Origin: Neobacillus driksii
GTDB taxonomy: Bacteria; Bacillota; Bacilli; Bacillales; Cytobacillaceae
Direction of reading: 5' to 3'
Length of the DNA stretch: 64,000 nucleotides
Assembly (NCBI RefSeq): GCF_013409995.1
Contig: NZ_JACCBX010000018.1
Span: forward strand, 1-64,000
A model generated the notes under the pieces. The model made no database searches. It was not told the DNA's origin and was given only the letters and a program-made list of their open reading frames with translations. Position numbers and translations under genes: made by a program. Of the stretch, positions 1 to 64,000 are shown one piece after another. Within the stretch, counting starts at the first letter, position 1. Each line of letters opens with the position of its first letter.

Positions 1-209
1 GAGGACAAATCGTACGCCCTGCCGGAAGGATTTGTCCTTAATAAGGGTGCTTGAGGACAAATCGTACGCCCTGCCGGAAGGATTTGTCCTTAATAAGGGT
101 GCTTGAGGACAAATCGTACGCCCTGCCGGAAGGATTTGTCCTTAATAAGGGTGCTTTAGGACAAATCGTACGCTCTGCCAGAAGGGATTCGTCCTTAATC
201 TGGGGGCTT
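1..209. repeat. Tandem array of a 52-bp hairpin repeat
   Basis: Units start at 1, 53, 105 and 157. The first three are identical and 52 bp long; the fourth is diverged and 53 bp. A further degenerate start (aggacgcat) follows at about 211. Each unit carries inverted arms AGGACAAATC and GATTTGTCCT around a 17-nt loop, so each could fold as a 10-bp stem. The array runs off the left edge of the window, so the true copy number is unknown. Open frames across it on both strands are by-products of the repeat and have no ribosome binding site or protein similarity I can recognise. Confidence 0.9.
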
Positions 210-264
210 TCAGGACGCATTATACGTGCTACCTATATTAGGGAAAATCTGTACACTTTTAAAG

Positions 265-335
265 TTAAAAAAGATAATGGCTGTCTAGATTTCTAAACAG
301 CCTGAGGACCTAAAGCATGCCTCCTTAGGTCTTTT
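265..335 (+). terminator. Two consecutive hairpins, the second with a T tract
   Basis: GGCTGT/ACAGCC forms a short stem at about 277-301. GACCTAA (307-313) pairs with TTAGGTC (325-331), followed by TTTT. The second hairpin looks like a Rho-independent terminator for a transcript entering from the left. The rest of 336-611 contains no gene that I can see. Confidence 0.5.
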
Positions 336-345
336 AATGAAGCTA

Positions 346-391
346 ACTGTCCGCCTGGGGTGGAAAGTGTCCATGAGCGGTGCCTGTCACC
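346..391 (-). repeat. Dispersed GGTGACAGGCACC repeat, copy 1
   Basis: Read on the minus strand, this is GGTGACAGGCACC (391-379), then a GCTC.TGGACAC segment and a GGCGGACAGT end. Copies with the same parts in the same order lie at 9270-9315, 10813-10858 and 17040-17085. Shorter or diverged copies lie at 18299-18332, 28307-28350 and 57851-57903. All are intergenic. Confidence 0.8.
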
Positions 392-518
392 AATAAATGT
401 CACTATTAAATTTTTCACCAATAAATATCACCAATAAATATCACCAATAAATATCACCAATAAATATCACCAATAAATATCACCAATAAATGTCACCAAT
501 AAATGTCACCAATAAATG
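387..518. repeat. 13-bp tandem repeat array (TCACCAATAAATA/G)
   Basis: Eight uninterrupted 13-bp units start at 415 and end at 518. Two earlier units (387-399 and a degenerate 400-412) are separated from them by 2 bp. The unit length is not a multiple of three and the region has no start signal, so it is not coding. The first unit begins inside the terminal TCACC of dispersed repeat copy 1, so the array seems to have grown out of that element. Confidence 0.85.
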
Positions 519-611
519 TCATCAACCAGAAAGGAATTTATAGGGATATGTCTAAATAGTATTAGATTAGCGGTTATATGAATGACATTACTTTGTGAAT
601 GAGGCGGGGGT

Positions 612-2672
612 ATGAAGAGAAGGTTTAGTGGGCTGTTGGATTTGTTGTCTCATGGGGCTTGGTGGTACATAACGGTTATATCTGTGGCCCTTTTTGTTTA
701 TTCGGAGACGAAGGTATATGATTTGCTTCTTAATGTGTGCAGCGGTGATGATTGTCAGGATTTATTCCTTTTAACTGCTGAGGAGGCACAGAGTTTACTC
801 TCCTTTGGGATGTCCATGTCCTTCTATAGCGGGATTCTTGTTGTCCTTTTGCTTAAACAGTTTTTATCCTTCTTCGTAGTCGGTACTCTGCTTTATGTTT
901 ACGGCATAAGAGACCGAATTTGTTTATATACCTCGATCCTGCTGATCGCGACTGGGACGATTATGAGTATAAGTACACCTATCATCTCTGAGGCACCGCA
1001 TTTAGATCATTTTTTCAAGGTTGAAAGCTTTGTAGGGGATTTATATTTATTCTTTTTCTTTTTCTTTCTATTTCCAGATGGAAGGTTTCAGCCAAAGTGG
1101 CTGCTCTATCCGGCCCTAATTGGTTTAGTGGGGAATATAGGTATTTACTTCCTACCGGGCTCAGTGATAGACCCTACGACATGGCCGATAGCGGCCCGCT
1201 CGGGAATTTGGCTTTCATTGCACGGTTTTGTCATTTACTCGCAAATTTACCGCTATCGACATGCTGAAAATAAGCAGCTGAAAAGGCAGATACGTTGGTT
1301 CGCAGTTAGTTTGAGCGGATTTATTCTATCCGTATTATCTCTATTAATTTTTTCAACTTTTGGGGATAACGGTCTTTTAAAATTATTTATGTGGTTTGTC
1401 TATTATCTTGCTCTATTATTTATGCCGTTTTCCATCGGAATTGCGATATTGGAGCAGCGGCAGCGTCATTTATCTGTGGTATTCAGCAGAACCATTGTGT
1501 ATTCATTTGTAACACTAATTGTCATGGGTGTATACGTACTAATAGTTGGTTCGCTCGGATTCCTGTTAAATGATCAGAACAATATTTTTATTTCTTTATT
1601 AGCAACCGGGATTGTGGCGATTCTTTTCCAGCCCTTACGTACAAAAATACAGCATTCTGTTAACACCTTAGTTTACGGAGACCGCGAGGATCCATATAAA
1701 ATTTTATCCTCGTTAACACAACGATTGGAGTTAACGATGACAAATTCCTCCGTCCTTTACACCATTGTGGAAGAAGTCGCGAAAGCACTCAAGCTTCCTT
1801 TTGCTGCCATTGAAATGGAGCTCGGTGGGAACTTTGAACGCGTGGCTGTATTTGGTGAGGAATTACAGGTTAGATCAGAATTCCTTTTAAAACTAAAAGG
1901 GGAATGTATAGGTATTCTTATCGTCGGGGCTCGTTCCTTACAAGAAACACTTCCTCCTGACAAAGTCTATTTATTAAATGATTTACTCAGGCAGGTTACG
2001 ATGGCCGTACAAACGGTGAGGATTACAAGTGAGCTGAAACGCTCAAGAATCAAACTTGTTAGTTTTAGAGAGGAAGAACGAAGAAGGCTTCGTCGGGATT
2101 TACATGATGGTTTAGGTGCCAGCCTTGCGAGCATTTCGCTAGGTATGGATAACTTAGTTTTTCAAAATGGTGTTGACCTAGCGGTAAAGAATAGATTACT
2201 GGAGTTACAGGGAAATCTTCGCACCGCCATTGCTGAGATTCGCCAATTAGTTTACAATTTGCGTCCGCCGGCGTTAGATGAATTGGGGTTGATTTTTGCA
2301 TTAGATGAGCTCTGCCGGAAGTATGAGGGTAGTTCAATAAAAGTATCGTTGGAGGCTTCGGAAATTGACTTTCCTTTACATCCTGCCATTGAAGTTGCCG
2401 CTTATCGGATTGTTCAGGAAGCAGTCACGAATGCAGGTAAGCATTCAAAAGGGTCCTATTGCAAAGTTACGCTCGGGTTAGACGAATCATCTTTAATCAT
2501 GACGATTGAGGATAATGGAGTGGGTCTCAAAGACGATCGAAAAAATGGAATCGGTCTCCATTCAATGAGAGAACGCGCGGAGGAAGTGGATGGGCAGTTT
2601 TTAATAAAAAATAACAATGGCTTGGGTACGACAATTGAAGTCCGGTTGCCATTGTGGGCGGAAGGAGAGTAA
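612..2672 (+). CDS. NarL-class membrane sensor histidine kinase (ComP/LiaS-like layout)
   Basis: This 686-residue sensor kinase should autophosphorylate and pass phosphate to the regulator encoded 3 bp downstream. The first ~345 residues hold about eight to ten hydrophobic segments. A GAF-like linker follows (about 365-470), then a HisKA_3 dimerisation region with RRDLHDGLG, where His498 is the likely phospho-acceptor. The C-terminal ATPase has an N box (QEAVTNAGKH) and G boxes (DNGVGL, GIGLHSMRERA). The start follows a GAGGCGGGGG ribosome site. ComP has a similar multi-TM plus HisKA_3 plan, but no comX/comQ-like gene is adjacent, so the stimulus is unknown. The kinase class is certain; the ComP comparison is only architectural. 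Confidence 0.9.
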   Translation: MKRRFSGLLDLLSHGAWWYITVISVALFVYSETKVYDLLLNVCSGDDCQDLFLLTAEEAQSLLSFGMSMSFYSGILVVLLLKQFLSFFVVGTLLYVYGIRDRICLYTSILLIATGTIMSISTPIISEAPHLDHFFKVESFVGDLYLFFFFFFLFPDGRFQPKWLLYPALIGLVGNIGIYFLPGSVIDPTTWPIAARSGIWLSLHGFVIYSQIYRYRHAENKQLKRQIRWFAVSLSGFILSVLSLLIFSTFGDNGLLKLFMWFVYYLALLFMPFSIGIAILEQRQRHLSVVFSRTIVYSFVTLIVMGVYVLIVGSLGFLLNDQNNIFISLLATGIVAILFQPLRTKIQHSVNTLVYGDREDPYKILSSLTQRLELTMTNSSVLYTIVEEVAKALKLPFAAIEMELGGNFERVAVFGEELQVRSEFLLKLKGECIGILIVGARSLQETLPPDKVYLLNDLLRQVTMAVQTVRITSELKRSRIKLVSFREEERRRLRRDLHDGLGASLASISLGMDNLVFQNGVDLAVKNRLLELQGNLRTAIAEIRQLVYNLRPPALDELGLIFALDELCRKYEGSSIKVSLEASEIDFPLHPAIEVAAYRIVQEAVTNAGKHSKGSYCKVTLGLDESSLIMTIEDNGVGLKDDRKNGIGLHSMRERAEEVDGQFLIKNNNGLGTTIEVRLPLWAEGE

Positions 2673-2675
2673 ACA

Positions 2676-3323
2676 ATGCGAATACTACTTGTAGAAGATC
2701 ATCCGATGTTCCGGGATGGATTAGCTAGAATGCTAGAAAGTGTAGAGGAATTTGAGGTAGTAGGGGAAGCGGTGACCGGTGAAGAAGCCGTTCAATTGGC
2801 GCAGAAGTTTAGACCAAACATTATTCTTATGGATCTCAATCTTCCCAAAATGAGCGGAATAGAAGCGACAAAACAGATTATCCAGAAACAGCCTGAAACT
2901 GGGGTTCTTGTTTTAACCATGTACGACGATGATAATTCTGTGTTTGCAGCCATGAGAGCAGGGGCCAGGGGGTATCTTTTGAAAGAGGCCAATCGAAATG
3001 AAATCATTCGAGCCATTCAGGCAGTGGGGGATGGTGAAGCAATCTTTAGTCCCTCGATTGCGAGAAGAATGATGTACTATTTTGAGTCGAAGTCAAAGCA
3101 GGTACAAGCAGAGGTTTTCCCGCAGCTCACGGAAAGAGAACGAGAGGTGTTGGATTATATTGCCCGAGGGGAGAATAATGCCGGAATAGCCGGCGTTTTA
3201 GGATTGAATCAAAAAACGGTCCGAAATCATGTTTCCAACATCTTGAGTAAATTGCATGCCAGCGACCGTGCACATGCGATTATCATGGCAAGGGAAGGAG
3301 GGTTAGGCAAAGAAAATGAATGA
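2676..3323 (+). CDS. NarL/FixJ-family response regulator
   Basis: The protein (215 aa) has a receiver domain at 1-120 with acidic pocket E7-D8, phospho-acceptor Asp53 (IILMDLNLP) and Lys at the KEA motif. A LuxR-type helix-turn-helix occupies about 148-205 (LTEREREVLDYIARGENN..VRNHVSNILSKL). It starts 3 bp after the kinase stop, so the two are certainly one operon and a cognate pair. It should bind DNA as a phosphorylated dimer. A terminator follows at 3334-3365, so no dedicated target gene is co-transcribed; the target could be the membrane-protein gene at 3464. Confidence 0.93.
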   Translation: MRILLVEDHPMFRDGLARMLESVEEFEVVGEAVTGEEAVQLAQKFRPNIILMDLNLPKMSGIEATKQIIQKQPETGVLVLTMYDDDNSVFAAMRAGARGYLLKEANRNEIIRAIQAVGDGEAIFSPSIARRMMYYFESKSKQVQAEVFPQLTEREREVLDYIARGENNAGIAGVLGLNQKTVRNHVSNILSKLHASDRAHAIIMAREGGLGKENE

Positions 3324-3333
3324 TCTATTGAAG

Positions 3334-3365
3334 AGGAGCCCTTTTTTGAAGGGTTTCTTTTTTTG
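3334..3365 (+). terminator. Terminator of the two-component operon
   Basis: A CCCTT/AAGGG stem extended by G-U pairs is followed by a run of T residues, directly after the response-regulator stop. Confidence 0.6.
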
Positions 3366-3463
3366 AAAAAAACTTCCCGGCCTGCTCGGGACTGTGGTCA
3401 CAAGACGCCGGGACGCCGGGATTGATACAGTTAGGTTAATAAAACGAAAGGAAGTTGATAGTT

Positions 3464-4054
3464 ATGAACCTAAACAAGGTGATTCGTTTGTTAGCCATTT
3501 TTAGTATCATTGGAGGTTTTTTCCGTGCTCTGATGTGCCCATTGGCATTAGTATGGGGGATGAATAGTCCGCAAGAATTAACGGCAGGAGTCCTTGGGAC
3601 GTTATTTATGGGATTAGGTATTTTCGGATTGTACTTCTCCGCTCAAAAAGAATTTGGAAAATTAGGGTTCAGGGGGTTTATCCTTTATGCAATTGGAAGC
3701 TTTATCCTGATGGGAATGGTATTTACTAGCTTAGTTTTTGCTGTGTATGATCCCAAGGTATTGCAAATGGATATGCCGCCGATCCCAATATTGATTGCAA
3801 GTTCGTTCATGATGGTCACCGTTATGCTTTCCATGATATTACTTGGAATTGCGGTATTAAAGACAAAGGTATTTTCTGCTGTACCAGCAATTCTACTTGC
3901 TCTTGCACCAATTCTTAATTTTATTCCATTCGTTACTGACTTTTCAGTCCTTGCCTGGGGTGTTCCTTTCATGTGGTTTGGTGTGGAAGTACTAAAGAAA
4001 ACCCAGGGAAGAGAAGTCGTAGAAAATTTATCATCCGAAAATAGAAATCTATAA
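3464..4054 (+). CDS. Hypothetical polytopic membrane protein
   Basis: I do not recognise this family. The 196-residue protein is hydrophobic, with about six transmembrane segments (roughly residues 7-30, 38-58, 68-95, 105-130, 135-152 and 158-178) and a charged C-terminal tail. I chose ATG 3464 because it follows AAAGGAAG by a normal spacing; an in-frame TTG lies at 3455. The upstream 3366-3420 stretch has CCCGGC/GCCGGG repeats that could fold or bind a regulator. A terminator follows at once, so the gene is monocistronic. It may answer to the two-component system upstream, but only position suggests this. Confidence 0.7.
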   Translation: MNLNKVIRLLAIFSIIGGFFRALMCPLALVWGMNSPQELTAGVLGTLFMGLGIFGLYFSAQKEFGKLGFRGFILYAIGSFILMGMVFTSLVFAVYDPKVLQMDMPPIPILIASSFMMVTVMLSMILLGIAVLKTKVFSAVPAILLALAPILNFIPFVTDFSVLAWGVPFMWFGVEVLKKTQGREVVENLSSENRNL

Positions 4055-4059
4055 GACCA

Positions 4060-4090
4060 AGAGCATCCCGATTGGGGGTGCTTTTCTTTT
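4060..4090 (+). terminator. Terminator after the membrane-protein gene
   Basis: AGCATCCC (4062-4069) pairs with GGGGTGCT (4075-4082) with one G-U pair, followed by TTTTCTTTT. Confidence 0.75.
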
Positions 4091-4257
4091 GTAAAAAGTA
4101 GTGATGTGAAACCTTTTTCCTATGAATTCTATTAATAATTATATTTTTTCGGGAGAAAGGTTGGATAGTATTTTATTTACAGCGATATTAAAATAGTTCC
4201 ATGTTATAAAAATGCAATATATTTAATAAAAATGCATATGGGGTATGGAGGATCAGA

Positions 4258-6631
4258 ATGAAAAAGAAACAGATTGCAGGAATTTTGGCTGTTAGTTTAT
4301 TAACGGCAGTTCCATTTACAACAGGATTTGCTGAAGGTCCAAAGTGGACAAACGTTAATGTAATAGAAGAACAGGATGGAAGCAAATTTAATAGTGAAAA
4401 CTATGACTTTATGAAATTCTCACAAATTGGGACCAAATTAACAGAGATTCAAAAACAATCTAATCGTGTAAAAGTGGAAGTCCGCGGTACATCTGCAGAT
4501 GGTCATCCACTTTATGTGGTAACAATTGCTGACCCAACCACACATGGGAAGTTTGGAAAAATCCAGTCCCTTAGAAAGCAAATGTTTAAGAATCCTGGTA
4601 AGGCTCAGGATTGGATTAATAATAATCCCGACTTTAAAGTACCCATTATGATCAATGGTTCAATTCATGGTACTGAGTTTGTTGGAAGTGACGCGGTGAT
4701 CCAATTAATCGAACGCTTTGCTACACAGAATGACGCAGAGACGAAAAAAATATTAGAGAACAATATTCTTATATTTAATGTAGTACAAAATCCTGACGGG
4801 CGCGTTGACGCTACCCGCTTTAACGGAGAGGGTATTGATTTAAACCGTGACTTTATCACCCAGTCTCAGCCTGAAACGAAAGAAACTGTTGAACTGATTA
4901 AAGAGTGGAATCCAATGGTTTTCCTGGATACTCATGGCTATGTTAAAAATTATGGGTCAAATCTTCAGGGGTTAATTGAACCATGTACGCCGCCGCATAA
5001 TCCTAACTATGAGTATGATCTTTATAATAAGTGGGCATTGAACCAGGCAAAAGCAATGGAAGCGAGTATTTTGGGAGACAAAAATTATACAAGTAATCTG
5101 TATAAGGAAATGAAGGGAGTTTACGTACCACAGCGTGATGATGAGGCTGGCTGGGACGATTATCCGCCAATTTTTACACCGATGTATGCGATGTACCATG
5201 GTGCTTACGGTCATACGTTAGAAGCTCCAACAAACGATCTGGATGGAGTACGCTGGATGTATAATGCGATCATGGGTGCCTTAAATTATGCAACAGAAAA
5301 TAAGCAGGGTATGATTAATGACCAAATTGAAATGTTTAAACGAGGCATTAATTTTGACCATCCTTTCCATGATGAAGGATTTTTCCCTAACGCTTATATT
5401 TTGCCAGTAAATCAAAATGATCCAACTGTAACTGCCAAGGCGGTTAATCATTTATTAAATAATGATATTGAAGTCAGAGGCAACAAAAGCATTTACTGTT
5501 GATGGAAAAACGTATCCTAAGGGAACGTATCTAGTTCAGATGGACCAAGCGAAGGCTGGATTAGCAAACACAATGCTATGGGATGGTGAGGACATTTCTA
5601 ACGATACAACAGCTATGTATGATATTTCTGCATGGAGCCTGCCTGAGCTTTGGGGCTTTGAGGCAGTTGAGACTTCCAGTCCTGTTGATGTTACAGCTAA
5701 ACTAGTAAACCAAGTGATTGTTCAAGGGACTGTGACAGGTAAAGGTCCTTACATGATTCCGAATAGTTCTGTAAAAGCAATTGAATTAGTAAATAACTTG
5801 CTTAAACAGGGAGTCGAAGTATCTCGCAGTGAATCGGGCGATTTTTATACGGCTGCACCAGCCAATAAAATCTCAGCAGCTGTGAAAGAATCTGGTCTCC
5901 AGATCGGATCGGCTGCAAATGTACCAGGGGATGCTGTTGAGGTATCAAGTTTACAGGTAGCCATTTTGAAGGATGGCGGTATGGGGAAAGTTCAGTCTCA
6001 CAGCGGGACAAAACTAGCATTGAAGAGATTAGGATTCGAAGTAACCGAAGTAACACCTGTTGAAGTAGCGGAGAAAGGTTTAGACGGCTTCGATGTATTT
6101 GTTTACAGCGGGACAGAAAGTCTTATTGCTACGAACTTAAATGCTGCAAATAAAGAATATGGCTTCCAAAATGCTGACCAGCTAACAGCATTTCAAGGCA
6201 ATGTTAACAGTTTTGTTGACAATGGCGGAAAGTATATTGCAGTAGGTGCTGGTGCATCCCGAGCAACCAAAACATTAGGTTTGACTGACATCGTGACTAA
6301 TACCGCTGGTTCAAACAGTAACGGTATTGTGAAGGTCAATTATGAAGGTACTGGTTTAACTGCAGGCTATGACCAAGAGGACCTAGGATTTGTTTACCGC
6401 CCAGCGTGGTATACGGTTACTGGAAATGATGAAGTAGCGGCTACGCTGGCAAATTCGGATGACTTCTTTGTAGCAGGCCACTGGAGAACAAATAAACTGC
6501 CAGCCAAAGGTCAAGCTGTGATTGTAAAAGAGGATAAAAAAGATGTTACCCTTATTGGGTTAGAAGCAGGATTCCGTGACCATACCGACTATTTGTTCAG
6601 ACTCCTTTCCAATGCAATTTTTGAAGAATAA
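4258..6631 (+). pseudogene. Secreted M14 zinc carboxypeptidase, interrupted by a +1 frameshift
   Basis: A signal peptide (MKKKQIAGILAV.., cleavage near TGFAEG) leads into an M14 peptidase domain. It shows the HGTEF zinc motif, NPDGR, IDLNRDF, a later zinc His in DTHGY and a GHTLEAP segment with the probable catalytic Glu. This frame stops at 5502. The rest continues in the next frame from about 5475 to 6631: ATKAFTVDGKTYPKGTYLV.., then a glutamine-amidotransferase-like C-terminal domain. Removing one G from the AGAGGCAAC stretch near 5480 joins the two as NDIEVRATKAFTV, giving about 790 residues. The two parts are exactly complementary, so this is one gene with a 1-bp insertion (a recent mutation or a sequence error), not two genes. 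The N-terminal 414 residues could still be secreted. Confidence 0.85.
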
Positions 6632-6642
6632 TTATCAGCAAC

Positions 6643-6675
6643 GCCTGGTTCAACTATGGACCAGGCTTGTTTTTT
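6643..6675 (+). terminator. Terminator of the M14 peptidase gene
   Basis: GCCTGGT (6643-6649) pairs with ACCAGGC (6660-6666), followed by a T-rich tract. Confidence 0.85.
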
Positions 6676-6682
6676 GAAAAAT

Positions 6683-7363
6683 TTATATTAATTTCTGACC
6701 TATTTCCATTTGTATAAGACAGTTATTGAGTACCTCCGTATCAATCCTATTTACTAAATAATATTTTTGTTTATAAATCGCATAAATAATTTTTTTAATA
6801 TCTTGTTCGTTGTTTTGTAGATTTTTTATAAAAAGATTTAGTGGAACCGCCACGTCTTCATTATTTAGCGGTGGTTGGAGATAGCGGATACCTGCTGACT
6901 TTTTAAAACCATTCCTTCTTAAAAATTCATTTCTCTTCTTACAATTATCTTTCTCTTTCTTCGTATGGACCAAATCCTCTGTTTCTGTTTCTAGAATGAT
7001 GGCGTTTAATGAAGTGTTTCCTGCCCTAATAGCGTCTTCTGTATGTAGCTCTTCCATCTTTGCTAGTGTTTTTGAACCTATTCCTTTGCTTCTTGAGTGG
7101 GGATTGGTTGCGATATAAACAATAAACCCCGAATTGACTTCCTCTAAGTAATGGCCTGTTGCGAAAGATATAATTTCCTCTCCTTCAAAACCTACCAGGA
7201 AGCGAAAATTGTTTGGCTTTCGAAGCTGCGCATAATGCAAACCATTTAAAAAAGTAGTATGAGGCTCTCTGACAACAATTGGAAAAATTGAATCATATAA
7301 TTTAAGAACCCTATCTATATGGCTTAAGTTTTTTTCAGTTATCTCTTTCCAGCGAATATTCAA
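6683..7363 (-). CDS. GNAT-family N-acetyltransferase
   Basis: The protein (226 aa) has a GNAT core at about residues 45-150. A beta strand FIVYIATNPHSR leads into the acetyl-CoA loop SRSKGIGSKTLAKMEE, the R/Q-x-x-G-x-G/A signature of motif A. A second part (DCKKRNEFLRRNGFKKSAGIRYLQPP) fits motif B. It would transfer an acetyl group from acetyl-CoA to an unknown amine. It has no signal peptide and is probably cytoplasmic. It is a single gene; the next gene on the same strand ends in its own terminator. Confidence 0.8.
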   Translation of the reverse strand: MNIRWKEITEKNLSHIDRVLKLYDSIFPIVVREPHTTFLNGLHYAQLRKPNNFRFLVGFEGEEIISFATGHYLEEVNSGFIVYIATNPHSRSKGIGSKTLAKMEELHTEDAIRAGNTSLNAIILETETEDLVHTKKEKDNCKKRNEFLRRNGFKKSAGIRYLQPPLNNEDVAVPLNLFIKNLQNNEQDIKKIIYAIYKQKYYLVNRIDTEVLNNCLIQMEIGQKLI

Positions 7364-7479
7364 GATTAATCCTCCTCTTCATTAATAGTATAACAAAGAA
7401 GATATAGGTGATAAGTGAAGGACGGTGATTCATCCTAAAGGATAGTCCTTCAATCTTGGATTTACCCCTATTTAATCGC

Positions 7480-7513
7480 TAAAAAAATCCCTAGGATTCA
7501 GGTTCCTAGGGAT
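7480..7513 (-). terminator. Terminator of the second GNAT gene
   Basis: ATCCCTAGG (7487-7495) pairs perfectly with CCTAGGGAT (7505-7513). On the minus strand the stem is followed by a run of seven T residues, just after the stop of the gene at 7517. Confidence 0.85.
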
Positions 7514-7516
7514 CTT

Positions 7517-8293
7517 TTATGAAAACTTTGGTGACATACAAGGTGTAGAATATCCATAACAATCGAATCCATGCTTTTCAAGAATAGGCTTGCTCATAGA
7601 ACTGGCATCGACGATCAGTAACGGATAACCTTTCTCTGAAGCTTCACGTGCCCGGATTGCCAGCAGTGCACTGTAATAACCTCTCTTGCGGAAACCTGCC
7701 AGAGTTGAGCCTCCCCAAAGGCTGGCGAATGGTGTGCCCTCATGCAAGTACATCCAAGCAGCACTGACTATTTTTCCATCAACATAGGCTCCGTAGAGGG
7801 AAAGTTGAGCGGAAGAGTCATTAAAGTCTCGAACAAGACGTTGTCCTAAATCTTGATAATTCTCATTCCAGACTTCTTCCTCTAGTTTAATAATGTCCCG
7901 GATTTCCTGTTCAGTCGTAAGTCTTTTTACTTCAGGAAGAACCTGAGTATCAAGCAGCTGATTAGTCTCCGTTAAGTCAGAAATCATAAGTGCCTCTGAT
8001 TCTTCAAGTGTGAAGCCCTTTTTTCGCAATCTCTCCTTTAAATCCAAAGGCTGATCATAATCAAAAACCTTCCACTCAAACTGCTGCTTTAAGCTTTTAT
8101 AGTATGCAATTTGTTCTTCTATGACTTTGTCTGCATTTGATTCATCCATTTCCGAGTAAGAAATAAAGCCCGGTTCATTCGATAATGATACCTTTCGGAT
8201 CACAGAACCTGTCCTCTCTCTTCGAGATTTCGGCTCTATTATTCCAATCCTTAAATGCTGGTTAAAAAGGTCAAGTATTGTGTTTCTGTCCAT
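7517..8293 (-). CDS. GNAT-family N-acetyltransferase (two-lobed)
   Basis: This 258-residue protein has a C-terminal GNAT domain (about 125-255). SLYGAYVDGKIVSAAWMYLH is followed by LWGGSTLAGFRKRGYYSALLAIRAREA, with the RKRGYYSAL acetyl-CoA loop, and PILEKHGF, typical of the last GNAT strand. The N-terminal ~110 residues look like a diverged second lobe. The substrate cannot be read from sequence. It is unrelated in detail to the neighbouring acetyltransferase and separated from it by a terminator, so the two are not an operon. Confidence 0.82.
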   Translation of the reverse strand: MDRNTILDLFNQHLRIGIIEPKSRRERTGSVIRKVSLSNEPGFISYSEMDESNADKVIEEQIAYYKSLKQQFEWKVFDYDQPLDLKERLRKKGFTLEESEALMISDLTETNQLLDTQVLPEVKRLTTEQEIRDIIKLEEEVWNENYQDLGQRLVRDFNDSSAQLSLYGAYVDGKIVSAAWMYLHEGTPFASLWGGSTLAGFRKRGYYSALLAIRAREASEKGYPLLIVDASSMSKPILEKHGFDCYGYSTPCMSPKFS

Positions 8294-8444
8294 ATAAAAC
8301 CTCCTCCAAAATAATTAGTAGAGAACAAATCAATCATATAACAATTTTTTCCTGATAAGTAGATGTTTTATTTTGACTTTTTGAAAGATTTAGATATTAT
8401 AATTTAGGATTGTAATATAAAAAATAATAAATGTGGGGAATTAT

Positions 8445-9050
8445 ATGAAAAAAGCTCTGTTAATTATTGGTATTATTGTTGGGCTGGTTGTTATATCACC
8501 CTTTTTACTGTTAGGAGTTTATGCATTAGATTTTGTCTATTATGACGCAAATGATGATAAGGCCGAAAAGGCTGCTTTAGAATATTTGGAAGATAAGTAC
8601 GGAGAGCGTTTTGAAATTGATGATGTGGAGTACAATCATATTTTAGGTGATGACGAGGGAAGTTATATCCTTTCTGTGCACCTAGAGGCAAGGCTGGATA
8701 TTACTTTCGGGGTAGACACTACTGAGAAGTATCAAGTGACTAGAGACGGTTATAAAGAGAGTAACTGGTCAAATCAATTTAGGAAAGAAATGATTCCGAT
8801 CATTGAACCATTATTTCAGGGTACAGGGGAATACTATGTGTACGGTTCTTTTCCTAGTGAGATAGAGGAACGATATGAATTTGAGGACAGCTATCAAACT
8901 ATATATCAAGAGAATCCTCATCAAAGCTACGAACGTATTCATATATTAAATTTCGACGATACCTTCATAAGGAGAAAGAGTTTCAGCGAATCTATCAGTT
9001 ATGGGAAACCGTCAAGGATAGACAAAATCGCGACAATAATATTGAGATAG
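8445..9050 (+). CDS. Membrane-anchored hypothetical protein, C terminus lost to a frameshift
   Basis: I do not recognise the family. The start ATG 8445 follows GGGGA at good spacing; GTG 8433 is less likely. The protein starts with an uncleaved-looking hydrophobic anchor (residues 3-26), then an acidic extracytoplasmic domain (DANDDKAEKAALEYLEDKYGE..). This resembles small Bacillus exported proteins with a PepSY/YfjS-like helix-strand pattern, but I claim no domain. The native frame reads sensibly to about residue 172 (HILNFDDT). The remaining codons to the stop at 9050 look like out-of-frame sequence, because the true C terminus continues in another frame (8963-9223). Confidence 0.6.
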   Translation: MKKALLIIGIIVGLVVISPFLLLGVYALDFVYYDANDDKAEKAALEYLEDKYGERFEIDDVEYNHILGDDEGSYILSVHLEARLDITFGVDTTEKYQVTRDGYKESNWSNQFRKEMIPIIEPLFQGTGEYYVYGSFPSEIEERYEFEDSYQTIYQENPHQSYERIHILNFDDTFIRRKSFSESISYGKPSRIDKIATIILR

Positions 9051-9223
9051 AATATTACCCAAAAGAGCTCAAGAAAAAACTTAAAACCTATCCAGACTTA
9101 AACGAATTTGAAAATGAACACCGGCAGGAAATCACCTACACCTGCCGATTCTCCAAACAAGGTGTACAAGACAAACCGATAACATCACCTGGTGAAATAG
9201 AAGCCTATTGCAGACAAATGTAA
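8963..9223 (+). pseudogene. Displaced C-terminal part of the 8445 gene
   Basis: From CTT at 8963 an uninterrupted 86-codon frame runs to TAA at 9221-9223 (LHKEKEFQRIYQLWETVKDR..GEIEAYCRQM). It has the charged composition of the N-terminal part, no ribosome site and no start codon. It lies in frame 2, while the upstream gene lies in frame 3. A single-base deletion between about 8950 and 8965 explains both halves; the intact product would be about 259 residues. Confidence 0.7.
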
Positions 9224-9224
9224 G

Positions 9225-9315
9225 GTGATGACAAAAGATGGTGACACAAAATATGGTGACACAAAAGATGGTGACAGGCACCGCTCGTGGACACTGTCCA
9301 CCTGAGGCGGACAGT
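9225..9315 (+). repeat. Dispersed GGTGACAGGCACC repeat, copy 2, with a 15-bp tandem leader
   Basis: Three 15-bp units ending in GGTGA(T/C)ACAAA lead into GGTGACAGGCACC (9270-9282). Then comes GCTCGTGGACACTGTCCACC and GAGGCGGACAGT (to 9315). GTGGACA/TGTCCAC is a local palindrome, and ACTGTCC/GGACAGT gives an alternative stem. Confidence 0.8.
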
Positions 9316-9327
9316 TATGAAAAAAAA

Positions 9328-9358
9328 GGATTGAGCATTTCTTTGCTCAATTCTTTTT
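9328..9358 (+). terminator. Terminator downstream of the frameshifted gene
   Basis: ATTGAGCA (9330-9337) pairs with TGCTCAAT (9344-9351), followed by TCTTTTT. Confidence 0.8.
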
Positions 9359-9368
9359 CGGGATACCA

Positions 9369-9407
9369 TTTACATTTTATACCAATAATAATTACACTTA
9401 ATTAAGT
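9369..9407 (+). promoter_or_regulatory. Probable PhoP box upstream of alkaline phosphatase
   Basis: Hexamers TTTACA (9369), TACCAA (9380), ATTACA (9391) and TTAAGT (9402) lie at exact 11-bp intervals. The family consensus is TT(A/C/T)A(A/C/T)A with about 5-bp spacers. Two of the four fit poorly. Position (24 bp before the ATG) and the nature of the gene support the call. Confidence 0.55.
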
Positions 9408-9430
9408 ATTTTAATGGGGGAAAGCAGGTT

Positions 9431-10768
9431 ATGAATAAGTCTGGAAAATTGCTCTTCTCAATAGCTGTCAGCTTTGTATTAATAGGAACCGTCTTTACTC
9501 GTACGGTTGGAGCAATGGTCATTGATAATACTGTGGATATTAGAAATATCATTTTTCTAATTGGTGATGGTATGGGTGTTTCGGTCACTTCGGGGTACCG
9601 TTATTTTAAAGATAATCCTGCCACTTTAGAATTAGAATCAACAGAATTTGGACCGTACCTTGTTGGCCAGCAGACGACCTACCCAAATGATCCAAGGCAT
9701 AATGTAACTGATTCTGCTGCTTCGGCAACGGCAATGGCAACAGGTGTGAAGACCTATAATGGGGCGATTGGGATTAGCAATGACCATACGAAGTTAAAAT
9801 CAGTCCTTGAAGCGGCGAAGGAAAAAGGGAAGGGAACAGGGCTGGTTGCCACAGCGCAAATGACTCATGGCACTCCTGCAGCTTTTGGTGCTCATGTTGA
9901 CCAGCGAAAGAGCATGAGCGCCATTGCAGATGATTATTTTGATGACTTAGTTAATGGTAAGCATAAAATTGATGTATTGCTTGGTGGAGGTTCAGAATGG
10001 TTTATCCGTAAAGATAGGAACTTAGTTAATGAGTTTGTTAAAGATGGCTACAGCTACGTAACGAACGTGAATGGGATGAATAATGACCAAAGTGCTCAGG
10101 TGTTAGGTCTTTTTGCAAAAAGAGGGCTGCCGAAAATGATAGATCGTTCAAATGACATTCCATCTCTTGCAGACATGACCACTTCTGCAATCGAGCGGCT
10201 GAATCAGAATGAAAAAGGCTTTTTTCTAATGGTGGAAGGAAGTCAGATTGACTGGGCTGCACATGACAATGATATCGTGGGTGTCATGAGTGAAATGGAA
10301 GATTTCGAGAAAGCATTTAAAGTAGCGATTGATTTTGCTAAAAAGGATGGACATACATTGGTTATCGCCACAGCGGATCATTCAACCGGGGGATTCACGA
10401 TAGGGGCGCAAGGACAATACAATTGGTTTAGTTCTGTAATAAAAACAGTCAAGAGAACACCTAACTATATGGCTTCTGAGATCTTCAAAGGAGCGGGAGT
10501 TAAAGAAACGTTAACGAAATATATTGAGATTCCTTTAACAGAAAATGAAATAAGATATGTTGAAAGAGCAGCAAGAACACTAAAAGCAAGAAACATCGAC
10601 AATGCCATCGAAGAAATCATTAACAACCGATCCTACACTGGCTGGACAACCAGTGGACACACAGGCGAAGATGTAAACGTCTATGCCTACGGTCCAGGAA
10701 GTGAGCGCCTGAGGGGCCAAATCGACAACACTGATCATGCCAAAATCATCTTTGATATTCTTCGTTGA
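9431..10768 (+). CDS. Secreted alkaline phosphatase (PhoA family)
   Basis: This phosphomonoesterase (445 aa) releases phosphate from organic esters outside the membrane. An N-terminal hydrophobic signal (about 6-27) precedes the first metal-binding motif IFLIGDGMG. The catalytic serine is in TDSAASATAMATG (Ser95). Later come HGTPAAFGAH, MVEGSQIDWAAHDND, TADHSTGG and a C-terminal TSGHTGEDV, which supply the zinc and magnesium ligands. All key motifs are present and the length is normal for Bacillus PhoA/PhoB. The start follows GGGGGAAAGCAGG. The upstream 11-bp-phased hexamers suggest PhoPR control under phosphate limitation. Confidence 0.95.
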   Translation: MNKSGKLLFSIAVSFVLIGTVFTRTVGAMVIDNTVDIRNIIFLIGDGMGVSVTSGYRYFKDNPATLELESTEFGPYLVGQQTTYPNDPRHNVTDSAASATAMATGVKTYNGAIGISNDHTKLKSVLEAAKEKGKGTGLVATAQMTHGTPAAFGAHVDQRKSMSAIADDYFDDLVNGKHKIDVLLGGGSEWFIRKDRNLVNEFVKDGYSYVTNVNGMNNDQSAQVLGLFAKRGLPKMIDRSNDIPSLADMTTSAIERLNQNEKGFFLMVEGSQIDWAAHDNDIVGVMSEMEDFEKAFKVAIDFAKKDGHTLVIATADHSTGGFTIGAQGQYNWFSSVIKTVKRTPNYMASEIFKGAGVKETLTKYIEIPLTENEIRYVERAARTLKARNIDNAIEEIINNRSYTGWTTSGHTGEDVNVYAYGPGSERLRGQIDNTDHAKIIFDILR

Positions 10769-10788
10769 GGTAGTTGCTTTGTCGTTGA

Positions 10789-10858
10789 TGCCTGTCACCG
10801 AGTGGTTTACTCGGTGACAGGCACCGCTCGTGGACACTTTCCACCTCAGGCGGACAGT
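10789..10858 (+). repeat. Dispersed GGTGACAGGCACC repeat, copy 3, with inverted half
   Basis: TGCCTGTCACCGAGT (10789-10803) and its exact complement (10809-10823) form a 15-bp stem. The second arm runs into the repeat GGTGACAGGCACC (10813-10825), GCTCGTGGACAC and GGCGGACAGT (to 10858). It lies just after the phosphatase stop and may also end that transcript, although no T tract follows the hairpin. Confidence 0.8.
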
Positions 10859-10973
10859 GGTGGTTCCTACCGGTGGTAACGTTTGCTAATTTCTTCACAA
10901 TGAGGTGCTCTTTTTTAATACAACCAAATTTATAATGGTGTTAAGATAATAAAAATTTGAGGAGCACTCTATT

Positions 10974-12068
10974 ATGAATAAACTAGTGAAGGGCGCAGTT
11001 TTGACTCTCTTTATTTGTTTGGGTTTGTCCGCTTGTGGAGAGCAGGAGAAGGTGAAGGCACCCACGAATCTGCCAACAGAGGAGCAGAGTAAAGCGCAAG
11101 GGGATGAAATTGAGCCCAAGGAGCTGCTAACGAGCCTTCGAAATCATACAAATCTTGTCCCAATCGGTGACGTACCAATCCCAGCCGATAATCCGATGAA
11201 GCCAGAAGTGCTTGAACTTGGACAAATGTTATTTTTTGACCCGCGTCTATCAGGCAATAACGAGGTAAGCTGCCAAACTTGTCATGACCCGAATATGGGC
11301 TATGGAGACAATCAGCCTACTTTTGATACGTTTACTGGCGGTAAAGGAGCAAGGAATAGCCCGACGGTGATAAATTCCGGGTATTACATGTCCAACTTTT
11401 GGGATGGCCGTGCTGCCTCCCTAGAGGAGCAAGCGCTTGGTCCGATTCAAAATCCAGATGAGATGAATCAGCCTCTTGATAAACTTATAAAAGAACTATC
11501 AGTTATCAAAGGTTACCAGGAACGTTTTCAGGCTGCATTCTCTGATGGAATCACCGAGCAAAATATTGCTAAAGCGCTAGCTGCCTTTCAAAGGCAAATT
11601 GTTGTAAAGGATACTCCTTACGATAGGTTCCTTGAGGGAGAGACAAAGGCATTAACCAAACAGGAAGTCAGCGGGCTCCGTTTATTTACAGGAAAAGCAT
11701 TTTGTGTAACCTGCCATAATGGACCCAATCTTTCTGATAACAATTTTTACAATATCGGTCTCAATACAGAGGACAATGGCCGCCAAGTGGTAACCGGGCA
11801 AGAAGGGGATTTAGGCAGAATACGCACCCCTGGATTATATGGAATTACCCATACAGCACCATACATGAGGGATGGAAGTCTCGCAACGCTTGAGGATGTA
11901 ATCGACTACTATGACCGCGGCGGGGATAGCCATCCCAATAAGAGCCTCTTTATTCAAAAGTTTATGAGTCCGATTGGCTTAACAGACCAGGAGAAGGCGG
12001 ATCTACTAGCGTTTCTAAAAACCTTAGGCGGAGAAACGCCAATTTTTACAAAACCAGAACTTCCTTAA
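10974..12068 (+). CDS. Di-haem cytochrome c peroxidase / MauG-family lipoprotein
   Basis: A lipoprotein signal with lipobox LSAC (Cys near residue 22) should anchor this 364-residue protein on the outer face of the membrane. Two c-type haem motifs are visible: CQTCH (Cys100) and CVTCH (Cys244). Between and after them lie conserved family segments (LGQMLFFDPRLSGNNEVSC, GARNSPTVINSGY, FWDGRAASLEEQA, APYMRDGSL). The family reduces hydrogen peroxide with electrons from small cytochromes, or oxidises protein side chains (MauG). Nothing nearby suggests a MauG target, so peroxidase is the default. It is monocistronic, between a repeat element and a strong terminator. Confidence 0.92.
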   Translation: MNKLVKGAVLTLFICLGLSACGEQEKVKAPTNLPTEEQSKAQGDEIEPKELLTSLRNHTNLVPIGDVPIPADNPMKPEVLELGQMLFFDPRLSGNNEVSCQTCHDPNMGYGDNQPTFDTFTGGKGARNSPTVINSGYYMSNFWDGRAASLEEQALGPIQNPDEMNQPLDKLIKELSVIKGYQERFQAAFSDGITEQNIAKALAAFQRQIVVKDTPYDRFLEGETKALTKQEVSGLRLFTGKAFCVTCHNGPNLSDNNFYNIGLNTEDNGRQVVTGQEGDLGRIRTPGLYGITHTAPYMRDGSLATLEDVIDYYDRGGDSHPNKSLFIQKFMSPIGLTDQEKADLLAFLKTLGGETPIFTKPELP

Positions 12069-12079
12069 TAAAAGTATAG

Positions 12080-12123
12080 TCCTGAGCCCCCTTGACTCGA
12101 GGTAATCACTAGGGGGCTCAGGA
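12080..12123. terminator. Bidirectional terminator between convergent genes
   Basis: TCCTGAGCCCCCT (12080-12092) pairs with AGGGGGCTCAGGA (12111-12123), a 13-bp stem. T-rich sequence lies to the right for the plus strand. Confidence 0.9.
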
Positions 12124-12124
12124 T

Positions 12125-13108
12125 TTATTTTATTGAGGTTTCTAACTTTTTTATTACCTTTTTATATTGTTTAATAGAGGTTAATTTACCAGTATAGGAT
12201 ACTTGGTTTTGATAATCTAAGGAAATGAACATAATAGCAAGCTTAGGGAAAAATTTCTTAGACCGGAACCGAAGGTCTTTCCAATAAATGAAATAACCGT
12301 TTTTTCTCTTTTGAACAAAAGGGTATGCGAAGTGGGTACTTCTTAAAAAGCTTTCTACTTCAGGGTTCTGACTGCTATCGATTACTAACTCAAGGTAATC
12401 TATTTTTTTGGAAAAAGTATGCTCTATCGATAACTCGCCCCTTGAGTAAGAACCAAATAAAAAGTCCTGATTGGTTTCAATCATAATATTCCAGTGGAAT
12501 GGTGATGTTTTAGGAATCATTTTTACATGAAGTGCATTTTGAAAATGCTGTAAAAGCGCCCATTTCGTGTATTGTGTATAAATGAACCGAGCCAGCAAGT
12601 AAAAAAACATTGCTAGATAAACGAAAGTAAAGACTCTCCCAGTTTCAAAAAAAGGAAGCAGGCAAAGTCCAAGAATATGGAGCATGATGATATATGGGTC
12701 GATTAAGGGGAGGAAATCTAGAGACAGCCATTTCGCAGAAAATGGGCGTAGAGCTTGCGTCCCATTAACATTAAACAGATCTAAAAGAACATGTAAGGTA
12801 ACGGAAAGCAATATCCATAAAAACAAGTGGGAAATAGAGATTCCTTGGAAGAATGGCAAAATTGCTGCTGTAGTAAGTATGCTCCATAAAGGGATTGCAG
12901 GCAGTGAGTGCGACCAACCCCGATGATTCCGGTAATAAGTGCTTTTCCCCTTTAATCGATAGCAAAAGTCAAAGTCAGGTGCGTTGGATCCGACTACTGT
13001 TCCGATAAGGACTGCAGTCGATAATACGCTATTATTTGAAATCACTGGATCCATTTGAGCAAGAGCACCTAGGCCGAAGCCGAATATAATGTGAGAAACT
13101 GTATCCAT
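12125..13108 (-). CDS. YfhP-like membrane-bound metal-dependent hydrolase family protein
   Basis: This 327-residue protein begins MDTVSHIIFGFGLGALA and carries SNAPDFDF and RGWSHSLPAI in its first 80 residues. These are the His/Asp motifs of the YdjM/YfhP (DUF457) membrane hydrolase family. Several transmembrane helices span about 25-175, and the C-terminal ~130 residues are soluble. Length and start match Bacillus YfhP as I remember it. Its reaction is unknown. It is the last gene of the minus-strand operon and starts 24 bp after the glycosyltransferase stop, so it may act on the same lipid or polymer. Confidence 0.75.
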   Translation of the reverse strand: MDTVSHIIFGFGLGALAQMDPVISNNSVLSTAVLIGTVVGSNAPDFDFCYRLKGKSTYYRNHRGWSHSLPAIPLWSILTTAAILPFFQGISISHLFLWILLSVTLHVLLDLFNVNGTQALRPFSAKWLSLDFLPLIDPYIIMLHILGLCLLPFFETGRVFTFVYLAMFFYLLARFIYTQYTKWALLQHFQNALHVKMIPKTSPFHWNIMIETNQDFLFGSYSRGELSIEHTFSKKIDYLELVIDSSQNPEVESFLRSTHFAYPFVQKRKNGYFIYWKDLRFRSKKFFPKLAIMFISLDYQNQVSYTGKLTSIKQYKKVIKKLETSIK

Positions 13109-13132
13109 ATATATTCCTCCTTACGATATTAT

Positions 13133-14275
13133 TCATGCGTATATTTTCTTTGAGGGTTCTTCGATAACGGCAGAATAATGGTTTAGGAGGTTATCAAATA
13201 TCTGATCCCACCTTTGAGTAAGTGCATACTTCCTAGCATTTAACGACATTTGATTCCGGTAATGATCATTTCCAAACAACTGAACAATACGGTCAACAAA
13301 ATCTTTTGGATTACCTGGCTCACACAAATGTCCGGTAATACCGTTTGAAATAATATGTTTTACTCCGCCAGCATTCGCCCCGATTACCGGTGTCCCACTT
13401 GCAAGAGCCTCTAACACAACATTTCCAAACGTTTCAGTTGGCGATGGAAAAATAAATAGGTCTGTCGCTGAATAGACCTCAGCTAATCCCACTCCTTTCA
13501 AATAACCAGTAAAGGTCATATTTGGCAATGCAGCCATTTGGAGTTCTTCAAGTAAGGGACCATCTCCGGCAATTAACCAATGTACCTGGTTATTCAACTC
13601 GGGTGGTAGTGAGTTTGCGATTTTCATAAGAGTTTTTAAATCTTTTTCGGGTGCCAGCCTGCCAACATAAGTAAGGAGAAATTTTTTAGAAATCCCGTAT
13701 TGATTAAAAACAACCTCTTTTTGATAATTTGGATGATAGAGCTGGCAGTCAACGCCTCTCGGGAAAATTTCTAAATTTCTAAACCCGCGGTTTTTTAATT
13801 TTTCCAATGTATCAATGGAAGGGACAAAGAGCTTTTTAAAAGGACTATGAAACCATTTCATATATTTCCAAAGAGGATTAGAAAGGAACTCAAGGTCATA
13901 AAAATGTAAATAGTCATTGAAATCAGTGTGATAAGAGCCGACAATTGGGATATTAAATTTTTTCGCAAAGTAAACACCACAAAGGCCAACAGTAAATGGG
14001 GTAGCTACATGAATCAAGTCGGGAGAGAATTGCTCGATTTCTGATTTAACTTGGATAAAGTTTGGAAATGCTAATCGGCATTCCGGATATAGAAAAAAGG
14101 GCCTGCTTTTTAACCGATGAATATGATCTGATACATATTCATTTGAAACGGGATTAGGTGCGAATACTTTAAAGGAAATATGTTGCCCCTCAAGATAGTT
14201 TGTAAATTTTTTGATGGTTTGGGCAACCCCGTTGATATCCGGATAAAAGGTGTCAGTGAAAATTGCAATTTTCAT
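13133..14275 (-). CDS. GT4-family glycosyltransferase (Agt/SqdX/MgtA-like)
   Basis: The 380-residue protein starts MKIAIFTDTFYPDINGVAQTI, the N-terminal glycine-rich acceptor motif of GT4 retaining transferases that glycosylate diacylglycerol or phosphatidylinositol. The nucleotide-sugar domain has LTYVGRLAPEKDL and the E-x7-E motif in SPTETFGNVVLEALASGTPVI. It has no transmembrane helix and should be cytoplasmic or membrane-peripheral. Co-transcription with UDP-glucose dehydrogenase suggests UDP-glucuronate or UDP-glucose as donor. The adjacent PAP2 phosphatase suggests a lipid acceptor. The family call is firm; donor and acceptor are inferred. Confidence 0.88.
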   Translation of the reverse strand: MKIAIFTDTFYPDINGVAQTIKKFTNYLEGQHISFKVFAPNPVSNEYVSDHIHRLKSRPFFLYPECRLAFPNFIQVKSEIEQFSPDLIHVATPFTVGLCGVYFAKKFNIPIVGSYHTDFNDYLHFYDLEFLSNPLWKYMKWFHSPFKKLFVPSIDTLEKLKNRGFRNLEIFPRGVDCQLYHPNYQKEVVFNQYGISKKFLLTYVGRLAPEKDLKTLMKIANSLPPELNNQVHWLIAGDGPLLEELQMAALPNMTFTGYLKGVGLAEVYSATDLFIFPSPTETFGNVVLEALASGTPVIGANAGGVKHIISNGITGHLCEPGNPKDFVDRIVQLFGNDHYRNQMSLNARKYALTQRWDQIFDNLLNHYSAVIEEPSKKIYA

Positions 14276-14307
14276 ATAAACCCCTCCTACGCAGTTTCCA
14301 ATTTATT

Positions 14308-14835
14308 TTAGGTTAAAAAATAAGAGCACAGAATGCCAAAGAGCGTCCCTAGAAATCCTCCTGCAATCACGTCCGATGGATAATGCAGACCTAAATAAAT
14401 CCTTGAAATTCCTACAAATAGTCCTAAAGGAATCAGAACTGCGGCTAGAACAGGGTTTAGAATAACAAATGGAACAATGACTGAGAATACGGCTGTTGTA
14501 TGTCCAGACGGAAAAGAATGATCCTTCAAAGGGTTCGGTAAAATCTTTGTTGTTTCAATTAATATATAGGGTCTTTTACGAGGGAAAAGCTTCTTTACCA
14601 CTTGGACCGGTATATGACTTAGGGCTAGGGCTGCCGCGCTTGATATCGCTGTAAGCCTGGTTGCACCCGATGTAAAAATGATGAGTAACAGGGTCGTTAC
14701 ACTTATAAACAATGCTCCTCCTATTCCGGTAACTGTACGAAAAAAGAGATTAATAAGTTTTTTATCAAAATGGCTATTGATCTCTTGAAAAACCCTGCAT
14801 TCAAAATGATAAAAGGATTGGATTATTCTCATCAT
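14308..14835 (-). CDS. PAP2-family membrane phosphatase
   Basis: This 175-residue membrane protein has all three parts of the PAP2 active site: KLFPRKRPY (KX6RP type), PSGHTT, and SRIYLGLHYPSDVIAG (SRX5HX3D). About five transmembrane helices surround them, placing the active site at the outer face. The family dephosphorylates phosphatidate, phosphatidylglycerol phosphate or undecaprenyl pyrophosphate. Sitting between a UDP-sugar dehydrogenase and a GT4 transferase, 20 bp after the former, it could supply diacylglycerol as acceptor. Recycling a polyprenyl carrier is the alternative. Confidence 0.9.
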   Translation of the reverse strand: MMRIIQSFYHFECRVFQEINSHFDKKLINLFFRTVTGIGGALFISVTTLLLIIFTSGATRLTAISSAAALALSHIPVQVVKKLFPRKRPYILIETTKILPNPLKDHSFPSGHTTAVFSVIVPFVILNPVLAAVLIPLGLFVGISRIYLGLHYPSDVIAGGFLGTLFGILCSYFLT

Positions 14836-14854
14836 GATTGTGTCTCCCTCTATG

Positions 14855-16183
14855 TTACAGACGTTGGGCGGACTTTACAGTCGATATAGTTGGTCTTCCA
14901 ATGGATACGTAAGTAATCGGATATCGTTGAATGTCATTTAGGGAATAGCAATTCCGTCCATCGAAAATAATCGGTTCCTTCATATAGGTCATATAAGCAT
15001 CGAATGGAAGGTGCTTTATTTGGTCCCACTCTGTTGCGATGAAAGCAAAGTCAGCCCCTTTTAGCGCTTCACGAATATTTGTCGTATACTCAATTGAATT
15101 TCCTATGAGTTTATGGGCATTGGGAATAGCAATCGGGTCATAAGCAGTGACAAGTGAACCTTCTTCTAGTAATTCTTTAATAATCGTTAAGGAAACGGCT
15201 TCACGGATATCATCCGTTTCAGGTTTAAAAGCAAGCCCTAGTAAGGCGGCTTTTTTTCCTTTTAATGAACCGAGCATTTCTTTTGCCTTCTTTACTAGAA
15301 GGGAATGCTGCTGCAGATTTACTTTAATCACGGATTCAAGTAATTCGAACGGATGTTGGACATTTCCTGCTAGTTGAACAAGAGCTTTTGTGTCCTTTGG
15401 AAAGCATGAACCTCCATAACCAATTCCGGGCTGAAGATAGTTAGCTCCAATTCGTTTATCCATTCCCATGCCATTAGAGACTTCCTCAATATTCGCGCCA
15501 ACTATTTCGCAGAGATTGGCAATTTCATTGATAAAGCTTATCTTCGTTGCAAGAAAGGCATTGGAGGCATATTTAATCATCTCTGCACTTCTAATATCAG
15601 TGACAACTATCGGTATTTTTAATGGAAGATAGAGTTGCTCTATAATGGAAGCTGCCTCAGGGTTATCTGCGCCAATTACGATTCGATCTGCTAAATAGAA
15701 GTCCATTATGGCTGAACCCTCGCGAAGAAATTCAGGGTTTGACACAACATCAACTTTCAGGTGGTGTGGCTTACGATTCTGGAAAATTTGCTTGATGATC
15801 TCGTTTGTTCCAACTGGGACGGTACTTTTCGTACAGACAATGACGTCATTCTCAATATTTTCAGCAATGTGGTAGGAAGCAATATAAATATAGGATAAAT
15901 CAACAGAACCATCTTTTTTTTCAGGAGTTCCGACTGCAATAAAAATGATTTCTGCACCACGATAGGCTTCTTTTGGGTTCGTCGAAAAGCGGAGCCGCCC
16001 GCTAGCGAGGTTCTTTTCTAATAAAGGTTCCAGTCCAGGCTCAAAGAATGGAGAGTGTCCTTTTTCGAGCATTTCTATTTTCTCTTTTTGAGTATCTAAA
16101 CAGGTTACTCGATGACCTGCTTCTGCGAAACATACTGCTGTAACTAGCCCAACATTTCCTGCTCCTGCAACTGTAATCCTCAT
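14855..16183 (-). CDS. ugd: UDP-glucose 6-dehydrogenase
   Basis: This enzyme (442 aa) oxidises UDP-glucose to UDP-glucuronate with two NAD. The N-terminal Rossmann motif GAGNVGLVTA is followed by the VGTP segment, STVPVGT and NPEFLREGSA. The catalytic cysteine lies in GYGGSCFPKD (Cys260). The C-terminal UDP-binding domain has AFKPETDDIREA. All active-site parts are intact. It is the first gene of a minus-strand operon (ugd, PAP2, GT4, yfhP-like). A ribosome site GGAGGG precedes the ATG, and a four-repeat PhoP-type box lies 57-95 bp upstream. TuaD of B. subtilis is the same enzyme, but the tua genes are absent here. Confidence 0.94.
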   Translation of the reverse strand: MRITVAGAGNVGLVTAVCFAEAGHRVTCLDTQKEKIEMLEKGHSPFFEPGLEPLLEKNLASGRLRFSTNPKEAYRGAEIIFIAVGTPEKKDGSVDLSYIYIASYHIAENIENDVIVCTKSTVPVGTNEIIKQIFQNRKPHHLKVDVVSNPEFLREGSAIMDFYLADRIVIGADNPEAASIIEQLYLPLKIPIVVTDIRSAEMIKYASNAFLATKISFINEIANLCEIVGANIEEVSNGMGMDKRIGANYLQPGIGYGGSCFPKDTKALVQLAGNVQHPFELLESVIKVNLQQHSLLVKKAKEMLGSLKGKKAALLGLAFKPETDDIREAVSLTIIKELLEEGSLVTAYDPIAIPNAHKLIGNSIEYTTNIREALKGADFAFIATEWDQIKHLPFDAYMTYMKEPIIFDGRNCYSLNDIQRYPITYVSIGRPTISTVKSAQRL

Positions 16184-16213
16184 CTTATCCCTCCAAATAA
16201 CAGTGTTTGCTTA

Positions 16214-16278
16214 ATTTTATCTGAAAAGTTTGAATTTTTCCTTAACCTAGTGTTAAAAGAGTGTAAAGACTTTGTATA
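16214..16278 (-). promoter_or_regulatory. PhoP box and promoter of the ugd operon
   Basis: Read on the minus strand, hexamers TATACA (16278), TTTACA (16267), TTAACA (16256) and TTAAGG (16245) start at exact 11-bp steps. Three of the four fit the PhoP consensus TT(A/C/T)A(A/C/T)A, or miss it by one base. A -10-like TAAAAT lies at 16219-16214, 20 bp after the last repeat. This is the arrangement known for PhoP-activated promoters in B. subtilis. Confidence 0.72.
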
Positions 16279-16320
16279 GTTGGAAGAGAATTAGCGCTTT
16301 TACTAACCAAATAAAGTAAA

Positions 16321-16368
16321 GACCTGAGCCCTGGTGCGTTTTTTTGTGAACGCAACATGGCTCAGGTC
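16321..16368 (-). terminator. Terminator of ykuK
   Basis: GACCTGAGCC (16321-16330) pairs exactly with GGCTCAGGTC (16359-16368), with an inner GCGTT/AACGC stem. It lies directly after the ykuK stop, and T-rich minus-strand sequence follows. Confidence 0.8.
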
Positions 16369-16369
16369 C

Positions 16370-16906
16370 CTATTTTGTGTAGCGGTTGGCATAGCTTGAG
16401 GCAACAAAAGCATTTGGCTTTATCTTTGGTTCGACTCCCATGGATTCCATCCGTGCTACCATTTCTTTTACAAAATCTCTTGTTTTATTGCGTTTTCCAG
16501 CTCCAATATCAATATGACCCTCCATGGTGAATGTGGCACCTTGATACACATAGGGAAGGACGATATTGATCAACCGAGTCTTTCTTTCCTCAGTAAATAA
16601 CGCTACAATGTCCTCTGTTAATGACAGTTCGAAGGAAATCCGCTCGTGCAGATGCGTCATTTTTCTTGGAATTACGATTTTCCTTATGCAAGCCCAAGCT
16701 CCTTTACCCTCATTTTGAATGACTATTCCCGTAATAAAGATGGTATGACGTTTATGGACCTGTGAATCGGTTCCAACCATTAAGCGATAATTTCCACTGG
16801 GTGCTAAATTCATGAACTTTACAATGTGCTCGAAAACCTGTTCAAACGACATACTTTTTTCACGCAGATTCTGAAACGAATAATCAAAAACCTGATAATT
16901 TTTCAT
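16370..16906 (-). CDS. ykuK: YkuK-family (DUF458) RNase H-like protein
   Basis: This 178-residue protein matches the YkuK family. The central RLMVGTDSQVHKRHTIFITGIVI resembles the first strand and catalytic-Asp region of the RNase H fold, followed by HERISFELSLTEDIVALF and a C-terminal VEPKIKPNAFVASSYANRYTK. The family is thought to be a ribonuclease H-like nuclease of unknown substrate; activity is not proven here. It is monocistronic, ending at a strong hairpin. The start ATG is preceded by GGGAAGATG on the minus strand. Confidence 0.8.
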   Translation of the reverse strand: MKNYQVFDYSFQNLREKSMSFEQVFEHIVKFMNLAPSGNYRLMVGTDSQVHKRHTIFITGIVIQNEGKGAWACIRKIVIPRKMTHLHERISFELSLTEDIVALFTEERKTRLINIVLPYVYQGATFTMEGHIDIGAGKRNKTRDFVKEMVARMESMGVEPKIKPNAFVASSYANRYTK

Positions 16907-17039
16907 TTAGAACACCACATCTTCCCTTTCATTTTTATGATTACTGTTTATAATTCTTAATATTATTTTATGGAATAAAAATTATTCTTGTGCACCAGTA
17001 ATGGGACATGCTAAACATAAAATTGTCTAATAGGAATAC

Positions 17040-17085
17040 ACTGTCCACCTGGGGTGGAAAGTGTCTTTCTATGGTGCCTGTCACC
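17040..17085 (-). repeat. Dispersed GGTGACAGGCACC repeat, copy 4
   Basis: Read on the minus strand this is GGTGACAGGCACC (17085-17073), then a diverged middle, CCACCCC and GGTGGACAGT. It lies in the 274-bp gap between ykuK and the M20 gene, where I see no coding sequence. Confidence 0.75.
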
Positions 17086-17179
17086 CTCTTTTTAATCCCC
17101 CCTTTTTAAAAAACATTGAAGGAACAAGTTCTTTTGATGTACTATGACTTTATTAGTTTTTTTGGATAGGGAGTGTGTA

Positions 17180-18280
17180 ATGTTGACTGAAAATTTCGAA
17201 AGACAGATTTTGACTTGGTTTGAACATTTCCATGCTCACCCTGAGGTTAGCTGGAAAGAGGTTAAAACAACCCAAGCCATTGCAGATATTTTAGATAATC
17301 TTGGCGTGGAATATCGTCGTTTTTCTGATGTAACCGGACTTATAGCAGAAATCGGCGAGGGAGAAGAAGTGGTAGCTGTTCGAGCGGAAATAGACGCTTT
17401 ATGGCAGGAGGTGGACGGAGTTTGGCAGGGGAATCACTCCTGTGGTCACGATGCGATTATCTCTATGGTGCTTGGAGCACTCCTTTACTTGAAGGATAAG
17501 CATCTCAGTAAAAGGCTGCGTTTTATTTTTCAGCCGGCTGAGGAAAAAGGAAACGGTTCAATTGCGATGATTGAAAGAGGAGCGATCGAAAACGTCAGCC
17601 ACTTATTCGGTATCCACCTTAGACCTATTGAAGAGCTTCCTATGGGACGAGTTTCAGCCTCCATTCATCACGGAGCAGCTATCTTCCTTGAAGGTAAAGT
17701 TCTCGGTGAAGATGCACATGGTGCAAGACCGCACCAAGGTAAAAATGCGCTAGACGTAATTGTCGGTCTGCATCAGTTGGTCAAATCTATTTATCTATCA
17801 CCGTTTGAAGCATATTCCGCAAAGCTTACTAAAGTAATCGCTGGTGGAGAGAGCTTAAACATTATCCCGGGAACTGCGGAATTTGCCATTGATGTCCGGG
17901 CACAAAAAAATGAGGTTCTCGGAAAACTGAAGGACCAAATTGACCATGGAATTAACAGTTTAAAGGACCTATATGGGGTTGAAATCGAATGGGAATGGAG
18001 CGATTTTACTCCTGGTGCTGAGGTTTCTGCTGATGCTGAAGCGATTGCCGAAGATGCGATTCTGAATGTTGCTGGTCGAGAGGTTCTTGCCCCACCCGTT
18101 ATCACGTCTGGCAGTGACGATTTTCATTTTTATACCATTAAGAATCCGAAATTGAAGGCGACAATGATTGGCGTTGGGGCAGACCTTCAACCAGGGTTAC
18201 ATCATCCTAAAATGGCATTTAACCAATCAGCCCTTGACGTTGGGGCACGAATCCTTGCTGAAACGCTGCTGAGAGCATAG
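17180..18280 (+). CDS. M20-family amidohydrolase/peptidase
   Basis: I chose ATG 17180 because it follows GGGAG at good spacing; an in-frame ATG at 17144 lacks a site. The 366-residue protein has the M20D plan. An N-terminal metal-binding part includes NHSCGHDAI and PAEEKGNGS, a dimerisation domain has GARPHQGKNALDVI, and a late HHPKM histidine completes the dinuclear site. Such enzymes hydrolyse N-acyl or aminoacyl amides (aminoacylase, N-acetyl-diaminopimelate or hippurate type). The substrate cannot be set from sequence. It is monocistronic and ends at a GGTGCC..GGCACC hairpin with T tract. Confidence 0.88.
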   Translation: MLTENFERQILTWFEHFHAHPEVSWKEVKTTQAIADILDNLGVEYRRFSDVTGLIAEIGEGEEVVAVRAEIDALWQEVDGVWQGNHSCGHDAIISMVLGALLYLKDKHLSKRLRFIFQPAEEKGNGSIAMIERGAIENVSHLFGIHLRPIEELPMGRVSASIHHGAAIFLEGKVLGEDAHGARPHQGKNALDVIVGLHQLVKSIYLSPFEAYSAKLTKVIAGGESLNIIPGTAEFAIDVRAQKNEVLGKLKDQIDHGINSLKDLYGVEIEWEWSDFTPGAEVSADAEAIAEDAILNVAGREVLAPPVITSGSDDFHFYTIKNPKLKATMIGVGADLQPGLHHPKMAFNQSALDVGARILAETLLRA

Positions 18281-18298
18281 AAGAGATATTATTTTTCA

Positions 18299-18339
18299 GG
18301 TGCCTGTTACGAATTATTTGGTGACAGGCACCATTTTTT
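18299..18339 (+). terminator. Terminator formed by dispersed repeat copy 5
   Basis: GGTGCCTGTTAC (18299-18310) pairs with GGTGACAGGCACC (18320-18332), then ATTTTTTT. Here the repeat core is used as one arm of a Rho-independent terminator between convergent genes. Confidence 0.8.
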
Positions 18340-18839
18340 TATAATAAAGATTTAATCTCCTTGATTTGATCGATATGCCGCTCTTCATGGAGATAAATTA
18401 ATTCCACCCATTGGTCTAAAGGCGTGTAGCCAAAGAGTGGGTGCTTGGTGGATTTTTCTTTTAGGATGGACTTGTCTTCAAGTTGATCATAAAACTCTAA
18501 AAATAGGTTTCTTGATTGATTCAACAGCTCTGTAATCTTCTCTAACTCCAACGGGGCACCGCCAGGGACAACCATATCAGGTGCCTTTGCCTTCTGGGTA
18601 CGGTCAACTGCCAGCTGAACAGGCTTCGGCTCTGCCTTTTTTCCATTGCTTTTATTAAGTCCATAAATAATGGCTTGTGTGAAGACACTTTCGGATAAGT
18701 ACAAATGATGACACACCTGAGAAATACTCCAAGTACCCTCGTCAAGCTTTTTATTCAGCTGTTCATAGCTTAAACCTGAAATCTCATTTAACAGCCTATT
18801 CCTCGTTCCAGTTAGATTCTCCATTACATTTGTAATCAT
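18339..18839 (-). CDS. DinB-family protein
   Basis: This protein of about 166 residues is a DinB/YfiT-like four-helix bundle. The signature is WSISQVCHHLYLSE, with a metal-ligand His, and the C-terminal WVELIYLHEERHIDQI, with two further histidines. ATG 18839 has a GAGGAG site 10 bp upstream; the longer in-frame start at 18857 lies on top of that site. The superfamily includes thiol-dependent S-transferases (bacillithiol-linked in Bacillus) and many uncharacterised members. The specific role is unknown. Confidence 0.8.
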   Translation of the reverse strand: MITNVMENLTGTRNRLLNEISGLSYEQLNKKLDEGTWSISQVCHHLYLSESVFTQAIIYGLNKSNGKKAEPKPVQLAVDRTQKAKAPDMVVPGGAPLELEKITELLNQSRNLFLEFYDQLEDKSILKEKSTKHPLFGYTPLDQWVELIYLHEERHIDQIKEIKSLL

Positions 18840-18955
18840 GACCAGCACGCTCCTCAATTAGACATTCCATATTGTTTATTCGACTTCATAAAAAATATTC
18901 CTTGTAATACTCAAGAAAAAAATATTATCAATTGTTTAATGTTATGCGAACTATA

Positions 18956-18994
18956 ATAGTGTATGACGCATAGTATAGAGTATAGTGTATGACG
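18956..18994 (+). promoter_or_regulatory. Direct repeats upstream of the PadR gene
   Basis: ATAGTGTATGACG occurs at 18956-18968 and again at 18982-18994, 26 bp apart, just upstream of the padR-like gene. PadR repressors usually bind ATG/CAT-rich sites in their own promoters, so this is the likely operator. Confidence 0.55.
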
Positions 18995-19024
18995 TGCAGC
19001 ATAAAAAACAACGGAGGTGGATGC

Positions 19025-19363
19025 ATGAATACCTTATTAAACTCGTTAACGACAGAGCTAAGGAGAGGGACTTTGACTTTAGCGGTGTTAAGCCAGCTGC
19101 AGACACCACAATATGGTTATTCTCTTGTCCAATTATTAGAGCAATGTGGTATTACAATTGAACAGAGTACACTATATCCATTGCTTCGCCGGCTGGAAAA
19201 ACAAGAGTTAGTCACAAGCAGCTGGGATACAACGGAAAGCAGACCGCGCAGATATTATGTGTTAACAGCTTATGGAATAGAGATATTTCAGCAGCTAAAG
19301 AAAGAATGGGAAAAGACTTCACAAGAACTTTCCTTATTATTAAAAGGAGATGATAACGGATGA
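19025..19363 (+). CDS. PadR-family transcriptional regulator
   Basis: The 112-residue protein has a winged helix typical of PadR: LRRGTLTLAVLSQL, then YGYSLVQLLEQ, STLYPLLRRLEKQELV and the wing SRPRRYYVLTAYG. ATG 19025 follows ACGGAGGTGG; the open frame extends 12 codons further upstream without a ribosome site. It overlaps the next gene by 4 bp. PadR genes paired with a HAAS-domain membrane protein are common in Firmicutes, and the two are expected to work together in membrane-stress or export control. Confidence 0.92.
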   Translation: MNTLLNSLTTELRRGTLTLAVLSQLQTPQYGYSLVQLLEQCGITIEQSTLYPLLRRLEKQELVTSSWDTTESRPRRYYVLTAYGIEIFQQLKKEWEKTSQELSLLLKGDDNG

Positions 19364-20364
19364 AAATAATTGGCCTTTATATTCAAGAGGTTACTCGTAG
19401 ACTCCCTGAAAAAAGCCGTGAGGATATTGCACTCGAACTGCGCTCGACGATTGAGGATATGCTTCCGGATGATTACACAGAGGAAGAGGTGAAGCCTGTC
19501 CTTGAAAAAATGGGAAACCCCGCTATCCTAGCAACCGGCTATCTAGATCGCTCTATGTACTTAATTGGTCCTCGTTACTTTGACATCTATATCAATCTGC
19601 TAAAAATAATCCTCCCCATTGCCGCAGTCGTTTCCCTAATTTCTTTAATAGCCAATACGATTATTTCCTATTCTGGAGAGGAAGCGGTTTTAAATATTCT
19701 ATTAGACAGTATTGGTACAGGAATTTGGGCAATATTGAGCACGGGTATTCAAGTGTTCTTCTGGTTAACGGTAGTGTTTGCAATCATTGAGCGAACAGAT
19801 CATAAGGATAGTCAGATTCCATTAACAGCATGTTTTAAAGAATGGACTCCTGAAGATTTATATAATATTCCTTACATCCCAAAGGAAAAAGCAATACCAA
19901 AGGTAGAAGTGTTTCTTGGTCTGCTTTGGACTGCAATCTGGGCAAGCATTTATTTCAATGCGGCTAGTCTTCTAGGTGTCTATGAAAAAGGGAATAACGG
20001 TCTCGAATTTGTAATGCCAACTTTTAATCAAGAGGTTCTGTTGTCCTACTGGCCATTGGTGGTTATGGTAATCGGATTGGAGATTGCTGTAGCAGCCTTT
20101 AAATTGCTTACAGCACAATGGACTAGGAAAATTGCAACGCTAAACACTGTTATGCATGGTGTATCTTCGCTTGTATTTATCATCATCATCAGTAATAATC
20201 AGTTATTTAATCCAGCATTTGTTACTTATATGACTGACTTATTCAGTATCACAGGTGATTTTAGCACTTGGATTTTGTGGGGAGCTATAGTTACTTTCCT
20301 TTTATTTGCAGCAATTGATATTTACCAAGGATTTCGTAAGGCAAAACTACAAAGCATGAAATAA
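19360..20364 (+). CDS. HAAS-domain membrane protein, PadR partner
   Basis: This 334-residue protein begins with a helical soluble domain (IGLYIQEVTRRLPEKSREDIALELRSTIEDML..EEVKPVLEKMGNPAILATGYL), the HAAS signalling domain. About six transmembrane helices follow (roughly 75-100, 110-135, 180-200, 220-240, 255-275 and 285-310). ATG overlaps the padR stop by 4 bp, so translation is coupled. The family is believed to relay membrane state to the PadR partner; the signal is unknown. Confidence 0.82.
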   Translation: MKIIGLYIQEVTRRLPEKSREDIALELRSTIEDMLPDDYTEEEVKPVLEKMGNPAILATGYLDRSMYLIGPRYFDIYINLLKIILPIAAVVSLISLIANTIISYSGEEAVLNILLDSIGTGIWAILSTGIQVFFWLTVVFAIIERTDHKDSQIPLTACFKEWTPEDLYNIPYIPKEKAIPKVEVFLGLLWTAIWASIYFNAASLLGVYEKGNNGLEFVMPTFNQEVLLSYWPLVVMVIGLEIAVAAFKLLTAQWTRKIATLNTVMHGVSSLVFIIIISNNQLFNPAFVTYMTDLFSITGDFSTWILWGAIVTFLLFAAIDIYQGFRKAKLQSMK

Positions 20365-20370
20365 AATAAA

Positions 20371-20402
20371 AAGCACCATCCAAAAAAATGGATGGTGCCT
20401 TC
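20371..20402. terminator. Terminator between the HAAS gene and the convergent MFS gene
   Basis: GCACCATCCA (20373-20382) pairs perfectly with TGGATGGTGC (20389-20398). The sequence at both flanks is A- or T-rich enough to serve both strands. Confidence 0.8.
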
Positions 20403-20403
20403 G

Positions 20404-21606
20404 TCAATTCTCAAGTTTTGCGGTCCGAATCTGTTTGTTTTTTAAATAAAAGACAATGGTAATGATGGCTGTAAGCCCGCCATAAAGGACACACATTAAC
20501 TGCAGACCAATAAAATCCAGGAGGAATCCAGTCAAAAGCAGAACGACTTGGAACCCTATCCGATCCAGCATGTTGCGGAACGAGAAAAATCTTCCGTGAA
20601 AATCCTTTGGCACTTTTGTTTGGAAAATCGTCGACGCCGTTGGAAAAAAGCAGCCGACTGAAAAACCAAAAACGAGGAATGCTGCAATGGTTACAGCAAA
20701 AACATCCGCGAAGTAAAGCATCATTTGGGAGACACCAACCAGGAGCGAACTGCCAAACAAAATCTTGTAAGGTGAGAAATTATCGCTGATTTTTTTAATG
20801 AAAAAGGCACCGATCATAAAGGAGACTCCTTCTGCCGTATAAATCCAGCCTTTAATAGCAGAACTATCCTGAAGTTCACTAATGTTAATCACCAAAAGGT
20901 TGAATCCGCCTAGAAACAAAAGCGGAACTAGTGTCATCGATAGGGTCATGAAGACAATCGGCAAACCCTTTATTACAGGTAATACATCTTTAAAACTAGT
21001 TTTTCCATTGGTATTCTTCTTTTCTGAAGAACTATTAGTATTTTCCTCAAAGTTTAGGAACCAAGTTAGGATAAGTAATCCTAGGTAGGCCACAAGAGAC
21101 CCAATATAGAGCATGGATAAGGGAAGGAGGACCAAAAGAATCCCTGCAACAGCCGTTCCGATGATACGTGAAAGGGTGGACACATTCATATGAACCCCAT
21201 TGAGCTGAAGTAAATCCTTATCTTTTACAATAAGAGGTATTGCTGCTTGCAGTGCTGGAAAGTAGAATGCTGCGGAAATCTGAATGGTCACAAAAAAGAC
21301 TAGCATCCACCAAACTGACCCTGTAGCGATCGCAATTAGCATGAAGATAACACTGATAGTACGCAATAACCCTGACCATAGCATGACTGTCTTTTTACTT
21401 TTTTGGTCGGTGATTTTGCCTGCGTAAGGGCCAACGATAATCCCTGCTACTAGCCCGGTAGCCATAAGAAGCGACTTTAAGAAATCAGAAGGTATCTTTT
21501 CCTGCATGAACTCTAAATTTCCAATAATCCCAAGCCATAAGCCAAGACCAGCGATAAATTCCCCTGTTAAAATAATCCAAACATTTCTGTTTTTCCACAT
21601 AGGCAT
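20404..21606 (-). CDS. MFS transporter
   Basis: A 400-residue major facilitator with about 12 transmembrane helices. The loop after helix 2 reads GPYAGKITDQKSKKTVML, matching the GX3(D/E)(R/K)XG(R/K)(R/K) motif A of this superfamily. The matching loop in the second half is degenerate. The closest group appears to be drug or macrolide exporters of the YfmO/MefA kind, but no substrate can be named. It is monocistronic on the minus strand. Confidence 0.85.
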   Translation of the reverse strand: MPMWKNRNVWIILTGEFIAGLGLWLGIIGNLEFMQEKIPSDFLKSLLMATGLVAGIIVGPYAGKITDQKSKKTVMLWSGLLRTISVIFMLIAIATGSVWWMLVFFVTIQISAAFYFPALQAAIPLIVKDKDLLQLNGVHMNVSTLSRIIGTAVAGILLVLLPLSMLYIGSLVAYLGLLILTWFLNFEENTNSSSEKKNTNGKTSFKDVLPVIKGLPIVFMTLSMTLVPLLFLGGFNLLVINISELQDSSAIKGWIYTAEGVSFMIGAFFIKKISDNFSPYKILFGSSLLVGVSQMMLYFADVFAVTIAAFLVFGFSVGCFFPTASTIFQTKVPKDFHGRFFSFRNMLDRIGFQVVLLLTGFLLDFIGLQLMCVLYGGLTAIITIVFYLKNKQIRTAKLEN

Positions 21607-21806
21607 TAGCCTCTCAGTCCATTCAATTAATATTATCCAAAGACTATCATAATCTAATAGTTAATAGAATAGAACCACTTCTTTTACATATGTGCAATGC
21701 ACAAATTTTTAAAAAAAATTTTTTAGTGCGCATCCTCCTTTCACCAAGTTTTCACCATTGTCCTATAAACTTCAAACTATCAAGAACGAAAGGAGGAAAG
21801 ATAGCG

Positions 21807-22217
21807 ATGAATACAAAAGTAAAACTAGCCATTATCTGGGGTGTAATGATTACAGCTGTACTGGTTGGAATTAATTTCTTCCTGCATCTACTAGGAGGAC
21901 AACAAACCAATGTGGTGTTCCAAAATAGTGGGTTTCGACCTGAAGGGCGGGGGCACCATTTTGGAAGGGGACCTCACCAGTTTATGAATGGTCCTCATCA
22001 CGGAGGAGATTTTTCTTGGTTTGGACTTTTACTATTTCTGATTGTTGGACTAGCACGTTTAGTTCTAATCGTGAAATGGGTTAGAAGGAAAGCAAAAAAT
22101 TCTGCTATGCAACAGTTCATTGATACACCTGTAGTAGGTTCACATATTCCAATCATCAATCAAAATGCAAGCATGTTAGACCAGTGGGAAAAAAACATAA
22201 CAAAAAAAGGAGAATAG
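21807..22217 (+). CDS. Small membrane protein with a His/Gly-rich extracytoplasmic loop
   Basis: ATG 21807 follows AAAGGAGG closely; the longer open frame upstream has no site. The 136-residue protein has two transmembrane segments (about 7-28 and 70-90). The loop between them is dominated by His, Gly, Phe and Arg (FRPEGRGHHFGRGPHQ, then PHHGGDF), and a cytoplasmic tail follows. The His-rich loop could bind metal or respond to pH. I do not recognise the family. It is the first gene of a cluster with PspA, an M50-like protein and a two-component system, 4 bp before pspA. Confidence 0.72.
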   Translation: MNTKVKLAIIWGVMITAVLVGINFFLHLLGGQQTNVVFQNSGFRPEGRGHHFGRGPHQFMNGPHHGGDFSWFGLLLFLIVGLARLVLIVKWVRRKAKNSAMQQFIDTPVVGSHIPIINQNASMLDQWEKNITKKGE

Positions 22218-22221
22218 CAAA

Positions 22222-22890
22222 ATGGGTATTTTTAAAAGAGTAAAAACGATTACGAAGGCTGAAATTAATGGATTATTAGATGGGATGGAAGATCCAATTG
22301 CAATGTTGAATGAATATTCAAGAGAATTGGAGCAGGAAATTCTAAAGGGTCAAAAGGCATTATCACAGCAATACCTTGTTGAGAAAAAACAAGCAGCTTT
22401 ACTCCTGCAAACCGGAGAATTGATTGCAAAAAGAACACGTCAGGCAAGACTTGCCATTGAACAAGAGGAGGATACAATCGCGAAATTAGCGGTTCAGGAA
22501 AAACTCCTTCATGAAAAACAGTTTAGCCTGTATCAGCAGCAATTTGAGGCAATCAAAGAGCAGACCCAAATTTTAGTGGAAAAATTGAACCAATTGAAGG
22601 AAACCTATAATGAATTGCAGCATAAGAAAATTTTATTAGCTTCAAGAGCAAATGTGGCTCAGTCTATTAAGCAAATTCAAAAAGCGACTGTTTCCTTCCA
22701 AACCGATAACATTGCAAGAGGAGTAGCACGTGCGGAAGAAAGAATTATGTTGATGGAAGCTCAGGTCCAAGCTGGCAGCCAGTTCTCCAGCCCTTTAGCG
22801 CAACATGATGCCGTATTTCAAAATTATATAAGGGAAGAAGAGCTCGAACAGGAACTTGAAAAACTAAAACGTGAAAAAGTGACGTTGTAA
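22222..22890 (+). CDS. pspA: PspA/IM30-family membrane-stress protein
   Basis: The 222-residue protein starts with the PspA amphipathic helix and first hairpin (MGIFKRVKTITKAEINGLLDGMEDPIAMLNEYSREL). A long coiled coil with little but charged and Gln-rich heptads runs to about 165. It forms oligomers on damaged membranes in this family (ESCRT-III-like). It is co-transcribed with the membrane protein 4 bp upstream. An attenuator-type hairpin at 22907-22939 separates it from the next gene. Confidence 0.92.
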   Translation: MGIFKRVKTITKAEINGLLDGMEDPIAMLNEYSRELEQEILKGQKALSQQYLVEKKQAALLLQTGELIAKRTRQARLAIEQEEDTIAKLAVQEKLLHEKQFSLYQQQFEAIKEQTQILVEKLNQLKETYNELQHKKILLASRANVAQSIKQIQKATVSFQTDNIARGVARAEERIMLMEAQVQAGSQFSSPLAQHDAVFQNYIREEELEQELEKLKREKVTL

Positions 22891-22906
22891 GGATAATTAG
22901 AGAAAG

Positions 22907-22940
22907 GAAGCACTCTTTGCAGGATTGGTGCTTCTTTTTC
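22907..22940 (+). terminator. Hairpin between pspA and the M50-like gene
   Basis: GAAGCAC (22907-22913) pairs with GTGCTTC (22928-22934), followed by TTTTTC. It may reduce read-through into the downstream genes. Confidence 0.7.
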
Positions 22941-22968
22941 TAAATATAAATGGAAAGGAGAATTCAGC

Positions 22969-23685
22969 GTGAGTACAACAAGCCTTATACTGCTATATTT
23001 GGCCGCGGCACTGGCTATTAGCAGGCTTCCTATGTTTAGGGTTTATTTTTCCCTATGTAATACACTAATTGAAAAGATTATTCATGTTTTAGCAGTTGTT
23101 GTTACGAGAGAAGGAAAATCAAATAAAATTAAATTGTACAAAAACGGCTCAGGCGAGACAACAAACATTGTCGACTCGAAAATCAAAAAGGTAATGATGG
23201 TTTATATTGGATATACGGGTACATTGATACTAGCAATGGGTTTGTTTTATTTACTATCATTTCATAAGTTTGATTGGGTTATATATTTCTTTATCGGTCT
23301 AATGGTGATCTCTATTTTACTATGGATTCGAAACTTTTTTGGGGTATTATGGGCGTTATCATTTGTCACGTTATTAGCTGTACCACTGTATTTCAGAAAT
23401 GAATTGGCGATTATGCATATAAGTATCTTCTTATCCTCACTTATTCTCATTCAAGCTATCATAAATGCCTTCCAAGTAATAAGACAAAGTTATAAGACTG
23501 AAGGAAAACCTGGAGCTTTAGAAAAAATAGCAAGGATTCCTGCGGTTATATGCGGAATCGCCTTATTAGGCCAATCGCTTTATGCTGCATATTTTATTTT
23601 CAATCATGTTCTAAATTTTAAGGCGGCTATGATAAGATTTGAGTTGTTGGAGATTGTCCAGACAATGGAGAGGTTTATCACCTGA
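22969..23685 (+). CDS. Degenerate M50-like (peptidase M50B-type) membrane protein
   Basis: GTG 22969 has an AAAGGAG site. The 238-residue protein has about seven hydrophobic segments. Residues 24-65 (FRVYFSLCNTLIEKIIHVLAVV..NKIKLYKNGSGETTN) follow the pattern I know from M50B-type proteins, where a TLIHEXGH zinc motif sits at this point and an I-x-L-F-x-x-GSG-x-T strand follows. Here the HEXGH positions read EKIIH, so the zinc site is missing. The end (SLYAAYFIFNHVL) also matches that family in my memory. If so, this is a catalytically dead relative that may sense or scaffold. The family link is inference. Confidence 0.55.
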   Translation: MSTTSLILLYLAAALAISRLPMFRVYFSLCNTLIEKIIHVLAVVVTREGKSNKIKLYKNGSGETTNIVDSKIKKVMMVYIGYTGTLILAMGLFYLLSFHKFDWVIYFFIGLMVISILLWIRNFFGVLWALSFVTLLAVPLYFRNELAIMHISIFLSSLILIQAIINAFQVIRQSYKTEGKPGALEKIARIPAVICGIALLGQSLYAAYFIFNHVLNFKAAMIRFELLEIVQTMERFIT

Positions 23686-23704
23686 TTAAAAGGAGTTTCT
23701 AGAT

Positions 23705-24376
23705 ATGAAAATCTTATTAGCAGAAGATGATTCGCAGCTAGGTGAATTAATTGTATATATGCTTACGAAAACGGGTTACAAGGTAGAGTGGGTGATGGAA
23801 GGGGAAGATGCCTATTATTACGCTTCCAACGCACACTATGATGTCCTAATCCTAGATTGGATGATGCCGAACGGCGATGGAGTAGATGTCTGCCGCCGAT
23901 TACGGAAACAAGGCTATCCTGGAGCCATCCTGATGTTGACTGCAAAGGATACAGTAGAAGACCGAATTGAGGGATTGGATTCCGGAGCTGATGATTACCT
24001 CGTGAAGCCTTTTGAAATAGGGGAATTGCAGGCAAGATTGCGGGCTCTTTCACGGCGTAATTATGCACCTCTATTAGAAGAGGAAATTAAGTTACAAGAT
24101 CTAGTGCTGAATCGAAACGGCCATTTTGTTCGATTTGGGAGCGAAGAAATCCAATTAAGTCCTCGGGAGTATCAACTATTAGATTTATTGGTCCAAAATA
24201 AAGGACAAGTCATCCCGCGCGAAGTGATTCTTGAGCGAATTTGGGGGCTGGATTCGGATGTTGCCCCTAAGACGATTGATGCCACTGTAAAACTAATCCG
24301 GAAAAAGTTAGATAAGGCGGGGAAACAGGAGTTAATACAAAGTGTAAGAGGGGTAGGGTATAAGGTTGAAAACTAA
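23705..24376 (+). CDS. OmpR-family response regulator
   Basis: The protein (223 aa) has a receiver domain with acidic pair E7/D8-D9, phospho-acceptor Asp51 (VLILDWMMP) and Lys in the VKPF motif. It ends in a winged-helix output domain (LSPREYQLLDLLVQNKGQVIPREVILERIWG..TIDATVKLIRKKL). It starts 19 bp after the M50-like gene and overlaps the kinase gene by 11 bp. Its context suggests control of the upstream envelope genes. Confidence 0.93.
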   Translation: MKILLAEDDSQLGELIVYMLTKTGYKVEWVMEGEDAYYYASNAHYDVLILDWMMPNGDGVDVCRRLRKQGYPGAILMLTAKDTVEDRIEGLDSGADDYLVKPFEIGELQARLRALSRRNYAPLLEEEIKLQDLVLNRNGHFVRFGSEEIQLSPREYQLLDLLVQNKGQVIPREVILERIWGLDSDVAPKTIDATVKLIRKKLDKAGKQELIQSVRGVGYKVEN

Positions 24377-25763
24377 TTTGCTTTCCTTCTTCCGCTTATT
24401 AACAAACCTTGGTGAGAAGGATGTTTTTAAAAGTACCCAAGGCCGGCTTACCCGTATTTATAGTGGATTACTTATTTTATTTCTGATCCTCTTTATTATG
24501 ATTGTTTATTCCGTCCTTTATTTTAGTATTCTTAGGAATCAGGAGACTGAACTTGAAACATTAGTGAAGCAGGAAGCAGGTTTCCTAGAGGATTATTTAA
24601 CAACAAATGAAAAAAGCGATTTTCACGGAATTGAAAATCAGGAGGTCGTGTTTGCCGGAGTAAACCAGCTTTTTTATTATGTTGTGAATTCAAATGGAGA
24701 ATTGATTATGGGAAACGAAGCAGATCAGCGATTACGATCTGCAGTGTTAAATATTTTGAATCGAAGAGGGCTCCGTGATGGAGCGATTCTTAAGGAGACA
24801 CTTCATCTAGAAGGAAACGAGAAGGGCAGAGGAAAGCCGGGTGAATTTTTTCAGCGTGAGCCCGAGAGAGATATCCGTCTAATCATTGCAAGCCGGTCAA
24901 TCTACGATAATAGCCATTTTGTTGGTAAATTGTTTATTGGCAAGGATGTTACCTTTGCTTATCAGCTTTTCCATTGGCTTTTGATTATTCTTTTAATAAT
25001 TGGATTTGTGTTTGTAGGGGTTGCGCTTTTCATTAGTGCAGCCATGTCCAAAAAAGCTATGATTCCGATTAGCAGAGCTTTTACGAGACAGCGGGAGTTT
25101 GTTGGAGATGCCTCACACGAGCTGCGAACTCCTTTAAGTGTACTGTTATCGTCTCTCGACGCGATTGAAATGACGATTGATACGAAGAAAGAGGAATTTG
25201 CCGGTAAACTGCTTTCAAATATGAGGCAGGAAGTGAAACGGATGACAAGTTTGGTAAGTGACTTGTTAACACTAGCACGTTCAGATTCAAATATTATCGA
25301 ACGGAGATCGGAGACGTTTGACTTTCTTTCTCATGCTGAGAAAGCGATTGAATCTGTCGAGTCACTTGCTGACGCAAAGCAGATTAACCTTCATTTTGAA
25401 GCTCCAGATACATTGATGGCGAAGGGAGACCCGGAGAGATTATCTCAATTATTATATATCCTATTAGACAATGCAATTAAGTATACACCGAATCAAGGAG
25501 AGGTATGGCTCTTGCTTTCAAGGGAAGGGCAGGAACTGTGTATTAGCGTAAAGGATACGGGTATCGGAATTAAGAAAGAGGATTACCATCGCGTTTTTGA
25601 ACGTTTCTATCGTGCAGACAAATCCCGTTCACGGCAAATGGGGGGGCATGGTTTGGGACTATCCATCGCCAAATGGATCGTTGAAACACATAACGGGACG
25701 ATAAACATATCTAGTAAAGTCGGAAAAGGAACTATATTTACTATTCGTATTCCACTGAATTAG
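24366..25763 (+). CDS. HisKA-type sensor histidine kinase
   Basis: Translation starts at TTG 24366, inside the regulator's last codons, so the two are coupled. The 465-residue protein has two transmembrane helices (about 32-57 and 200-225) flanking a ~140-residue extracytoplasmic sensor. The phospho-acceptor is His251 in ASHELRTPLSVLL. The ATPase domain has DNAIKYT, DTGIGI and GGHGLGLSIAK. It is the cognate kinase of the regulator just upstream. No known sensor fold is evident in the extracytoplasmic part, which is highly charged. Confidence 0.93.
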   Translation: MKTNLLSFFRLLTNLGEKDVFKSTQGRLTRIYSGLLILFLILFIMIVYSVLYFSILRNQETELETLVKQEAGFLEDYLTTNEKSDFHGIENQEVVFAGVNQLFYYVVNSNGELIMGNEADQRLRSAVLNILNRRGLRDGAILKETLHLEGNEKGRGKPGEFFQREPERDIRLIIASRSIYDNSHFVGKLFIGKDVTFAYQLFHWLLIILLIIGFVFVGVALFISAAMSKKAMIPISRAFTRQREFVGDASHELRTPLSVLLSSLDAIEMTIDTKKEEFAGKLLSNMRQEVKRMTSLVSDLLTLARSDSNIIERRSETFDFLSHAEKAIESVESLADAKQINLHFEAPDTLMAKGDPERLSQLLYILLDNAIKYTPNQGEVWLLLSREGQELCISVKDTGIGIKKEDYHRVFERFYRADKSRSRQMGGHGLGLSIAKWIVETHNGTINISSKVGKGTIFTIRIPLN

Positions 25764-25832
25764 TAAGGCTATTTTTGTACTGTTTTCGAACAAATTCATC
25801 TTAGGATTTTTCACAATGGGGCTGATTCGAAC

Positions 25833-25887
25833 ACCCACAAAAAAAATGCCTGATCCTCTTTTATGGGTCAGGCATTTTTTTGTGGGT
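25833..25887. terminator. Shared convergent terminator, overlapping the end of a gene
   Basis: ACCCACAAAAAAAATGCCTGA pairs with TCAGGCATTTTTTTGTGGGT (25868-25887). The right arm also encodes the last residues of the minus-strand gene that stops at 25868. The stem is about 20 bp with A/T runs suited to both strands. Confidence 0.85.
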
Positions 25888-26722
25888 CAATTGAAAGGTG
25901 TTTGCTAAAGGTGACCGTCAGTTTTAAGAGACAAATGGATAATATGACATAATACCATGTGTCCCACCAGACTAGGCTGTGAAGGATTCCTGCTTTTTGC
26001 AGGATAACGTTTACTGTATACATCAAAAGAGGTGTTATCAAATATTTATACCATTTTACCTTCCATTGGCGTTTGGCTATCCATACGTAGAAAAGGGTGG
26101 CAGTTAAATAAAAGATGGCACTAAAAGCGGTAGTATCTTGAGATTGTTGGTCAAACAAGCCAAATTCATAATATCTAATTGTAAAAAACATAATAGGCAT
26201 AATATGAAAGGACCCTGAGAATGGACCAACAATTAAAAATAAAAATAAGCTATGAAGGTATCCTTTTAAAGGTCGGGAGAGCAGTTGATAAAATATTTTT
26301 GCTAGTGGGAAGAAAACAAGTAATCCAAGGGATGTATAACCAATCTTCCACCAATTATGTGAATAAATATTTAACTTTAAGAAAGTCCATTCAATTCCTG
26401 CGAAAAGGCTAATAAAAAATAAAATCCATAACCAACTTTTTCTGAGAGTACCTATAAAAGTGGCAACAGCAGGTAATGCCAATGCATTAGAGGCAATAGC
26501 ACCCATATTACTATCGTAGAACGAATCAAGACTAATAAACTTAGGATAGTACTGGTAGCTGTGTCCAAAATTGTAAATCACCGTTTCTATCATATACCCC
26601 AAACCAATCATCGCGATAAAAAGAAGTAAACTCCTAGGACTTCTAGTCTTTTTACACACATAAATTAACAGAAGAATACTTAAGATACCTAATCCTAAAT
26701 ACCAGTAGGAATTATACTCCAT
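25868..26722 (-). CDS. Hypothetical polytopic membrane protein
   Basis: A 284-residue protein with about eight transmembrane helices, rich in Trp, Tyr and Phe (for example WWKIGYTSLGLLVFFPL, VWWDTWYYVILSICLL). It resembles the uncharacterised Bacillus membrane proteins of the CBO0543 type in general look, but I cannot confirm a family. It has no charged catalytic motif. It is a single gene that ends inside a convergent terminator; the start is preceded by GGAGAT on the minus strand. Confidence 0.65.
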   Translation of the reverse strand: MEYNSYWYLGLGILSILLLIYVCKKTRSPRSLLLFIAMIGLGYMIETVIYNFGHSYQYYPKFISLDSFYDSNMGAIASNALALPAVATFIGTLRKSWLWILFFISLFAGIEWTFLKLNIYSHNWWKIGYTSLGLLVFFPLAKIFYQLLSRPLKGYLHSLFLFLIVGPFSGSFHIMPIMFFTIRYYEFGLFDQQSQDTTAFSAIFYLTATLFYVWIAKRQWKVKWYKYLITPLLMYTVNVILQKAGILHSLVWWDTWYYVILSICLLKLTVTFSKHLSIDPQKNA

Positions 26723-26820
26723 ATTTAAATCTCCTTCTGTTTTTCGCTATTAGCAGGTAGTATTTATCAAAATGAAGGTTTTATTCAAATAGTTAGAATT
26801 AAAAAACATATTATTCCGAC

Positions 26821-26849
26821 TTGACTGATAGGAATATATATACTAATAT
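26821..26849 (+). promoter_or_regulatory. Likely promoter of tcyP
   Basis: TTGACT (26821-26826) and TAATAT (26844-26849) are 17 bp apart. The spacer contains ATAGGAATATATATAC, which resembles the GGAAT-centred sites of the cysteine repressor CymR. The promoter is reasonable; the CymR site is a guess. Confidence 0.5.
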
Positions 26850-26906
26850 TCTCATAGACTAATTTACGCAACACAAAATATATATATATCATAAGGGGGG
26901 AACACA

Positions 26907-28289
26907 ATGAATGCATTTCTTATAATTGTGAATGTTGTCGTATTGCTTTTACTCATGGTCGGTTTACGCATCATGGCAAAGAAACATGTATCATTCTCAA
27001 AACGTGTATTCACTGGTTTAGGTTTAGGTCTTATTTTTGGTTTTATTATTCATTTAATTTATGGTACGGATTCTGAGGTTACAACAGAATCAATGGCGTG
27101 GTTTAATATTGTAGGCTCAGGTTACGTTAAGTTATTACAAATGGTAGTTATGCCGCTTGTATTCGTTTCAATCGTGGGAGCTTTTACAAAATTAAAATTA
27201 ACGAAAAATATTGGTAAAATCAGCGTCCTTGTAATTGGGATTTTACTTGGAACCACTGCAATTTCTGCAGCAATTGGAATTGGTACTTCGCTAGGATTTG
27301 GTCTTGATGGAATCCAACTGACAGAAGGTGCAGAAGAAGCGGCACGAAATGCTGCGTTAGAGGAAAGAGTTGTTACGGTTGAATCTATGACCATTCCTCA
27401 ACAAATCCTTGAGTTCTTCCCAGCAAATCCGTTTGCAGATTTAACGGGTGCTCGTCCAACTTCTACAATAGCTGTTGTGATCTTTGCAGCTTTTATCGGG
27501 ATTGCATACCTTGGAGTAGTACGTAAGGATCCAGAACATGCTCAGCTGTTTGCGAAAATTATTGATTCTCTATATGCTATTACGATGAGAATTGTTACCT
27601 TAATTCTTCGATTAACGCCATATGGCATCTTAGCCATTATTACAAAGGTGGCTGCAACAAGTAACTATGACGCGATTGTAAAATTAGGGAAGTTTGTTAT
27701 TGCTTCTTATGTAGCACTTATTCTTGTGTTTATTGTTCATTTATTGTTATTAGCAATTGCAAAAATTAACCCAGTAAATTTCGTGAAAAAGGCTCTGCCA
27801 ACTTTAACATTTGCCTTCACGTCTCGTTCAAGTGCAGGAACACTGCCTTTAACGATTAAAACACAAACGAAAGACCTTGGTGTTTCTGAAGGGATTGCCA
27901 ACTTTGCAGGTTCATTTGGATTAACGATCGGTCAAAATGGATGTGCTGGGGTTTATCCTGCAATGCTAGCCATCATGGTAGCACCAGCGGCAGGAATTGA
28001 TCCACTAAGCCCTGGATTTATTCTTTCATTGATTCTTGTAGTGGCAATTAGTTCATTCGGTGTAGCAGGAGTAGGCGGCGGTGCAACATTCGCAGCGCTA
28101 ATCGTCCTATCCGTTATGAACCTTCCAGTGGCAATTGTAGGTCTCCTAATCTCAGTAGAGCCCCTAATTGACATGGGACGTACAGCCCTAAACGTAAGCG
28201 GAGCCATCACATCTGGTGTCCTAACAAGCAAAGCAACAGGTGAATTCGATAAAGAAGTATACCAACAACCAAATATTGTTGAAGCATAA
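26907..28289 (+). CDS. tcyP: L-cystine symporter of the DAACS family
   Basis: A 460-residue secondary transporter that should import L-cystine with sodium or protons. Sequence hallmarks of the dicarboxylate/amino acid:cation symporters are present: KLLQMVVMPLVFVSIVGAF in the N-terminal half, the serine-rich TFAFTSRSSAGTLPLTI re-entrant loop, and GQNGCAGVYPAMLAIM near the substrate site. The overall sequence matches TcyP (YhcL) of B. subtilis. It is monocistronic. A strong GGGGGG ribosome site precedes the ATG. Confidence 0.92.
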   Translation: MNAFLIIVNVVVLLLLMVGLRIMAKKHVSFSKRVFTGLGLGLIFGFIIHLIYGTDSEVTTESMAWFNIVGSGYVKLLQMVVMPLVFVSIVGAFTKLKLTKNIGKISVLVIGILLGTTAISAAIGIGTSLGFGLDGIQLTEGAEEAARNAALEERVVTVESMTIPQQILEFFPANPFADLTGARPTSTIAVVIFAAFIGIAYLGVVRKDPEHAQLFAKIIDSLYAITMRIVTLILRLTPYGILAIITKVAATSNYDAIVKLGKFVIASYVALILVFIVHLLLLAIAKINPVNFVKKALPTLTFAFTSRSSAGTLPLTIKTQTKDLGVSEGIANFAGSFGLTIGQNGCAGVYPAMLAIMVAPAAGIDPLSPGFILSLILVVAISSFGVAGVGGGATFAALIVLSVMNLPVAIVGLLISVEPLIDMGRTALNVSGAITSGVLTSKATGEFDKEVYQQPNIVEA

Positions 28290-28291
28290 GT

Positions 28292-28350
28292 GGTGAAACA
28301 TTAAGTGGTGACAGGCACCGCTCGTGGACACAGTCCGTGTGGTATGGACA
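28292..28350 (+). repeat. Dispersed GGTGACAGGCACC repeat, copy 6
   Basis: Two 15-bp units with GTGGTGA(A/C)A lead into GGTGACAGGCACC (28307-28319), GCTCGTGGACAC and a diverged end ..GGACA (28350). It begins just after the tcyP stop. The leader duplication mirrors the one at copy 2. Confidence 0.75.
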
Positions 28351-28362
28351 ATTTGTGAATTT

Positions 28363-28394
28363 CCGGATAGTCATTGTGGCTATCCGGTTTTTTT
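28363..28394 (+). terminator. Terminator of tcyP
   Basis: CCGGATAG (28363-28370) pairs perfectly with CTATCCGG (28380-28387), followed by seven T residues. Confidence 0.9.
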
Positions 28395-28407
28395 ATGGGT
28401 TAAAGAC

Positions 28408-28569
28408 TAATTAATCGTTTGATTAAATCGGAAGATAAACTAATCAAACGTTTGATTAGATAGCTCTGAACCCTTGGGAATAGTGGGTTTATGAAAAAAC
28501 TATCTATAAATGAAAAACTAATTAATCGTTTAATTAGATTGGATGGTAAACTAATCAAACGTTTGATTA
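28408..28569. repeat. Duplicated pair of 18-bp palindromes, phased at 33 bp
   Basis: TAATCAAACGTTTGATTA, a perfect 18-bp palindrome, occurs at 28441-28458 and 28552-28569. A half-diverged form (TAATTAATCGTTT(G/A)ATTA) precedes each by exactly 33 bp, at 28408-28425 and 28519-28536. The two ~54-bp pairs are 111 bp apart. They look like dimeric-regulator operators of the TetR type upstream of the VOC gene. They fill most of the 358-bp gap, which has no other content I can see. Confidence 0.75.
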
Positions 28570-28647
28570 AACGGGCTAGGAAGTATTGGTATTACTTTGA
28601 ATTGTTGATATTATAGGCTTTGAAGGCTGTTTAAGGAGGAAATACAT

Positions 28648-29010
28648 ATGATTACAAATATCGCGACAGTAGCGGTTTATGTGGAGGATCAGCAAAAGGC
28701 AAAGGATTTTTGGACAAACAAAGTTGGCTTTGAAGTAAAGGCAGAATTTCCAATGGGACCAAATGCACACTGGCTTGAGGTAGCACCACAAAATGCCCAA
28801 TCACATCTAGTCATCTACCCTAAGTCAATGATGCAGGGTCATGAATACAAAATGGCTTCTATTGTTTTTGCTTGTGAAGATGTAAAGGGAAGTTACGAGA
28901 AAATGAAAGCCAATGGAGTTAATTTCAAAGGTGAGCCTCAGGAAATGCAATGGGGAACCTTTGTACAATTCACCGATGAAGACGGTAATGAGTTTTTACT
29001 GAAAGGGTAA
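28648..29010 (+). CDS. VOC-family (glyoxalase/bleomycin-resistance fold) protein
   Basis: The 120-residue protein has the paired beta-alpha-beta-beta-beta pattern of vicinal oxygen chelate proteins: ITNIATVAVYVEDQQKAKDFWTNKVGFEV in the first half, and SIVFACEDVKGSYEKMKANGVNF then WGTFVQFTDEDGNEFLLKG in the second. The last segment carries the usual metal-ligand Glu region. It could be a glyoxalase-like lyase, a dioxygenase or an antibiotic-binding protein. The start follows AAGGAGGAA. It sits downstream of a four-palindrome control region, which suggests inducible expression. Confidence 0.85.
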   Translation: MITNIATVAVYVEDQQKAKDFWTNKVGFEVKAEFPMGPNAHWLEVAPQNAQSHLVIYPKSMMQGHEYKMASIVFACEDVKGSYEKMKANGVNFKGEPQEMQWGTFVQFTDEDGNEFLLKG

Positions 29011-29027
29011 AGAATAACCCCAAATAA

Positions 29028-29072
29028 AAAGGCAGCTCCACAAATATCCTGCTATTGTGAGGGCTGCCTTTT
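29028..29072. terminator. Bidirectional terminator between VOC and TetR genes
   Basis: AAAGGCAGC (29028-29036) pairs with GCTGCCTTT (29063-29071), with inner CCACA/TGTG pairing. A- and T-rich flanks allow use on both strands. Confidence 0.85.
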
Positions 29073-29073
29073 A

Positions 29074-29721
29074 TCAATCCTTTTTTCCTAATCCATGCAT
29101 AATAAATTGTATCGTTCGCTCAATCTCAAGCTCATCATCCCATTCCAATTGGGGAAAAAGAATATAACGGGAGAATAAGAAGCCGAGAATATTGGTAATC
29201 GTTAACCTTGCGATACTTTCTGGCGGCATATCAATTAATAGCCCTTTTTCCTGATAGCCCTTGATTACTTTTTCAACAGAGTTAAAGATATTTTTTACGA
29301 CGAGGTCGAAAAATTGAGCACGCAGTTCCGGCTGAAAAGGAATTTCTTGAAGCATAATTTTCACCACAGGAAGCATCCGGATAAGAAGGTCTCTTCTGTT
29401 TTCAATCGTGGCACGCAGAAATTCCTCTACGGTTTCATATTCCCGATCAAGTACTTTATTAAAATCCTTTACCACTAATGGAGCTATGAACTTTGTCATT
29501 AACGGTGCCACAATCGAAACCAACAAGTCCTTCTTGGTTTTATAATGTCTAAAGATCGTTCCTTCCGCAACTCCGGCCTTTTTAGCAATCTCACTTGTGG
29601 ACGAAGCGGCATAGCCTTTTTCAGAAAAGGTTTCAATTGCGGCTGTAATGATTTTTTTTTGTTTATCTGTCAATTTATCTTCATCAAATAGCTGTTGCAG
29701 CATCAATTCTTCTTCAATCAT
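29074..29721 (-). CDS. TetR/AcrR-family regulator
   Basis: A 215-residue regulator with an N-terminal helix-turn-helix (QKKIITAAIETFSEKGYAASSTSEIAKKAGVAEGTIFRHYKTKKDLL, about residues 20-65) and a helical ligand domain. It is the last gene of a minus-strand operon: ABC ATPase (31577), ABC permease (30858), then this gene. It probably represses the operon through the TGAGTGATTACTCACTC site at 31600-31616. The 37-bp gap to the permease gene has no terminator. Confidence 0.9.
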   Translation of the reverse strand: MIEEELMLQQLFDEDKLTDKQKKIITAAIETFSEKGYAASSTSEIAKKAGVAEGTIFRHYKTKKDLLVSIVAPLMTKFIAPLVVKDFNKVLDREYETVEEFLRATIENRRDLLIRMLPVVKIMLQEIPFQPELRAQFFDLVVKNIFNSVEKVIKGYQEKGLLIDMPPESIARLTITNILGFLFSRYILFPQLEWDDELEIERTIQFIMHGLGKKD

Positions 29722-29757
29722 GGTTAAGCTCCTTTATTCAACACAAACTCCACCGTA

Positions 29758-30858
29758 TCAAATCTTCCTATATTTTTTCAATGCTACTATATTTAAAAGT
29801 ATGAAAACAAGGGAAAACCCCAACAACACAAATATATCATTTCTGATATCACTTAAACCTAACCCTTTATACATGACATCTACTAAAGCATTGCCGCCAT
29901 AATACATCGGCATGCATTTAGCAAGAACTTGCATCCATCCAGCCATTGATTCAAACGGAAAAATACCTGCAAAAAAGACCTGAGGGATGATCGCTATCGG
30001 AATAAATTGCATCATTTGAAACTCGGAATTGGCGAAAGATGACAATAGAATTCCAAGTGACAACGCCACTAATGCAAGGGTTAAATTGATAATGACAACA
30101 TTCCAGAATGAACCGACCAGCGTTATATCTAATACTTTTACAGCATAGGTAACGACAATAATGGTTTGGATTACCGCAAATAATCCGTAGCCTAACAAAT
30201 ATCCAAATACAATATCTCTCCTTTGGATAGGTGTTGCTAGTAAACGTTCAAGTGTACCAGTGGTACGTTCCCTCAGTAAAGCAATTCCAGAAATTAAAAA
30301 CACGAAAAAGAAGACAAAGAATCCAACTAATATCGGGCTCAATTGGTCAAAAAAGATTGTATCCTTATTTCCATATATATAGGAGGTTTTTACCTCAGGT
30401 GCCTTTGCTGCTTCTATTTTAAGGGGGACTTCTGGAAGTTTACTCTGAATACCCTCCATAAATACAGACAAATTTGCTGCCTGCTCATTTGCTCTTTCTG
30501 CCGCTATTGCCTGTTGCACCTTTATTTGTAAAGCCTTTGCTGCATTAGGCTGGTCATTTGTAAGGGTCAAAGAAATGTCATCCCCATCAAAATGAAGAAC
30601 ACCGTCTAAGTCTTTATGAAGTATGAGGTCTTTTGTGTTCGCTTCAACTTGTATTATGGTAATTTCGCTATCCTTTAATCTCTCTAATAATTTGTCATCT
30701 GCATTGATAACACCAAGTCTGGGATCAACTGTATTTCCAGAAAGCAGATAATTAAGCAGAGTTAACACGAGTAATGGGGCAACCATCATCAATGCTAAAG
30801 CACGTTTATCACGCAGCATTTGGTGAAATATCCGTTTTACCAGGGCAAATATTCTCAT
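29758..30858 (-). CDS. ABC-2-type transporter permease
   Basis: This 366-residue permease has the ABC-2 plan: one N-terminal helix (about 18-38), a long extracytoplasmic domain (40-170), then five helices near the C terminus. The coupling segment RERTTGTLERLLATPIQRRDIVFGYLLG is characteristic. It pairs with the ATPase whose gene overlaps its start by 4 bp. Such systems (YhfH/LinRA/DrrAB-like) export drugs or lipids. The controlling TetR lies downstream, which fits a toxic-compound exporter. Confidence 0.9.
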   Translation of the reverse strand: MRIFALVKRIFHQMLRDKRALALMMVAPLLVLTLLNYLLSGNTVDPRLGVINADDKLLERLKDSEITIIQVEANTKDLILHKDLDGVLHFDGDDISLTLTNDQPNAAKALQIKVQQAIAAERANEQAANLSVFMEGIQSKLPEVPLKIEAAKAPEVKTSYIYGNKDTIFFDQLSPILVGFFVFFFVFLISGIALLRERTTGTLERLLATPIQRRDIVFGYLLGYGLFAVIQTIIVVTYAVKVLDITLVGSFWNVVIINLTLALVALSLGILLSSFANSEFQMMQFIPIAIIPQVFFAGIFPFESMAGWMQVLAKCMPMYYGGNALVDVMYKGLGLSDIRNDIFVLLGFSLVFILLNIVALKKYRKI

Positions 30859-31577
30859 TGCTGTTTACCCCCTGCTTTTAAAAATACCTCTTCTAAACTT
30901 GTAATCCCGTATTGCTTCTTCAATTCCGAAGGTGAACCGCTCGTGATAATCTCACCATCACGTACCATAGCGAGACAATCACACTTTTCTGCTTCATCCA
31001 TAACATGGGTAGTTACTAAAATCGTTTTCCCTTCATTTTTTAAACGATATAACTCAGCCCAAATAGACTGTCTTAGCTCGGGGTCAATTCCGACTGTTGG
31101 CTCATCCAAAATAAGCACTTCAGGATCTTGTATTAACGCAACTGCAAGAGATAACCGGCGTTTCATACCTCCTGAATAGTTTTGCACCTTCTTTTTTAAA
31201 TCTGCAGTTAGATTTACTAAATCGGCTGCATAAGCAATCCGTTCTTGTTGGACATTTTTTTTCAGTTTAAAAAGGGAGGCAAAGAAGGCGAGATTTTCCT
31301 CTCCAGTCAAATCGGTGTATAAGGCATCCGCTTGGGCCATATAGCCGATGCGTTGCAATAGTTGTAGTTTTGGAACAGGTGTATTCAATACATGAACATT
31401 CCCTTCGCTGGGAGAATCCATGCCAACGATAATCTTAACTAGGGTTGTTTTGCCTGAACCGGAAGGACCGATTAGACCATAAATTTGGCCGGATTCCACT
31501 GTTAAGCTGATCTGATTCAGAACTAACTTTTTTCCGAAACGCTTACTCACTTTATTTATGAGTATTGTTGATGACAT
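30855..31577 (-). CDS. ABC transporter ATP-binding protein (drug-export type)
   Basis: The 240-residue ATPase has a Walker A GPSGSGKTTL, Q loop (MAQADAL), signature YSGGMKRRLSLA, Walker B VLILDEPTVGID and an H loop (THVMDEAEKCD). It is the first gene of the operon and overlaps the permease gene by 4 bp. The DrrA-like order and the adjacent TetR gene suggest a drug or lipid exporter. Confidence 0.93.
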   Translation of the reverse strand: MSSTILINKVSKRFGKKLVLNQISLTVESGQIYGLIGPSGSGKTTLVKIIVGMDSPSEGNVHVLNTPVPKLQLLQRIGYMAQADALYTDLTGEENLAFFASLFKLKKNVQQERIAYAADLVNLTADLKKKVQNYSGGMKRRLSLAVALIQDPEVLILDEPTVGIDPELRQSIWAELYRLKNEGKTILVTTHVMDEAEKCDCLAMVRDGEIITSGSPSELKKQYGITSLEEVFLKAGGKQQ

Positions 31578-31599
31578 GATTGATCAGTCCTCTCCGAAA

Positions 31600-31616
31600 T
31601 GAGTGATTACTCACTC
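31600..31616. promoter_or_regulatory. Operator of the TetR/ABC-2 operon
   Basis: TGAGTGATTACTCACTC is an imperfect palindrome (TGAGT..ACTCA) 23 bp upstream of the ATPase start. TetR-type sites of this form commonly control such operons. Confidence 0.6.
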
Positions 31617-31690
31617 TAATTATAACAAGTAATAACCTTAGGTCAATAGTCTCCATACACGACTTAGCTAAAATTTTCAGCCATTATGGT

Positions 31691-31710
31691 ATACTATTCT
31701 CACATAGTAT
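31691..31710. promoter_or_regulatory. Inverted repeat before the second TetR gene
   Basis: ATACTAT (31691-31697) and ATAGTAT (31704-31710) are perfect inverted arms around TCTCAC. They end 20 bp before the ATG at 31731, over the likely promoter region. Autoregulation is the likely reason. Confidence 0.5.
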
Positions 31711-31730
31711 CACGGAGGGAGGGTGAATCG

Positions 31731-32303
31731 ATGGCGCGTGAACGGAAATTTAATACAGTAGAATTATTTCACGAGGCGAAGCAGCTGCTCCTGCAGCACG
31801 GATATGACGGCTTTACTTTCAGTCTTTTGGCGGACCGGATGGAGGTTTCGAGGGCTGCTTTATATAAATATTACGACAATAAAGAAGAGTTAATTACAGA
31901 CTTTATGGTCTACGAAATGGAAGAATTTCTTGATGAATTAAAAGAAATTGAAAAACTAGAAGGTTTTGAAAGGCAATTCGACTTTCTGATCGATCTTATT
32001 TTTAAAAAGACGGAAGTACACGAATTAATCAGGGCTGCGGAGCATGTAATTGCCAGGATGGAGGCCGCATTTACCAGTAGAGAAAAACTGGAGAAGCTCC
32101 CTTTAGATATGTATAAATTTTTACAGCGATTCATCTTACTAGGTAAGGCGGAAGGGAAATTAAAAGAACATATTCCAGATGGATTAATTATTGGATTTAT
32201 TCTTCAAACAGTAGCCATTCCCAATCATTTTGGAATTCCAAAGGCGGAGTGGATTCATTCCATAAAGGAAATTATTAGTCAGGGAATGTTCATGAATAAT
32301 TAA
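31731..32303 (+). CDS. TetR-family regulator of the MMPL transporter
   Basis: ATG 31731 follows GGAGGGAGGG. The 190-residue protein has a TetR helix-turn-helix (TVELFHEAKQLLLQHGYDGFTFSLLADRMEVSRAALYKYYDNKEELI). The rest is helical, with no recognisable ligand motif. It is 111 bp upstream of the MMPL gene. Three imperfect palindromes lie between them and are the likely target. The longer open frame upstream of 31731 has no ribosome site. Confidence 0.9.
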   Translation: MARERKFNTVELFHEAKQLLLQHGYDGFTFSLLADRMEVSRAALYKYYDNKEELITDFMVYEMEEFLDELKEIEKLEGFERQFDFLIDLIFKKTEVHELIRAAEHVIARMEAAFTSREKLEKLPLDMYKFLQRFILLGKAEGKLKEHIPDGLIIGFILQTVAIPNHFGIPKAEWIHSIKEIISQGMFMNN

Positions 32304-32394
32304 TTGACACATGTGTAACTTTGGAAGATAATAAAAGTGATATTTGTGTCAATTATTTTTTTGACAAAAGTTACATAAGTGTCACTTATATTAT
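32304..32394 (+). promoter_or_regulatory. Three operators phased at 33 bp and the MMPL promoter
   Basis: Imperfect palindromes lie at 32304-32319 (TTGACACATGTGTAAC), 32337-32352 (GTGATATTTGTGTCAA) and 32370-32385 (GTTACATAAGTGTCAC). Their starts are exactly 33 bp apart. TTGACA at 32361-32366 is a -35 candidate, and an AT-rich -10 lies at about 32386-32394, so the third site sits inside the promoter. Confidence 0.7.
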
Positions 32395-32413
32395 CGTAAA
32401 GGAGAACGAAAGC

Positions 32414-34522
32414 ATGAATTCATTCTTACAGCCGGTAACAGACCGAGTTACCTCAAAAAAGGGTATGTGGATTACGCTTGGAATCTGGCTTTTAGTAACC
32501 ATACTGTTGTCTGTCCTTGCCCCAAGTGCTAAGGAATACGAGGTATCAAGTATTGACACTATTCCTGCAGATGCAAAATCTACTATTGCTCAGAATAAGG
32601 TCGATGAATATTTTAAAAATAATGATGGTATACCAGCCATACTGGTTTTTCAAAATGAAGGTAATAAGGTAGAAGTATCTGCCTTAAAACCGTTACTTGA
32701 AAAATTAGATCAAGTTGAAGGAATAAAAGAATATGTTCCTTTAATGAACTTGCCGCCACAAGCTACCGCAAGTTTTTTCTCGAAAGATCAAAGTACATTG
32801 ATCCTTCCATTAACGTTTGACTCTTCATTGGAGTCAAAGGAAATAAGAACTGCTCTAGAGCAAATTGATGAAATGGTTGAGAAAAATACAGACTTAACAT
32901 TATATACTACAGGCCCGGCAGGAATTGCGGTGGATTCTCTAAATCTCTTTTCCCGCGCTGACTTAGTTTTATTGTTTTCAACGGTAGGATTAATCCTAAT
33001 CTTATTAATCGTTATTTATCGATCTCCTTTATTAGCATTGATCCCGCTGTTTGCAGCAGCATTTGTTTACCAGGTCGTGAATCAACTATTAGGTTTGATG
33101 GGGAAAGCTGGATTGCTGATCAGCAGCCAAACGTTTTCCATTATGACGATTCTTTTATTTGCAGCAGTTATTGATTATTCCTTATTTGTTTTCTCACGTT
33201 ACCGTGAAGAATTGAAGAGATTCGAAAGCAAATTTGACGCAATGAAACATGCAATGAGAGAAACAGGTATGCCGGTATTTTTCTCAGGGGGAACGGTTTT
33301 AGCGGCCATGCTGGTCCTGTTCTTTGCTGAATTTGGAGATTATCGTAATTTTGCACCCGTGTTTGCTGCAGCCATGCTTGTAATTATGCTTGCTTCTATT
33401 ACACTTGTACCGGCATTGTTTACGTTGTTTGGGAGAAAATCCTTCTGGCCTAAGATTCCTAGAGTGGGTGAGGAAACAGTTAAATCCAGTTCTGTATGGA
33501 GTAAAATTGGTAAGTTTGTCGTGAAAAAACCGGTGTTTTCAGCTTCCATGATTGGAATCATTCTTCTAGCCTCGGCGCTTAACATGCTGAATTTGGATTA
33601 TGAATTTGATACCATGAAGTCGTTTCCGAAGGATATGCCGTCAAGACAAGGTTATGAAATATTAGAAGAAAAGTTTGAAAAAGGTGATCTAGCTCAAACA
33701 ACGGTGTTGTTAGAAGCGAGTGAAGAAGTGACACCTGAACAGCAAGCGGCAATGCTTGAAAAGCTTCAGGATCAAAACCTTGTTAGTAACGTTCGGCTAA
33801 ATGGAAGCACTTCGGATAACAAAGTAATTCAATATAGCCTCACATTTGAGGAAAGTCCATATGCAGTAAAAACGATGGATGCATTGGAGAAAATGCGTGA
33901 CAATGCAGATAAATTAGTGGCAGATAGTAACGTGGGTGGTGAGCTTTACTTTGCAGGAGAAACCGCAAAAAAAGTGGATGACCGTGCAACGAATGACAGG
34001 GATTTAGTCGTGATTGTTCTGCTCGAATCACTTTTGATTTTTGTCATGTTGATAATTTTGACAAAGTCATTTAGAATGCCAATCTATATGATGGGAACCA
34101 TTCTCATATCCTTCCTTGCTGCAGTCGGTCTGGGAATGTTCTTAAGCAGTCTTTTCTTTGACATTGACACAATCAGCAACCGTGTACCGCTTTATTCATT
34201 TGTCTTTTTAGTGGCACTTGGCATTGATTACAATATCATTCTCATATCAAGATTTATGGAAGAACGGAAAAAGCATCCTGTGAAAAAGGCCGTAGAGATT
34301 GCTGTGGCAAATACCGGCGGTGTCATTTCATCTGCGGGAATCATTCTTGCAGCAACCTTTGCTGTATTGATGACACAGCCGATCCAATTATTGTTTGTAT
34401 TTGGCTTCATTGTCGCAGTAGGAATAATATTAGATACATTCCTAATTCGAGGGATCCTTTTACCAGCATTGATCGTCTTATTTGAAAAAGATAAACCAGA
34501 CACAGCACAGGAAGTTCAGTAA
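32414..34522 (+). CDS. MMPL/RND-type transporter
   Basis: ATG 32414 has AAAGGAG at good spacing, giving 702 residues. The protein has the internal duplication of RND/MMPL pumps: one helix, a large extracytoplasmic domain (about 40-165), five helices, then the same again (helix near 380, domain to about 535, five helices). The second half contains VFLVALGIDYNIILISRFMEE, the family's proton-relay Asp motif; the first half has AAVIDYSLFVFSRYREE. It probably exports lipids or hydrophobic compounds. The terminator follows at once. Confidence 0.92.
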   Translation: MNSFLQPVTDRVTSKKGMWITLGIWLLVTILLSVLAPSAKEYEVSSIDTIPADAKSTIAQNKVDEYFKNNDGIPAILVFQNEGNKVEVSALKPLLEKLDQVEGIKEYVPLMNLPPQATASFFSKDQSTLILPLTFDSSLESKEIRTALEQIDEMVEKNTDLTLYTTGPAGIAVDSLNLFSRADLVLLFSTVGLILILLIVIYRSPLLALIPLFAAAFVYQVVNQLLGLMGKAGLLISSQTFSIMTILLFAAVIDYSLFVFSRYREELKRFESKFDAMKHAMRETGMPVFFSGGTVLAAMLVLFFAEFGDYRNFAPVFAAAMLVIMLASITLVPALFTLFGRKSFWPKIPRVGEETVKSSSVWSKIGKFVVKKPVFSASMIGIILLASALNMLNLDYEFDTMKSFPKDMPSRQGYEILEEKFEKGDLAQTTVLLEASEEVTPEQQAAMLEKLQDQNLVSNVRLNGSTSDNKVIQYSLTFEESPYAVKTMDALEKMRDNADKLVADSNVGGELYFAGETAKKVDDRATNDRDLVVIVLLESLLIFVMLIILTKSFRMPIYMMGTILISFLAAVGLGMFLSSLFFDIDTISNRVPLYSFVFLVALGIDYNIILISRFMEERKKHPVKKAVEIAVANTGGVISSAGIILAATFAVLMTQPIQLLFVFGFIVAVGIILDTFLIRGILLPALIVLFEKDKPDTAQEVQ

Positions 34523-34527
34523 AAATA

Positions 34528-34562
34528 CAGTACCAAAGATCCTGTCTTTGGTACTTTTTTTC
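34528..34562 (+). terminator. Terminator of the MMPL gene
   Basis: GTACCAAAGA (34530-34539) pairs perfectly with TCTTTGGTAC (34545-34554), then a run of seven T residues. Confidence 0.92.
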
Positions 34563-34661
34563 TGGGTTTAAATTCCTTTTAAAATGAATAATTACATGTG
34601 GTAATGGAGAAATTTCTAGTTTATGATAGAGTGAAAAGTATAATTTTTGGGTGGGAGTTCA

Positions 34662-36287
34662 TTGTTTTTAATAGATTATATAGTAAATCTGTCCATTTTT
34701 TCACTCTTGGTTAGTATCCCATTAGTAATACGTTCTTTCATAAATCACAAACCTGTAAAAAATTTTCCTCTATGGGCAGGCTGTTATGGAGGAATTGTTT
34801 CAATCCTTCTCGTTATGCTGGCTATCCACGAACAGGGGTATACATACGATATTCGTTACGCACCTGTCATTCTAGTATTCGCCTACTTAGGTCCAATTGC
34901 CGGAATAATAACAGGAGCATTTGGTCTACTGGCAAGACTGCTCTCAAGCGGCCATTGGGACACAGCTATTATTGGCTGGATATCATTGATGTCAGGATTC
35001 TCCCTTATGTATCTGTATATTAAAAAACTTTCACCTATAAAACGAACCGTTATTTTATCAGTCATTTATTTCATTATTTATACGATTACGGTTCCCATTA
35101 TTTTTAATGTATTTAGAGACAAACCATTCTTCCATTTTCAATATATACTCTTTGTTTTCTTAGGCGTTTTTCTTGGGGTTTTATTGATTGAATCCTACCT
35201 AAAGCTTTATAGGCTGAATAATAGATTATCAGAAATGTATAAGATGGTTGAGGCAAGTGAAGCAAAGTACAGGCTGATTGCTGAAAATACATCAGACTTA
35301 ATTATGGTCATGGATAAAGATCATAACCCAACTTATTTCTCTCCATCTCATGAGATGGTTTTAGGTTATCAATCGAATGAATTGGAAGCGGTTAAAATTT
35401 GCAGGTTCATTCACCCTGATGATGTTGATTTATTTAAAAGTACAATTGACGGAATGTTTCATCATAAAGAGTTTAAATCAATTGAATTTAGTCTGAACCA
35501 TAAGCAAGGTCAATGGATTGAATTTGAGTCCAGATGTGTACCTGTAGAGGGCGAAAATGGTGAGGTTGAACATATTGTGATTATCAGCCGTGATATTTCT
35601 GAACGGAAAAAGGCAGAGGAAATTCTATTGCAATCTGAGAAACTATCGATAGTCGGCGAATTAGCAGCAGGAGTGGCACACGAAATCCGTAATCCCCTTA
35701 CCACCATTAAAGGCTTTATACAGCTTTATAAAAGGGAAAATGGTGCTGATGAAATAAACGACCTGCTTCTAAGTGAACTTGGACGAATTGAAACGATCAC
35801 CAGTGAAATGCTGACGTTAGGAAAACCACAGGCTGTTCACCTTTATCGGACAAATTTAAGAGAACTTGTAGAGAATACCCTTGAACTTCTTTCACCGCAA
35901 GCACATATGGAAAATATTCAATTCAATCTATGTGTTGCAGAAGGGGAGTTTTTTATAATAGGCGAGAAGAATCAATTAAAGCAGGTTTTTCTTAATGTTC
36001 TCAAGAACGCAATGGAGTCTATGCCTGAAGGAGGTACGATTCACATTAACCTGCATAAAGGTGAAAAAGGTGAATGTGTACTTTCCGTTAAGGATGAAGG
36101 CTGTGGAATACCTGAAGAAATTTTACCGCGGCTAGGTGAACCTTTTTATACCTTAAAAGAAAAAGGCACCGGACTTGGATTGATGATTTGTAATAAAATT
36201 ATTAAACAGCACCATGGAAGTATTACTTATCATAGTAAAGAACAACAGGGTACGTTAGTTGAAATTAAGCTGCCTTTGGCAGGTTAA
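34662..36287 (+). CDS. Sporulation-type PAS sensor histidine kinase (KinB/KinD-like)
   Basis: TTG 34662 is the best start, 7 bp after GGGTGGGAG; it gives 541 residues. Residues 1-185 form a 5TM-5TMR/LYT-type membrane sensor with about six helices. A PAS domain follows (about 200-315, SDLIMVMDKDHNPTYFSPSHE..FIHPDDVDLF). His340 in GVAHEIRNPLTTIKGF is the phospho-acceptor. The ATPase has NVLKNAMES, DEGCGIPEE and GTGLGLMICNKII. No response regulator is adjacent, so it is an orphan kinase, as expected for kinases feeding the Spo0F/Spo0A relay. Confidence 0.88.
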   Translation: MFLIDYIVNLSIFSLLVSIPLVIRSFINHKPVKNFPLWAGCYGGIVSILLVMLAIHEQGYTYDIRYAPVILVFAYLGPIAGIITGAFGLLARLLSSGHWDTAIIGWISLMSGFSLMYLYIKKLSPIKRTVILSVIYFIIYTITVPIIFNVFRDKPFFHFQYILFVFLGVFLGVLLIESYLKLYRLNNRLSEMYKMVEASEAKYRLIAENTSDLIMVMDKDHNPTYFSPSHEMVLGYQSNELEAVKICRFIHPDDVDLFKSTIDGMFHHKEFKSIEFSLNHKQGQWIEFESRCVPVEGENGEVEHIVIISRDISERKKAEEILLQSEKLSIVGELAAGVAHEIRNPLTTIKGFIQLYKRENGADEINDLLLSELGRIETITSEMLTLGKPQAVHLYRTNLRELVENTLELLSPQAHMENIQFNLCVAEGEFFIIGEKNQLKQVFLNVLKNAMESMPEGGTIHINLHKGEKGECVLSVKDEGCGIPEEILPRLGEPFYTLKEKGTGLGLMICNKIIKQHHGSITYHSKEQQGTLVEIKLPLAG

Positions 36288-36294
36288 AAAAGGA

Positions 36295-36332
36295 GAGGAG
36301 CATTTTCCCACAGGGAAGGTGCTCCTCTTTTT
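36295..36332 (+). terminator. Terminator of the PAS kinase gene
   Basis: GAGGAGCA (36295-36302) pairs with TGCTCCTC (36320-36327), with inner TTCCC/GGGAA pairs, then a T tract. Confidence 0.88.
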
Positions 36333-36336
36333 CAAT

Positions 36337-36402
36337 TTCCTGAAATGCGGAAATTTCCGAATTCCCGGAATCTATAAATCTTATTATTCCGGATTCCCGG
36401 AA
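36337..36402. promoter_or_regulatory. Upstream activating sites (TTCC-N8-GGAA) for the SigL operon
   Basis: Three sites fit TTCC-N8-GGAA: 36337-36352, 36355-36370 (TTCCGAATTCCCGGAA) and 36387-36402 (TTCCGGATTCCCGGAA). They lie about 110-175 bp upstream of the -24/-12 promoter, the usual place for enhancer sites. The activator encoded at 38990 is the obvious candidate to bind them. Confidence 0.65.
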
Positions 36403-36510
36403 AAAACAATAAATAATGTTCCTAGTTTTATATTATAAACAAGTAGATAATAGTATTAATCGCTATAAATAAGAGGGAATATTATCATTATTTAGAATAA
36501 AAAAATAAAA

Positions 36511-36530
36511 TTGGCATGGAACTTGCATTT
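36511..36530 (+). promoter_or_regulatory. Sigma-54 (SigL) -24/-12 promoter
   Basis: TTGGCATGGAACTTGCATTT carries GG at 36513-36514 and GC at 36525-36526 with exactly 10 bp between, matching the TGGCAC-N5-TTGCA consensus except for one base. A sigma-54 activator gene lies in the same locus. Confidence 0.88.
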
Positions 36531-36550
36531 ATATAAGCGTAGGCATTTAA

Positions 36551-36564
36551 TGAAAACGCTTACG
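36551..36564 (+). promoter_or_regulatory. cre-like catabolite site
   Basis: TGAAAACGCTTACG matches 13 of 14 positions of the TGWAANCGNTNWCA consensus. It lies about 12 bp downstream of the expected SigL transcription start, where CcpA can act as a roadblock. Confidence 0.65.
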
Positions 36565-36614
36565 ATAGGGGTATTTGTTTGAAGTGTACAAATAAAAGGT
36601 TTAGGGGGATTTAA

Positions 36615-38051
36615 ATGGATTTAATTGTTATTCTTTTGGCGCTTGGACTGCTTATGTTCGCCGCCTACCGTGGTTTTTCGGTTATTTTATTCGCTCCATT
36701 ATGTGCAATTTTAGCTGTTTTATTTATTGATCCAAGTCAAGTTTTGCCGTTTTTCTCCGGTGTATTTATGGAAAAAATGGTCGGGTTCATCAAATCCTAC
36801 TTCCCAGTATTTTTACTAGGTGCGATCTTTGGGAAGGTAGTTGAAATGTCAGGGATTGCCGAATCCATTGCGAAGACGATTGTTCGTATATTAGGTGCAA
36901 AGCGCGCCATGCTTACCATCGTTTTACTAGGTGCAATCTTAACATATAGCGGAGTAAGTTTATTCGTTGCCGTATTCGCTATTTATCCGTTTGCAGCACA
37001 AATGTTTAGAGAAGCAAATATCCCTAAACGACTTATTCCAGGAACCATTGCACTTGGTGCTTTCACCTTTACCATGGACGCATTACCAGGAACGCCGCAA
37101 ATACAAAACGTTATTCCGATTGCTTTCTTTAAGACCGACATTTATGCAGCGCCAATCCTTGGTATCATAGGAGCTATTTTTGTCCTGACACTTGGTTTAT
37201 TGTACCTGGAAATGCGAAGGAAAAAGGCGGAAAAAGCGGGAGAGGGCTATTATGGCTTTGGTGCTGAGAATGCAGCTGCTTTGGCAAAAGACTTACTAGA
37301 TGGAAAAGAAGATGGAGCACCAGATTTAACTTCTAATCAATCTGTTTTAAGACAAGTTTTAGCATTTGTTCCACTTATTCTTGTAGGTGTTACCAATAAA
37401 CTATTTATAACCATGATACCTAAATGGTATCCAAATGGGTTTGATTTTAAAGCGATAGGTTTACCGTACACAATCGACGTTACTGCAAGTGCTGCAATTT
37501 GGGCAATTGAGATGGCATTAGTTGTCGGTATTATTTCTTCTCTTTTATATGATTGGAAACGAGTATCAAATAAATTTAAAGAAGGAATCAACCAAAGTAT
37601 TGGCGGTTCATTACTAGCAACCATGAATACTGGTGCTGAATATGGGTTTGGCGGTGTTATTGCTGCACTTCCTGGCTTTGCGAAAATCAGTGATGGAATC
37701 TCTACTACATTCACAAACCCATTGGTAAACGGTGCTGTAACAACTAGTACTCTTGCAGGTGTTACCGGTTCGGCATCTGGCGGGATGGGAATTGCGTTAG
37801 GAGCCATGGCTGATCAATACAATAAAGCAATTACTGCAGCTAATATTCCACCTGAAGTTATGCACCGTGTTGTTGCAATGGCATCAGGAGGTATGGATAC
37901 ACTTCCACACAATGGTGCGGTAATTACCCTTTTAGCTGTAACAGGATTAACTCATAAACAATCCTACCGTGATATTTTTGCGATTACGATTATTAAAACG
38001 ATAGCTGTTTTCTTCGTGATTGCTATCTATACTTTCTTAGGTCTTGTTTAA
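36615..38051 (+). CDS. GntP-family permease, probably for 3-hydroxybutyrate
   Basis: A 478-residue secondary transporter with about 12 hydrophobic segments. Sequence marks of the GntP family are YSGVSLFVAVFAIYPFAAQMF, DALPGTPQIQNVIPIAFF and GTTSGMASGGMDTLPHNGAV-like loops (GGMDTLPHNGAVITLLAVTGL). It is followed 51 bp later by a 3-hydroxybutyrate dehydrogenase, as in the B. subtilis yxjC-yxjF region, so the substrate is probably 3-hydroxybutyrate or a related short acid. It is transcribed from the SigL promoter at 36511. AGGGGG precedes the ATG. Confidence 0.88.
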   Translation: MDLIVILLALGLLMFAAYRGFSVILFAPLCAILAVLFIDPSQVLPFFSGVFMEKMVGFIKSYFPVFLLGAIFGKVVEMSGIAESIAKTIVRILGAKRAMLTIVLLGAILTYSGVSLFVAVFAIYPFAAQMFREANIPKRLIPGTIALGAFTFTMDALPGTPQIQNVIPIAFFKTDIYAAPILGIIGAIFVLTLGLLYLEMRRKKAEKAGEGYYGFGAENAAALAKDLLDGKEDGAPDLTSNQSVLRQVLAFVPLILVGVTNKLFITMIPKWYPNGFDFKAIGLPYTIDVTASAAIWAIEMALVVGIISSLLYDWKRVSNKFKEGINQSIGGSLLATMNTGAEYGFGGVIAALPGFAKISDGISTTFTNPLVNGAVTTSTLAGVTGSASGGMGIALGAMADQYNKAITAANIPPEVMHRVVAMASGGMDTLPHNGAVITLLAVTGLTHKQSYRDIFAITIIKTIAVFFVIAIYTFLGLV

Positions 38052-38102
38052 AATCCAAAAACATACGTTAGATTAGTAAATAAATATTTTAGGAGGCTCA
38101 AT

Positions 38103-38879
38103 ATGCTAGTAGGAAAAGTAGCGTTTATTACTGGATCTGCAAGTGGAATAGGCTTAGAGATCGCGAAGACTTTTGCACAAGAGGGTGCTAAAGTGGTCAT
38201 CTCTGACTTGAATAAAGAGAAAAGTGATAGTGTTGCGAGTGAGCTAAGAGAGCAAGGGTATGAGGTATTTTCAGCTCCTTGTGATGTCACAGATGAAGAA
38301 GCATTCAAAAATGCGTTAGAATCGGCACATGGCAGATTTGGAAGAATTGATATTTTAGTCAATAATGCTGGACTTCAGTATGTTTCACCAATTGAGGAAT
38401 TCCCTACAGAAAAGTTTGAATTTTTAATAAAGGTCATGCTGACGGCCCCGTTTATTGGAATTAAACATGTGTTCCCAATCATGAAACAACAGGGCTTTGG
38501 AAGAGTAATCAATATGGCATCTATTAACGGAGTGATTGGTTTTGCGGGTAAGGCAGCCTACAATAGTGCGAAGCACGGAGTGATTGGGTTAACGAAGGTT
38601 GCGGCTTTAGAGGGAGCTGAACATGGAATCACTGTTAATGCTTTATGCCCTGGTTATGTTGATACGCCACTTGTGAGAAATCAGCTTAAAGACTTATCTA
38701 TCACAAGGAACGTTAGTTTGGAACGTGTAATTGATGATGTACTTCTAACACTTGTACCTCAAAAAAGGCTGTTGGCTGTATCTGAAATAGCCGATTACGC
38801 TGCCTTCTTAGCTAGTGACAAAGCACGAGGAGTTACAGGTCAGGCCGTTATTCTTGATGGCGGTTATACGGTTCAATAG
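38103..38879 (+). CDS. 3-hydroxybutyrate dehydrogenase (SDR family)
   Basis: The 258-residue short-chain dehydrogenase oxidises D-3-hydroxybutyrate to acetoacetate with NAD. It has the nucleotide motif TGSASGIGLEIA, NNAGLQYVSPIEEF typical of this enzyme, the catalytic Ser/Tyr/Lys set (NMASINGVIG, YNSAKHGV) and a conserved CPGYVDTPLVRNQL. Length is normal. It starts 51 bp after the permease with an AGGAGG site and ends at a strong terminator, so the two make one operon. Confidence 0.92.
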   Translation: MLVGKVAFITGSASGIGLEIAKTFAQEGAKVVISDLNKEKSDSVASELREQGYEVFSAPCDVTDEEAFKNALESAHGRFGRIDILVNNAGLQYVSPIEEFPTEKFEFLIKVMLTAPFIGIKHVFPIMKQQGFGRVINMASINGVIGFAGKAAYNSAKHGVIGLTKVAALEGAEHGITVNALCPGYVDTPLVRNQLKDLSITRNVSLERVIDDVLLTLVPQKRLLAVSEIADYAAFLASDKARGVTGQAVILDGGYTVQ

Positions 38880-38884
38880 AAAAG

Positions 38885-38920
38885 AGATCCTGCTCGGTTT
38901 ACCGAACAGGATTCTTTTAT
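38885..38920 (+). terminator. Terminator of the permease/dehydrogenase operon
   Basis: GAGATCCTGCTCGGT pairs with ACCGAACAGGATTC around a 2-3 nt loop, followed by TTTTA. Confidence 0.85.
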
Positions 38921-38989
38921 TCTACTTGGTGATTACCCAAGCCGGTTTGATATAATAAACATAAACAAAAACTACCAGGGTGAAGAGAT

Positions 38990-40402
38990 ATGATACCAAG
39001 AACGGAAAAAATTCCACATCATTGGATTGAAGAAATTATTAATCTTGCAGGTGAACGGATTGTTGTTGTTGATCGTGAGGGTATTATTCTATATATCAAT
39101 GGAGCTTATTGTGATTTTCTAGGCACCACGGTTGAAGAAGCTATAGGAAAGCATGCTCAAGATGTAATTGAGAACTCAAGGATGCATATCGTCGCGAAAA
39201 CCGGACAAAAAGAGCTGGCCGCCGTACAGCCCATTAACGGCAGTGAAATGATTGCAAATCGATATCCTCTTATCATCGATGGCGAATTAGTAGGAGCAGT
39301 CGGAACCGTGATGTTTCGCAATCCCGAGGATTGGTTATTATACAAAGATAAAATTCAGCATCTTGTTGAAGAAGTGAACTATTATAAAACAAAAGCTGAA
39401 AAAAATAGTAAAAGTAAATATTACTTCAGTAACCTAATTGGGAATAGTCCCTCTTTTTCCGCTGTCAAAAAATTAGCTGAAAGAGTTTCCAGCAGTCAAT
39501 CAGCGGTTTTATTACTTGGAGAATCCGGTACCGGTAAGGAATTATTTGCTTCTGCCATTCATAATAACAGCATGCGTGCAGACTACCCTTTCGTGCCAAT
39601 AAATTGTGCGTCTATTCCAGAACACTTACTAGAATCGGAATTGTTTGGATATGATGATGGTGCCTTTACTGGTGCTAAAAAGGGCGGCAAGAAAGGGCAT
39701 TTTCAAAGGGCAAATCGTGGAACCATTTTCCTTGATGAAATCGGTGATATGCCGCTTGCAATGCAAAGTAAGCTTTTGAGAGTCTTACAGGAGCGTGAAA
39801 TACTTCCAGTCGGCGGTCAAAAATCAATTGCCGTAGATGTCCGCATTATTGCTGCTACACATCGGAATTTAGAGGAAATGGTAGAAGAAGGAACATTCCG
39901 TCAAGATTTATATTACCGGTTAAACGTGATTAAAATTGAAATCCCTCCACTTCGGGAGCGTAATGGCGATGTCGAGTTAATAGCTTATAATCTATTAGAA
40001 AAATTAGAAAGAAAATTCTTTCGTAAAGGTATTAAACTATCTGCTAAAGTAGTTGAGAGATTAAATCAGCATAAGTGGCCAGGGAATATACGGGAACTTG
40101 AGAATGTTCTAGAAAGGTCTATCAATGTCTTAGACGGAGATACAATAGAAGTAGTACACCTGCCATTATATTTACGTGATGATGAAACAGGAAGTATTAC
40201 CAAAAAATTAAACGAAAAAGAGTCAGTAAACGTTGCCGAAAGGCATATTGAGTCATTAAAAGAAACACTTGCACAAGCGGAAAAACAAGCAATCCTAAAT
40301 GCTCTTTCTATTTCAAATGGTAATAAACTGGAAGCGGCGAGGCTGCTCGAAGTAGGGAAAACGAAATTCTATGAGAAATGTAAAATCTATTCTATAAATT
40401 AA
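38990..40402 (+). CDS. Sigma-54-dependent enhancer-binding activator with PAS sensor
   Basis: The 470-residue protein has an N-terminal PAS-like sensor (about 15-110, RIVVVDREGIILYINGAYCDFLG). A coiled linker leads to an AAA+ domain with Walker A GESGTGKE (Gly177), GAFTGA (Gly224, contacts sigma-54) and Walker B TIFLDEIGDM. The end (NALSISNGNKLEAARLLEVGKTKFYEKC) is a Fis-type DNA-binding helix-turn-helix. It is encoded downstream of the SigL operon and should activate it in response to a small ligand, possibly 3-hydroxybutyrate or an acid. The ligand is unproven. Confidence 0.92.
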   Translation: MIPRTEKIPHHWIEEIINLAGERIVVVDREGIILYINGAYCDFLGTTVEEAIGKHAQDVIENSRMHIVAKTGQKELAAVQPINGSEMIANRYPLIIDGELVGAVGTVMFRNPEDWLLYKDKIQHLVEEVNYYKTKAEKNSKSKYYFSNLIGNSPSFSAVKKLAERVSSSQSAVLLLGESGTGKELFASAIHNNSMRADYPFVPINCASIPEHLLESELFGYDDGAFTGAKKGGKKGHFQRANRGTIFLDEIGDMPLAMQSKLLRVLQEREILPVGGQKSIAVDVRIIAATHRNLEEMVEEGTFRQDLYYRLNVIKIEIPPLRERNGDVELIAYNLLEKLERKFFRKGIKLSAKVVERLNQHKWPGNIRELENVLERSINVLDGDTIEVVHLPLYLRDDETGSITKKLNEKESVNVAERHIESLKETLAQAEKQAILNALSISNGNKLEAARLLEVGKTKFYEKCKIYSIN

Positions 40403-40403
40403 A

Positions 40404-40440
40404 GAGAAGGGTATCTTCCTAAACGGAAGATGCCCTTCTC
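40404..40440 (+). terminator. Terminator of the activator gene
   Basis: GAGAAGGGTATCTTCC (40404-40419) pairs with GGAAGATGCCCTTCTC (ends 40440) with one mismatch. The T tract is weak. Confidence 0.7.
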
Positions 40441-40587
40441 TGTGTGTAATGGTAAGAAAGTGCAGTCATTATGAAAAAAAAGGATGTATAAAAATATTCA
40501 ACATGCCTTTTCAAAAGTATTTTAATATGAAAATGTATGCAGTAAAAATAATTTCATCATATTAATCTATTAAATATTATAATGGTT

Positions 40588-40601
40588 TGTAAGCGCTTGA
40601 A
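40588..40601 (+). promoter_or_regulatory. cre-like site upstream of the alpha-galactosidase gene
   Basis: TGTAAGCGCTTGAA contains the palindromic core AAGCGCTT. It matches 12 of 14 positions of the cre consensus on either strand, 40 bp before the ATG and just after a TATAAT-like element. Confidence 0.6.
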
Positions 40602-40640
40602 ATACGAGTGAATAACAATTTGAAAGGAAGTTAAATCCAA

Positions 40641-41921
40641 ATGAGACATCATACATTTGCAAAAACACCTCCATTAGGCTGGAATAGCTGGGATTGTTAC
40701 GGTGCGGCCGTTAAGGAGGAAGAAGTAAAAGGCAATGCACACTACATGGCTGAACATTTAAAACCGTATGGCTGGGAGTATGTAGTGGTAGATATTCAAT
40801 GGTATGAACCAGGTGCTGTCTCTTCTGTATACCGCCCATTTGTACCACTGGAAATGGATGAGTACTCAAGGTTAATACCTGCGGTAAATCGCTTTCCTTC
40901 TGCAGAAGGAGGTAAAGGGTTCAAACCCTTAGCAGACTATGTGCACAACCTGGGGCTAAAATTCGGTATTCACATCATGCGAGGAATTCCGCGTCAGGCT
41001 GTCCACGCCAACACAGTAATTTTAGGAACGAGCGCTAGGGCAAGAGATATAGCCCATCCAAATTCGATTTGTCCATGGAATACGGATATGTATGGGGTAG
41101 ATGCATCCAAAGAGGGGGCGCAGGAATATTATAATTCCCTGTTTCTATTATACGCAGAATGGGGAGTTGACTTCGTTAAAGTGGATGATATTGCAGCCTC
41201 GAGGCTTTATAACATTCATAATGAGGAAATAGAACTGATTCGAAAAGCTATAGATCATAGTGGAAGAGAGATGGTTCTAAGCCTGTCACCAGGACCCGCA
41301 CCACTTGAATATGCAGAGACCCTGAAAGCAAATGCCAACATGTGGAGAATGACAGATGATTTTTGGGATCAGTGGAACCTCCTTTATGGAATGTTTAAAA
41401 GATGTGAAAAATGGAGTGAACATGCTGCCCCGGGGCATTGGCCAGACTGTGATATGCTTCCGCTTGGTCATATTGGCATCCGCTCTGTTGATGGAGGCGG
41501 CAGTGACCGATGGACACGCTTCACCAGAGATGAACAACGAACGATGATGACACTGTGGTCTATTTTCCGCTCACCGTTGATGTTTGGCGGAGAACTCCGA
41601 GACAATGATGAATGGACCCTTTCTTTACTTACCAATAAAGAGGTAATCGAATTAAATCAATTCAGCCATAGTAACCGTCTTGTTTATCGTCAAGATGATA
41701 GAATCGTCTGGACTGCTAAGGATAGACAGGATCATACCTATGCAGCATTATTCAATGCAAGTGATGAAACGGCATTGTTACAAGTATCGTTGGAACAGTT
41801 AGGACTTACATCCTCAAAAAGTATGAGGGATATCTGGAAGCAGGAAGAGCTTGGACATGTCCAAGATAAGATTAGCCTATCTTTGCCGCCACATGGCTCT
41901 ATGCTGCTTAAACTATATTGA
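40641..41921 (+). CDS. GH27 alpha-galactosidase
   Basis: The 426-residue enzyme cleaves terminal alpha-1,6-galactose from melibiose, raffinose and similar sugars. PPLGWNSWDCYG is the family signature at the N terminus. The nucleophile Asp is in GVDFVKVDDIA, and the acid/base Asp is in WRMTDDFWDQW. A C-terminal Greek-key-like domain follows (about 340-426). There is no signal peptide, so it acts in the cytoplasm. It ends at a strong terminator and is monocistronic. The cre-like site upstream implies glucose repression. Confidence 0.9.
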   Translation: MRHHTFAKTPPLGWNSWDCYGAAVKEEEVKGNAHYMAEHLKPYGWEYVVVDIQWYEPGAVSSVYRPFVPLEMDEYSRLIPAVNRFPSAEGGKGFKPLADYVHNLGLKFGIHIMRGIPRQAVHANTVILGTSARARDIAHPNSICPWNTDMYGVDASKEGAQEYYNSLFLLYAEWGVDFVKVDDIAASRLYNIHNEEIELIRKAIDHSGREMVLSLSPGPAPLEYAETLKANANMWRMTDDFWDQWNLLYGMFKRCEKWSEHAAPGHWPDCDMLPLGHIGIRSVDGGGSDRWTRFTRDEQRTMMTLWSIFRSPLMFGGELRDNDEWTLSLLTNKEVIELNQFSHSNRLVYRQDDRIVWTAKDRQDHTYAALFNASDETALLQVSLEQLGLTSSKSMRDIWKQEELGHVQDKISLSLPPHGSMLLKLY

Positions 41922-41928
41922 TTGAAGT

Positions 41929-41966
41929 CGGGCAAAGTCTTTAGAATAAAGACTTTGCCCGATTTT
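41929..41966. terminator. Terminator between alpha-galactosidase and AraC genes
   Basis: CGGGCAAAGTCTT (41929-41941) pairs with AAGACTTTGCCCG (41949-41961), followed by ATTTTTA. Confidence 0.88.
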
Positions 41967-42003
41967 TATGAAATCTGGGGATTTTTTTAAATAGTTGATT
42001 TCT

Positions 42004-42879
42004 TTACAGAATGTTCCCAACATATTGCTTTCGAAATTGACTAGGAGATAATTTTTCTAGTTTTTTAAAGACTCTGCTGAAATATGCGGACTGGGTGAAT
42101 CCGCAGGCTTCTGAAATTCTATCCGTACTCCAATCTGTTGAAACGAGCAGAATCTTTGCTTGGTCTATACGTATTTTATTAATATATTCAATCGGCGTAC
42201 AGCCAAAAGCCTGAATCATACATCTTGCAATATGATTAGGATGGAACCTGAGGGCATGGCCAAGGTCTTCGTAAGTGACCTTTTGGGCATAATTTTTCCT
42301 TAAATAGAAGGCAGCCTTTTCTGCTACAGCTAATGCAGGCATAGGGTTTGCTGATTTCATATGAGTTGAAAGCTCCTGAAGTAATTGTTGAAAGAGAATT
42401 TGACGCTGCCATTCTCTAGTGTGGAACGACTCATGTTCAGAAGAAATAATCTTCAAACACAGTTGTTCGATCGTTTCAAGATTGGATAATTTACAATACT
42501 GAGGCAGTGTAATTCCGAAAGGGTTTTCAACAAAAACGTTTCTTCGCTCTCCAGTTGCTTTTTCACCGTATTGGCAGGGTTTAGATGTCGTTAGGTCCTG
42601 CCAGCCTTTAGAAGCAGTGAAATGAATCCAAAAAAAGTGAGTAATTTGGTCACAGGGCGAAATAGAAAAATGGTGCCGGTCGGGGTAGAGGATAAGTGTC
42701 TCCCCTCTGCTAACTTGGAATTGTCGGTCATCTTCTCCCATGTGCAATGTTCCTTTTGTGACAACCAACAAATCAAAAACACCAATCTTGCAACGATTTA
42801 TATGCGACTGTCCAATATCAAAAGTATTTTGACCAGCTGCAAGCAAGGTTGGCAGAGGAGGGGCAAATAATTGAAGCAT
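42004..42879 (-). CDS. AraC-family regulator with cupin sensor
   Basis: The 291-residue protein has an N-terminal cupin-like sugar-sensing domain (about 20-150, with GDDRQF..GETLILYPDRHHFSI) and a C-terminal double helix-turn-helix ([67 protein letters not shown]). It is divergent from the ABC-transporter and polysaccharide-lyase genes and convergent with the alpha-galactosidase gene. Any of these may be its target; the divergent set is the stronger candidate. Confidence 0.88.
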   Translation of the reverse strand: MLQLFAPPLPTLLAAGQNTFDIGQSHINRCKIGVFDLLVVTKGTLHMGEDDRQFQVSRGETLILYPDRHHFSISPCDQITHFFWIHFTASKGWQDLTTSKPCQYGEKATGERRNVFVENPFGITLPQYCKLSNLETIEQLCLKIISSEHESFHTREWQRQILFQQLLQELSTHMKSANPMPALAVAEKAAFYLRKNYAQKVTYEDLGHALRFHPNHIARCMIQAFGCTPIEYINKIRIDQAKILLVSTDWSTDRISEACGFTQSAYFSRVFKKLEKLSPSQFRKQYVGNIL

Positions 42880-43083
42880 TTCTATCTCCTTTTATGTTTG
42901 AATTGTGCAAATTTTTGTTAGGATATTGCATTTTATTCTTTAATTATAACCCTATAATAGGTTCATGCATGTTTTATTTTTGTTACTAAGAAAAAAGATT
43001 AAAAGTTAAATATAAATACATATAAGGGGAATTGCGTTAATAATATGTATTTATGTTTTAAGCATCGGGGAGGGATGACGTGA

Positions 43084-44856
43084 ATGATGCAAAGCATGCG
43101 CTGGGTATGGGGGTATATAAGGAATTTTCGAATAAGGTTATTTAGCGGTCTTTTTCTAGCGTTAGTGGTTTCTATTTTAAATATGCTTAACCCTTATTTT
43201 GCTGGAAAAATCGTTGATAAGGTTATTTATGGCCAAGAGAATGAACTGTTATGGATTTTTTTAGGTTCAATGATTGGCATAACCGTTGTTAAGACAGTGG
43301 TTCGCTATAATTATCAGTTAATGTTCGAACGTGTTTCCCAAAGTGTCATATTCACCATACGGGAAAAATTATATGACCGGCTTAACCAATTAGATTTTAG
43401 GTTTTTCGATCAGACAAAAACAGGAGATATCATGGCTCGAATGACGGGGGATTTAGAAGCTGTCAGGCATTTTACGGCATGGACGATTTATATGATATTT
43501 GAGAATCTTACCATCCTGCTATTTGCCATTGGGTTTATGTTCTATATCCATCCGCCGTTAGCGTTAGCTATGCTTGCGATAACACCAATTATTGGATTCT
43601 TTGCGATGCGTTTATCCTTTACGGTCAAACCAACGTTTTCGGCCATTAGGGGACAGTTTGCAAGATTAAATTCAGTTGTCCAGGAAAACATAAGCGGAAA
43701 TCGTGTTGTAAAGGCTTTTGCTAAGGAAGGGTACGAAATTGAAAAGTTTTCAAAAGAAAATGAAGCCTTCAAGGAGAAAAACCTTGCCTCCTCAAGAGTT
43801 TGGGAAAAGTATCTGCCTATACTCGATTCACTTGCAGGAGTATTAACAGTGGTAATGATCGTTGTTGGAGGATACATGGTTATTAATCAGTCTCTGACTA
43901 TGGGTGAGTTGGTTACATTTAATTCATTAATCTGGGCATTAAATAATCCAATGCGTATGGCTGGATGGTTGATTAATGATGTACAAAGGTTTGTTGCATC
44001 CGCTGAAAAAGTAGAGGAATTATTAAATACAAAACCAGAAATAAAGAATGAAACAAAAAGGTACAATGTTAAACATCTCAAGGGTTTAGTGGAATTTGAA
44101 CAAGTTTCCTTTAGCTATGGTGACGAACCAGTATTAAATGATATAAACTTCAAAATTAGGCAGGGACAAACGGTAGGCATTATCGGTCCTACAGGGGCTG
44201 GTAAATCGACATTAGTTAATCTTCTAAGCCGGTTTTATGACACTTCTAAAGGAGAAGTAAGAGTAGATGGACTTAATGTAAGAGATTGGGATATTCATAA
44301 ATTGAGAAATAGCATGGCTACAGTTATGCAGGATATATTTCTATTTTCAGATACCATTGAAGGAAATATAGCTTATGGTAACCCAAATGCGTCCTTCGAA
44401 GCTGTTCAAGCTGCGGCCAAAATGGCAGAAGCAGATGGTTTTATTTCAAAGCTGCCAGAAGGGTACGACACCATTATTGGAGAACGGGGAGTAGGTCTTT
44501 CCGGAGGACAGCGGCAACGAATTGCATTAGCGCGGGCAATATTAAAAAACCCATCCATATTGATTTTGGACGATACAACATCCGCATTGGATATGGAAAC
44601 AGAGCTGCGTATCCAAAAAACCTTAAAATCGTTGCTAAAGGAAAAAACCTGTTTTATTATTGCTCATCGTATTTCTTCAGTAAAAGATGCAGATTTAATT
44701 CTTGTAATGGAAAATGGCACAATTATTGAAAGAGGGAATCATAAAGAATTGCTTGCAAAAAAAGGAAGTTACTACAAAGTATTTAATAATCAAGTGGGAA
44801 ACTTTGATGGTATGCATGACCTTGAGGAGGTGAACTATCTCAATGGCGCGCAATAA
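43084..44856 (+). CDS. ABC exporter half with degenerate ATPase site (heterodimer subunit 1)
   Basis: The 590-residue protein fuses six helices (about 15-310) to an ATPase domain. It has Walker A GPTGAGKS, a normal signature LSGGQRQRIALARAIL and Walker B ILILDDTTSALD, where the usual catalytic Glu is Asp. That marks the weak site of a heterodimeric exporter (as in BmrCD or TM287/288). The gene overlaps the next half by 14 bp. Substrate is unknown; drug-type efflux is likely, although the neighbours are carbohydrate genes. Confidence 0.9.
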   Translation: MMQSMRWVWGYIRNFRIRLFSGLFLALVVSILNMLNPYFAGKIVDKVIYGQENELLWIFLGSMIGITVVKTVVRYNYQLMFERVSQSVIFTIREKLYDRLNQLDFRFFDQTKTGDIMARMTGDLEAVRHFTAWTIYMIFENLTILLFAIGFMFYIHPPLALAMLAITPIIGFFAMRLSFTVKPTFSAIRGQFARLNSVVQENISGNRVVKAFAKEGYEIEKFSKENEAFKEKNLASSRVWEKYLPILDSLAGVLTVVMIVVGGYMVINQSLTMGELVTFNSLIWALNNPMRMAGWLINDVQRFVASAEKVEELLNTKPEIKNETKRYNVKHLKGLVEFEQVSFSYGDEPVLNDINFKIRQGQTVGIIGPTGAGKSTLVNLLSRFYDTSKGEVRVDGLNVRDWDIHKLRNSMATVMQDIFLFSDTIEGNIAYGNPNASFEAVQAAAKMAEADGFISKLPEGYDTIIGERGVGLSGGQRQRIALARAILKNPSILILDDTTSALDMETELRIQKTLKSLLKEKTCFIIAHRISSVKDADLILVMENGTIIERGNHKELLAKKGSYYKVFNNQVGNFDGMHDLEEVNYLNGAQ

Positions 44857-46624
44857 ATTTGATGTTGATGAAGAATTGGAATCTCCATTTAGTTTTATAC
44901 AGCTTAAGCGGTTAATGGTTTATTTAAAGCCCTACAAAAAAAAGATCCTAATTACTGTTTTAATCATGTTGATTGCCAGTGGGGCAAACTTAATTGGGCC
45001 ATATCTAATCAGTAGAGCCATTGACGAGGAGATTCCGGGCAAGGATGTAGGCGGATTAATGCTTCTTGCTGGAGTTTACTTAATTGCCATAATTGTTACT
45101 GGGATATGTATGAAATATAGAATTAGAATGATGTCACAGATAGGGCAAAGTGTCATCGTCCAGATAAGGAAAGACTTGTTTACTCATTTACAAAAGCTAT
45201 CATTTACCTTCTATGACAGCAGACCACATGGAAAGATTTTGGTGAGGGTAGTAAACTACGTAAACTCATTAAGTGATTTACTATCGAATGGGTTAATTAA
45301 TTTAATTACTGACCTTTTTAGTCTTCTTGTCATTCTAGGGTTTATGTTTGCAATTGACGTAAAATTAACCCTTATGGCGATGATTGGGTTTCCAATCCTT
45401 GCAGCGGTGATCCTGCTGATAAAAAATGCCCAGCGGAAGGCATGGCAGCTGCTAAGTAACAAACAATCCAATATGAATGCTTATATTCATGAAAGTATTA
45501 ATGGTATTAAAGTGACGCAGGCATTTACAAGAGAAGAAGAAAACAAACGAATTTTCAGTGAAGTATCTGATAGTTATCGAAGCTCGTGGATGAGGGCTGT
45601 AAGGATTCAATTCCTTTTATGGCCTTCGATTGAAAACATTTCAATACTTACCACCTCACTCATTTATGTTGTCGGTATCTCTCTGATTGGTGATGGAGTA
45701 ACAGTTGGAGCATTGGTTGCCTTTGTTGGTTACATTGGGATGTTTTGGGCGCCAATCGCGAATATTGGGAACTTTTATAATGCAATCATTAATGCCACGG
45801 CTTATTTAGAAAGAATATTTGAAATGATCGATGAAAAACCAACAGTTAAAGACCTTCCAATTGCGTCTGAGCTTCCTTTGATAAAGGGGAAAGTTGAGTT
45901 TAAAGATGTTACTTTTGGTTATGAAGAAGGGGAAAAAATCCTTAAAAACATTAATCTTAGTGTGAATCCAGGTGAAACGATTGCTCTAGTCGGAGCAACT
46001 GGATCTGGAAAAACAACGATCGTCAGTTTGCTTAGCCGTTTTTATGATGTAAGCAGCGGTCGGATTGAAATTGACGGAGTTGATATCCAATCGGCAACCA
46101 TTGCCTCTCTGAGAAAGCAGATGGGTGTCATGCTTCAGGATCCTTTTATTTTCTCAGGTACGATTATGGATAATATTCGTTATGGACGACTTGATGCTAC
46201 AGATGAAGAAGTGATTGAAGCAGCGAAGGCAGTGCAGGCTCATCCATTTATTAGTGGATTGTCTGAGGGGTATAAAACGGAGGTAAATGAAAGAGGCACA
46301 AGGCTTTCTACTGGACAAAGACAGCTGATTTCGTTTGCACGAGCACTTTTAGCTGATCCCAAGATATTAATTCTTGATGAGGCTACATCATCCATAGACA
46401 CAGAAACGGAGCTTGCATTACAAAAAGGACTTGAAACACTGCTTGCAGGGAGAACATCCTTTATTATTGCACATCGTCTTTCCACCATTCAAAATGCAAA
46501 CCGTATCCTTGTCATCGATAAAGGTAGAATCATAGAAGAAGGTACTCATAAAGAATTGATAGATAAAAAAAGTTACTATTGGAAGCTGCATCAATCACAA
46601 CATCAATCCTTAGATGCGGGATGA
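44843..46624 (+). CDS. ABC exporter half with catalytic Glu (heterodimer subunit 2)
   Basis: The partner subunit (593 aa) has six helices and an ATPase with Walker A GATGSGKT. Its signature LSTGQRQLISFA has Thr in place of the second canonical Gly, and Walker B ILILDEATSSID keeps the catalytic Glu. In a heterodimer the two odd motifs (Asp in subunit 1, LSTGQ in subunit 2) fall in the same degenerate site, as known for such pairs. Translation is coupled by the 14-bp overlap. Confidence 0.92.
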   Translation: MARNKFDVDEELESPFSFIQLKRLMVYLKPYKKKILITVLIMLIASGANLIGPYLISRAIDEEIPGKDVGGLMLLAGVYLIAIIVTGICMKYRIRMMSQIGQSVIVQIRKDLFTHLQKLSFTFYDSRPHGKILVRVVNYVNSLSDLLSNGLINLITDLFSLLVILGFMFAIDVKLTLMAMIGFPILAAVILLIKNAQRKAWQLLSNKQSNMNAYIHESINGIKVTQAFTREEENKRIFSEVSDSYRSSWMRAVRIQFLLWPSIENISILTTSLIYVVGISLIGDGVTVGALVAFVGYIGMFWAPIANIGNFYNAIINATAYLERIFEMIDEKPTVKDLPIASELPLIKGKVEFKDVTFGYEEGEKILKNINLSVNPGETIALVGATGSGKTTIVSLLSRFYDVSSGRIEIDGVDIQSATIASLRKQMGVMLQDPFIFSGTIMDNIRYGRLDATDEEVIEAAKAVQAHPFISGLSEGYKTEVNERGTRLSTGQRQLISFARALLADPKILILDEATSSIDTETELALQKGLETLLAGRTSFIIAHRLSTIQNANRILVIDKGRIIEEGTHKELIDKKSYYWKLHQSQHQSLDAG

Positions 46625-46651
46625 CCAAAAAGTAAGAGTGTGTTACGTAAG

Positions 46652-46690
46652 GTGACCCAGTAGGGAATGTTCCTATTGGGTCACTTTTAT
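46652..46690 (+). terminator. Terminator of the ABC exporter operon
   Basis: GTGACCCAGTAGG (46652-46664) pairs with CCTATTGGGTCAC (46672-46684) with one G-U, then TTTTA. Confidence 0.85.
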
Positions 46691-46786
46691 GAAAAGAGAA
46701 GGTTGAAAATTCTGTATATATATGTGTTAATAGTTTCAACTTGTCCTAATTTATAAGAGAAGGATTTTGAGTAGGAGGTATATATT

Positions 46787-48613
46787 TTGCTTACCGCACA
46801 GCTTAAGAGATTATTAGGTTCCGAAACTTCCCTATTGTTTCCTACTAGGGAATTCAAACTAAATTGGTGGAAAGGCATTAGGGAAAATCCCGCTTATCAA
46901 TTGCTTCTTAATGAAATTAGGGATGAAGGGGATAGACTTTTACAAGAATGTGATCCTGAACTAACGTTTTCCTTATTCAAAATTTTTGACGAAACCGGCT
47001 CCCGGCTAGAATTCGAAAAGGTATATTTTGAAAAGCGGAGAAGGTTAACGACCTTTGCAATTATGGTGTTACTTGAACCTGAACTAGATGAATATTTAAC
47101 AGCTTTAGAAAACACGTTATGGTCCATTTGCAATGAATATTCCTGGTGCTTGCCGGCGCATTTACAAAATAGTCCGGAAACATCGATGGACATTAATTAC
47201 TCACTCAAGGAGACAAGTAAGAAGGAATATTCTATTGATTTATTTGCTGCTGAAACCGCCTTTTCGTTAGGTGAAATAGTAAAACTAACGGAGGAACATT
47301 TAAACCCTCAAATTTGTAAGCGCATTTATGAAGAAATATACACTAGAATCTTTTTCCCATTTATAGAAAAAACCTTTGGCTGGGAGAAACAAACACATAA
47401 TTGGGCAGCTGTATGTGCCGGATCTATTGGTTGTGCAGCCTTGCATTTAATCCAAGATCATGATGAACTTACCATCATTTTAGAAAGGGTAATGGACGCA
47501 ATGGATTCCTACTTAAAAGGCTTCCAAGATGATGGGATATGCCTTGAGGGTTATGGTTATTGGCAATATGGTTTTGGATATTATGTCTATTTCGCTGATT
47601 TATTGAAAAGAAAGACAGAAGGAAAGCTGAATCTGTTTGAATCAGAGAAGGTTCATCAAATAGCTCTTTTTCAACAAAGGACCTTTTTAAATCAGAATCT
47701 TGTTGTTAACTTTTCAGATTCACTTCCGACAGCTTCCGTATTTCTCGGGCTGAGCCATTATCTAAGCAAAATTTATAGTGATTTCGAAGTTCCAGAAACA
47801 TATCTTCGTGCACATTATACGGATGACCATTGCAGCAGATGGGCTCCAGCTATCCGGAATCTATTGTGGTTTGATGCAGATTCTGTTCCATTACCTTGGA
47901 GAAATGGCACATATTTTTCAAAGGACTCGGAGTGGTTTCTTTCGAGGAACATTTGCGAATCGGGAAGTTATGCATTTGCAGCAAAAGGCGGACATAACGA
48001 CGAGCCTCATAACCATAACGACATTGGCCACTTCATTTTGCAAGGTAATACAGAAGTGTTTTTTAAAGATCTAGGAAGTGGTTTATACAGTAAGGATTAC
48101 TTTAGTGAAAAACGCTATTCTTTTCTTTGTAATGGCTCCCAAGGTCATTCTGTTCCAATAATTAACGAACAATTTCAAGCACCAGGACCAGCAAAAAATA
48201 CAACCATTCTTCAAGTTTCAATAGGGGAAGAGGTTGATATCTATGAAATGGATATCGCAAATGCGTATGAGGCTAAGAGTCTTCAAAGTGTAAAGCGAAG
48301 GTTTACATGGGTAAAAACAAATCTTCCAAAACTGGTAGTGAAAGACACTTATTCTTTTGCTGAGCAGCCATGTTCCATCGTAGAACGGTTCATAACACCT
48401 GTATTATTAATCACAAAAACCGATGATGGAGTCATTCTAAAAGGAAAGAATAAAGTAAGAATTTCATATGATACGAGTCAGCTAAAACTAGAAACAAAAT
48501 TGATTACTTTTATTAATCATTTCGGTAAACAAGAAGATAATCTAGCTCTCGACTTTATTGTCCTGCACCCAGATAGAGAGTGTAGTGTCGAGTTGGCATT
48601 TCAATTTGAATAG
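46787..48613 (+). CDS. Heparinase II/III-family polysaccharide lyase, cytoplasmic
   Basis: Translation starts at TTG 46787 behind AGTAGGAGGT. The 608-residue protein has an alpha-helical toroid (about 20-330) with GYGYWQYGFGYYVYFADLL. The heparinase II/III beta domain starts near 385 (FAAKGGHNDEPHNHNDIGHFILQG), where the asparagine/histidine cluster gathers the uronic acid and metal. No signal peptide or helix anchor is seen, so it should act on imported oligosaccharides. The following GH88 gene makes a uronic-acid polymer likely. The exact polymer (heparin-, alginate- or rhamnogalacturonan-like) is not known. Confidence 0.82.
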   Translation: MLTAQLKRLLGSETSLLFPTREFKLNWWKGIRENPAYQLLLNEIRDEGDRLLQECDPELTFSLFKIFDETGSRLEFEKVYFEKRRRLTTFAIMVLLEPELDEYLTALENTLWSICNEYSWCLPAHLQNSPETSMDINYSLKETSKKEYSIDLFAAETAFSLGEIVKLTEEHLNPQICKRIYEEIYTRIFFPFIEKTFGWEKQTHNWAAVCAGSIGCAALHLIQDHDELTIILERVMDAMDSYLKGFQDDGICLEGYGYWQYGFGYYVYFADLLKRKTEGKLNLFESEKVHQIALFQQRTFLNQNLVVNFSDSLPTASVFLGLSHYLSKIYSDFEVPETYLRAHYTDDHCSRWAPAIRNLLWFDADSVPLPWRNGTYFSKDSEWFLSRNICESGSYAFAAKGGHNDEPHNHNDIGHFILQGNTEVFFKDLGSGLYSKDYFSEKRYSFLCNGSQGHSVPIINEQFQAPGPAKNTTILQVSIGEEVDIYEMDIANAYEAKSLQSVKRRFTWVKTNLPKLVVKDTYSFAEQPCSIVERFITPVLLITKTDDGVILKGKNKVRISYDTSQLKLETKLITFINHFGKQEDNLALDFIVLHPDRECSVELAFQFE

Positions 48614-48627
48614 GCGGGGTGAAGAGT

Positions 48628-49749
48628 ATGATTACTCAAAAGTGGGTAGAGGAAGCATGGGAAAAGGTTACGGAGAAAATTAGTAGAACAAGTGAGAGAA
48701 TAGGTGCGAATTTTCCGCATGCCAGTGAGAATGGCCAGTATGTACTTGCAGAACCTCAATGGTGGACTGCGGGGTTTTGGCCAGGACTATTATGGCTTAT
48801 ATATCGAGATTCAAAAAATGAGAATTTAAAAAAATTAGCTGAAGAATGTGAAGATAAGTTAGATGCTGTACAACGAGACTTTTACAGACTTGACCATGAT
48901 ATGGGTTTTATGTGGACATTGACCAGTGTCGCTAGATATAAAATCCTAGGAGAAGAAGAATCAAAACGGCGGGCGTTGGTAGCGGCAAATCTATTAATGG
49001 GCCGCTTTAACCCAAATGGTAACTATATTCGCGCTTGGAATCCTTGGACAAAAGGAGAAGACAATAGTGGAATTGCCATTATCGACTGTATGATGAACCT
49101 GCCGCTCTTGTATTGGGCATCCGAAGAAACAGGTGATCCCAGGTTCAAGGGTGTGGCAAAAAAGCATGCTGAAATGGTGTTAGAGCACTTTATCCGGAGT
49201 GATGGGGGAGTGCACCATATTATTGTGTTCAACCCGGATAGCGGTGAAAAGATAGAAGCGCTTGGCGGCCAGGGGTATGCACCCGAATCGGCATGGTCTC
49301 GAGGAACCGCTTGGGCCATTTATGGACTTACGTTAACTTATCACTATACAGGAGAAGAAAAATATCTAGAATATGCCAAACGGGTTGCTCACTTTTTTAT
49401 TGCCCACTTGCCGGAAGACTTCGTTCCAGATTGGGATTTTCGTCTCCCAGAGGGTATAGCTTCACCAAAGGACTCCTCAGCAGGAGCCATAGCTGCGTGC
49501 GGTCTGCTCTTGCTTGCGGATAAGGTAGCTTCGCCAGAGTCTCCTATATATAGGATGGCAGGAGAAAGGATTCTCCAGTCCTTATATAAACATTACAGTG
49601 ATTGGGAAGGTTCAGAAGAGGGATTGATTCTTCACGCAACAAGTCATTTCCCAGAAGGAAAATATATGGATAATCCGCTTATATATGGTGACTACTATTT
49701 TGTCGAGGGTCTAGCGTATTTAAAAGGGTATAAAGAATTACTTTGGTAG
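48628..49749 (+). CDS. GH88-family unsaturated glucuronyl hydrolase
   Basis: The protein (373 aa from ATG 48628, or 376 from GTG 48619) hydrolyses the unsaturated uronic acid left at the end of oligosaccharides by lyases. It has the (alpha/alpha)6 barrel signature PQWWTAGFWPGLLWL, DHDMGFMWT with a catalytic Asp, and ESAWSRGTAWAIYGL. It starts 14 bp after the lyase gene, and the pair makes a complete lyase/hydrolase step. It has no signal peptide, like the lyase. Confidence 0.9.
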   Translation: MITQKWVEEAWEKVTEKISRTSERIGANFPHASENGQYVLAEPQWWTAGFWPGLLWLIYRDSKNENLKKLAEECEDKLDAVQRDFYRLDHDMGFMWTLTSVARYKILGEEESKRRALVAANLLMGRFNPNGNYIRAWNPWTKGEDNSGIAIIDCMMNLPLLYWASEETGDPRFKGVAKKHAEMVLEHFIRSDGGVHHIIVFNPDSGEKIEALGGQGYAPESAWSRGTAWAIYGLTLTYHYTGEEKYLEYAKRVAHFFIAHLPEDFVPDWDFRLPEGIASPKDSSAGAIAACGLLLLADKVASPESPIYRMAGERILQSLYKHYSDWEGSEEGLILHATSHFPEGKYMDNPLIYGDYYFVEGLAYLKGYKELLW

Positions 49750-49798
49750 ATTGGTAGCAACTGAAAAAGGAACCATTTCTCTGTGAGGAGGGAAGTTT

Positions 49799-51649
49799 AT
49801 GATAAAACTCGATTTGCCTATTCAGAAAAATCCACTTAAATCACGGGAGGATTTGAGTGAGGCTGTTAAACAAATTCTAAACCCGTTAAAACCTTTTTAC
49901 TCTAAGGGGAAAACCCTGCTCCAATTAGGAAGTACAGGTGCGGGGTATCCAGATTCCTTAGCTGGAATGGAAGGTTTCTCAAGAATATTATGGGGGCTTG
50001 TACCTTTGTTAGCAGGCGGGGAGAAATCAGAAATTTGGGATATTCACATGCAGGGCATAAAGAATGGTACAGATCCTACTCATGAAGAATATTGGGGAGA
50101 TATCGCAGACTTTGATCAGCGTGCAGTAGAAATGGCGGCATTTGGATATGCACTCGCGCTTATTCCGGAAAAGATTTGGGATCCTTTAAGTGATTTGGAA
50201 AAATATAATTTGTTCCAGTGGCTGAATCAAATCAACACCATCAAAGTTTATGATTGCAACTGGTTATTTTTCCCTGTAATAGTCAACCTAGGGTTTAAAA
50301 GGGTCGGCTTGCCTTATAATTCTGAAACGGTGCAAGAGAATCTTGAACGGATAGAAAACTTTTATTTACAAAATGGATGGTATGCCGATGGGGTGAATGC
50401 GCACTGTGATTATTATGGTCCGTTTGCCATTCATTTTTATAGCCTCCTTTACGCAAAATTGATGGGCAGGGAGGATCCAGAAAGGGCAAGGGTGTACAAA
50501 AGCAGAGCAGCGGCTTTTGCTAAGGATTTTATTTACTGGTTTGCAAATGATGGTTCCGCCCTGCCTTATGGGAGGAGCCTGGCCTATCGATTTGCCCAAT
50601 CTTCCTTTTGGAGTGCGCTTGTCTACGCAGAGGTCGAGGTGTTTCCGCTAGGTGTGATGAAGGGGCTAATCCTTCGGAACCTGCGCTATTGGTTTAGTCA
50701 AAATATATTTGACCATAATGGACTGCTTACCATTGGATATTGTTATCCTAATTTGGTCATGGCAGAGAACTATAATTCACCATGCTCACCATATTGGGCG
50801 TTAAAAACCTTCCTGCCTTTATCCTTGCCTGTTGATCATCCTTTTTGGAAGGTAGAAGAGGAACCTCTCCCTCTATTAAAGGAAAAAGTGGTACAACACT
50901 CACCACGTTTTATCTTATGCAGGAATGATGAGCAAAACTATATGGCTGCATTTAATGCTGGGTATCAGCACACAAATGATCACTCGCATACTGCTGCAAA
51001 GTATGAAAAGTTTGTTTACTCCAATTTTTTTGGGTTTAGTGTGCAAAAAGCAGAATGGGGACTTGCTCAGGGTGCATTTGATTCGATGCTTGCTGTGAGC
51101 GAGGGCGATAATATCTATAGAGGTAAAAGAAAATGCGAGGAATATGAGGTAAACGAGAATGTTATCTACACGAAATGGAAGCCGTGGGATGATGTTGAAA
51201 TTAAAACATGGATCGTGCCAGGGACCCCGTGGCATATCCGAATCCATTGTATAGAGACAGGAAGAAACCTTGATATTGCAGAAGGTGGATTCGCTTTAGG
51301 ATTGGAGCATACCCAGCATAATGGGCAAAAGGCAGAGCCAATTACACATTTAAAAGAAAGTGCGGCCATTTCGCCTTGGGCTGTAAGCGGTATAAAGAAC
51401 TTGTATGGAAATGGCAAAGCAGAGCTGGTCTATCCAAATGCAAATACAAATCTAGTAAATAGACGTACCGTTATACCAACTATAAAGGCTAGTCTAAAAC
51501 CGGGGACACATTGGCTTGTAAATGCAGTATTTGGGAAACCAGGAAGTGAAACGATTTTGAATCAATGGGCAACTACTCCAAAGATTGAGTTTGGGGATGA
51601 AAAGATATACTTGGAGCTCGGAGAAGAGAAGATTATTATTCATAAATGA
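49799..51649 (+). CDS. DUF2264-domain protein
   Basis: The 616-residue protein shows the DUF2264 pattern, with an N-terminal GSTGAGYPDSLAGMEGFSRILWGLVPLLAGG and a central WYADGVNAHCDYYGPFAIHFYSLLYA. It looks like a helical toroid plus beta-sandwich, like the lyase neighbours, and could be a glycoside-active enzyme. Its reaction is unknown. It begins 49 bp after the GH88 gene and a ribosome site GAGGAGGGAAG, so the three genes are one operon. It has no signal peptide. The role in uronide breakdown is inferred from context. Confidence 0.82.
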   Translation: MIKLDLPIQKNPLKSREDLSEAVKQILNPLKPFYSKGKTLLQLGSTGAGYPDSLAGMEGFSRILWGLVPLLAGGEKSEIWDIHMQGIKNGTDPTHEEYWGDIADFDQRAVEMAAFGYALALIPEKIWDPLSDLEKYNLFQWLNQINTIKVYDCNWLFFPVIVNLGFKRVGLPYNSETVQENLERIENFYLQNGWYADGVNAHCDYYGPFAIHFYSLLYAKLMGREDPERARVYKSRAAAFAKDFIYWFANDGSALPYGRSLAYRFAQSSFWSALVYAEVEVFPLGVMKGLILRNLRYWFSQNIFDHNGLLTIGYCYPNLVMAENYNSPCSPYWALKTFLPLSLPVDHPFWKVEEEPLPLLKEKVVQHSPRFILCRNDEQNYMAAFNAGYQHTNDHSHTAAKYEKFVYSNFFGFSVQKAEWGLAQGAFDSMLAVSEGDNIYRGKRKCEEYEVNENVIYTKWKPWDDVEIKTWIVPGTPWHIRIHCIETGRNLDIAEGGFALGLEHTQHNGQKAEPITHLKESAAISPWAVSGIKNLYGNGKAELVYPNANTNLVNRRTVIPTIKASLKPGTHWLVNAVFGKPGSETILNQWATTPKIEFGDEKIYLELGEEKIIIHK

Positions 51650-51713
51650 AGATAGGATGTGTAAGTAGATATGACAACCATTCCAAATTTATGATTAAGC
51701 TCCCAAGCTGATA

Positions 51714-51907
51714 AATAGGCGGAAAAATTCCGCTTATTTAAAAATCTTTATAAAATAAGGCTTAAATAGACGGAGGGATTCCGTCTATTGGCTCGAGAAA
51801 TCTGAAAAGGGGAGGATTTCGCCTGGCATAATCGGAAAACCTCCCCTTATTTTCTCTGAAATGAGCTCCATTCTGCAGTTAACCGGAAAATCTCCGGTTA
51901 TTTTTTT
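51714..51907 (+). terminator. Run of four hairpins after the DUF2264 gene
   Basis: Stems lie at 51714-51738 (AATAGGCGGAA/TTCCGCTTATT), 51765-51789 (AATAGACGGA/TCCGTCTATT), 51808-51847 (GGGGAGG/CCTCCCC) and 51880-51900 (TAACCGGA/TCCGGTTA). The last is followed by seven T residues and is a clear terminator. The others may be further terminators or a structured RNA. No gene lies in the 414-bp gap 51650-52063. Confidence 0.75.
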
Positions 51908-51975
51908 ACAGGTTACTCACGTATTTTAGAAGAGTACCAAAACCGAAACTTTTATTCGTCGAATACACATTTCTT

Positions 51976-51999
51976 TTTTAGTAAAAATTTTAGTAAAAA
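51976..51999 (+). promoter_or_regulatory. Tandem TTTTAGTAAAAA repeats upstream of galK
   Basis: TTTTAGTAAAAA occurs at 51976-51987 and immediately again at 51988-51999, 65 bp before the galK start. GalR of the LacI family binds AT-rich pseudo-palindromes; this is a candidate site, since galR is the last gene of the operon. Confidence 0.4.
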
Positions 52000-52063
52000 C
52001 AATGGATTTCTTTTACCTGATGTATTAAACTAAACATATAGTTTGAAAAGTGGAGGGACGACA

Positions 52064-53245
52064 ATGAATATCACAAAGTTAATAACTACATTTAGAGAAA
52101 TATTTGAGGTCCAGCCTGAGCAAGCATTCTTTGCTCCGGGGAGAATTAATTTAATTGGTGAACACACAGATTACAATGGTGGTCACGTATTTCCATGTGC
52201 TATTACTTATGGTACGTATGCCGTTGCAAAGAAAAGAGAGGACAATCTTGTCCGCCTCTATTCAGTAAACTTCCCAGATAAAGAAATCATTGAGTTTGAT
52301 CTAACACAATTAGAATATGAGAAACAGCATAATTGGGCAAATTACCCAAAGGGCATGATTCGTTATATAAAGGAAGCAGGATTTTCAATTCCATCTGGAT
52401 TTGAGTGTGTAATTGAAGGTAACATTCCCAATGGCGCAGGCCTATCCTCTTCTGCATCAATTGAGTTATTGACTGGTGTGCTCCTAGACGGGTTGTTTAA
52501 ATTAGGAATAGATCGCCTAGACATGATCAAGATTGGTAAAAGAGTTGAAAATGAATTTATTGGTGTCAACAGTGGCATTATGGATCAATTTGCGATTGGA
52601 ATGGGAAAAGAGGACGCTGGAATTTTGCTCGATTGCCAGACTTTAAACTTTCAGTATGCACCGATTCAACTTGATCACCACAAAATCTTAATTATGAATA
52701 CAAACAAACGCAGAGAACTTGCGGACTCGAAATACAATGAGCGCCGAGGAGAATGTGAAGAAGCCTTATCTCAGCTCCAGAAAAAGCTACCAATCGAAGC
52801 ACTTGGACAGCTGACAGAAGCGGAGTTTGATGAAAATCAATCATTAATCGCTAATGAAACCGTCCGTAAGCGTGCAAAGCATGCGGTATATGAAAATATG
52901 AGAACATTAAAGGCTCTTGAAGAACTGAAGGCAGGGAATCTAGAGGCGTTTGGGCAGCTGATGAATCAATCGCATATCTCGTTAAGAGACGATTATGAAG
53001 TGACCGGGGTTGAACTTGATAGCTTAGTCGAACCTGCATGGAAACAGCCAGGGGTTATTGGGGCGCGAATGACTGGAGCTGGGTTCGGAGGTTGTGCCAT
53101 TGCGATTGTTGAAAATGAACTGGTTGAGAGCTTTATTGAAAATGTTGGCGCCGCTTATCAGGACAAAATCGGCTATCAAGCGGATTTCTATGTTGCAAGT
53201 ATTGGTGATGGAGCAAAAGAGATTGAGATGGAGGGTGCTATTTAG
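52064..53245 (+). CDS. galK: Galactokinase
   Basis: The 393-residue GHMP kinase phosphorylates galactose at C1 with ATP. It has the galactokinase signature GRINLIGEHTDYNGGHVFPCAI, the ATP loop IPNGAGLSSSASIE and the C-terminal MTGAGFGGCAIAIV. ATG 52064 follows GGAGGG; the longer frame begins 21 bp earlier without a better site. It is the first gene of galK-galE-galT-galM-galR. It ends where galE begins (stop at 53243-53245, ATG at 53246). Confidence 0.96.
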   Translation: MNITKLITTFREIFEVQPEQAFFAPGRINLIGEHTDYNGGHVFPCAITYGTYAVAKKREDNLVRLYSVNFPDKEIIEFDLTQLEYEKQHNWANYPKGMIRYIKEAGFSIPSGFECVIEGNIPNGAGLSSSASIELLTGVLLDGLFKLGIDRLDMIKIGKRVENEFIGVNSGIMDQFAIGMGKEDAGILLDCQTLNFQYAPIQLDHHKILIMNTNKRRELADSKYNERRGECEEALSQLQKKLPIEALGQLTEAEFDENQSLIANETVRKRAKHAVYENMRTLKALEELKAGNLEAFGQLMNQSHISLRDDYEVTGVELDSLVEPAWKQPGVIGARMTGAGFGGCAIAIVENELVESFIENVGAAYQDKIGYQADFYVASIGDGAKEIEMEGAI

Positions 53246-54235
53246 ATGAGTATTCTTGTTTTAGGCGGTGCAGGCTATGTTGGTTCGCATGCTGTTTATC
53301 AGTTAATTGACCAGGGTTCTGAAGTGGTGGTTATCGATAATTTGCAAACAGGTCAACGAGATGCAGTACATCACAAGGCTCACTTTTATGAAGGTGATAT
53401 TCGAAGCCGTGAGTTTATGCGCTCTGTCTTTGAAAAAGAAAACATAGAAGCCATTCTCCATTTTGCAGCTAACTCTCTTGTTGGCGAATCGATGATTGAG
53501 CCGCTAAAATACTTTGATAACAATGTGTATGGTACACAAGTTGTGCTTGAAATGATGAAGGAATTTAATGTAAAGCACATCGTCTTTTCCTCAACAGCGG
53601 CAGTTTATGGTGAACAGAAGGTGGTGCCAATTAAGGAAGAGGCAGCTACTCTTCCAACCAACACCTATGGTGAAACGAAACTGACGATGGAAAAAATGAT
53701 TTCTTGGTGTGAGAAGGCATTCGATCTTAGGTATGTATCACTCCGCTATTTTAACGTAGCCTCAGCAAGAAGTGATGGGCAGATTGGAGAGGACCATAAT
53801 CCTGAAACCCACTTGATTCCTGTTGTATTAGAAGCTGCTTTAGGAAAAAGACCTGCTGTGACCGTCTTTGGTCAAGATTATGATACTGCAGACGGAACCT
53901 GTGTACGGGATTACATCCATGTTGAGGACTTGATTGATGCGCATCTTCTAGCACTCACGTATTTGCAAAATGGCGGGGAAAGTAATGTGTTCAATCTAGG
54001 CAGCAGTCAAGGGTTTTCTGTAAAGGAAATCATCGAGACAGCAAAAGAAGTAACAGGGATTGATATTCCGGTCCAATTCGGGGAACGCAGGTCTGGAGAC
54101 CCTAGTACATTAATTGCATCTTCGGAAAAAGCAAGAAGTGTGCTGGGCTGGAATCCAAGCAAGACTTCGATTCACCAAATTATCAGCGATGCATGGAATT
54201 GGCATCAACATCACCCAAATGGGTATGAGAGGTGA
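53246..54235 (+). CDS. galE: UDP-glucose 4-epimerase
   Basis: The 329-residue enzyme interconverts UDP-galactose and UDP-glucose. It has the NAD motif GGAGYVGSH, the catalytic Ser and Tyr-x3-Lys in SSTAAVYGE and YGETKLTMEKM, and the GTCVRDYIHVEDL motif typical of GalE. Translation starts right after galK and overlaps galT by 4 bp, so the operon is tightly coupled. Confidence 0.95.
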   Translation: MSILVLGGAGYVGSHAVYQLIDQGSEVVVIDNLQTGQRDAVHHKAHFYEGDIRSREFMRSVFEKENIEAILHFAANSLVGESMIEPLKYFDNNVYGTQVVLEMMKEFNVKHIVFSSTAAVYGEQKVVPIKEEAATLPTNTYGETKLTMEKMISWCEKAFDLRYVSLRYFNVASARSDGQIGEDHNPETHLIPVVLEAALGKRPAVTVFGQDYDTADGTCVRDYIHVEDLIDAHLLALTYLQNGGESNVFNLGSSQGFSVKEIIETAKEVTGIDIPVQFGERRSGDPSTLIASSEKARSVLGWNPSKTSIHQIISDAWNWHQHHPNGYER

Positions 54236-55725
54236 AGATCGTGATAGATCAACTAATCCAACAATTGATTAACAAGGCAATTTCTGCTCAATTAATCGAC
54301 TGTGATGATGAGATTTATGCTCGAAATCAAATTCTTTCACTCTTACGTTTAGTCGAGTTTAAGGACAGCGAAACAACAGAGTCAAATCTAGAGATTCCAG
54401 ACTTACTTGAGCAAATCGTGGATTTCGCCTGTGAGCAAGGCATTATTGAAGATATTTTTGATGAAAAAGAGATTTTTTCAAGTAAAGTCATGAATTGCTT
54501 TATCGCACGTCCATCAACTGTTAATCAGATTTTTTTTGAAAAATATAAACAGAATCCACAAGAGGCAACTGAGTATTTTTATGAGTTAAGCAAAAATAGC
54601 AACTATATTCAAATGAAGCGGATTCGTAATAATGTCGAGTACAAGGTGAGTACGAAATATGGTGAACTAGACATTACCATCAATTTATCAAAACCTGAGA
54701 AAGATCCTAGAAGCATTGCGCTAGAACGTACAGTCCAAAAAGCAAATTATCCAAAATGCTTACTTTGTATTGAGAATGAAGGGTATGCAGGGAGAATTGG
54801 ACATCCAGCACGCTCTAATCACCGTATGATCCGATTAAATCTTTCTGATGAGAAATGGCTTTTACAATATTCACCTTATGTTTACTATAATGAGCATTGT
54901 ATTGTGCTATCAGAAGACCATAGGGATATGAGAATTACTTCGGTGGCATTTCAAAGGCTGTTAAACTTTGTTGAGCAGTTTCCCCATTATTTTGTCGGGT
55001 CGAATGCTGATTTACCGATTGTTGGCGGTTCTATTCTTTCGCATGATCATTATCAAGGCGGACATTATGACTTTGCGATGGCCAAAGCGGAGGATGATTG
55101 GACATTTTCATTAGAGCAGTTCCCGAATGTTCAAGGTTCTGTTGTCAAATGGCCAATGTCCGTCATTCGATTACGTTCGAAAGAAACTGGACCACTTGTG
55201 GAAGCAGGCGAGCATATTTTATCACGCTGGCGAAATTACAGTGATGAAACAGTAGGAATTTATGCGAAAACAGGCGATATCCCGCATAATACGATTACAC
55301 CGATTGCACGTAAAAATCAAGAATTTTATGAACTGGATTTAGTCCTTCGGAACAACCGGACGAGCGAGGAGCATCCACTAGGAATTTTCCACCCTCATCA
55401 AGATGTTCATCATATTAAAAAGGAAAACATCGGGCTAATCGAAGTGATGGGTCTGGCTGTATTACCTGCACGCTTAAAAGATGAACTTGAGGAAGTTGAG
55501 AATTTCATTCTTGGAAAAACGGATTCTGTTGCTGAATATCATCTAGAATGGGCAAAAGGACTTAAAGAGGGCTATCAATCCGTTGTAACACCGTCAAATG
55601 TTGAAGCAATCGTCAGAGAAGAGACAGGGAAAAAGTTTTTAAAGGCATTAGAGGATGCGGGTGTTTTTAAAACAAATGAAGAAGGAAAAGCCGGATTTAA
55701 CCGCTTTATCTTGTCATTATTATAA
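54232..55725 (+). CDS. galT: Galactose-1-phosphate uridylyltransferase (Gram-positive type)
   Basis: The 497-residue enzyme exchanges galactose-1-phosphate with UDP-glucose. Length and sequence fit the Firmicutes class 2 GalT. The active-site HDHYQGG triad (in GGSILSHDHYQGGHY) and the cysteine-rich CLLCIENEGYAGRIGHPARSNH are present. It probably starts at GTG 54232 inside the galE stop, or at GTG 54241. It is followed after 70 bp by galM. Confidence 0.93.
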   Translation: MKIVIDQLIQQLINKAISAQLIDCDDEIYARNQILSLLRLVEFKDSETTESNLEIPDLLEQIVDFACEQGIIEDIFDEKEIFSSKVMNCFIARPSTVNQIFFEKYKQNPQEATEYFYELSKNSNYIQMKRIRNNVEYKVSTKYGELDITINLSKPEKDPRSIALERTVQKANYPKCLLCIENEGYAGRIGHPARSNHRMIRLNLSDEKWLLQYSPYVYYNEHCIVLSEDHRDMRITSVAFQRLLNFVEQFPHYFVGSNADLPIVGGSILSHDHYQGGHYDFAMAKAEDDWTFSLEQFPNVQGSVVKWPMSVIRLRSKETGPLVEAGEHILSRWRNYSDETVGIYAKTGDIPHNTITPIARKNQEFYELDLVLRNNRTSEEHPLGIFHPHQDVHHIKKENIGLIEVMGLAVLPARLKDELEEVENFILGKTDSVAEYHLEWAKGLKEGYQSVVTPSNVEAIVREETGKKFLKALEDAGVFKTNEEGKAGFNRFILSLL

Positions 55726-55795
55726 AAAAGCTTACAGCATGGAAATGGCGGAACGTCTCATATTTTTTGATATGAAGTAATGGAGTGGTAAATAT

Positions 55796-56854
55796 ATGAA
55801 AATAGTAGATAAGCTATTCGGTCAATATAACGGTGAGCCCGTGATGGAGTATACCCTGGTTAATAACTCAGGGATGTCTGTTTCCTGCATGAATTATGGT
55901 TGTATCATTACGAAAATAATGGTCCCCGACCGCAATGGGAAGATTGAAAACGTAGTGCTTGGTTTTGAGCAATTTGAAGATTATGTGGATTTGTCCCCTT
56001 ATTTTGGGTCCATTGTTGGTCGAGTGGCTGGAAGAATTAATCATTCGGAGTTTGAGTTGGATGGAGAGGTATACAGGCTGACACCTAACGAGGACCCTAA
56101 TCACCTGCATGGCGGGAAGAAGGGCTTTAATTCGGTTATTTGGAAAACAGAACCGTTTGAAACGGAAAATGCAGTTGGATTGAAATTTTTCTATCGAAGT
56201 GTAAATGGTGAAGAAGGGTATCCAGGTAATTTGGATACGACTGCCACCTATCTTTTAAATAATCAAAATGAGTTGAGTATCCGTTATGAGGCTCATACGG
56301 ATCAAAAAACAATCGTTAATTTAACGAATCATTCGTATTTCAATTTAAGCGGTAATTTAAAAAGAGATGTTTCCGAGCATATTCTTCACTTGGAAAGTGA
56401 TCGCTTCTTAGAACTTGGTTCAGATTTGATCCCTACTGGGAAAATGATCGACTCTACTAACACGCCGTTTGATTTTAAACATGGCCGTTTGTTGAAGTCG
56501 GGGATGAAATCCGATTATCCACAAAATGTACTTGCGGGTCATGGTTACGACCATCCGCTTCTTTTTTCAAAAAAGGGAGAAAATACAGTGGCTTTAAGTG
56601 AAAAAGAAAGTGGAAGGACACTGTTAGTTACAACGGATCAACCCTGCGTCGTCCTTTATACGGGGAACTATTTGGAAGGTCCTTATTCGATCTCTGGTGT
56701 TCGAGCGAGAAACCATTTGGGTGTGTGCCTCGAAACGCAAGGGCTGCCTGATGCAATCAACCAGCCTAATTTTCCATCAATCGTATTAAACCCAGAGGAT
56801 GTATACCAGGCTGTGACTAAATATCGTTTTTTTTCTAATACAATAGGAGTTTGA
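55796..56854 (+). CDS. galM: Aldose 1-epimerase (mutarotase)
   Basis: The 352-residue enzyme converts beta- to alpha-galactose for galactokinase. It has the GalM hallmarks VVGRVAGRI (here IVGRVAGRINHSEF), HLHGGKKGFNSVIW with a catalytic His, NLTNHSYFNLSG with the second His, and LETQGLPDAINQPNFP with the C-terminal Glu. Length is normal. It lies 3 bp before galR. Confidence 0.94.
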   Translation: MKIVDKLFGQYNGEPVMEYTLVNNSGMSVSCMNYGCIITKIMVPDRNGKIENVVLGFEQFEDYVDLSPYFGSIVGRVAGRINHSEFELDGEVYRLTPNEDPNHLHGGKKGFNSVIWKTEPFETENAVGLKFFYRSVNGEEGYPGNLDTTATYLLNNQNELSIRYEAHTDQKTIVNLTNHSYFNLSGNLKRDVSEHILHLESDRFLELGSDLIPTGKMIDSTNTPFDFKHGRLLKSGMKSDYPQNVLAGHGYDHPLLFSKKGENTVALSEKESGRTLLVTTDQPCVVLYTGNYLEGPYSISGVRARNHLGVCLETQGLPDAINQPNFPSIVLNPEDVYQAVTKYRFFSNTIGV

Positions 56855-57847
<993 letters not shown>

Positions 57848-57850
57848 AAA

Positions 57851-57903
57851 CAGATGTCCACCACGGGTGGACATTTGTTTTTTTTTTTATGGTGACAGGC
57901 ACC
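57851..57903 (+). terminator. Terminator of the gal operon, joined to dispersed repeat copy 7
   Basis: CAGATGTCCACC (57851-57862) pairs with GGTGGACATTTG (57866-57877), then twelve T residues. GGTGACAGGCACC follows at 57891-57903. The TGTCCACC/GGTGGACA arms resemble the second half of the dispersed repeat. Confidence 0.9.
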
Positions 57904-57978
57904 ATTTGGCATTGTCGAATATTGGTATGTTTCGTATAATTTTAGTTATCTAGATATTTGATGTTAATGGGGTTGTTT

Positions 57979-58977
57979 ATGAGCAGGTTAACGGTGGCGG
58001 CGTATACGTTTGGGGTTATGTTTTTTCTTGTGAGCTGCGCATTTTCTGTGTTTTATGGTTATAAGGTTATGTCTCATGATTTGCCTGAAGAAGATAGAGA
58101 TATACATGAATATAACTATCATTTTGTGCTGGTTCCTGAGGAGCTGGACAATGACTATTGGCGGCTTGTTGAAAAAGGTGCTCAGGAGGCTGCAAAGGAA
58201 TATGGCGTTTTATTGGAGTATGCTGGTCCAAAGCAAGCCAATATCGACGAACATTTAAAAACGATTGAAATGTCAATGGCTTCAAAAGTGGATGGAATTA
58301 TTACACAAGGACTAAGCGATGAGCAATTTACTCCGCTGATTAATAGGGTTGTAGAGAGAGTTCCTGTGATTACCATTGATACGGACGCCTCCAATAGTAA
58401 CCGCATGGCGTATATTGGAACTGATAATTACTATTCTGGTTATTTAGCAGGTAAAGCATTGATTGAAGATACAGAGGGTCAAGCGAATGTGGCCATCATT
58501 ACAGGCAGTTTTTATGCGAACCATCAGCAGCTGCGCGTACAAGGCTTTCGGGACGCTGTGATGTCTGAACAGGGAATAAAGATTATTACCATGGAAGAAT
58601 CAGAAATTAGTAGAGTCCGAGCCGCTGAAAAGGCTTACCAAATCTTAAAGGATTATCCAGAGGTCAATGCTTTTTATGGGACAAGTGCTCTAGATGGAAT
58701 TGGAATAGCCCAAGTGGTAGAAAAGTATAAAAAAACCGATCAAGTTTATATTATTGGATTTGATAATCTGCCTGAAACGCTTGATTACCTATCAAAAGGC
58801 ACCATTAAGGCAACAGTAGTTCAGGAACCATATGAAATGGGATATCGAGCGGTGCAAATGATGATTGATCTCATTGAAGGTAAGACGGTACCTCCAGTAG
58901 TGCATACCAATACCCGCGTATTGAGAGCAGGGGATTTGCCTGTAAGTCATCTAGGCGGGCGGGAGGCAGGGTATTAA
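57979..58977 (+). CDS. Membrane-anchored sugar-binding protein, sensor partner
   Basis: The 332-residue protein is a periplasmic-binding-protein-like (type 1) sugar binder: [64 protein letters not shown] and [15 protein letters not shown] hydrophobic N terminus with LVSC near residue 20 could be a lipobox, but the hydrophobic run continues, so a plain anchor is also possible. ATG 57979 is the most sensible start. It ends at the first base of the kinase start, and probably presents sugar to the kinase rather than to an ABC transporter. Confidence 0.88.
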
Positions 58978-60461
58978 TGTTATTTCGAATTAGATCAAAA
59001 CTACTGCTTTATTTTATTGTCCTGGTTGTATTGTTAACTTCAGTCGGGTTGTTTTTTTATAAAAGCAGTGAAAACCTTGTCAATGAATATGATGATAGTT
59101 TTGAACGATTTCTTTTGTTAAATGAAATCTCGCAAAGAACGAATTTAATTACAGAAAACCTCCAGGGTTATCTTCTAGATAAGGAAAACTCCTATCTAAA
59201 AGTCTATAACAGGGAAAAGTCCAGGTTACTTAGAGACCAAAGGCTCTTTAAACAAGAAATAAATTCCAATGATATAACGGTTACTAATTATCAACATATG
59301 ATTGATAGTTTTCTTGAAGAATGTGATGCAACGGTGACAGCGTTCCATAAGGATGATATAAACGAATATTCAAATCATCTTAATGAAGTATTAAAAATAG
59401 CAGGTTTCCTTCAAGAAAGTACTCTTGCTCTCTTAAATAATAAACTTACAGACTATCAAAACTTTTATGATCAAATGGAAAGGCAGAACGATTATTATAA
59501 ACTATTGTCCTTCTCCCTTTTTGCTGCTGCCTTTTTTCTGAGTACCTTAATTGCGCTTTGGATATCTGGCGGAATTACAAAACCAATCACCCTTTTGTCT
59601 CAAGCAGCAAAGCAAATCTCAAAGGGAAACTTAGCTGGCCAGGATATTAAAATAACGACCAAGGATGAATTAAAGCTATTGACCGAAACGTTTAACCAAA
59701 TGCGCTCAAACCTTCGGCAGTATGTAAAAGAAATCAAGCAGAAATCAGAACTGGATAAGCTGTTAAAAGAATTAGAGCTAAGAAGTCTTCAAAATCAAAT
59801 CAATCCACATTTTCTATTTAATACGTTGAATACAGTTTCAAAAATGGCTTACCTTGAGGACGCGGAGCATACCTCGAGATTAATTGAATCTGTGGCCGCC
59901 TTACTGCGATACAACCTAGGTGGGGATTTAAATAAAGCCGCCACCCTTCGAGATGAAGTAGCGATTGTTAAAGAGTACTTTTTTATTCAGCAAACAAGGT
60001 TTGGGGATCGGATTCAATTCAGTACAGACATAGAAGAGGACTGTTTGGATCGAGAAATACCTAGTTTGACGCTGCAACCCTTAATTGAAAACGCTTTTAT
60101 ACATGGTGTTGAATCTTTTGAGGAAAATGGAGAAATCCGACTTCATATCTACAAAAGTAATCATAGAATTCATGTGGAAATTGTCGATAACGGAGATGGT
60201 ATGGATGAAATCACTCAAAATCGATTGCTAAACTATGTGAGGGGAACTGAAATAGAAGAGGCGTATGAGTCGAATAAATCACAGGGTCATTCGACTGGTA
60301 TTGGAGTAAAAAATGTGATTCGCAGGCTTCAGCTTTTTTATGGTCAAAAAGACATTATTGAAATCCATTCAGAGTTGAGTAAGGGCACAAAGTTTACACT
60401 GACTATTCCAGACGCGGTAATAGGGGGAAAAGAGCTTGTTGAAAATTCTAATTGTGGATGA
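58977..60461 (+). CDS. YesM/LytS-type sensor histidine kinase
   Basis: The 494-residue kinase has two membrane helices (about 8-27 and 178-197) around a helical outer domain, a HAMP linker (about 198-250), then the His kinase signature [12 protein letters not shown] with His278. The ATPase has [14 protein letters not shown] and [11 protein letters not shown]. The gene overlaps the binding-protein stop by 1 bp and the regulator start by 26 bp. Together the three form a sugar-sensing two-component system. Confidence 0.93.
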
Positions 60462-62022
60462 TGAAATTCTAGAGCGGAAGGCATTGACGAAAATAATAAA
60501 CAACTCTGCAGAGAACGTAATGGTCATCGGAGAGGCCCCTAATGGCAGAAAAGCGATTGAAATGGCTAGAGAACATAAGCCTGATATTATCTTTATGGAT
60601 ATAAAAATGCCGGGAATTGACGGCGTACAAGCTGTTAAGGAAATTAAAGGTACGGACGAAAATATCCGATTTATCATGGTTTCAGCCTTTAATACGTTTG
60701 AATATGCAAAGGAAGTTATGCAGCAGGGGGTTAAGGAATACATCCTAAAACCTAGCAGGAAACAGGATATTCTTGAAAGCTTAGAGCGGGTTTCTTCTGA
60801 AATCTTAGGGGAAAAGAAGAAGATGGAAGAAGAGAAGTGCTTAAAGGAAAACCTCGAACGTGCTGTGTCAATCGCCCAAAAGGAATGGGTGTCATCACTC
60901 ATATTGAATCCTGTTCATGATATTACATTTGATGAATGGAGTCAGCTGTTAGGGGTAGAGATAACCTCTGGATATATTATGCTTCTTTCCCTTTTGCCGC
61001 CGGAAAAAGGAGAACTCCTGCCACATGAATGGCAAAATTGGTATTTGTGGCTTAAGGATATTTTTAAATCTTCCAATAAAAATCAAGAAGTGTTAATGGG
61101 ACCCATGACGGAAAGCCAAGTACCGGTATTGTTTTTATGCAAACAAACCACGGAAAAAGCACAGTTTAAAACGAATGCTCAAGCTGTAATTGACTATTTG
61201 CTCAATCAATTCCAAAAGAGTCAGTTTAATGCAGATTTAAAAATAGGGATCGGTCTTCCTTACAGTAATGTCCATGGGCTAAATAAATCCTATCATGAAG
61301 CAGTAGCCGCATTAAATCTGGTTTTAAAAACACCTAATCGGAAATATGTATTTGCAGGAAAACAAGGAACCTTAGTATTACCTTCAACCTCGGATCTACT
61401 CGAAGTGGAGAAAAAGCTGCTGGATGCCTTGCGTCAAGGAGACTTAAAAAAGTCGATGTTTATTTTTGATTCCTTTGTAGAGAAGCTAGTTGATAATGAA
61501 GGTCTAAAAGCTCCTATTGTAAAAAAATCATTTGATGAATTGTTCATCCTAATTTCAAGAATGCTGCATGACTTAGGAATAGGGTATGAAGGTACTCTTT
61601 CAATCAAAGAGTCTGACGATATTAGTGTGATGTTTGAAAGGGGCAAATCCTATTTATTGTCCATCGTTCAACAGATTCAAGTATGGAGAAACAGTCATGC
61701 CAAGGGAATGCTACATAAGGCAAAGGAATATATTGAAAATCATTATGCGAATTCTCTTACATTGGAACAAGTAGCAGACTATGTGGAACTAAGTCCGTAT
61801 TATTTAAGCAAATTGTTTAAAGACCGATTTGGGATGACTTTTATAGATTATGTAACAGAAATAAGGATTAAGCAGGCAAAAATAGAAATGATTGACGCTT
61901 CAAAGAGCTTAAAGGAAATATGCTATTCTGTAGGCTATAAAGACCCGAATTATTTTAGCCGGGTGTTTAAAAAACAGACAGGCCTATCCCCGACAGAATT
62001 TCGGAAAGAAACAGTAAGTTAA
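60436..62022 (+). CDS. YesN-type response regulator, AraC output
   Basis: The 528-residue regulator starts at TTG 60436 or 60439, inside the kinase gene. It has a receiver domain with Asp55 (IIFMDIKMP) and Lys in ILKPS. A long linker follows, then a C-terminal AraC double helix-turn-helix ([64 protein letters not shown]). It should activate mglB-mglA downstream when the kinase senses sugar. Confidence 0.93.
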
Positions 62023-62039
62023 TAGTTTTACTTTTGTAA

Positions 62040-62068
62040 AGGCCGTTTCATACTGAATCGGTCTTTTG
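62040..62068 (+). terminator. Weak terminator after the regulator gene
   Basis: AAAGGCCG pairs with CGGTCTTT (one G-U pair), followed by TTGTG. The stem is short. Confidence 0.5.
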
Positions 62069-62153
62069 TGCTAGTAACAAAAAAATCTAGTAAATCACAA
62101 ATTAGTGCTATAGGTTAGAACTACTTAACGAAAACTCCGGATGCTAACATATG

Positions 62154-62167
62154 TGTAAGGGCTTTCA
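62154..62167 (+). promoter_or_regulatory. cre-like site upstream of mglB
   Basis: TGTAAGGGCTTTCA matches 13 of 14 positions of the cre consensus, 62 bp before the mglB start. It suggests that galactose uptake is repressed by glucose. Confidence 0.55.
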
Positions 62168-62228
62168 ATGGTAAAGGGTAAGCGAGTTACCAGAGTCTTT
62201 ACTAAATAGCAAAAAGGAGAAGGATGAC

Positions 62229-63293
62229 ATGTTTAAAAACAAAAAAGGGTTAGTTCTATCTTTAACAGTTGCATCTAGCATTCTATTAGCAACTGGCTGT
62301 GGCAGTACAGAGAGCAGTTCCACAGATTCTGGAAAAGGCAAGGACAGCGATCTGCCAGCAGTAGGTGCAACCATTTATAAATTCGATGACAACTTCATGT
62401 CCTATGTACGTCGTGCGATGGAAACTACAGCTGACGGAAAAGTTAATTTAATGCTAAATGACTCTCAAAATGACCAAGCAAAGCAAGTGGAGCAAGTTGA
62501 TACACTCATAGCAAAAGGGGCAAAATCGCTGGCTATTAACCTTGTAGACCCTAAAGCAGCACAAACCATTATTGATAAGGCTAAAGTAAAGGACATTCCA
62601 GTTATCTTCTTTAACAAAGAGCCAGATGCCTCTGTATTAAAAGGATATGAAAAAGCTTACTATGTAGGAACGACTTCATCTGAATCTGGTATCCTCCAAG
62701 GTGAATTAATCGCCAAGGCTTGGGAAGCAAACAAAGAAAAATGGGATAAAAATGGTGATGGAAAGCTTCAATACGTTTTATTAAAAGGTGAACCGGGTCA
62801 CCCTGACGCTGAAGCTCGTACTAAATATGTTGTTGACACTGTGAAGGAAAAGGGAATTGAAGTAGATGAATTAGCATTAGATACAGGTATGTGGGATGCA
62901 ATGAAAGCAACAGAAAAAATGGATGCTTGGATTGCAAAATACAACGAGAGTATCGAATTTGTTATTGCAAATAACGATGGTATGGCATTAGGTGCTATCG
63001 CTTCACTTGAAAAAGCAGGCTACTTCTCGGGTGACAAGTTTATGCCAGTTGTTGGGGTAGATGCGATTCCAGAAGCACTTGAAATGATTGAAAAAGGAAA
63101 AATGGTTGGATCTGTTTTGAATGATGCGAAAAACCAAGGTGCAGCAACCGTTCAACTAGCTGCCAATGCTGCTAACGGTAAGGACGTATTAGAAGGAACA
63201 GAATGGAAATTAGACGACTCCAAAGCGGTTCGTGTACCTTATATCGAGATTACCAAAGAAAATATCCAAGTTGGAAAAGACGCATACAAATAG
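62229..63293 (+). CDS. mglB: Galactose/glucose-binding lipoprotein of the Mgl ABC transporter
   Basis: The 354-residue protein has a lipoprotein signal with lipobox ATGC (Cys near residue 24) followed by a Ser/Gly-rich linker. The mature part is a type 1 sugar binder: IYKFDDNFMSYVRRAME, AINLVDPKAAQTIIDKA, NKEPD, and a Ca-binding EF-like loop KNGDGKLQY as in E. coli MglB. The ending VPYIEITKENIQ is typical. It delivers galactose to the MglA/MglC transporter; the mglA gene follows after a hairpin. Confidence 0.93.
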   Translation: MFKNKKGLVLSLTVASSILLATGCGSTESSSTDSGKGKDSDLPAVGATIYKFDDNFMSYVRRAMETTADGKVNLMLNDSQNDQAKQVEQVDTLIAKGAKSLAINLVDPKAAQTIIDKAKVKDIPVIFFNKEPDASVLKGYEKAYYVGTTSSESGILQGELIAKAWEANKEKWDKNGDGKLQYVLLKGEPGHPDAEARTKYVVDTVKEKGIEVDELALDTGMWDAMKATEKMDAWIAKYNESIEFVIANNDGMALGAIASLEKAGYFSGDKFMPVVGVDAIPEALEMIEKGKMVGSVLNDAKNQGAATVQLAANAANGKDVLEGTEWKLDDSKAVRVPYIEITKENIQVGKDAYK

Positions 63294-63302
63294 AAAAGCA
63301 GA

Positions 63303-63380
63303 AGCGCCTGGTCCGAGGATTGCCTCTAAGGCGCTCCTCGAACAAAGGAAAAGGATCATTATTCTTTTCCTTCGTTCGGG
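63303..63380 (+). terminator. Hairpins between mglB and mglA
   Basis: AGCGCC (63303-63308) pairs with GGCGCT near 63330-63335. CGAACAAAGGAAAAG (63339-63353) pairs with CTTTTCCTTCGTTCG (63364-63378) with one mismatch. There is no T tract after the second, so it probably lowers or stabilises transcripts (more mglB than mglA) rather than ending them. Confidence 0.7.
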
Positions 63381-63474
63381 GTTATGTTTCAAGGTACATT
63401 TGAAACAGGACTGATAAATTCAAATCTTACTATATAAAAACGCAGTTTAAATGGTTAGGCAAGGAGGTTTAAGC

Positions 63475-64000
63475 ATGTCAAAGGCCAGTTCAACGAATTT
63501 ACTCGAAATGATTAATTTAACAAAGAGATTTCCTGGCGTAATTGCTCTTAATAACGTTTCACTTAAAGTGAAGGCAGGGACAGTACATGCCTTAATGGGT
63601 GAGAATGGTGCAGGGAAATCGACCTTAATGAAGTGCTTATTCGGGATTTATTCCATGGATGAAGGAAAAATTCTGTTAGAGGGAAAAGAGGTTTCGTTTG
63701 CGAATTCAAAGCAAGCTCTTGAAAACGGAGTTTCAATGGTCCATCAGGAACTCAACCAAGTCCGTCAGCAAAATGTTATGGACAATATTTGGCTAGGAAG
63801 ATATCCGAAAAAAGGCATTTTTATTGATGAAAAGAAAATGTATGAAGATACAGCCGCTATCTTCAAGAGCCTTGACATTAACATTGATCCACGCAGTAAA
63901 GTAGGAACCTTATCTGTTTCTGAAATGCAGATGGTGGAAATTGCAAAAGCTGTTTCATACCATTCTAAATTAATCGTAATGGACGAGCCAACTTCCTCCC
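63475..64000 (+). CDS. mglA: Sugar ABC transporter ATP-binding protein (start only)
   Basis: The gene runs off the right edge; 175 codons are present. ATG 63475 follows AAGGAGG. The visible part has the first ATPase domain: [16 protein letters not shown], Walker [11 protein letters not shown] loop MVHQELNQV, signature [15 protein letters not shown] and the start of Walker [11 protein letters not shown]. This is the two-ATPase RbsA/MglA family. It follows mglB in the usual mglBAC order. Confidence 0.93.

Follow-up and report, generated by a model that had tools for sequence, protein, structure and literature searches.

The window analysed here is a 64,000-nucleotide stretch of Neobacillus driksii DNA (assembly GCF_013409995.1, contig NZ_JACCBX010000018.1, positions 1–64,000). 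Its minus strand carries a compact run of genes preceded by a PhoP-type box:

16240..16278, minus strand: PhoP-type box TATACA-N5-TTTACA-N5-TTAACA-N5-TTAAGG, read directly from the sequence
16214..16219, minus strand: probable -10 element TAAAAT, 20 nt after the fourth hexamer
16189..16194, minus strand: ribosome-binding site GGAGGG, read directly from the sequence
14855..16183, minus strand: ugd, UDP-glucose 6-dehydrogenase (TuaD-like; NCBIfam TuaD 549 bits, cut-off 700)
14308..14835, minus strand: PAP2 membrane phosphatase (PF01569, 4.1e-24)
13133..14275, minus strand: GT4 glycosyltransferase (PF13439 and PF00534), proposed glucuronosyl-diacylglycerol synthase
12125..13108, minus strand: YdjM/YfhP-family membrane protein (PF04307, 4.9e-34), probable fourth gene

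The genes are separated by 19 nt (ugd–PAP2), 32 nt (PAP2–GT4) and 24 nt (GT4–YdjM); ugd opens with an ATG at 16183 and the GT4 protein begins MKIAIFTDTFYPDINGV. Pfam and NCBIfam scans show that the first-pass annotation had called and placed ugd, the PAP2 gene, the GT4 gene and the YfhP-like gene correctly, and direct reading confirms the four hexamers at exact 11-bp spacing that it had reported. The ugd product remains below the cut-off of the TuaD model, carries three Pfam domains and the GGSCFPKD motif, and scores 458 bits against the NCBIfam nucleotide sugar dehydrogenase model (cut-off 189.8). Judged by patterns that we take to be diagnostic, the catalytic motifs are complete in all three enzymes: C1–C3 in PAP2, GGSCFPKD in Ugd and EX7E in the GT4. 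Convergent to the operon lie genes for an alkaline phosphatase (window 9431–10768) and a MauG/cytochrome c peroxidase (10974–12068), which still adjoin it in many close relatives, and galactokinase and hexose-1-phosphate uridylyltransferase genes are found at 52043–55725.

TTHACA is the PhoP hexamer consensus in B. subtilis, and direct repeats resembling it, spaced by 11 bp ahead of a start, the signature of a B. subtilis-type PhoP regulon, are what precedes ugd: TATACA (16278–16273), TTTACA (16267–16262), TTAACA (16256–16251) and TTAAGG (16245–16240), all on the minus strand and with a period of exactly 11 bp. When positions are scored for four TTHACA-like hexamers at this spacing with the B. 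subtilis consensus, the operon box comes out on top of all 127,924 window positions on both strands, and its score of 20.2 is reached by none of 2,000 first-order Markov sequences modelled on the 187-nt region upstream of the operon (maximum 19.0). A two-hexamer pattern allowing up to three mismatches is uninformative, its 141 occurrences in the window showing no enrichment over the 132.8 expected, so that the evidence for the box comes from the long regular array and from its conservation. In orthologous leaders compared by eye, a similar A/T-rich hexamer follows the fourth hexamer by about 20 nt. The Pho-like site that precedes the gene for alkaline phosphatase (score 17.0, start 9369) is weak and was set aside as not convincing, ranking sixth at best across the 12 loci compared.

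Conservation was assessed by ranking the best site upstream of the GT4 unit among all positions of the same locus. Within a set of 57 loci, comprising the window and 56 hand-picked loci that span the identity range, the box ranked first or second in 47 and scored at least 19 in 42 (counted from the listing), against 8 and 6, respectively, of 595 other genes; one of the 57, the SqdX-type locus L088, is counted among the misses. A second set of 80 named loci was reduced to 77 by a rule leaving out three without a GT4 frame, and here the box ranked first or second in 61 and scored at least 19 in 32. Removal of the 19 named loci that are the same DNA as in the first set leaves 58 further ones, with a box at rank 1–2 in 45, as opposed to 8 of 228 control genes. 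Across both sets, whose loci are related and hence not independent, 23 of 115 lack a box at this rank. The box precedes the unit whichever gene leads it, be it ugd, PAP2 or GT4.

Over the whole genome (6.5 Mb), a strict pattern of three hexamers, one mismatch being tolerated, has eight matches, versus one for the backwards control. One is the operon itself, and two, which overlap each other, are upstream of a gene for a PstS-family protein (308 bits against a cut-off of 206.6); among the other five, one precedes a Cof-type HAD phosphatase gene, another a gene resembling phosphoribosyl cyclic phosphodiesterase (248 of 500 bits), and three have no evident phosphate link (the matches outside the operon are loci L223–L229). 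Behind mdh (C10:137991) the same genome encodes a response regulator and a kinase, likely PhoP–PhoR by synteny on the assumption that the order mdh-phoP-phoR is diagnostic, though the pair falls below every model cut-off: the regulator reaches 278 of 340 bits for YycF, its best model, and 226 of 296 for PhoB, and the kinase 335 of 400 for PnpS. Together, the conservation of the box across species and gene orders and the strict box before the PstS-family gene uphold the Pho control proposed in the first-pass annotation; at the level of sequence such control is well supported, with PhoP binding itself as the predicted step.

To place the GT4 enzyme, its family profile (alignment A2) was scored against reference GT4s and the genome's own other GT4s. 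The highest score outside the family among those scored belongs to the SqdX-type protein L088 (292 bits), followed by an Acinetobacter GT4 encoded beside a PAP2 gene (283), P. aeruginosa Agt2 (274), a Sphingobium glycosyltransferase (231), an MgtA-like protein (209), a Listeria LafA-like protein (196) and four further references (149–187); for eight other GT4s encoded in the same genome the score does not exceed 100.5 bits. The Agt2 reference was recognised by its plcR, plcH and cerN neighbours, a neighbourhood that we take to be that of PA0842, and the MgtA-like reference by menD and ubiE-type neighbours, presumably a marker of MgtA; the LafA-like name, too, is our assumption, made from neighbours. 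In Acinetobacter (L112:3354–5228) the PAP2 gene directly follows a GT4 of the same wider group, a second pairing of this kind.

In the better of two trees (34 rows, midpoint root), the LafA-, MgtA-, Agt2- and SqdX-type rows and those of the operon GT4 split at 99/98 from BshA and two further GT4s of the N. driksii genome. The operon GT4 family forms one clade (98/99) and the SqdX-type proteins a second (100/100), the order of forks between the lipid GT4 clades not being settled; Agt2, despite its 274 bits to the family profile, forms no resolved joint clade with the operon GT4 in either tree. In the earlier tree of 41 rows the split of lipid GT4s from the others was weaker (61/78), with one own GT4 on a very long branch (L005) placed among the lipid enzymes and the GpgS-like L119 grouping with the other own GT4s. 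There is thus good sequence support for placing the operon GT4 with the lipid glycosyltransferases (SqdX-type, Agt2, MgtA), as its N-terminal motif had suggested at first pass: profile scores and the better tree bear this grouping out, its deep forks apart, and the enzyme stands apart from the three own GT4s in that tree rather than joining cell-wall or exopolysaccharide transferases. SqdX itself is ruled out as its identity by the neighbouring gene, which is ugd and not sqdB, and by the separate clade.

The family is common among Bacillales: a GT4 homologue at 1e-60 is present in 103 of 193 genomes of the taxonomic family and a match at the same threshold in 147 of the 299 genomes sampled from the order, 24 of these being SqdX-type only, as judged from best E-values. 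Named carriers include Neobacillus, Peribacillus, Cytobacillus, Mesobacillus, Metabacillus and Priestia, and further Bacillus sonorensis and haynesii, Anoxybacillus, Oceanobacillus, Halalkalibacterium and Paenibacillus.

The sugar donor can be approached through the company the GT4 gene keeps. Of the 115 loci, 49 have ugd in one run with GT4 (33/57 and 16/58) and 66 have none there, run counts being lower bounds that rise when tblastn hits on the same strand within 4 kb are taken instead (in the first 57 loci, from 33 to 35 for ugd and from 36 to 39 for PAP2). The orders found are ugd-pap2-GT4, ugd-GT4, pap2-GT4-ugd, GT4-ugd, GT4-ydjM-ugd and ydjM-ugd-pap2-GT4, and PAP2-GT4 occurs without ugd in 11/57 and 30/58 loci. 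At 1e-90, Ugd is present in 100 of 103 GT4-positive versus 60 of 90 GT4-negative genomes of the taxonomic family (Fisher p 1e-8, a value made too small by the relatedness of the genomes). The three exceptions are G012, G015 (where the GT4 is a fragment) and G174; G012 carries PAP2-GT4 with a rank-1 box and has lost ugd from a place that is otherwise syntenic in its sister G014. This boxed unit suggests that UDP-glucose may be an additional donor, as it is for Agt and GTcp, and the three Ugd-less genomes mean that glucuronate cannot be assumed as the sole donor everywhere. The recurrent linkage nonetheless makes UDP-glucuronate the likeliest donor, and the GT4 likely uses the glucuronate from it. 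The donor assignment of the first-pass annotation is accordingly likely where Ugd linkage recurs and weaker for the 66 loci without Ugd in the run and the 3 of 103 genomes without the enzyme. Four more Ugd genes occur in the N. driksii genome, two of them TuaD-like and two more distant, and the best box-like sites in their stretches score at most 18.4. Elsewhere (L099:8601–12347), a further ugd sits behind galU and before the gas-vesicle gene gvpA, the galU and GvpA models being passed.

The three catalytic motifs of PAP2 are kept in 37 of 38 cluster members, its best solved relative by sequence is LpxE (6ebu, 5.1e-12), and some GT4 units have no PAP2 gene. Members of the YdjM family occur in every one of the 41 genomes examined, this one having a second (C13), and in 5 of 57 loci a ydjM gene follows GT4 with neither ugd nor PAP2 in the run. 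Homologue comparison reveals conserved His and Asp residues in YdjM that suggest a metal site, whereas PDB sequence searches with the protein gave no match. A phospholipase C-like role, raised by these residues and by what we presume to be a Pfam clan link to such enzymes, gained no sequence support and stays a lead: when 13 homologues were scanned with Pfam, no phospholipase was among the hits, which besides YdjM were stray weak matches in one or two members each. When the neighbourhoods of the 57 loci are clustered (the groups being family-scanned in part), ugd, PAP2 and ydjM are the only genes widely recurrent in the run with GT4, while close relatives of the window repeatedly have RNase H-like, phoA, mauG and amidohydrolase genes around the operon. 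In eight of the loci (L079–L082, L094–L097), PAP2-GT4 or GT4 holds a constant position between ychF-like and rpsF-ssb-rpsR-like genes, as seen by eye.

Building on the box and its conservation, gene identities, family membership and linkage, we propose that the operon probably directs PhoP-induced synthesis of glucuronosyl-diacylglycerol, perhaps also of glucosyl-diacylglycerol, a scheme in which PhoP binding, donor, acceptor, product and physiological role are all predicted elements. When phosphate is scarce, phosphorylated PhoP would bind the four-hexamer box and turn on ugd-PAP2-GT4-ydjM; Ugd would oxidise UDP-glucose to UDP-glucuronate, and PAP2 would probably yield diacylglycerol by dephosphorylating phosphatidate or a similar lipid phosphate. 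The GT4 would then move glucuronate, or perhaps glucose, onto diacylglycerol, and the resulting acidic, phosphorus-free lipid could replace phosphatidylglycerol, with YdjM as a putative accessory membrane protein. The glucuronolipid scheme put forward at first pass thus keeps its Pho control, its lipid glycosyltransferase family and its Ugd linkage, whereas PAP2 is missing from some units and Ugd from the run in 66 of 115 loci. It is possible, although we would put it somewhat below even chances, that a PhoP-controlled lipid-remodelling module, widespread in Bacillales, produces glucuronosyl-diacylglycerol by its own route, with Ugd supplying the donor, a GT4 clade distinct from the SqdX-type and Agt2 enzymes, and PAP2 and/or YdjM replacing PlcP as the source of diacylglycerol.

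Other readings of the same genes have to be weighed against this one. The operon might make glucosyl- or mixed glycosyl-diacylglycerol, Ugd being frequent yet optional as with bifunctional Agt enzymes; the boxed PAP2-GT4 unit of Ugd-less G012 and the many PAP2-GT4 units without ugd speak for it, yet a repeated association with Ugd in several gene orders would be hard to account for if glucuronate went unused, and the presence of Ugd in nearly every GT4-positive genome also counts against it, so that we hold it to be unlikely, if the most serious of the alternatives. Far less probable is a teichuronic acid-like wall polymer replacing teichoic acid, as made by tua, with PAP2 recycling undecaprenyl diphosphate. 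Such a product would suit the TuaD-like score of Ugd (549 bits), the PhoP control of tua in B. subtilis and the best NCBIfam model of PAP2, undecaprenyl-diphosphatase, although this reaches 71 bits for a cut-off of 250; it is at odds with the narrow set of genes that recur with GT4 in the 57 clustered neighbourhoods, and with a GT4 that scores 77 bits against the TuaC model compared with 169 for its best lipid glycosyltransferase model and that stands apart from the genome's own GT4s.

That best model is GlcNAc-phosphatidylglycerol synthase (GpgS, NF053787), matched over its full length, and since its product is a modified phosphatidylglycerol, a phospholipid acceptor is possible. The GT4 could then glycosylate phosphatidylglycerol as GpgS does, for surface charge and not for phosphate saving; GpgS is a GT4 acting on this lipid, as proposed and shown by lipidomics in PMC12713373. 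The 169 bits are far below the cut-off of 480, though, and three reference enzymes share this best model, with 135 bits for Agt2, 134 for the MgtA-like and 159 for the SqdX-type protein. The match is therefore generic and does not name the substrate, which rules out GlcNAc-phosphatidylglycerol synthase as the specific identity. None of 398 sampled Bacillota genomes has a protein over the cut-off of this model, and NCBIfam and Pfam scans of the operon reveal no deacetylase encoded by any of its four genes, a further point against glycosylated phosphatidylglycerol; we rate this outcome as improbable as a wall polymer. Glucuronosyl-diacylglycerol synthesis under Pho control remains the reading we prefer; in mass spectrometry this lipid is marked by a neutral loss of 193 (PMC4796936).

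In bacilli, the known picture of phosphate starvation centres on the exchange of teichoic for teichuronic acid. If the proposal is true, this picture extends beyond wall polymers, and a large Gram-positive group, when short of phosphate, exchanges its phospholipid for an acidic glycolipid by means of a defined gene set. We found no title on an operon or lipid of this type in Bacillales in the open-licence literature, subscription papers lying outside the search, and as far as that literature goes no phosphate-sparing lipid exchange would have been genetically defined in Bacillus-type bacteria before this one. The Pho box and the GT4 clade together provide a clear marker, and simple tests are possible in culturable species.

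Several known systems share parts of this arrangement. The tua operon, a PhoP target in B. subtilis, likewise has a TuaD-like Ugd under a Pho box; here, in contrast, the unit has four genes with a lipid-type GT4 that scores just 77 bits with the TuaC model, and NCBIfam and Pfam scans find no polymer export or ligase gene among the four. MgtA, the actinobacterial mannosyltransferase of glucuronosyl-diacylglycerol, belongs to the same wider GT4 group but is 27% identical to the operon enzyme and acts downstream of the glucuronosyl step.

The SqdB–SqdX pair is closer in layout, its GT4, 33–37% identical to that of the operon, adjoining an enzyme that makes the UDP-sugar; the operon partner is instead Ugd, and the clades are separate, the SqdX-type rows being named by their SqdB neighbour in a tree without a characterised SqdX. 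In 15 of 20 SqdX-type loci the GT4 lies directly behind a homologue of the L088 UDP-sulfoquinovose synthase-like protein (itself at 480 bits for a cut-off of 575), 3 of these 15 homologues being 43–45% identical to the L088 protein and so possibly a related enzyme. The SqdX-type loci pair a donor enzyme with a GT4, as Ugd and GT4 would be paired in the operon. The best upstream box of SqdX-type units scores 12.5–17.5 and ranks first or second in 5 of 20 loci; L088:5731–8041 and L261–L280 are likely SqdB–SqdX sulfolipid genes in Bacillales, mostly without a Pho box.

The closest functional parallel is the PlcP–Agt response, represented by A. tumefaciens Agt, SAR11 GTcp and P. aeruginosa Agt2/PA0842, GT4 enzymes of the same wider lipid glycosyltransferase group that are likewise phosphate-controlled and whose glucuronosyl-diacylglycerol product is the one predicted for the operon. 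According to PMC8528852, PA0842/Agt2, which is 30.5% identical to the operon GT4 over 98% of the query, makes this lipid from UDP-glucuronate and diacylglycerol, is raised under phosphate depletion with a Pho box upstream, and as purified enzyme accepts UDP-glucose to some extent; Agt and GTcp use both UDP-sugars according to PMC8231724, a latitude that also lends weight to the glucosyl-lipid alternative. Conversely, the operon has a Gram-positive PhoP box, linked Ugd and PAP2 genes where no PlcP gene is present in the operon, and a GT4 clade of its own. By this analogy, it is most likely the Bacillales version of the proteobacterial PlcP–Agt response, with PAP2 and Ugd in the operon in place of PlcP.
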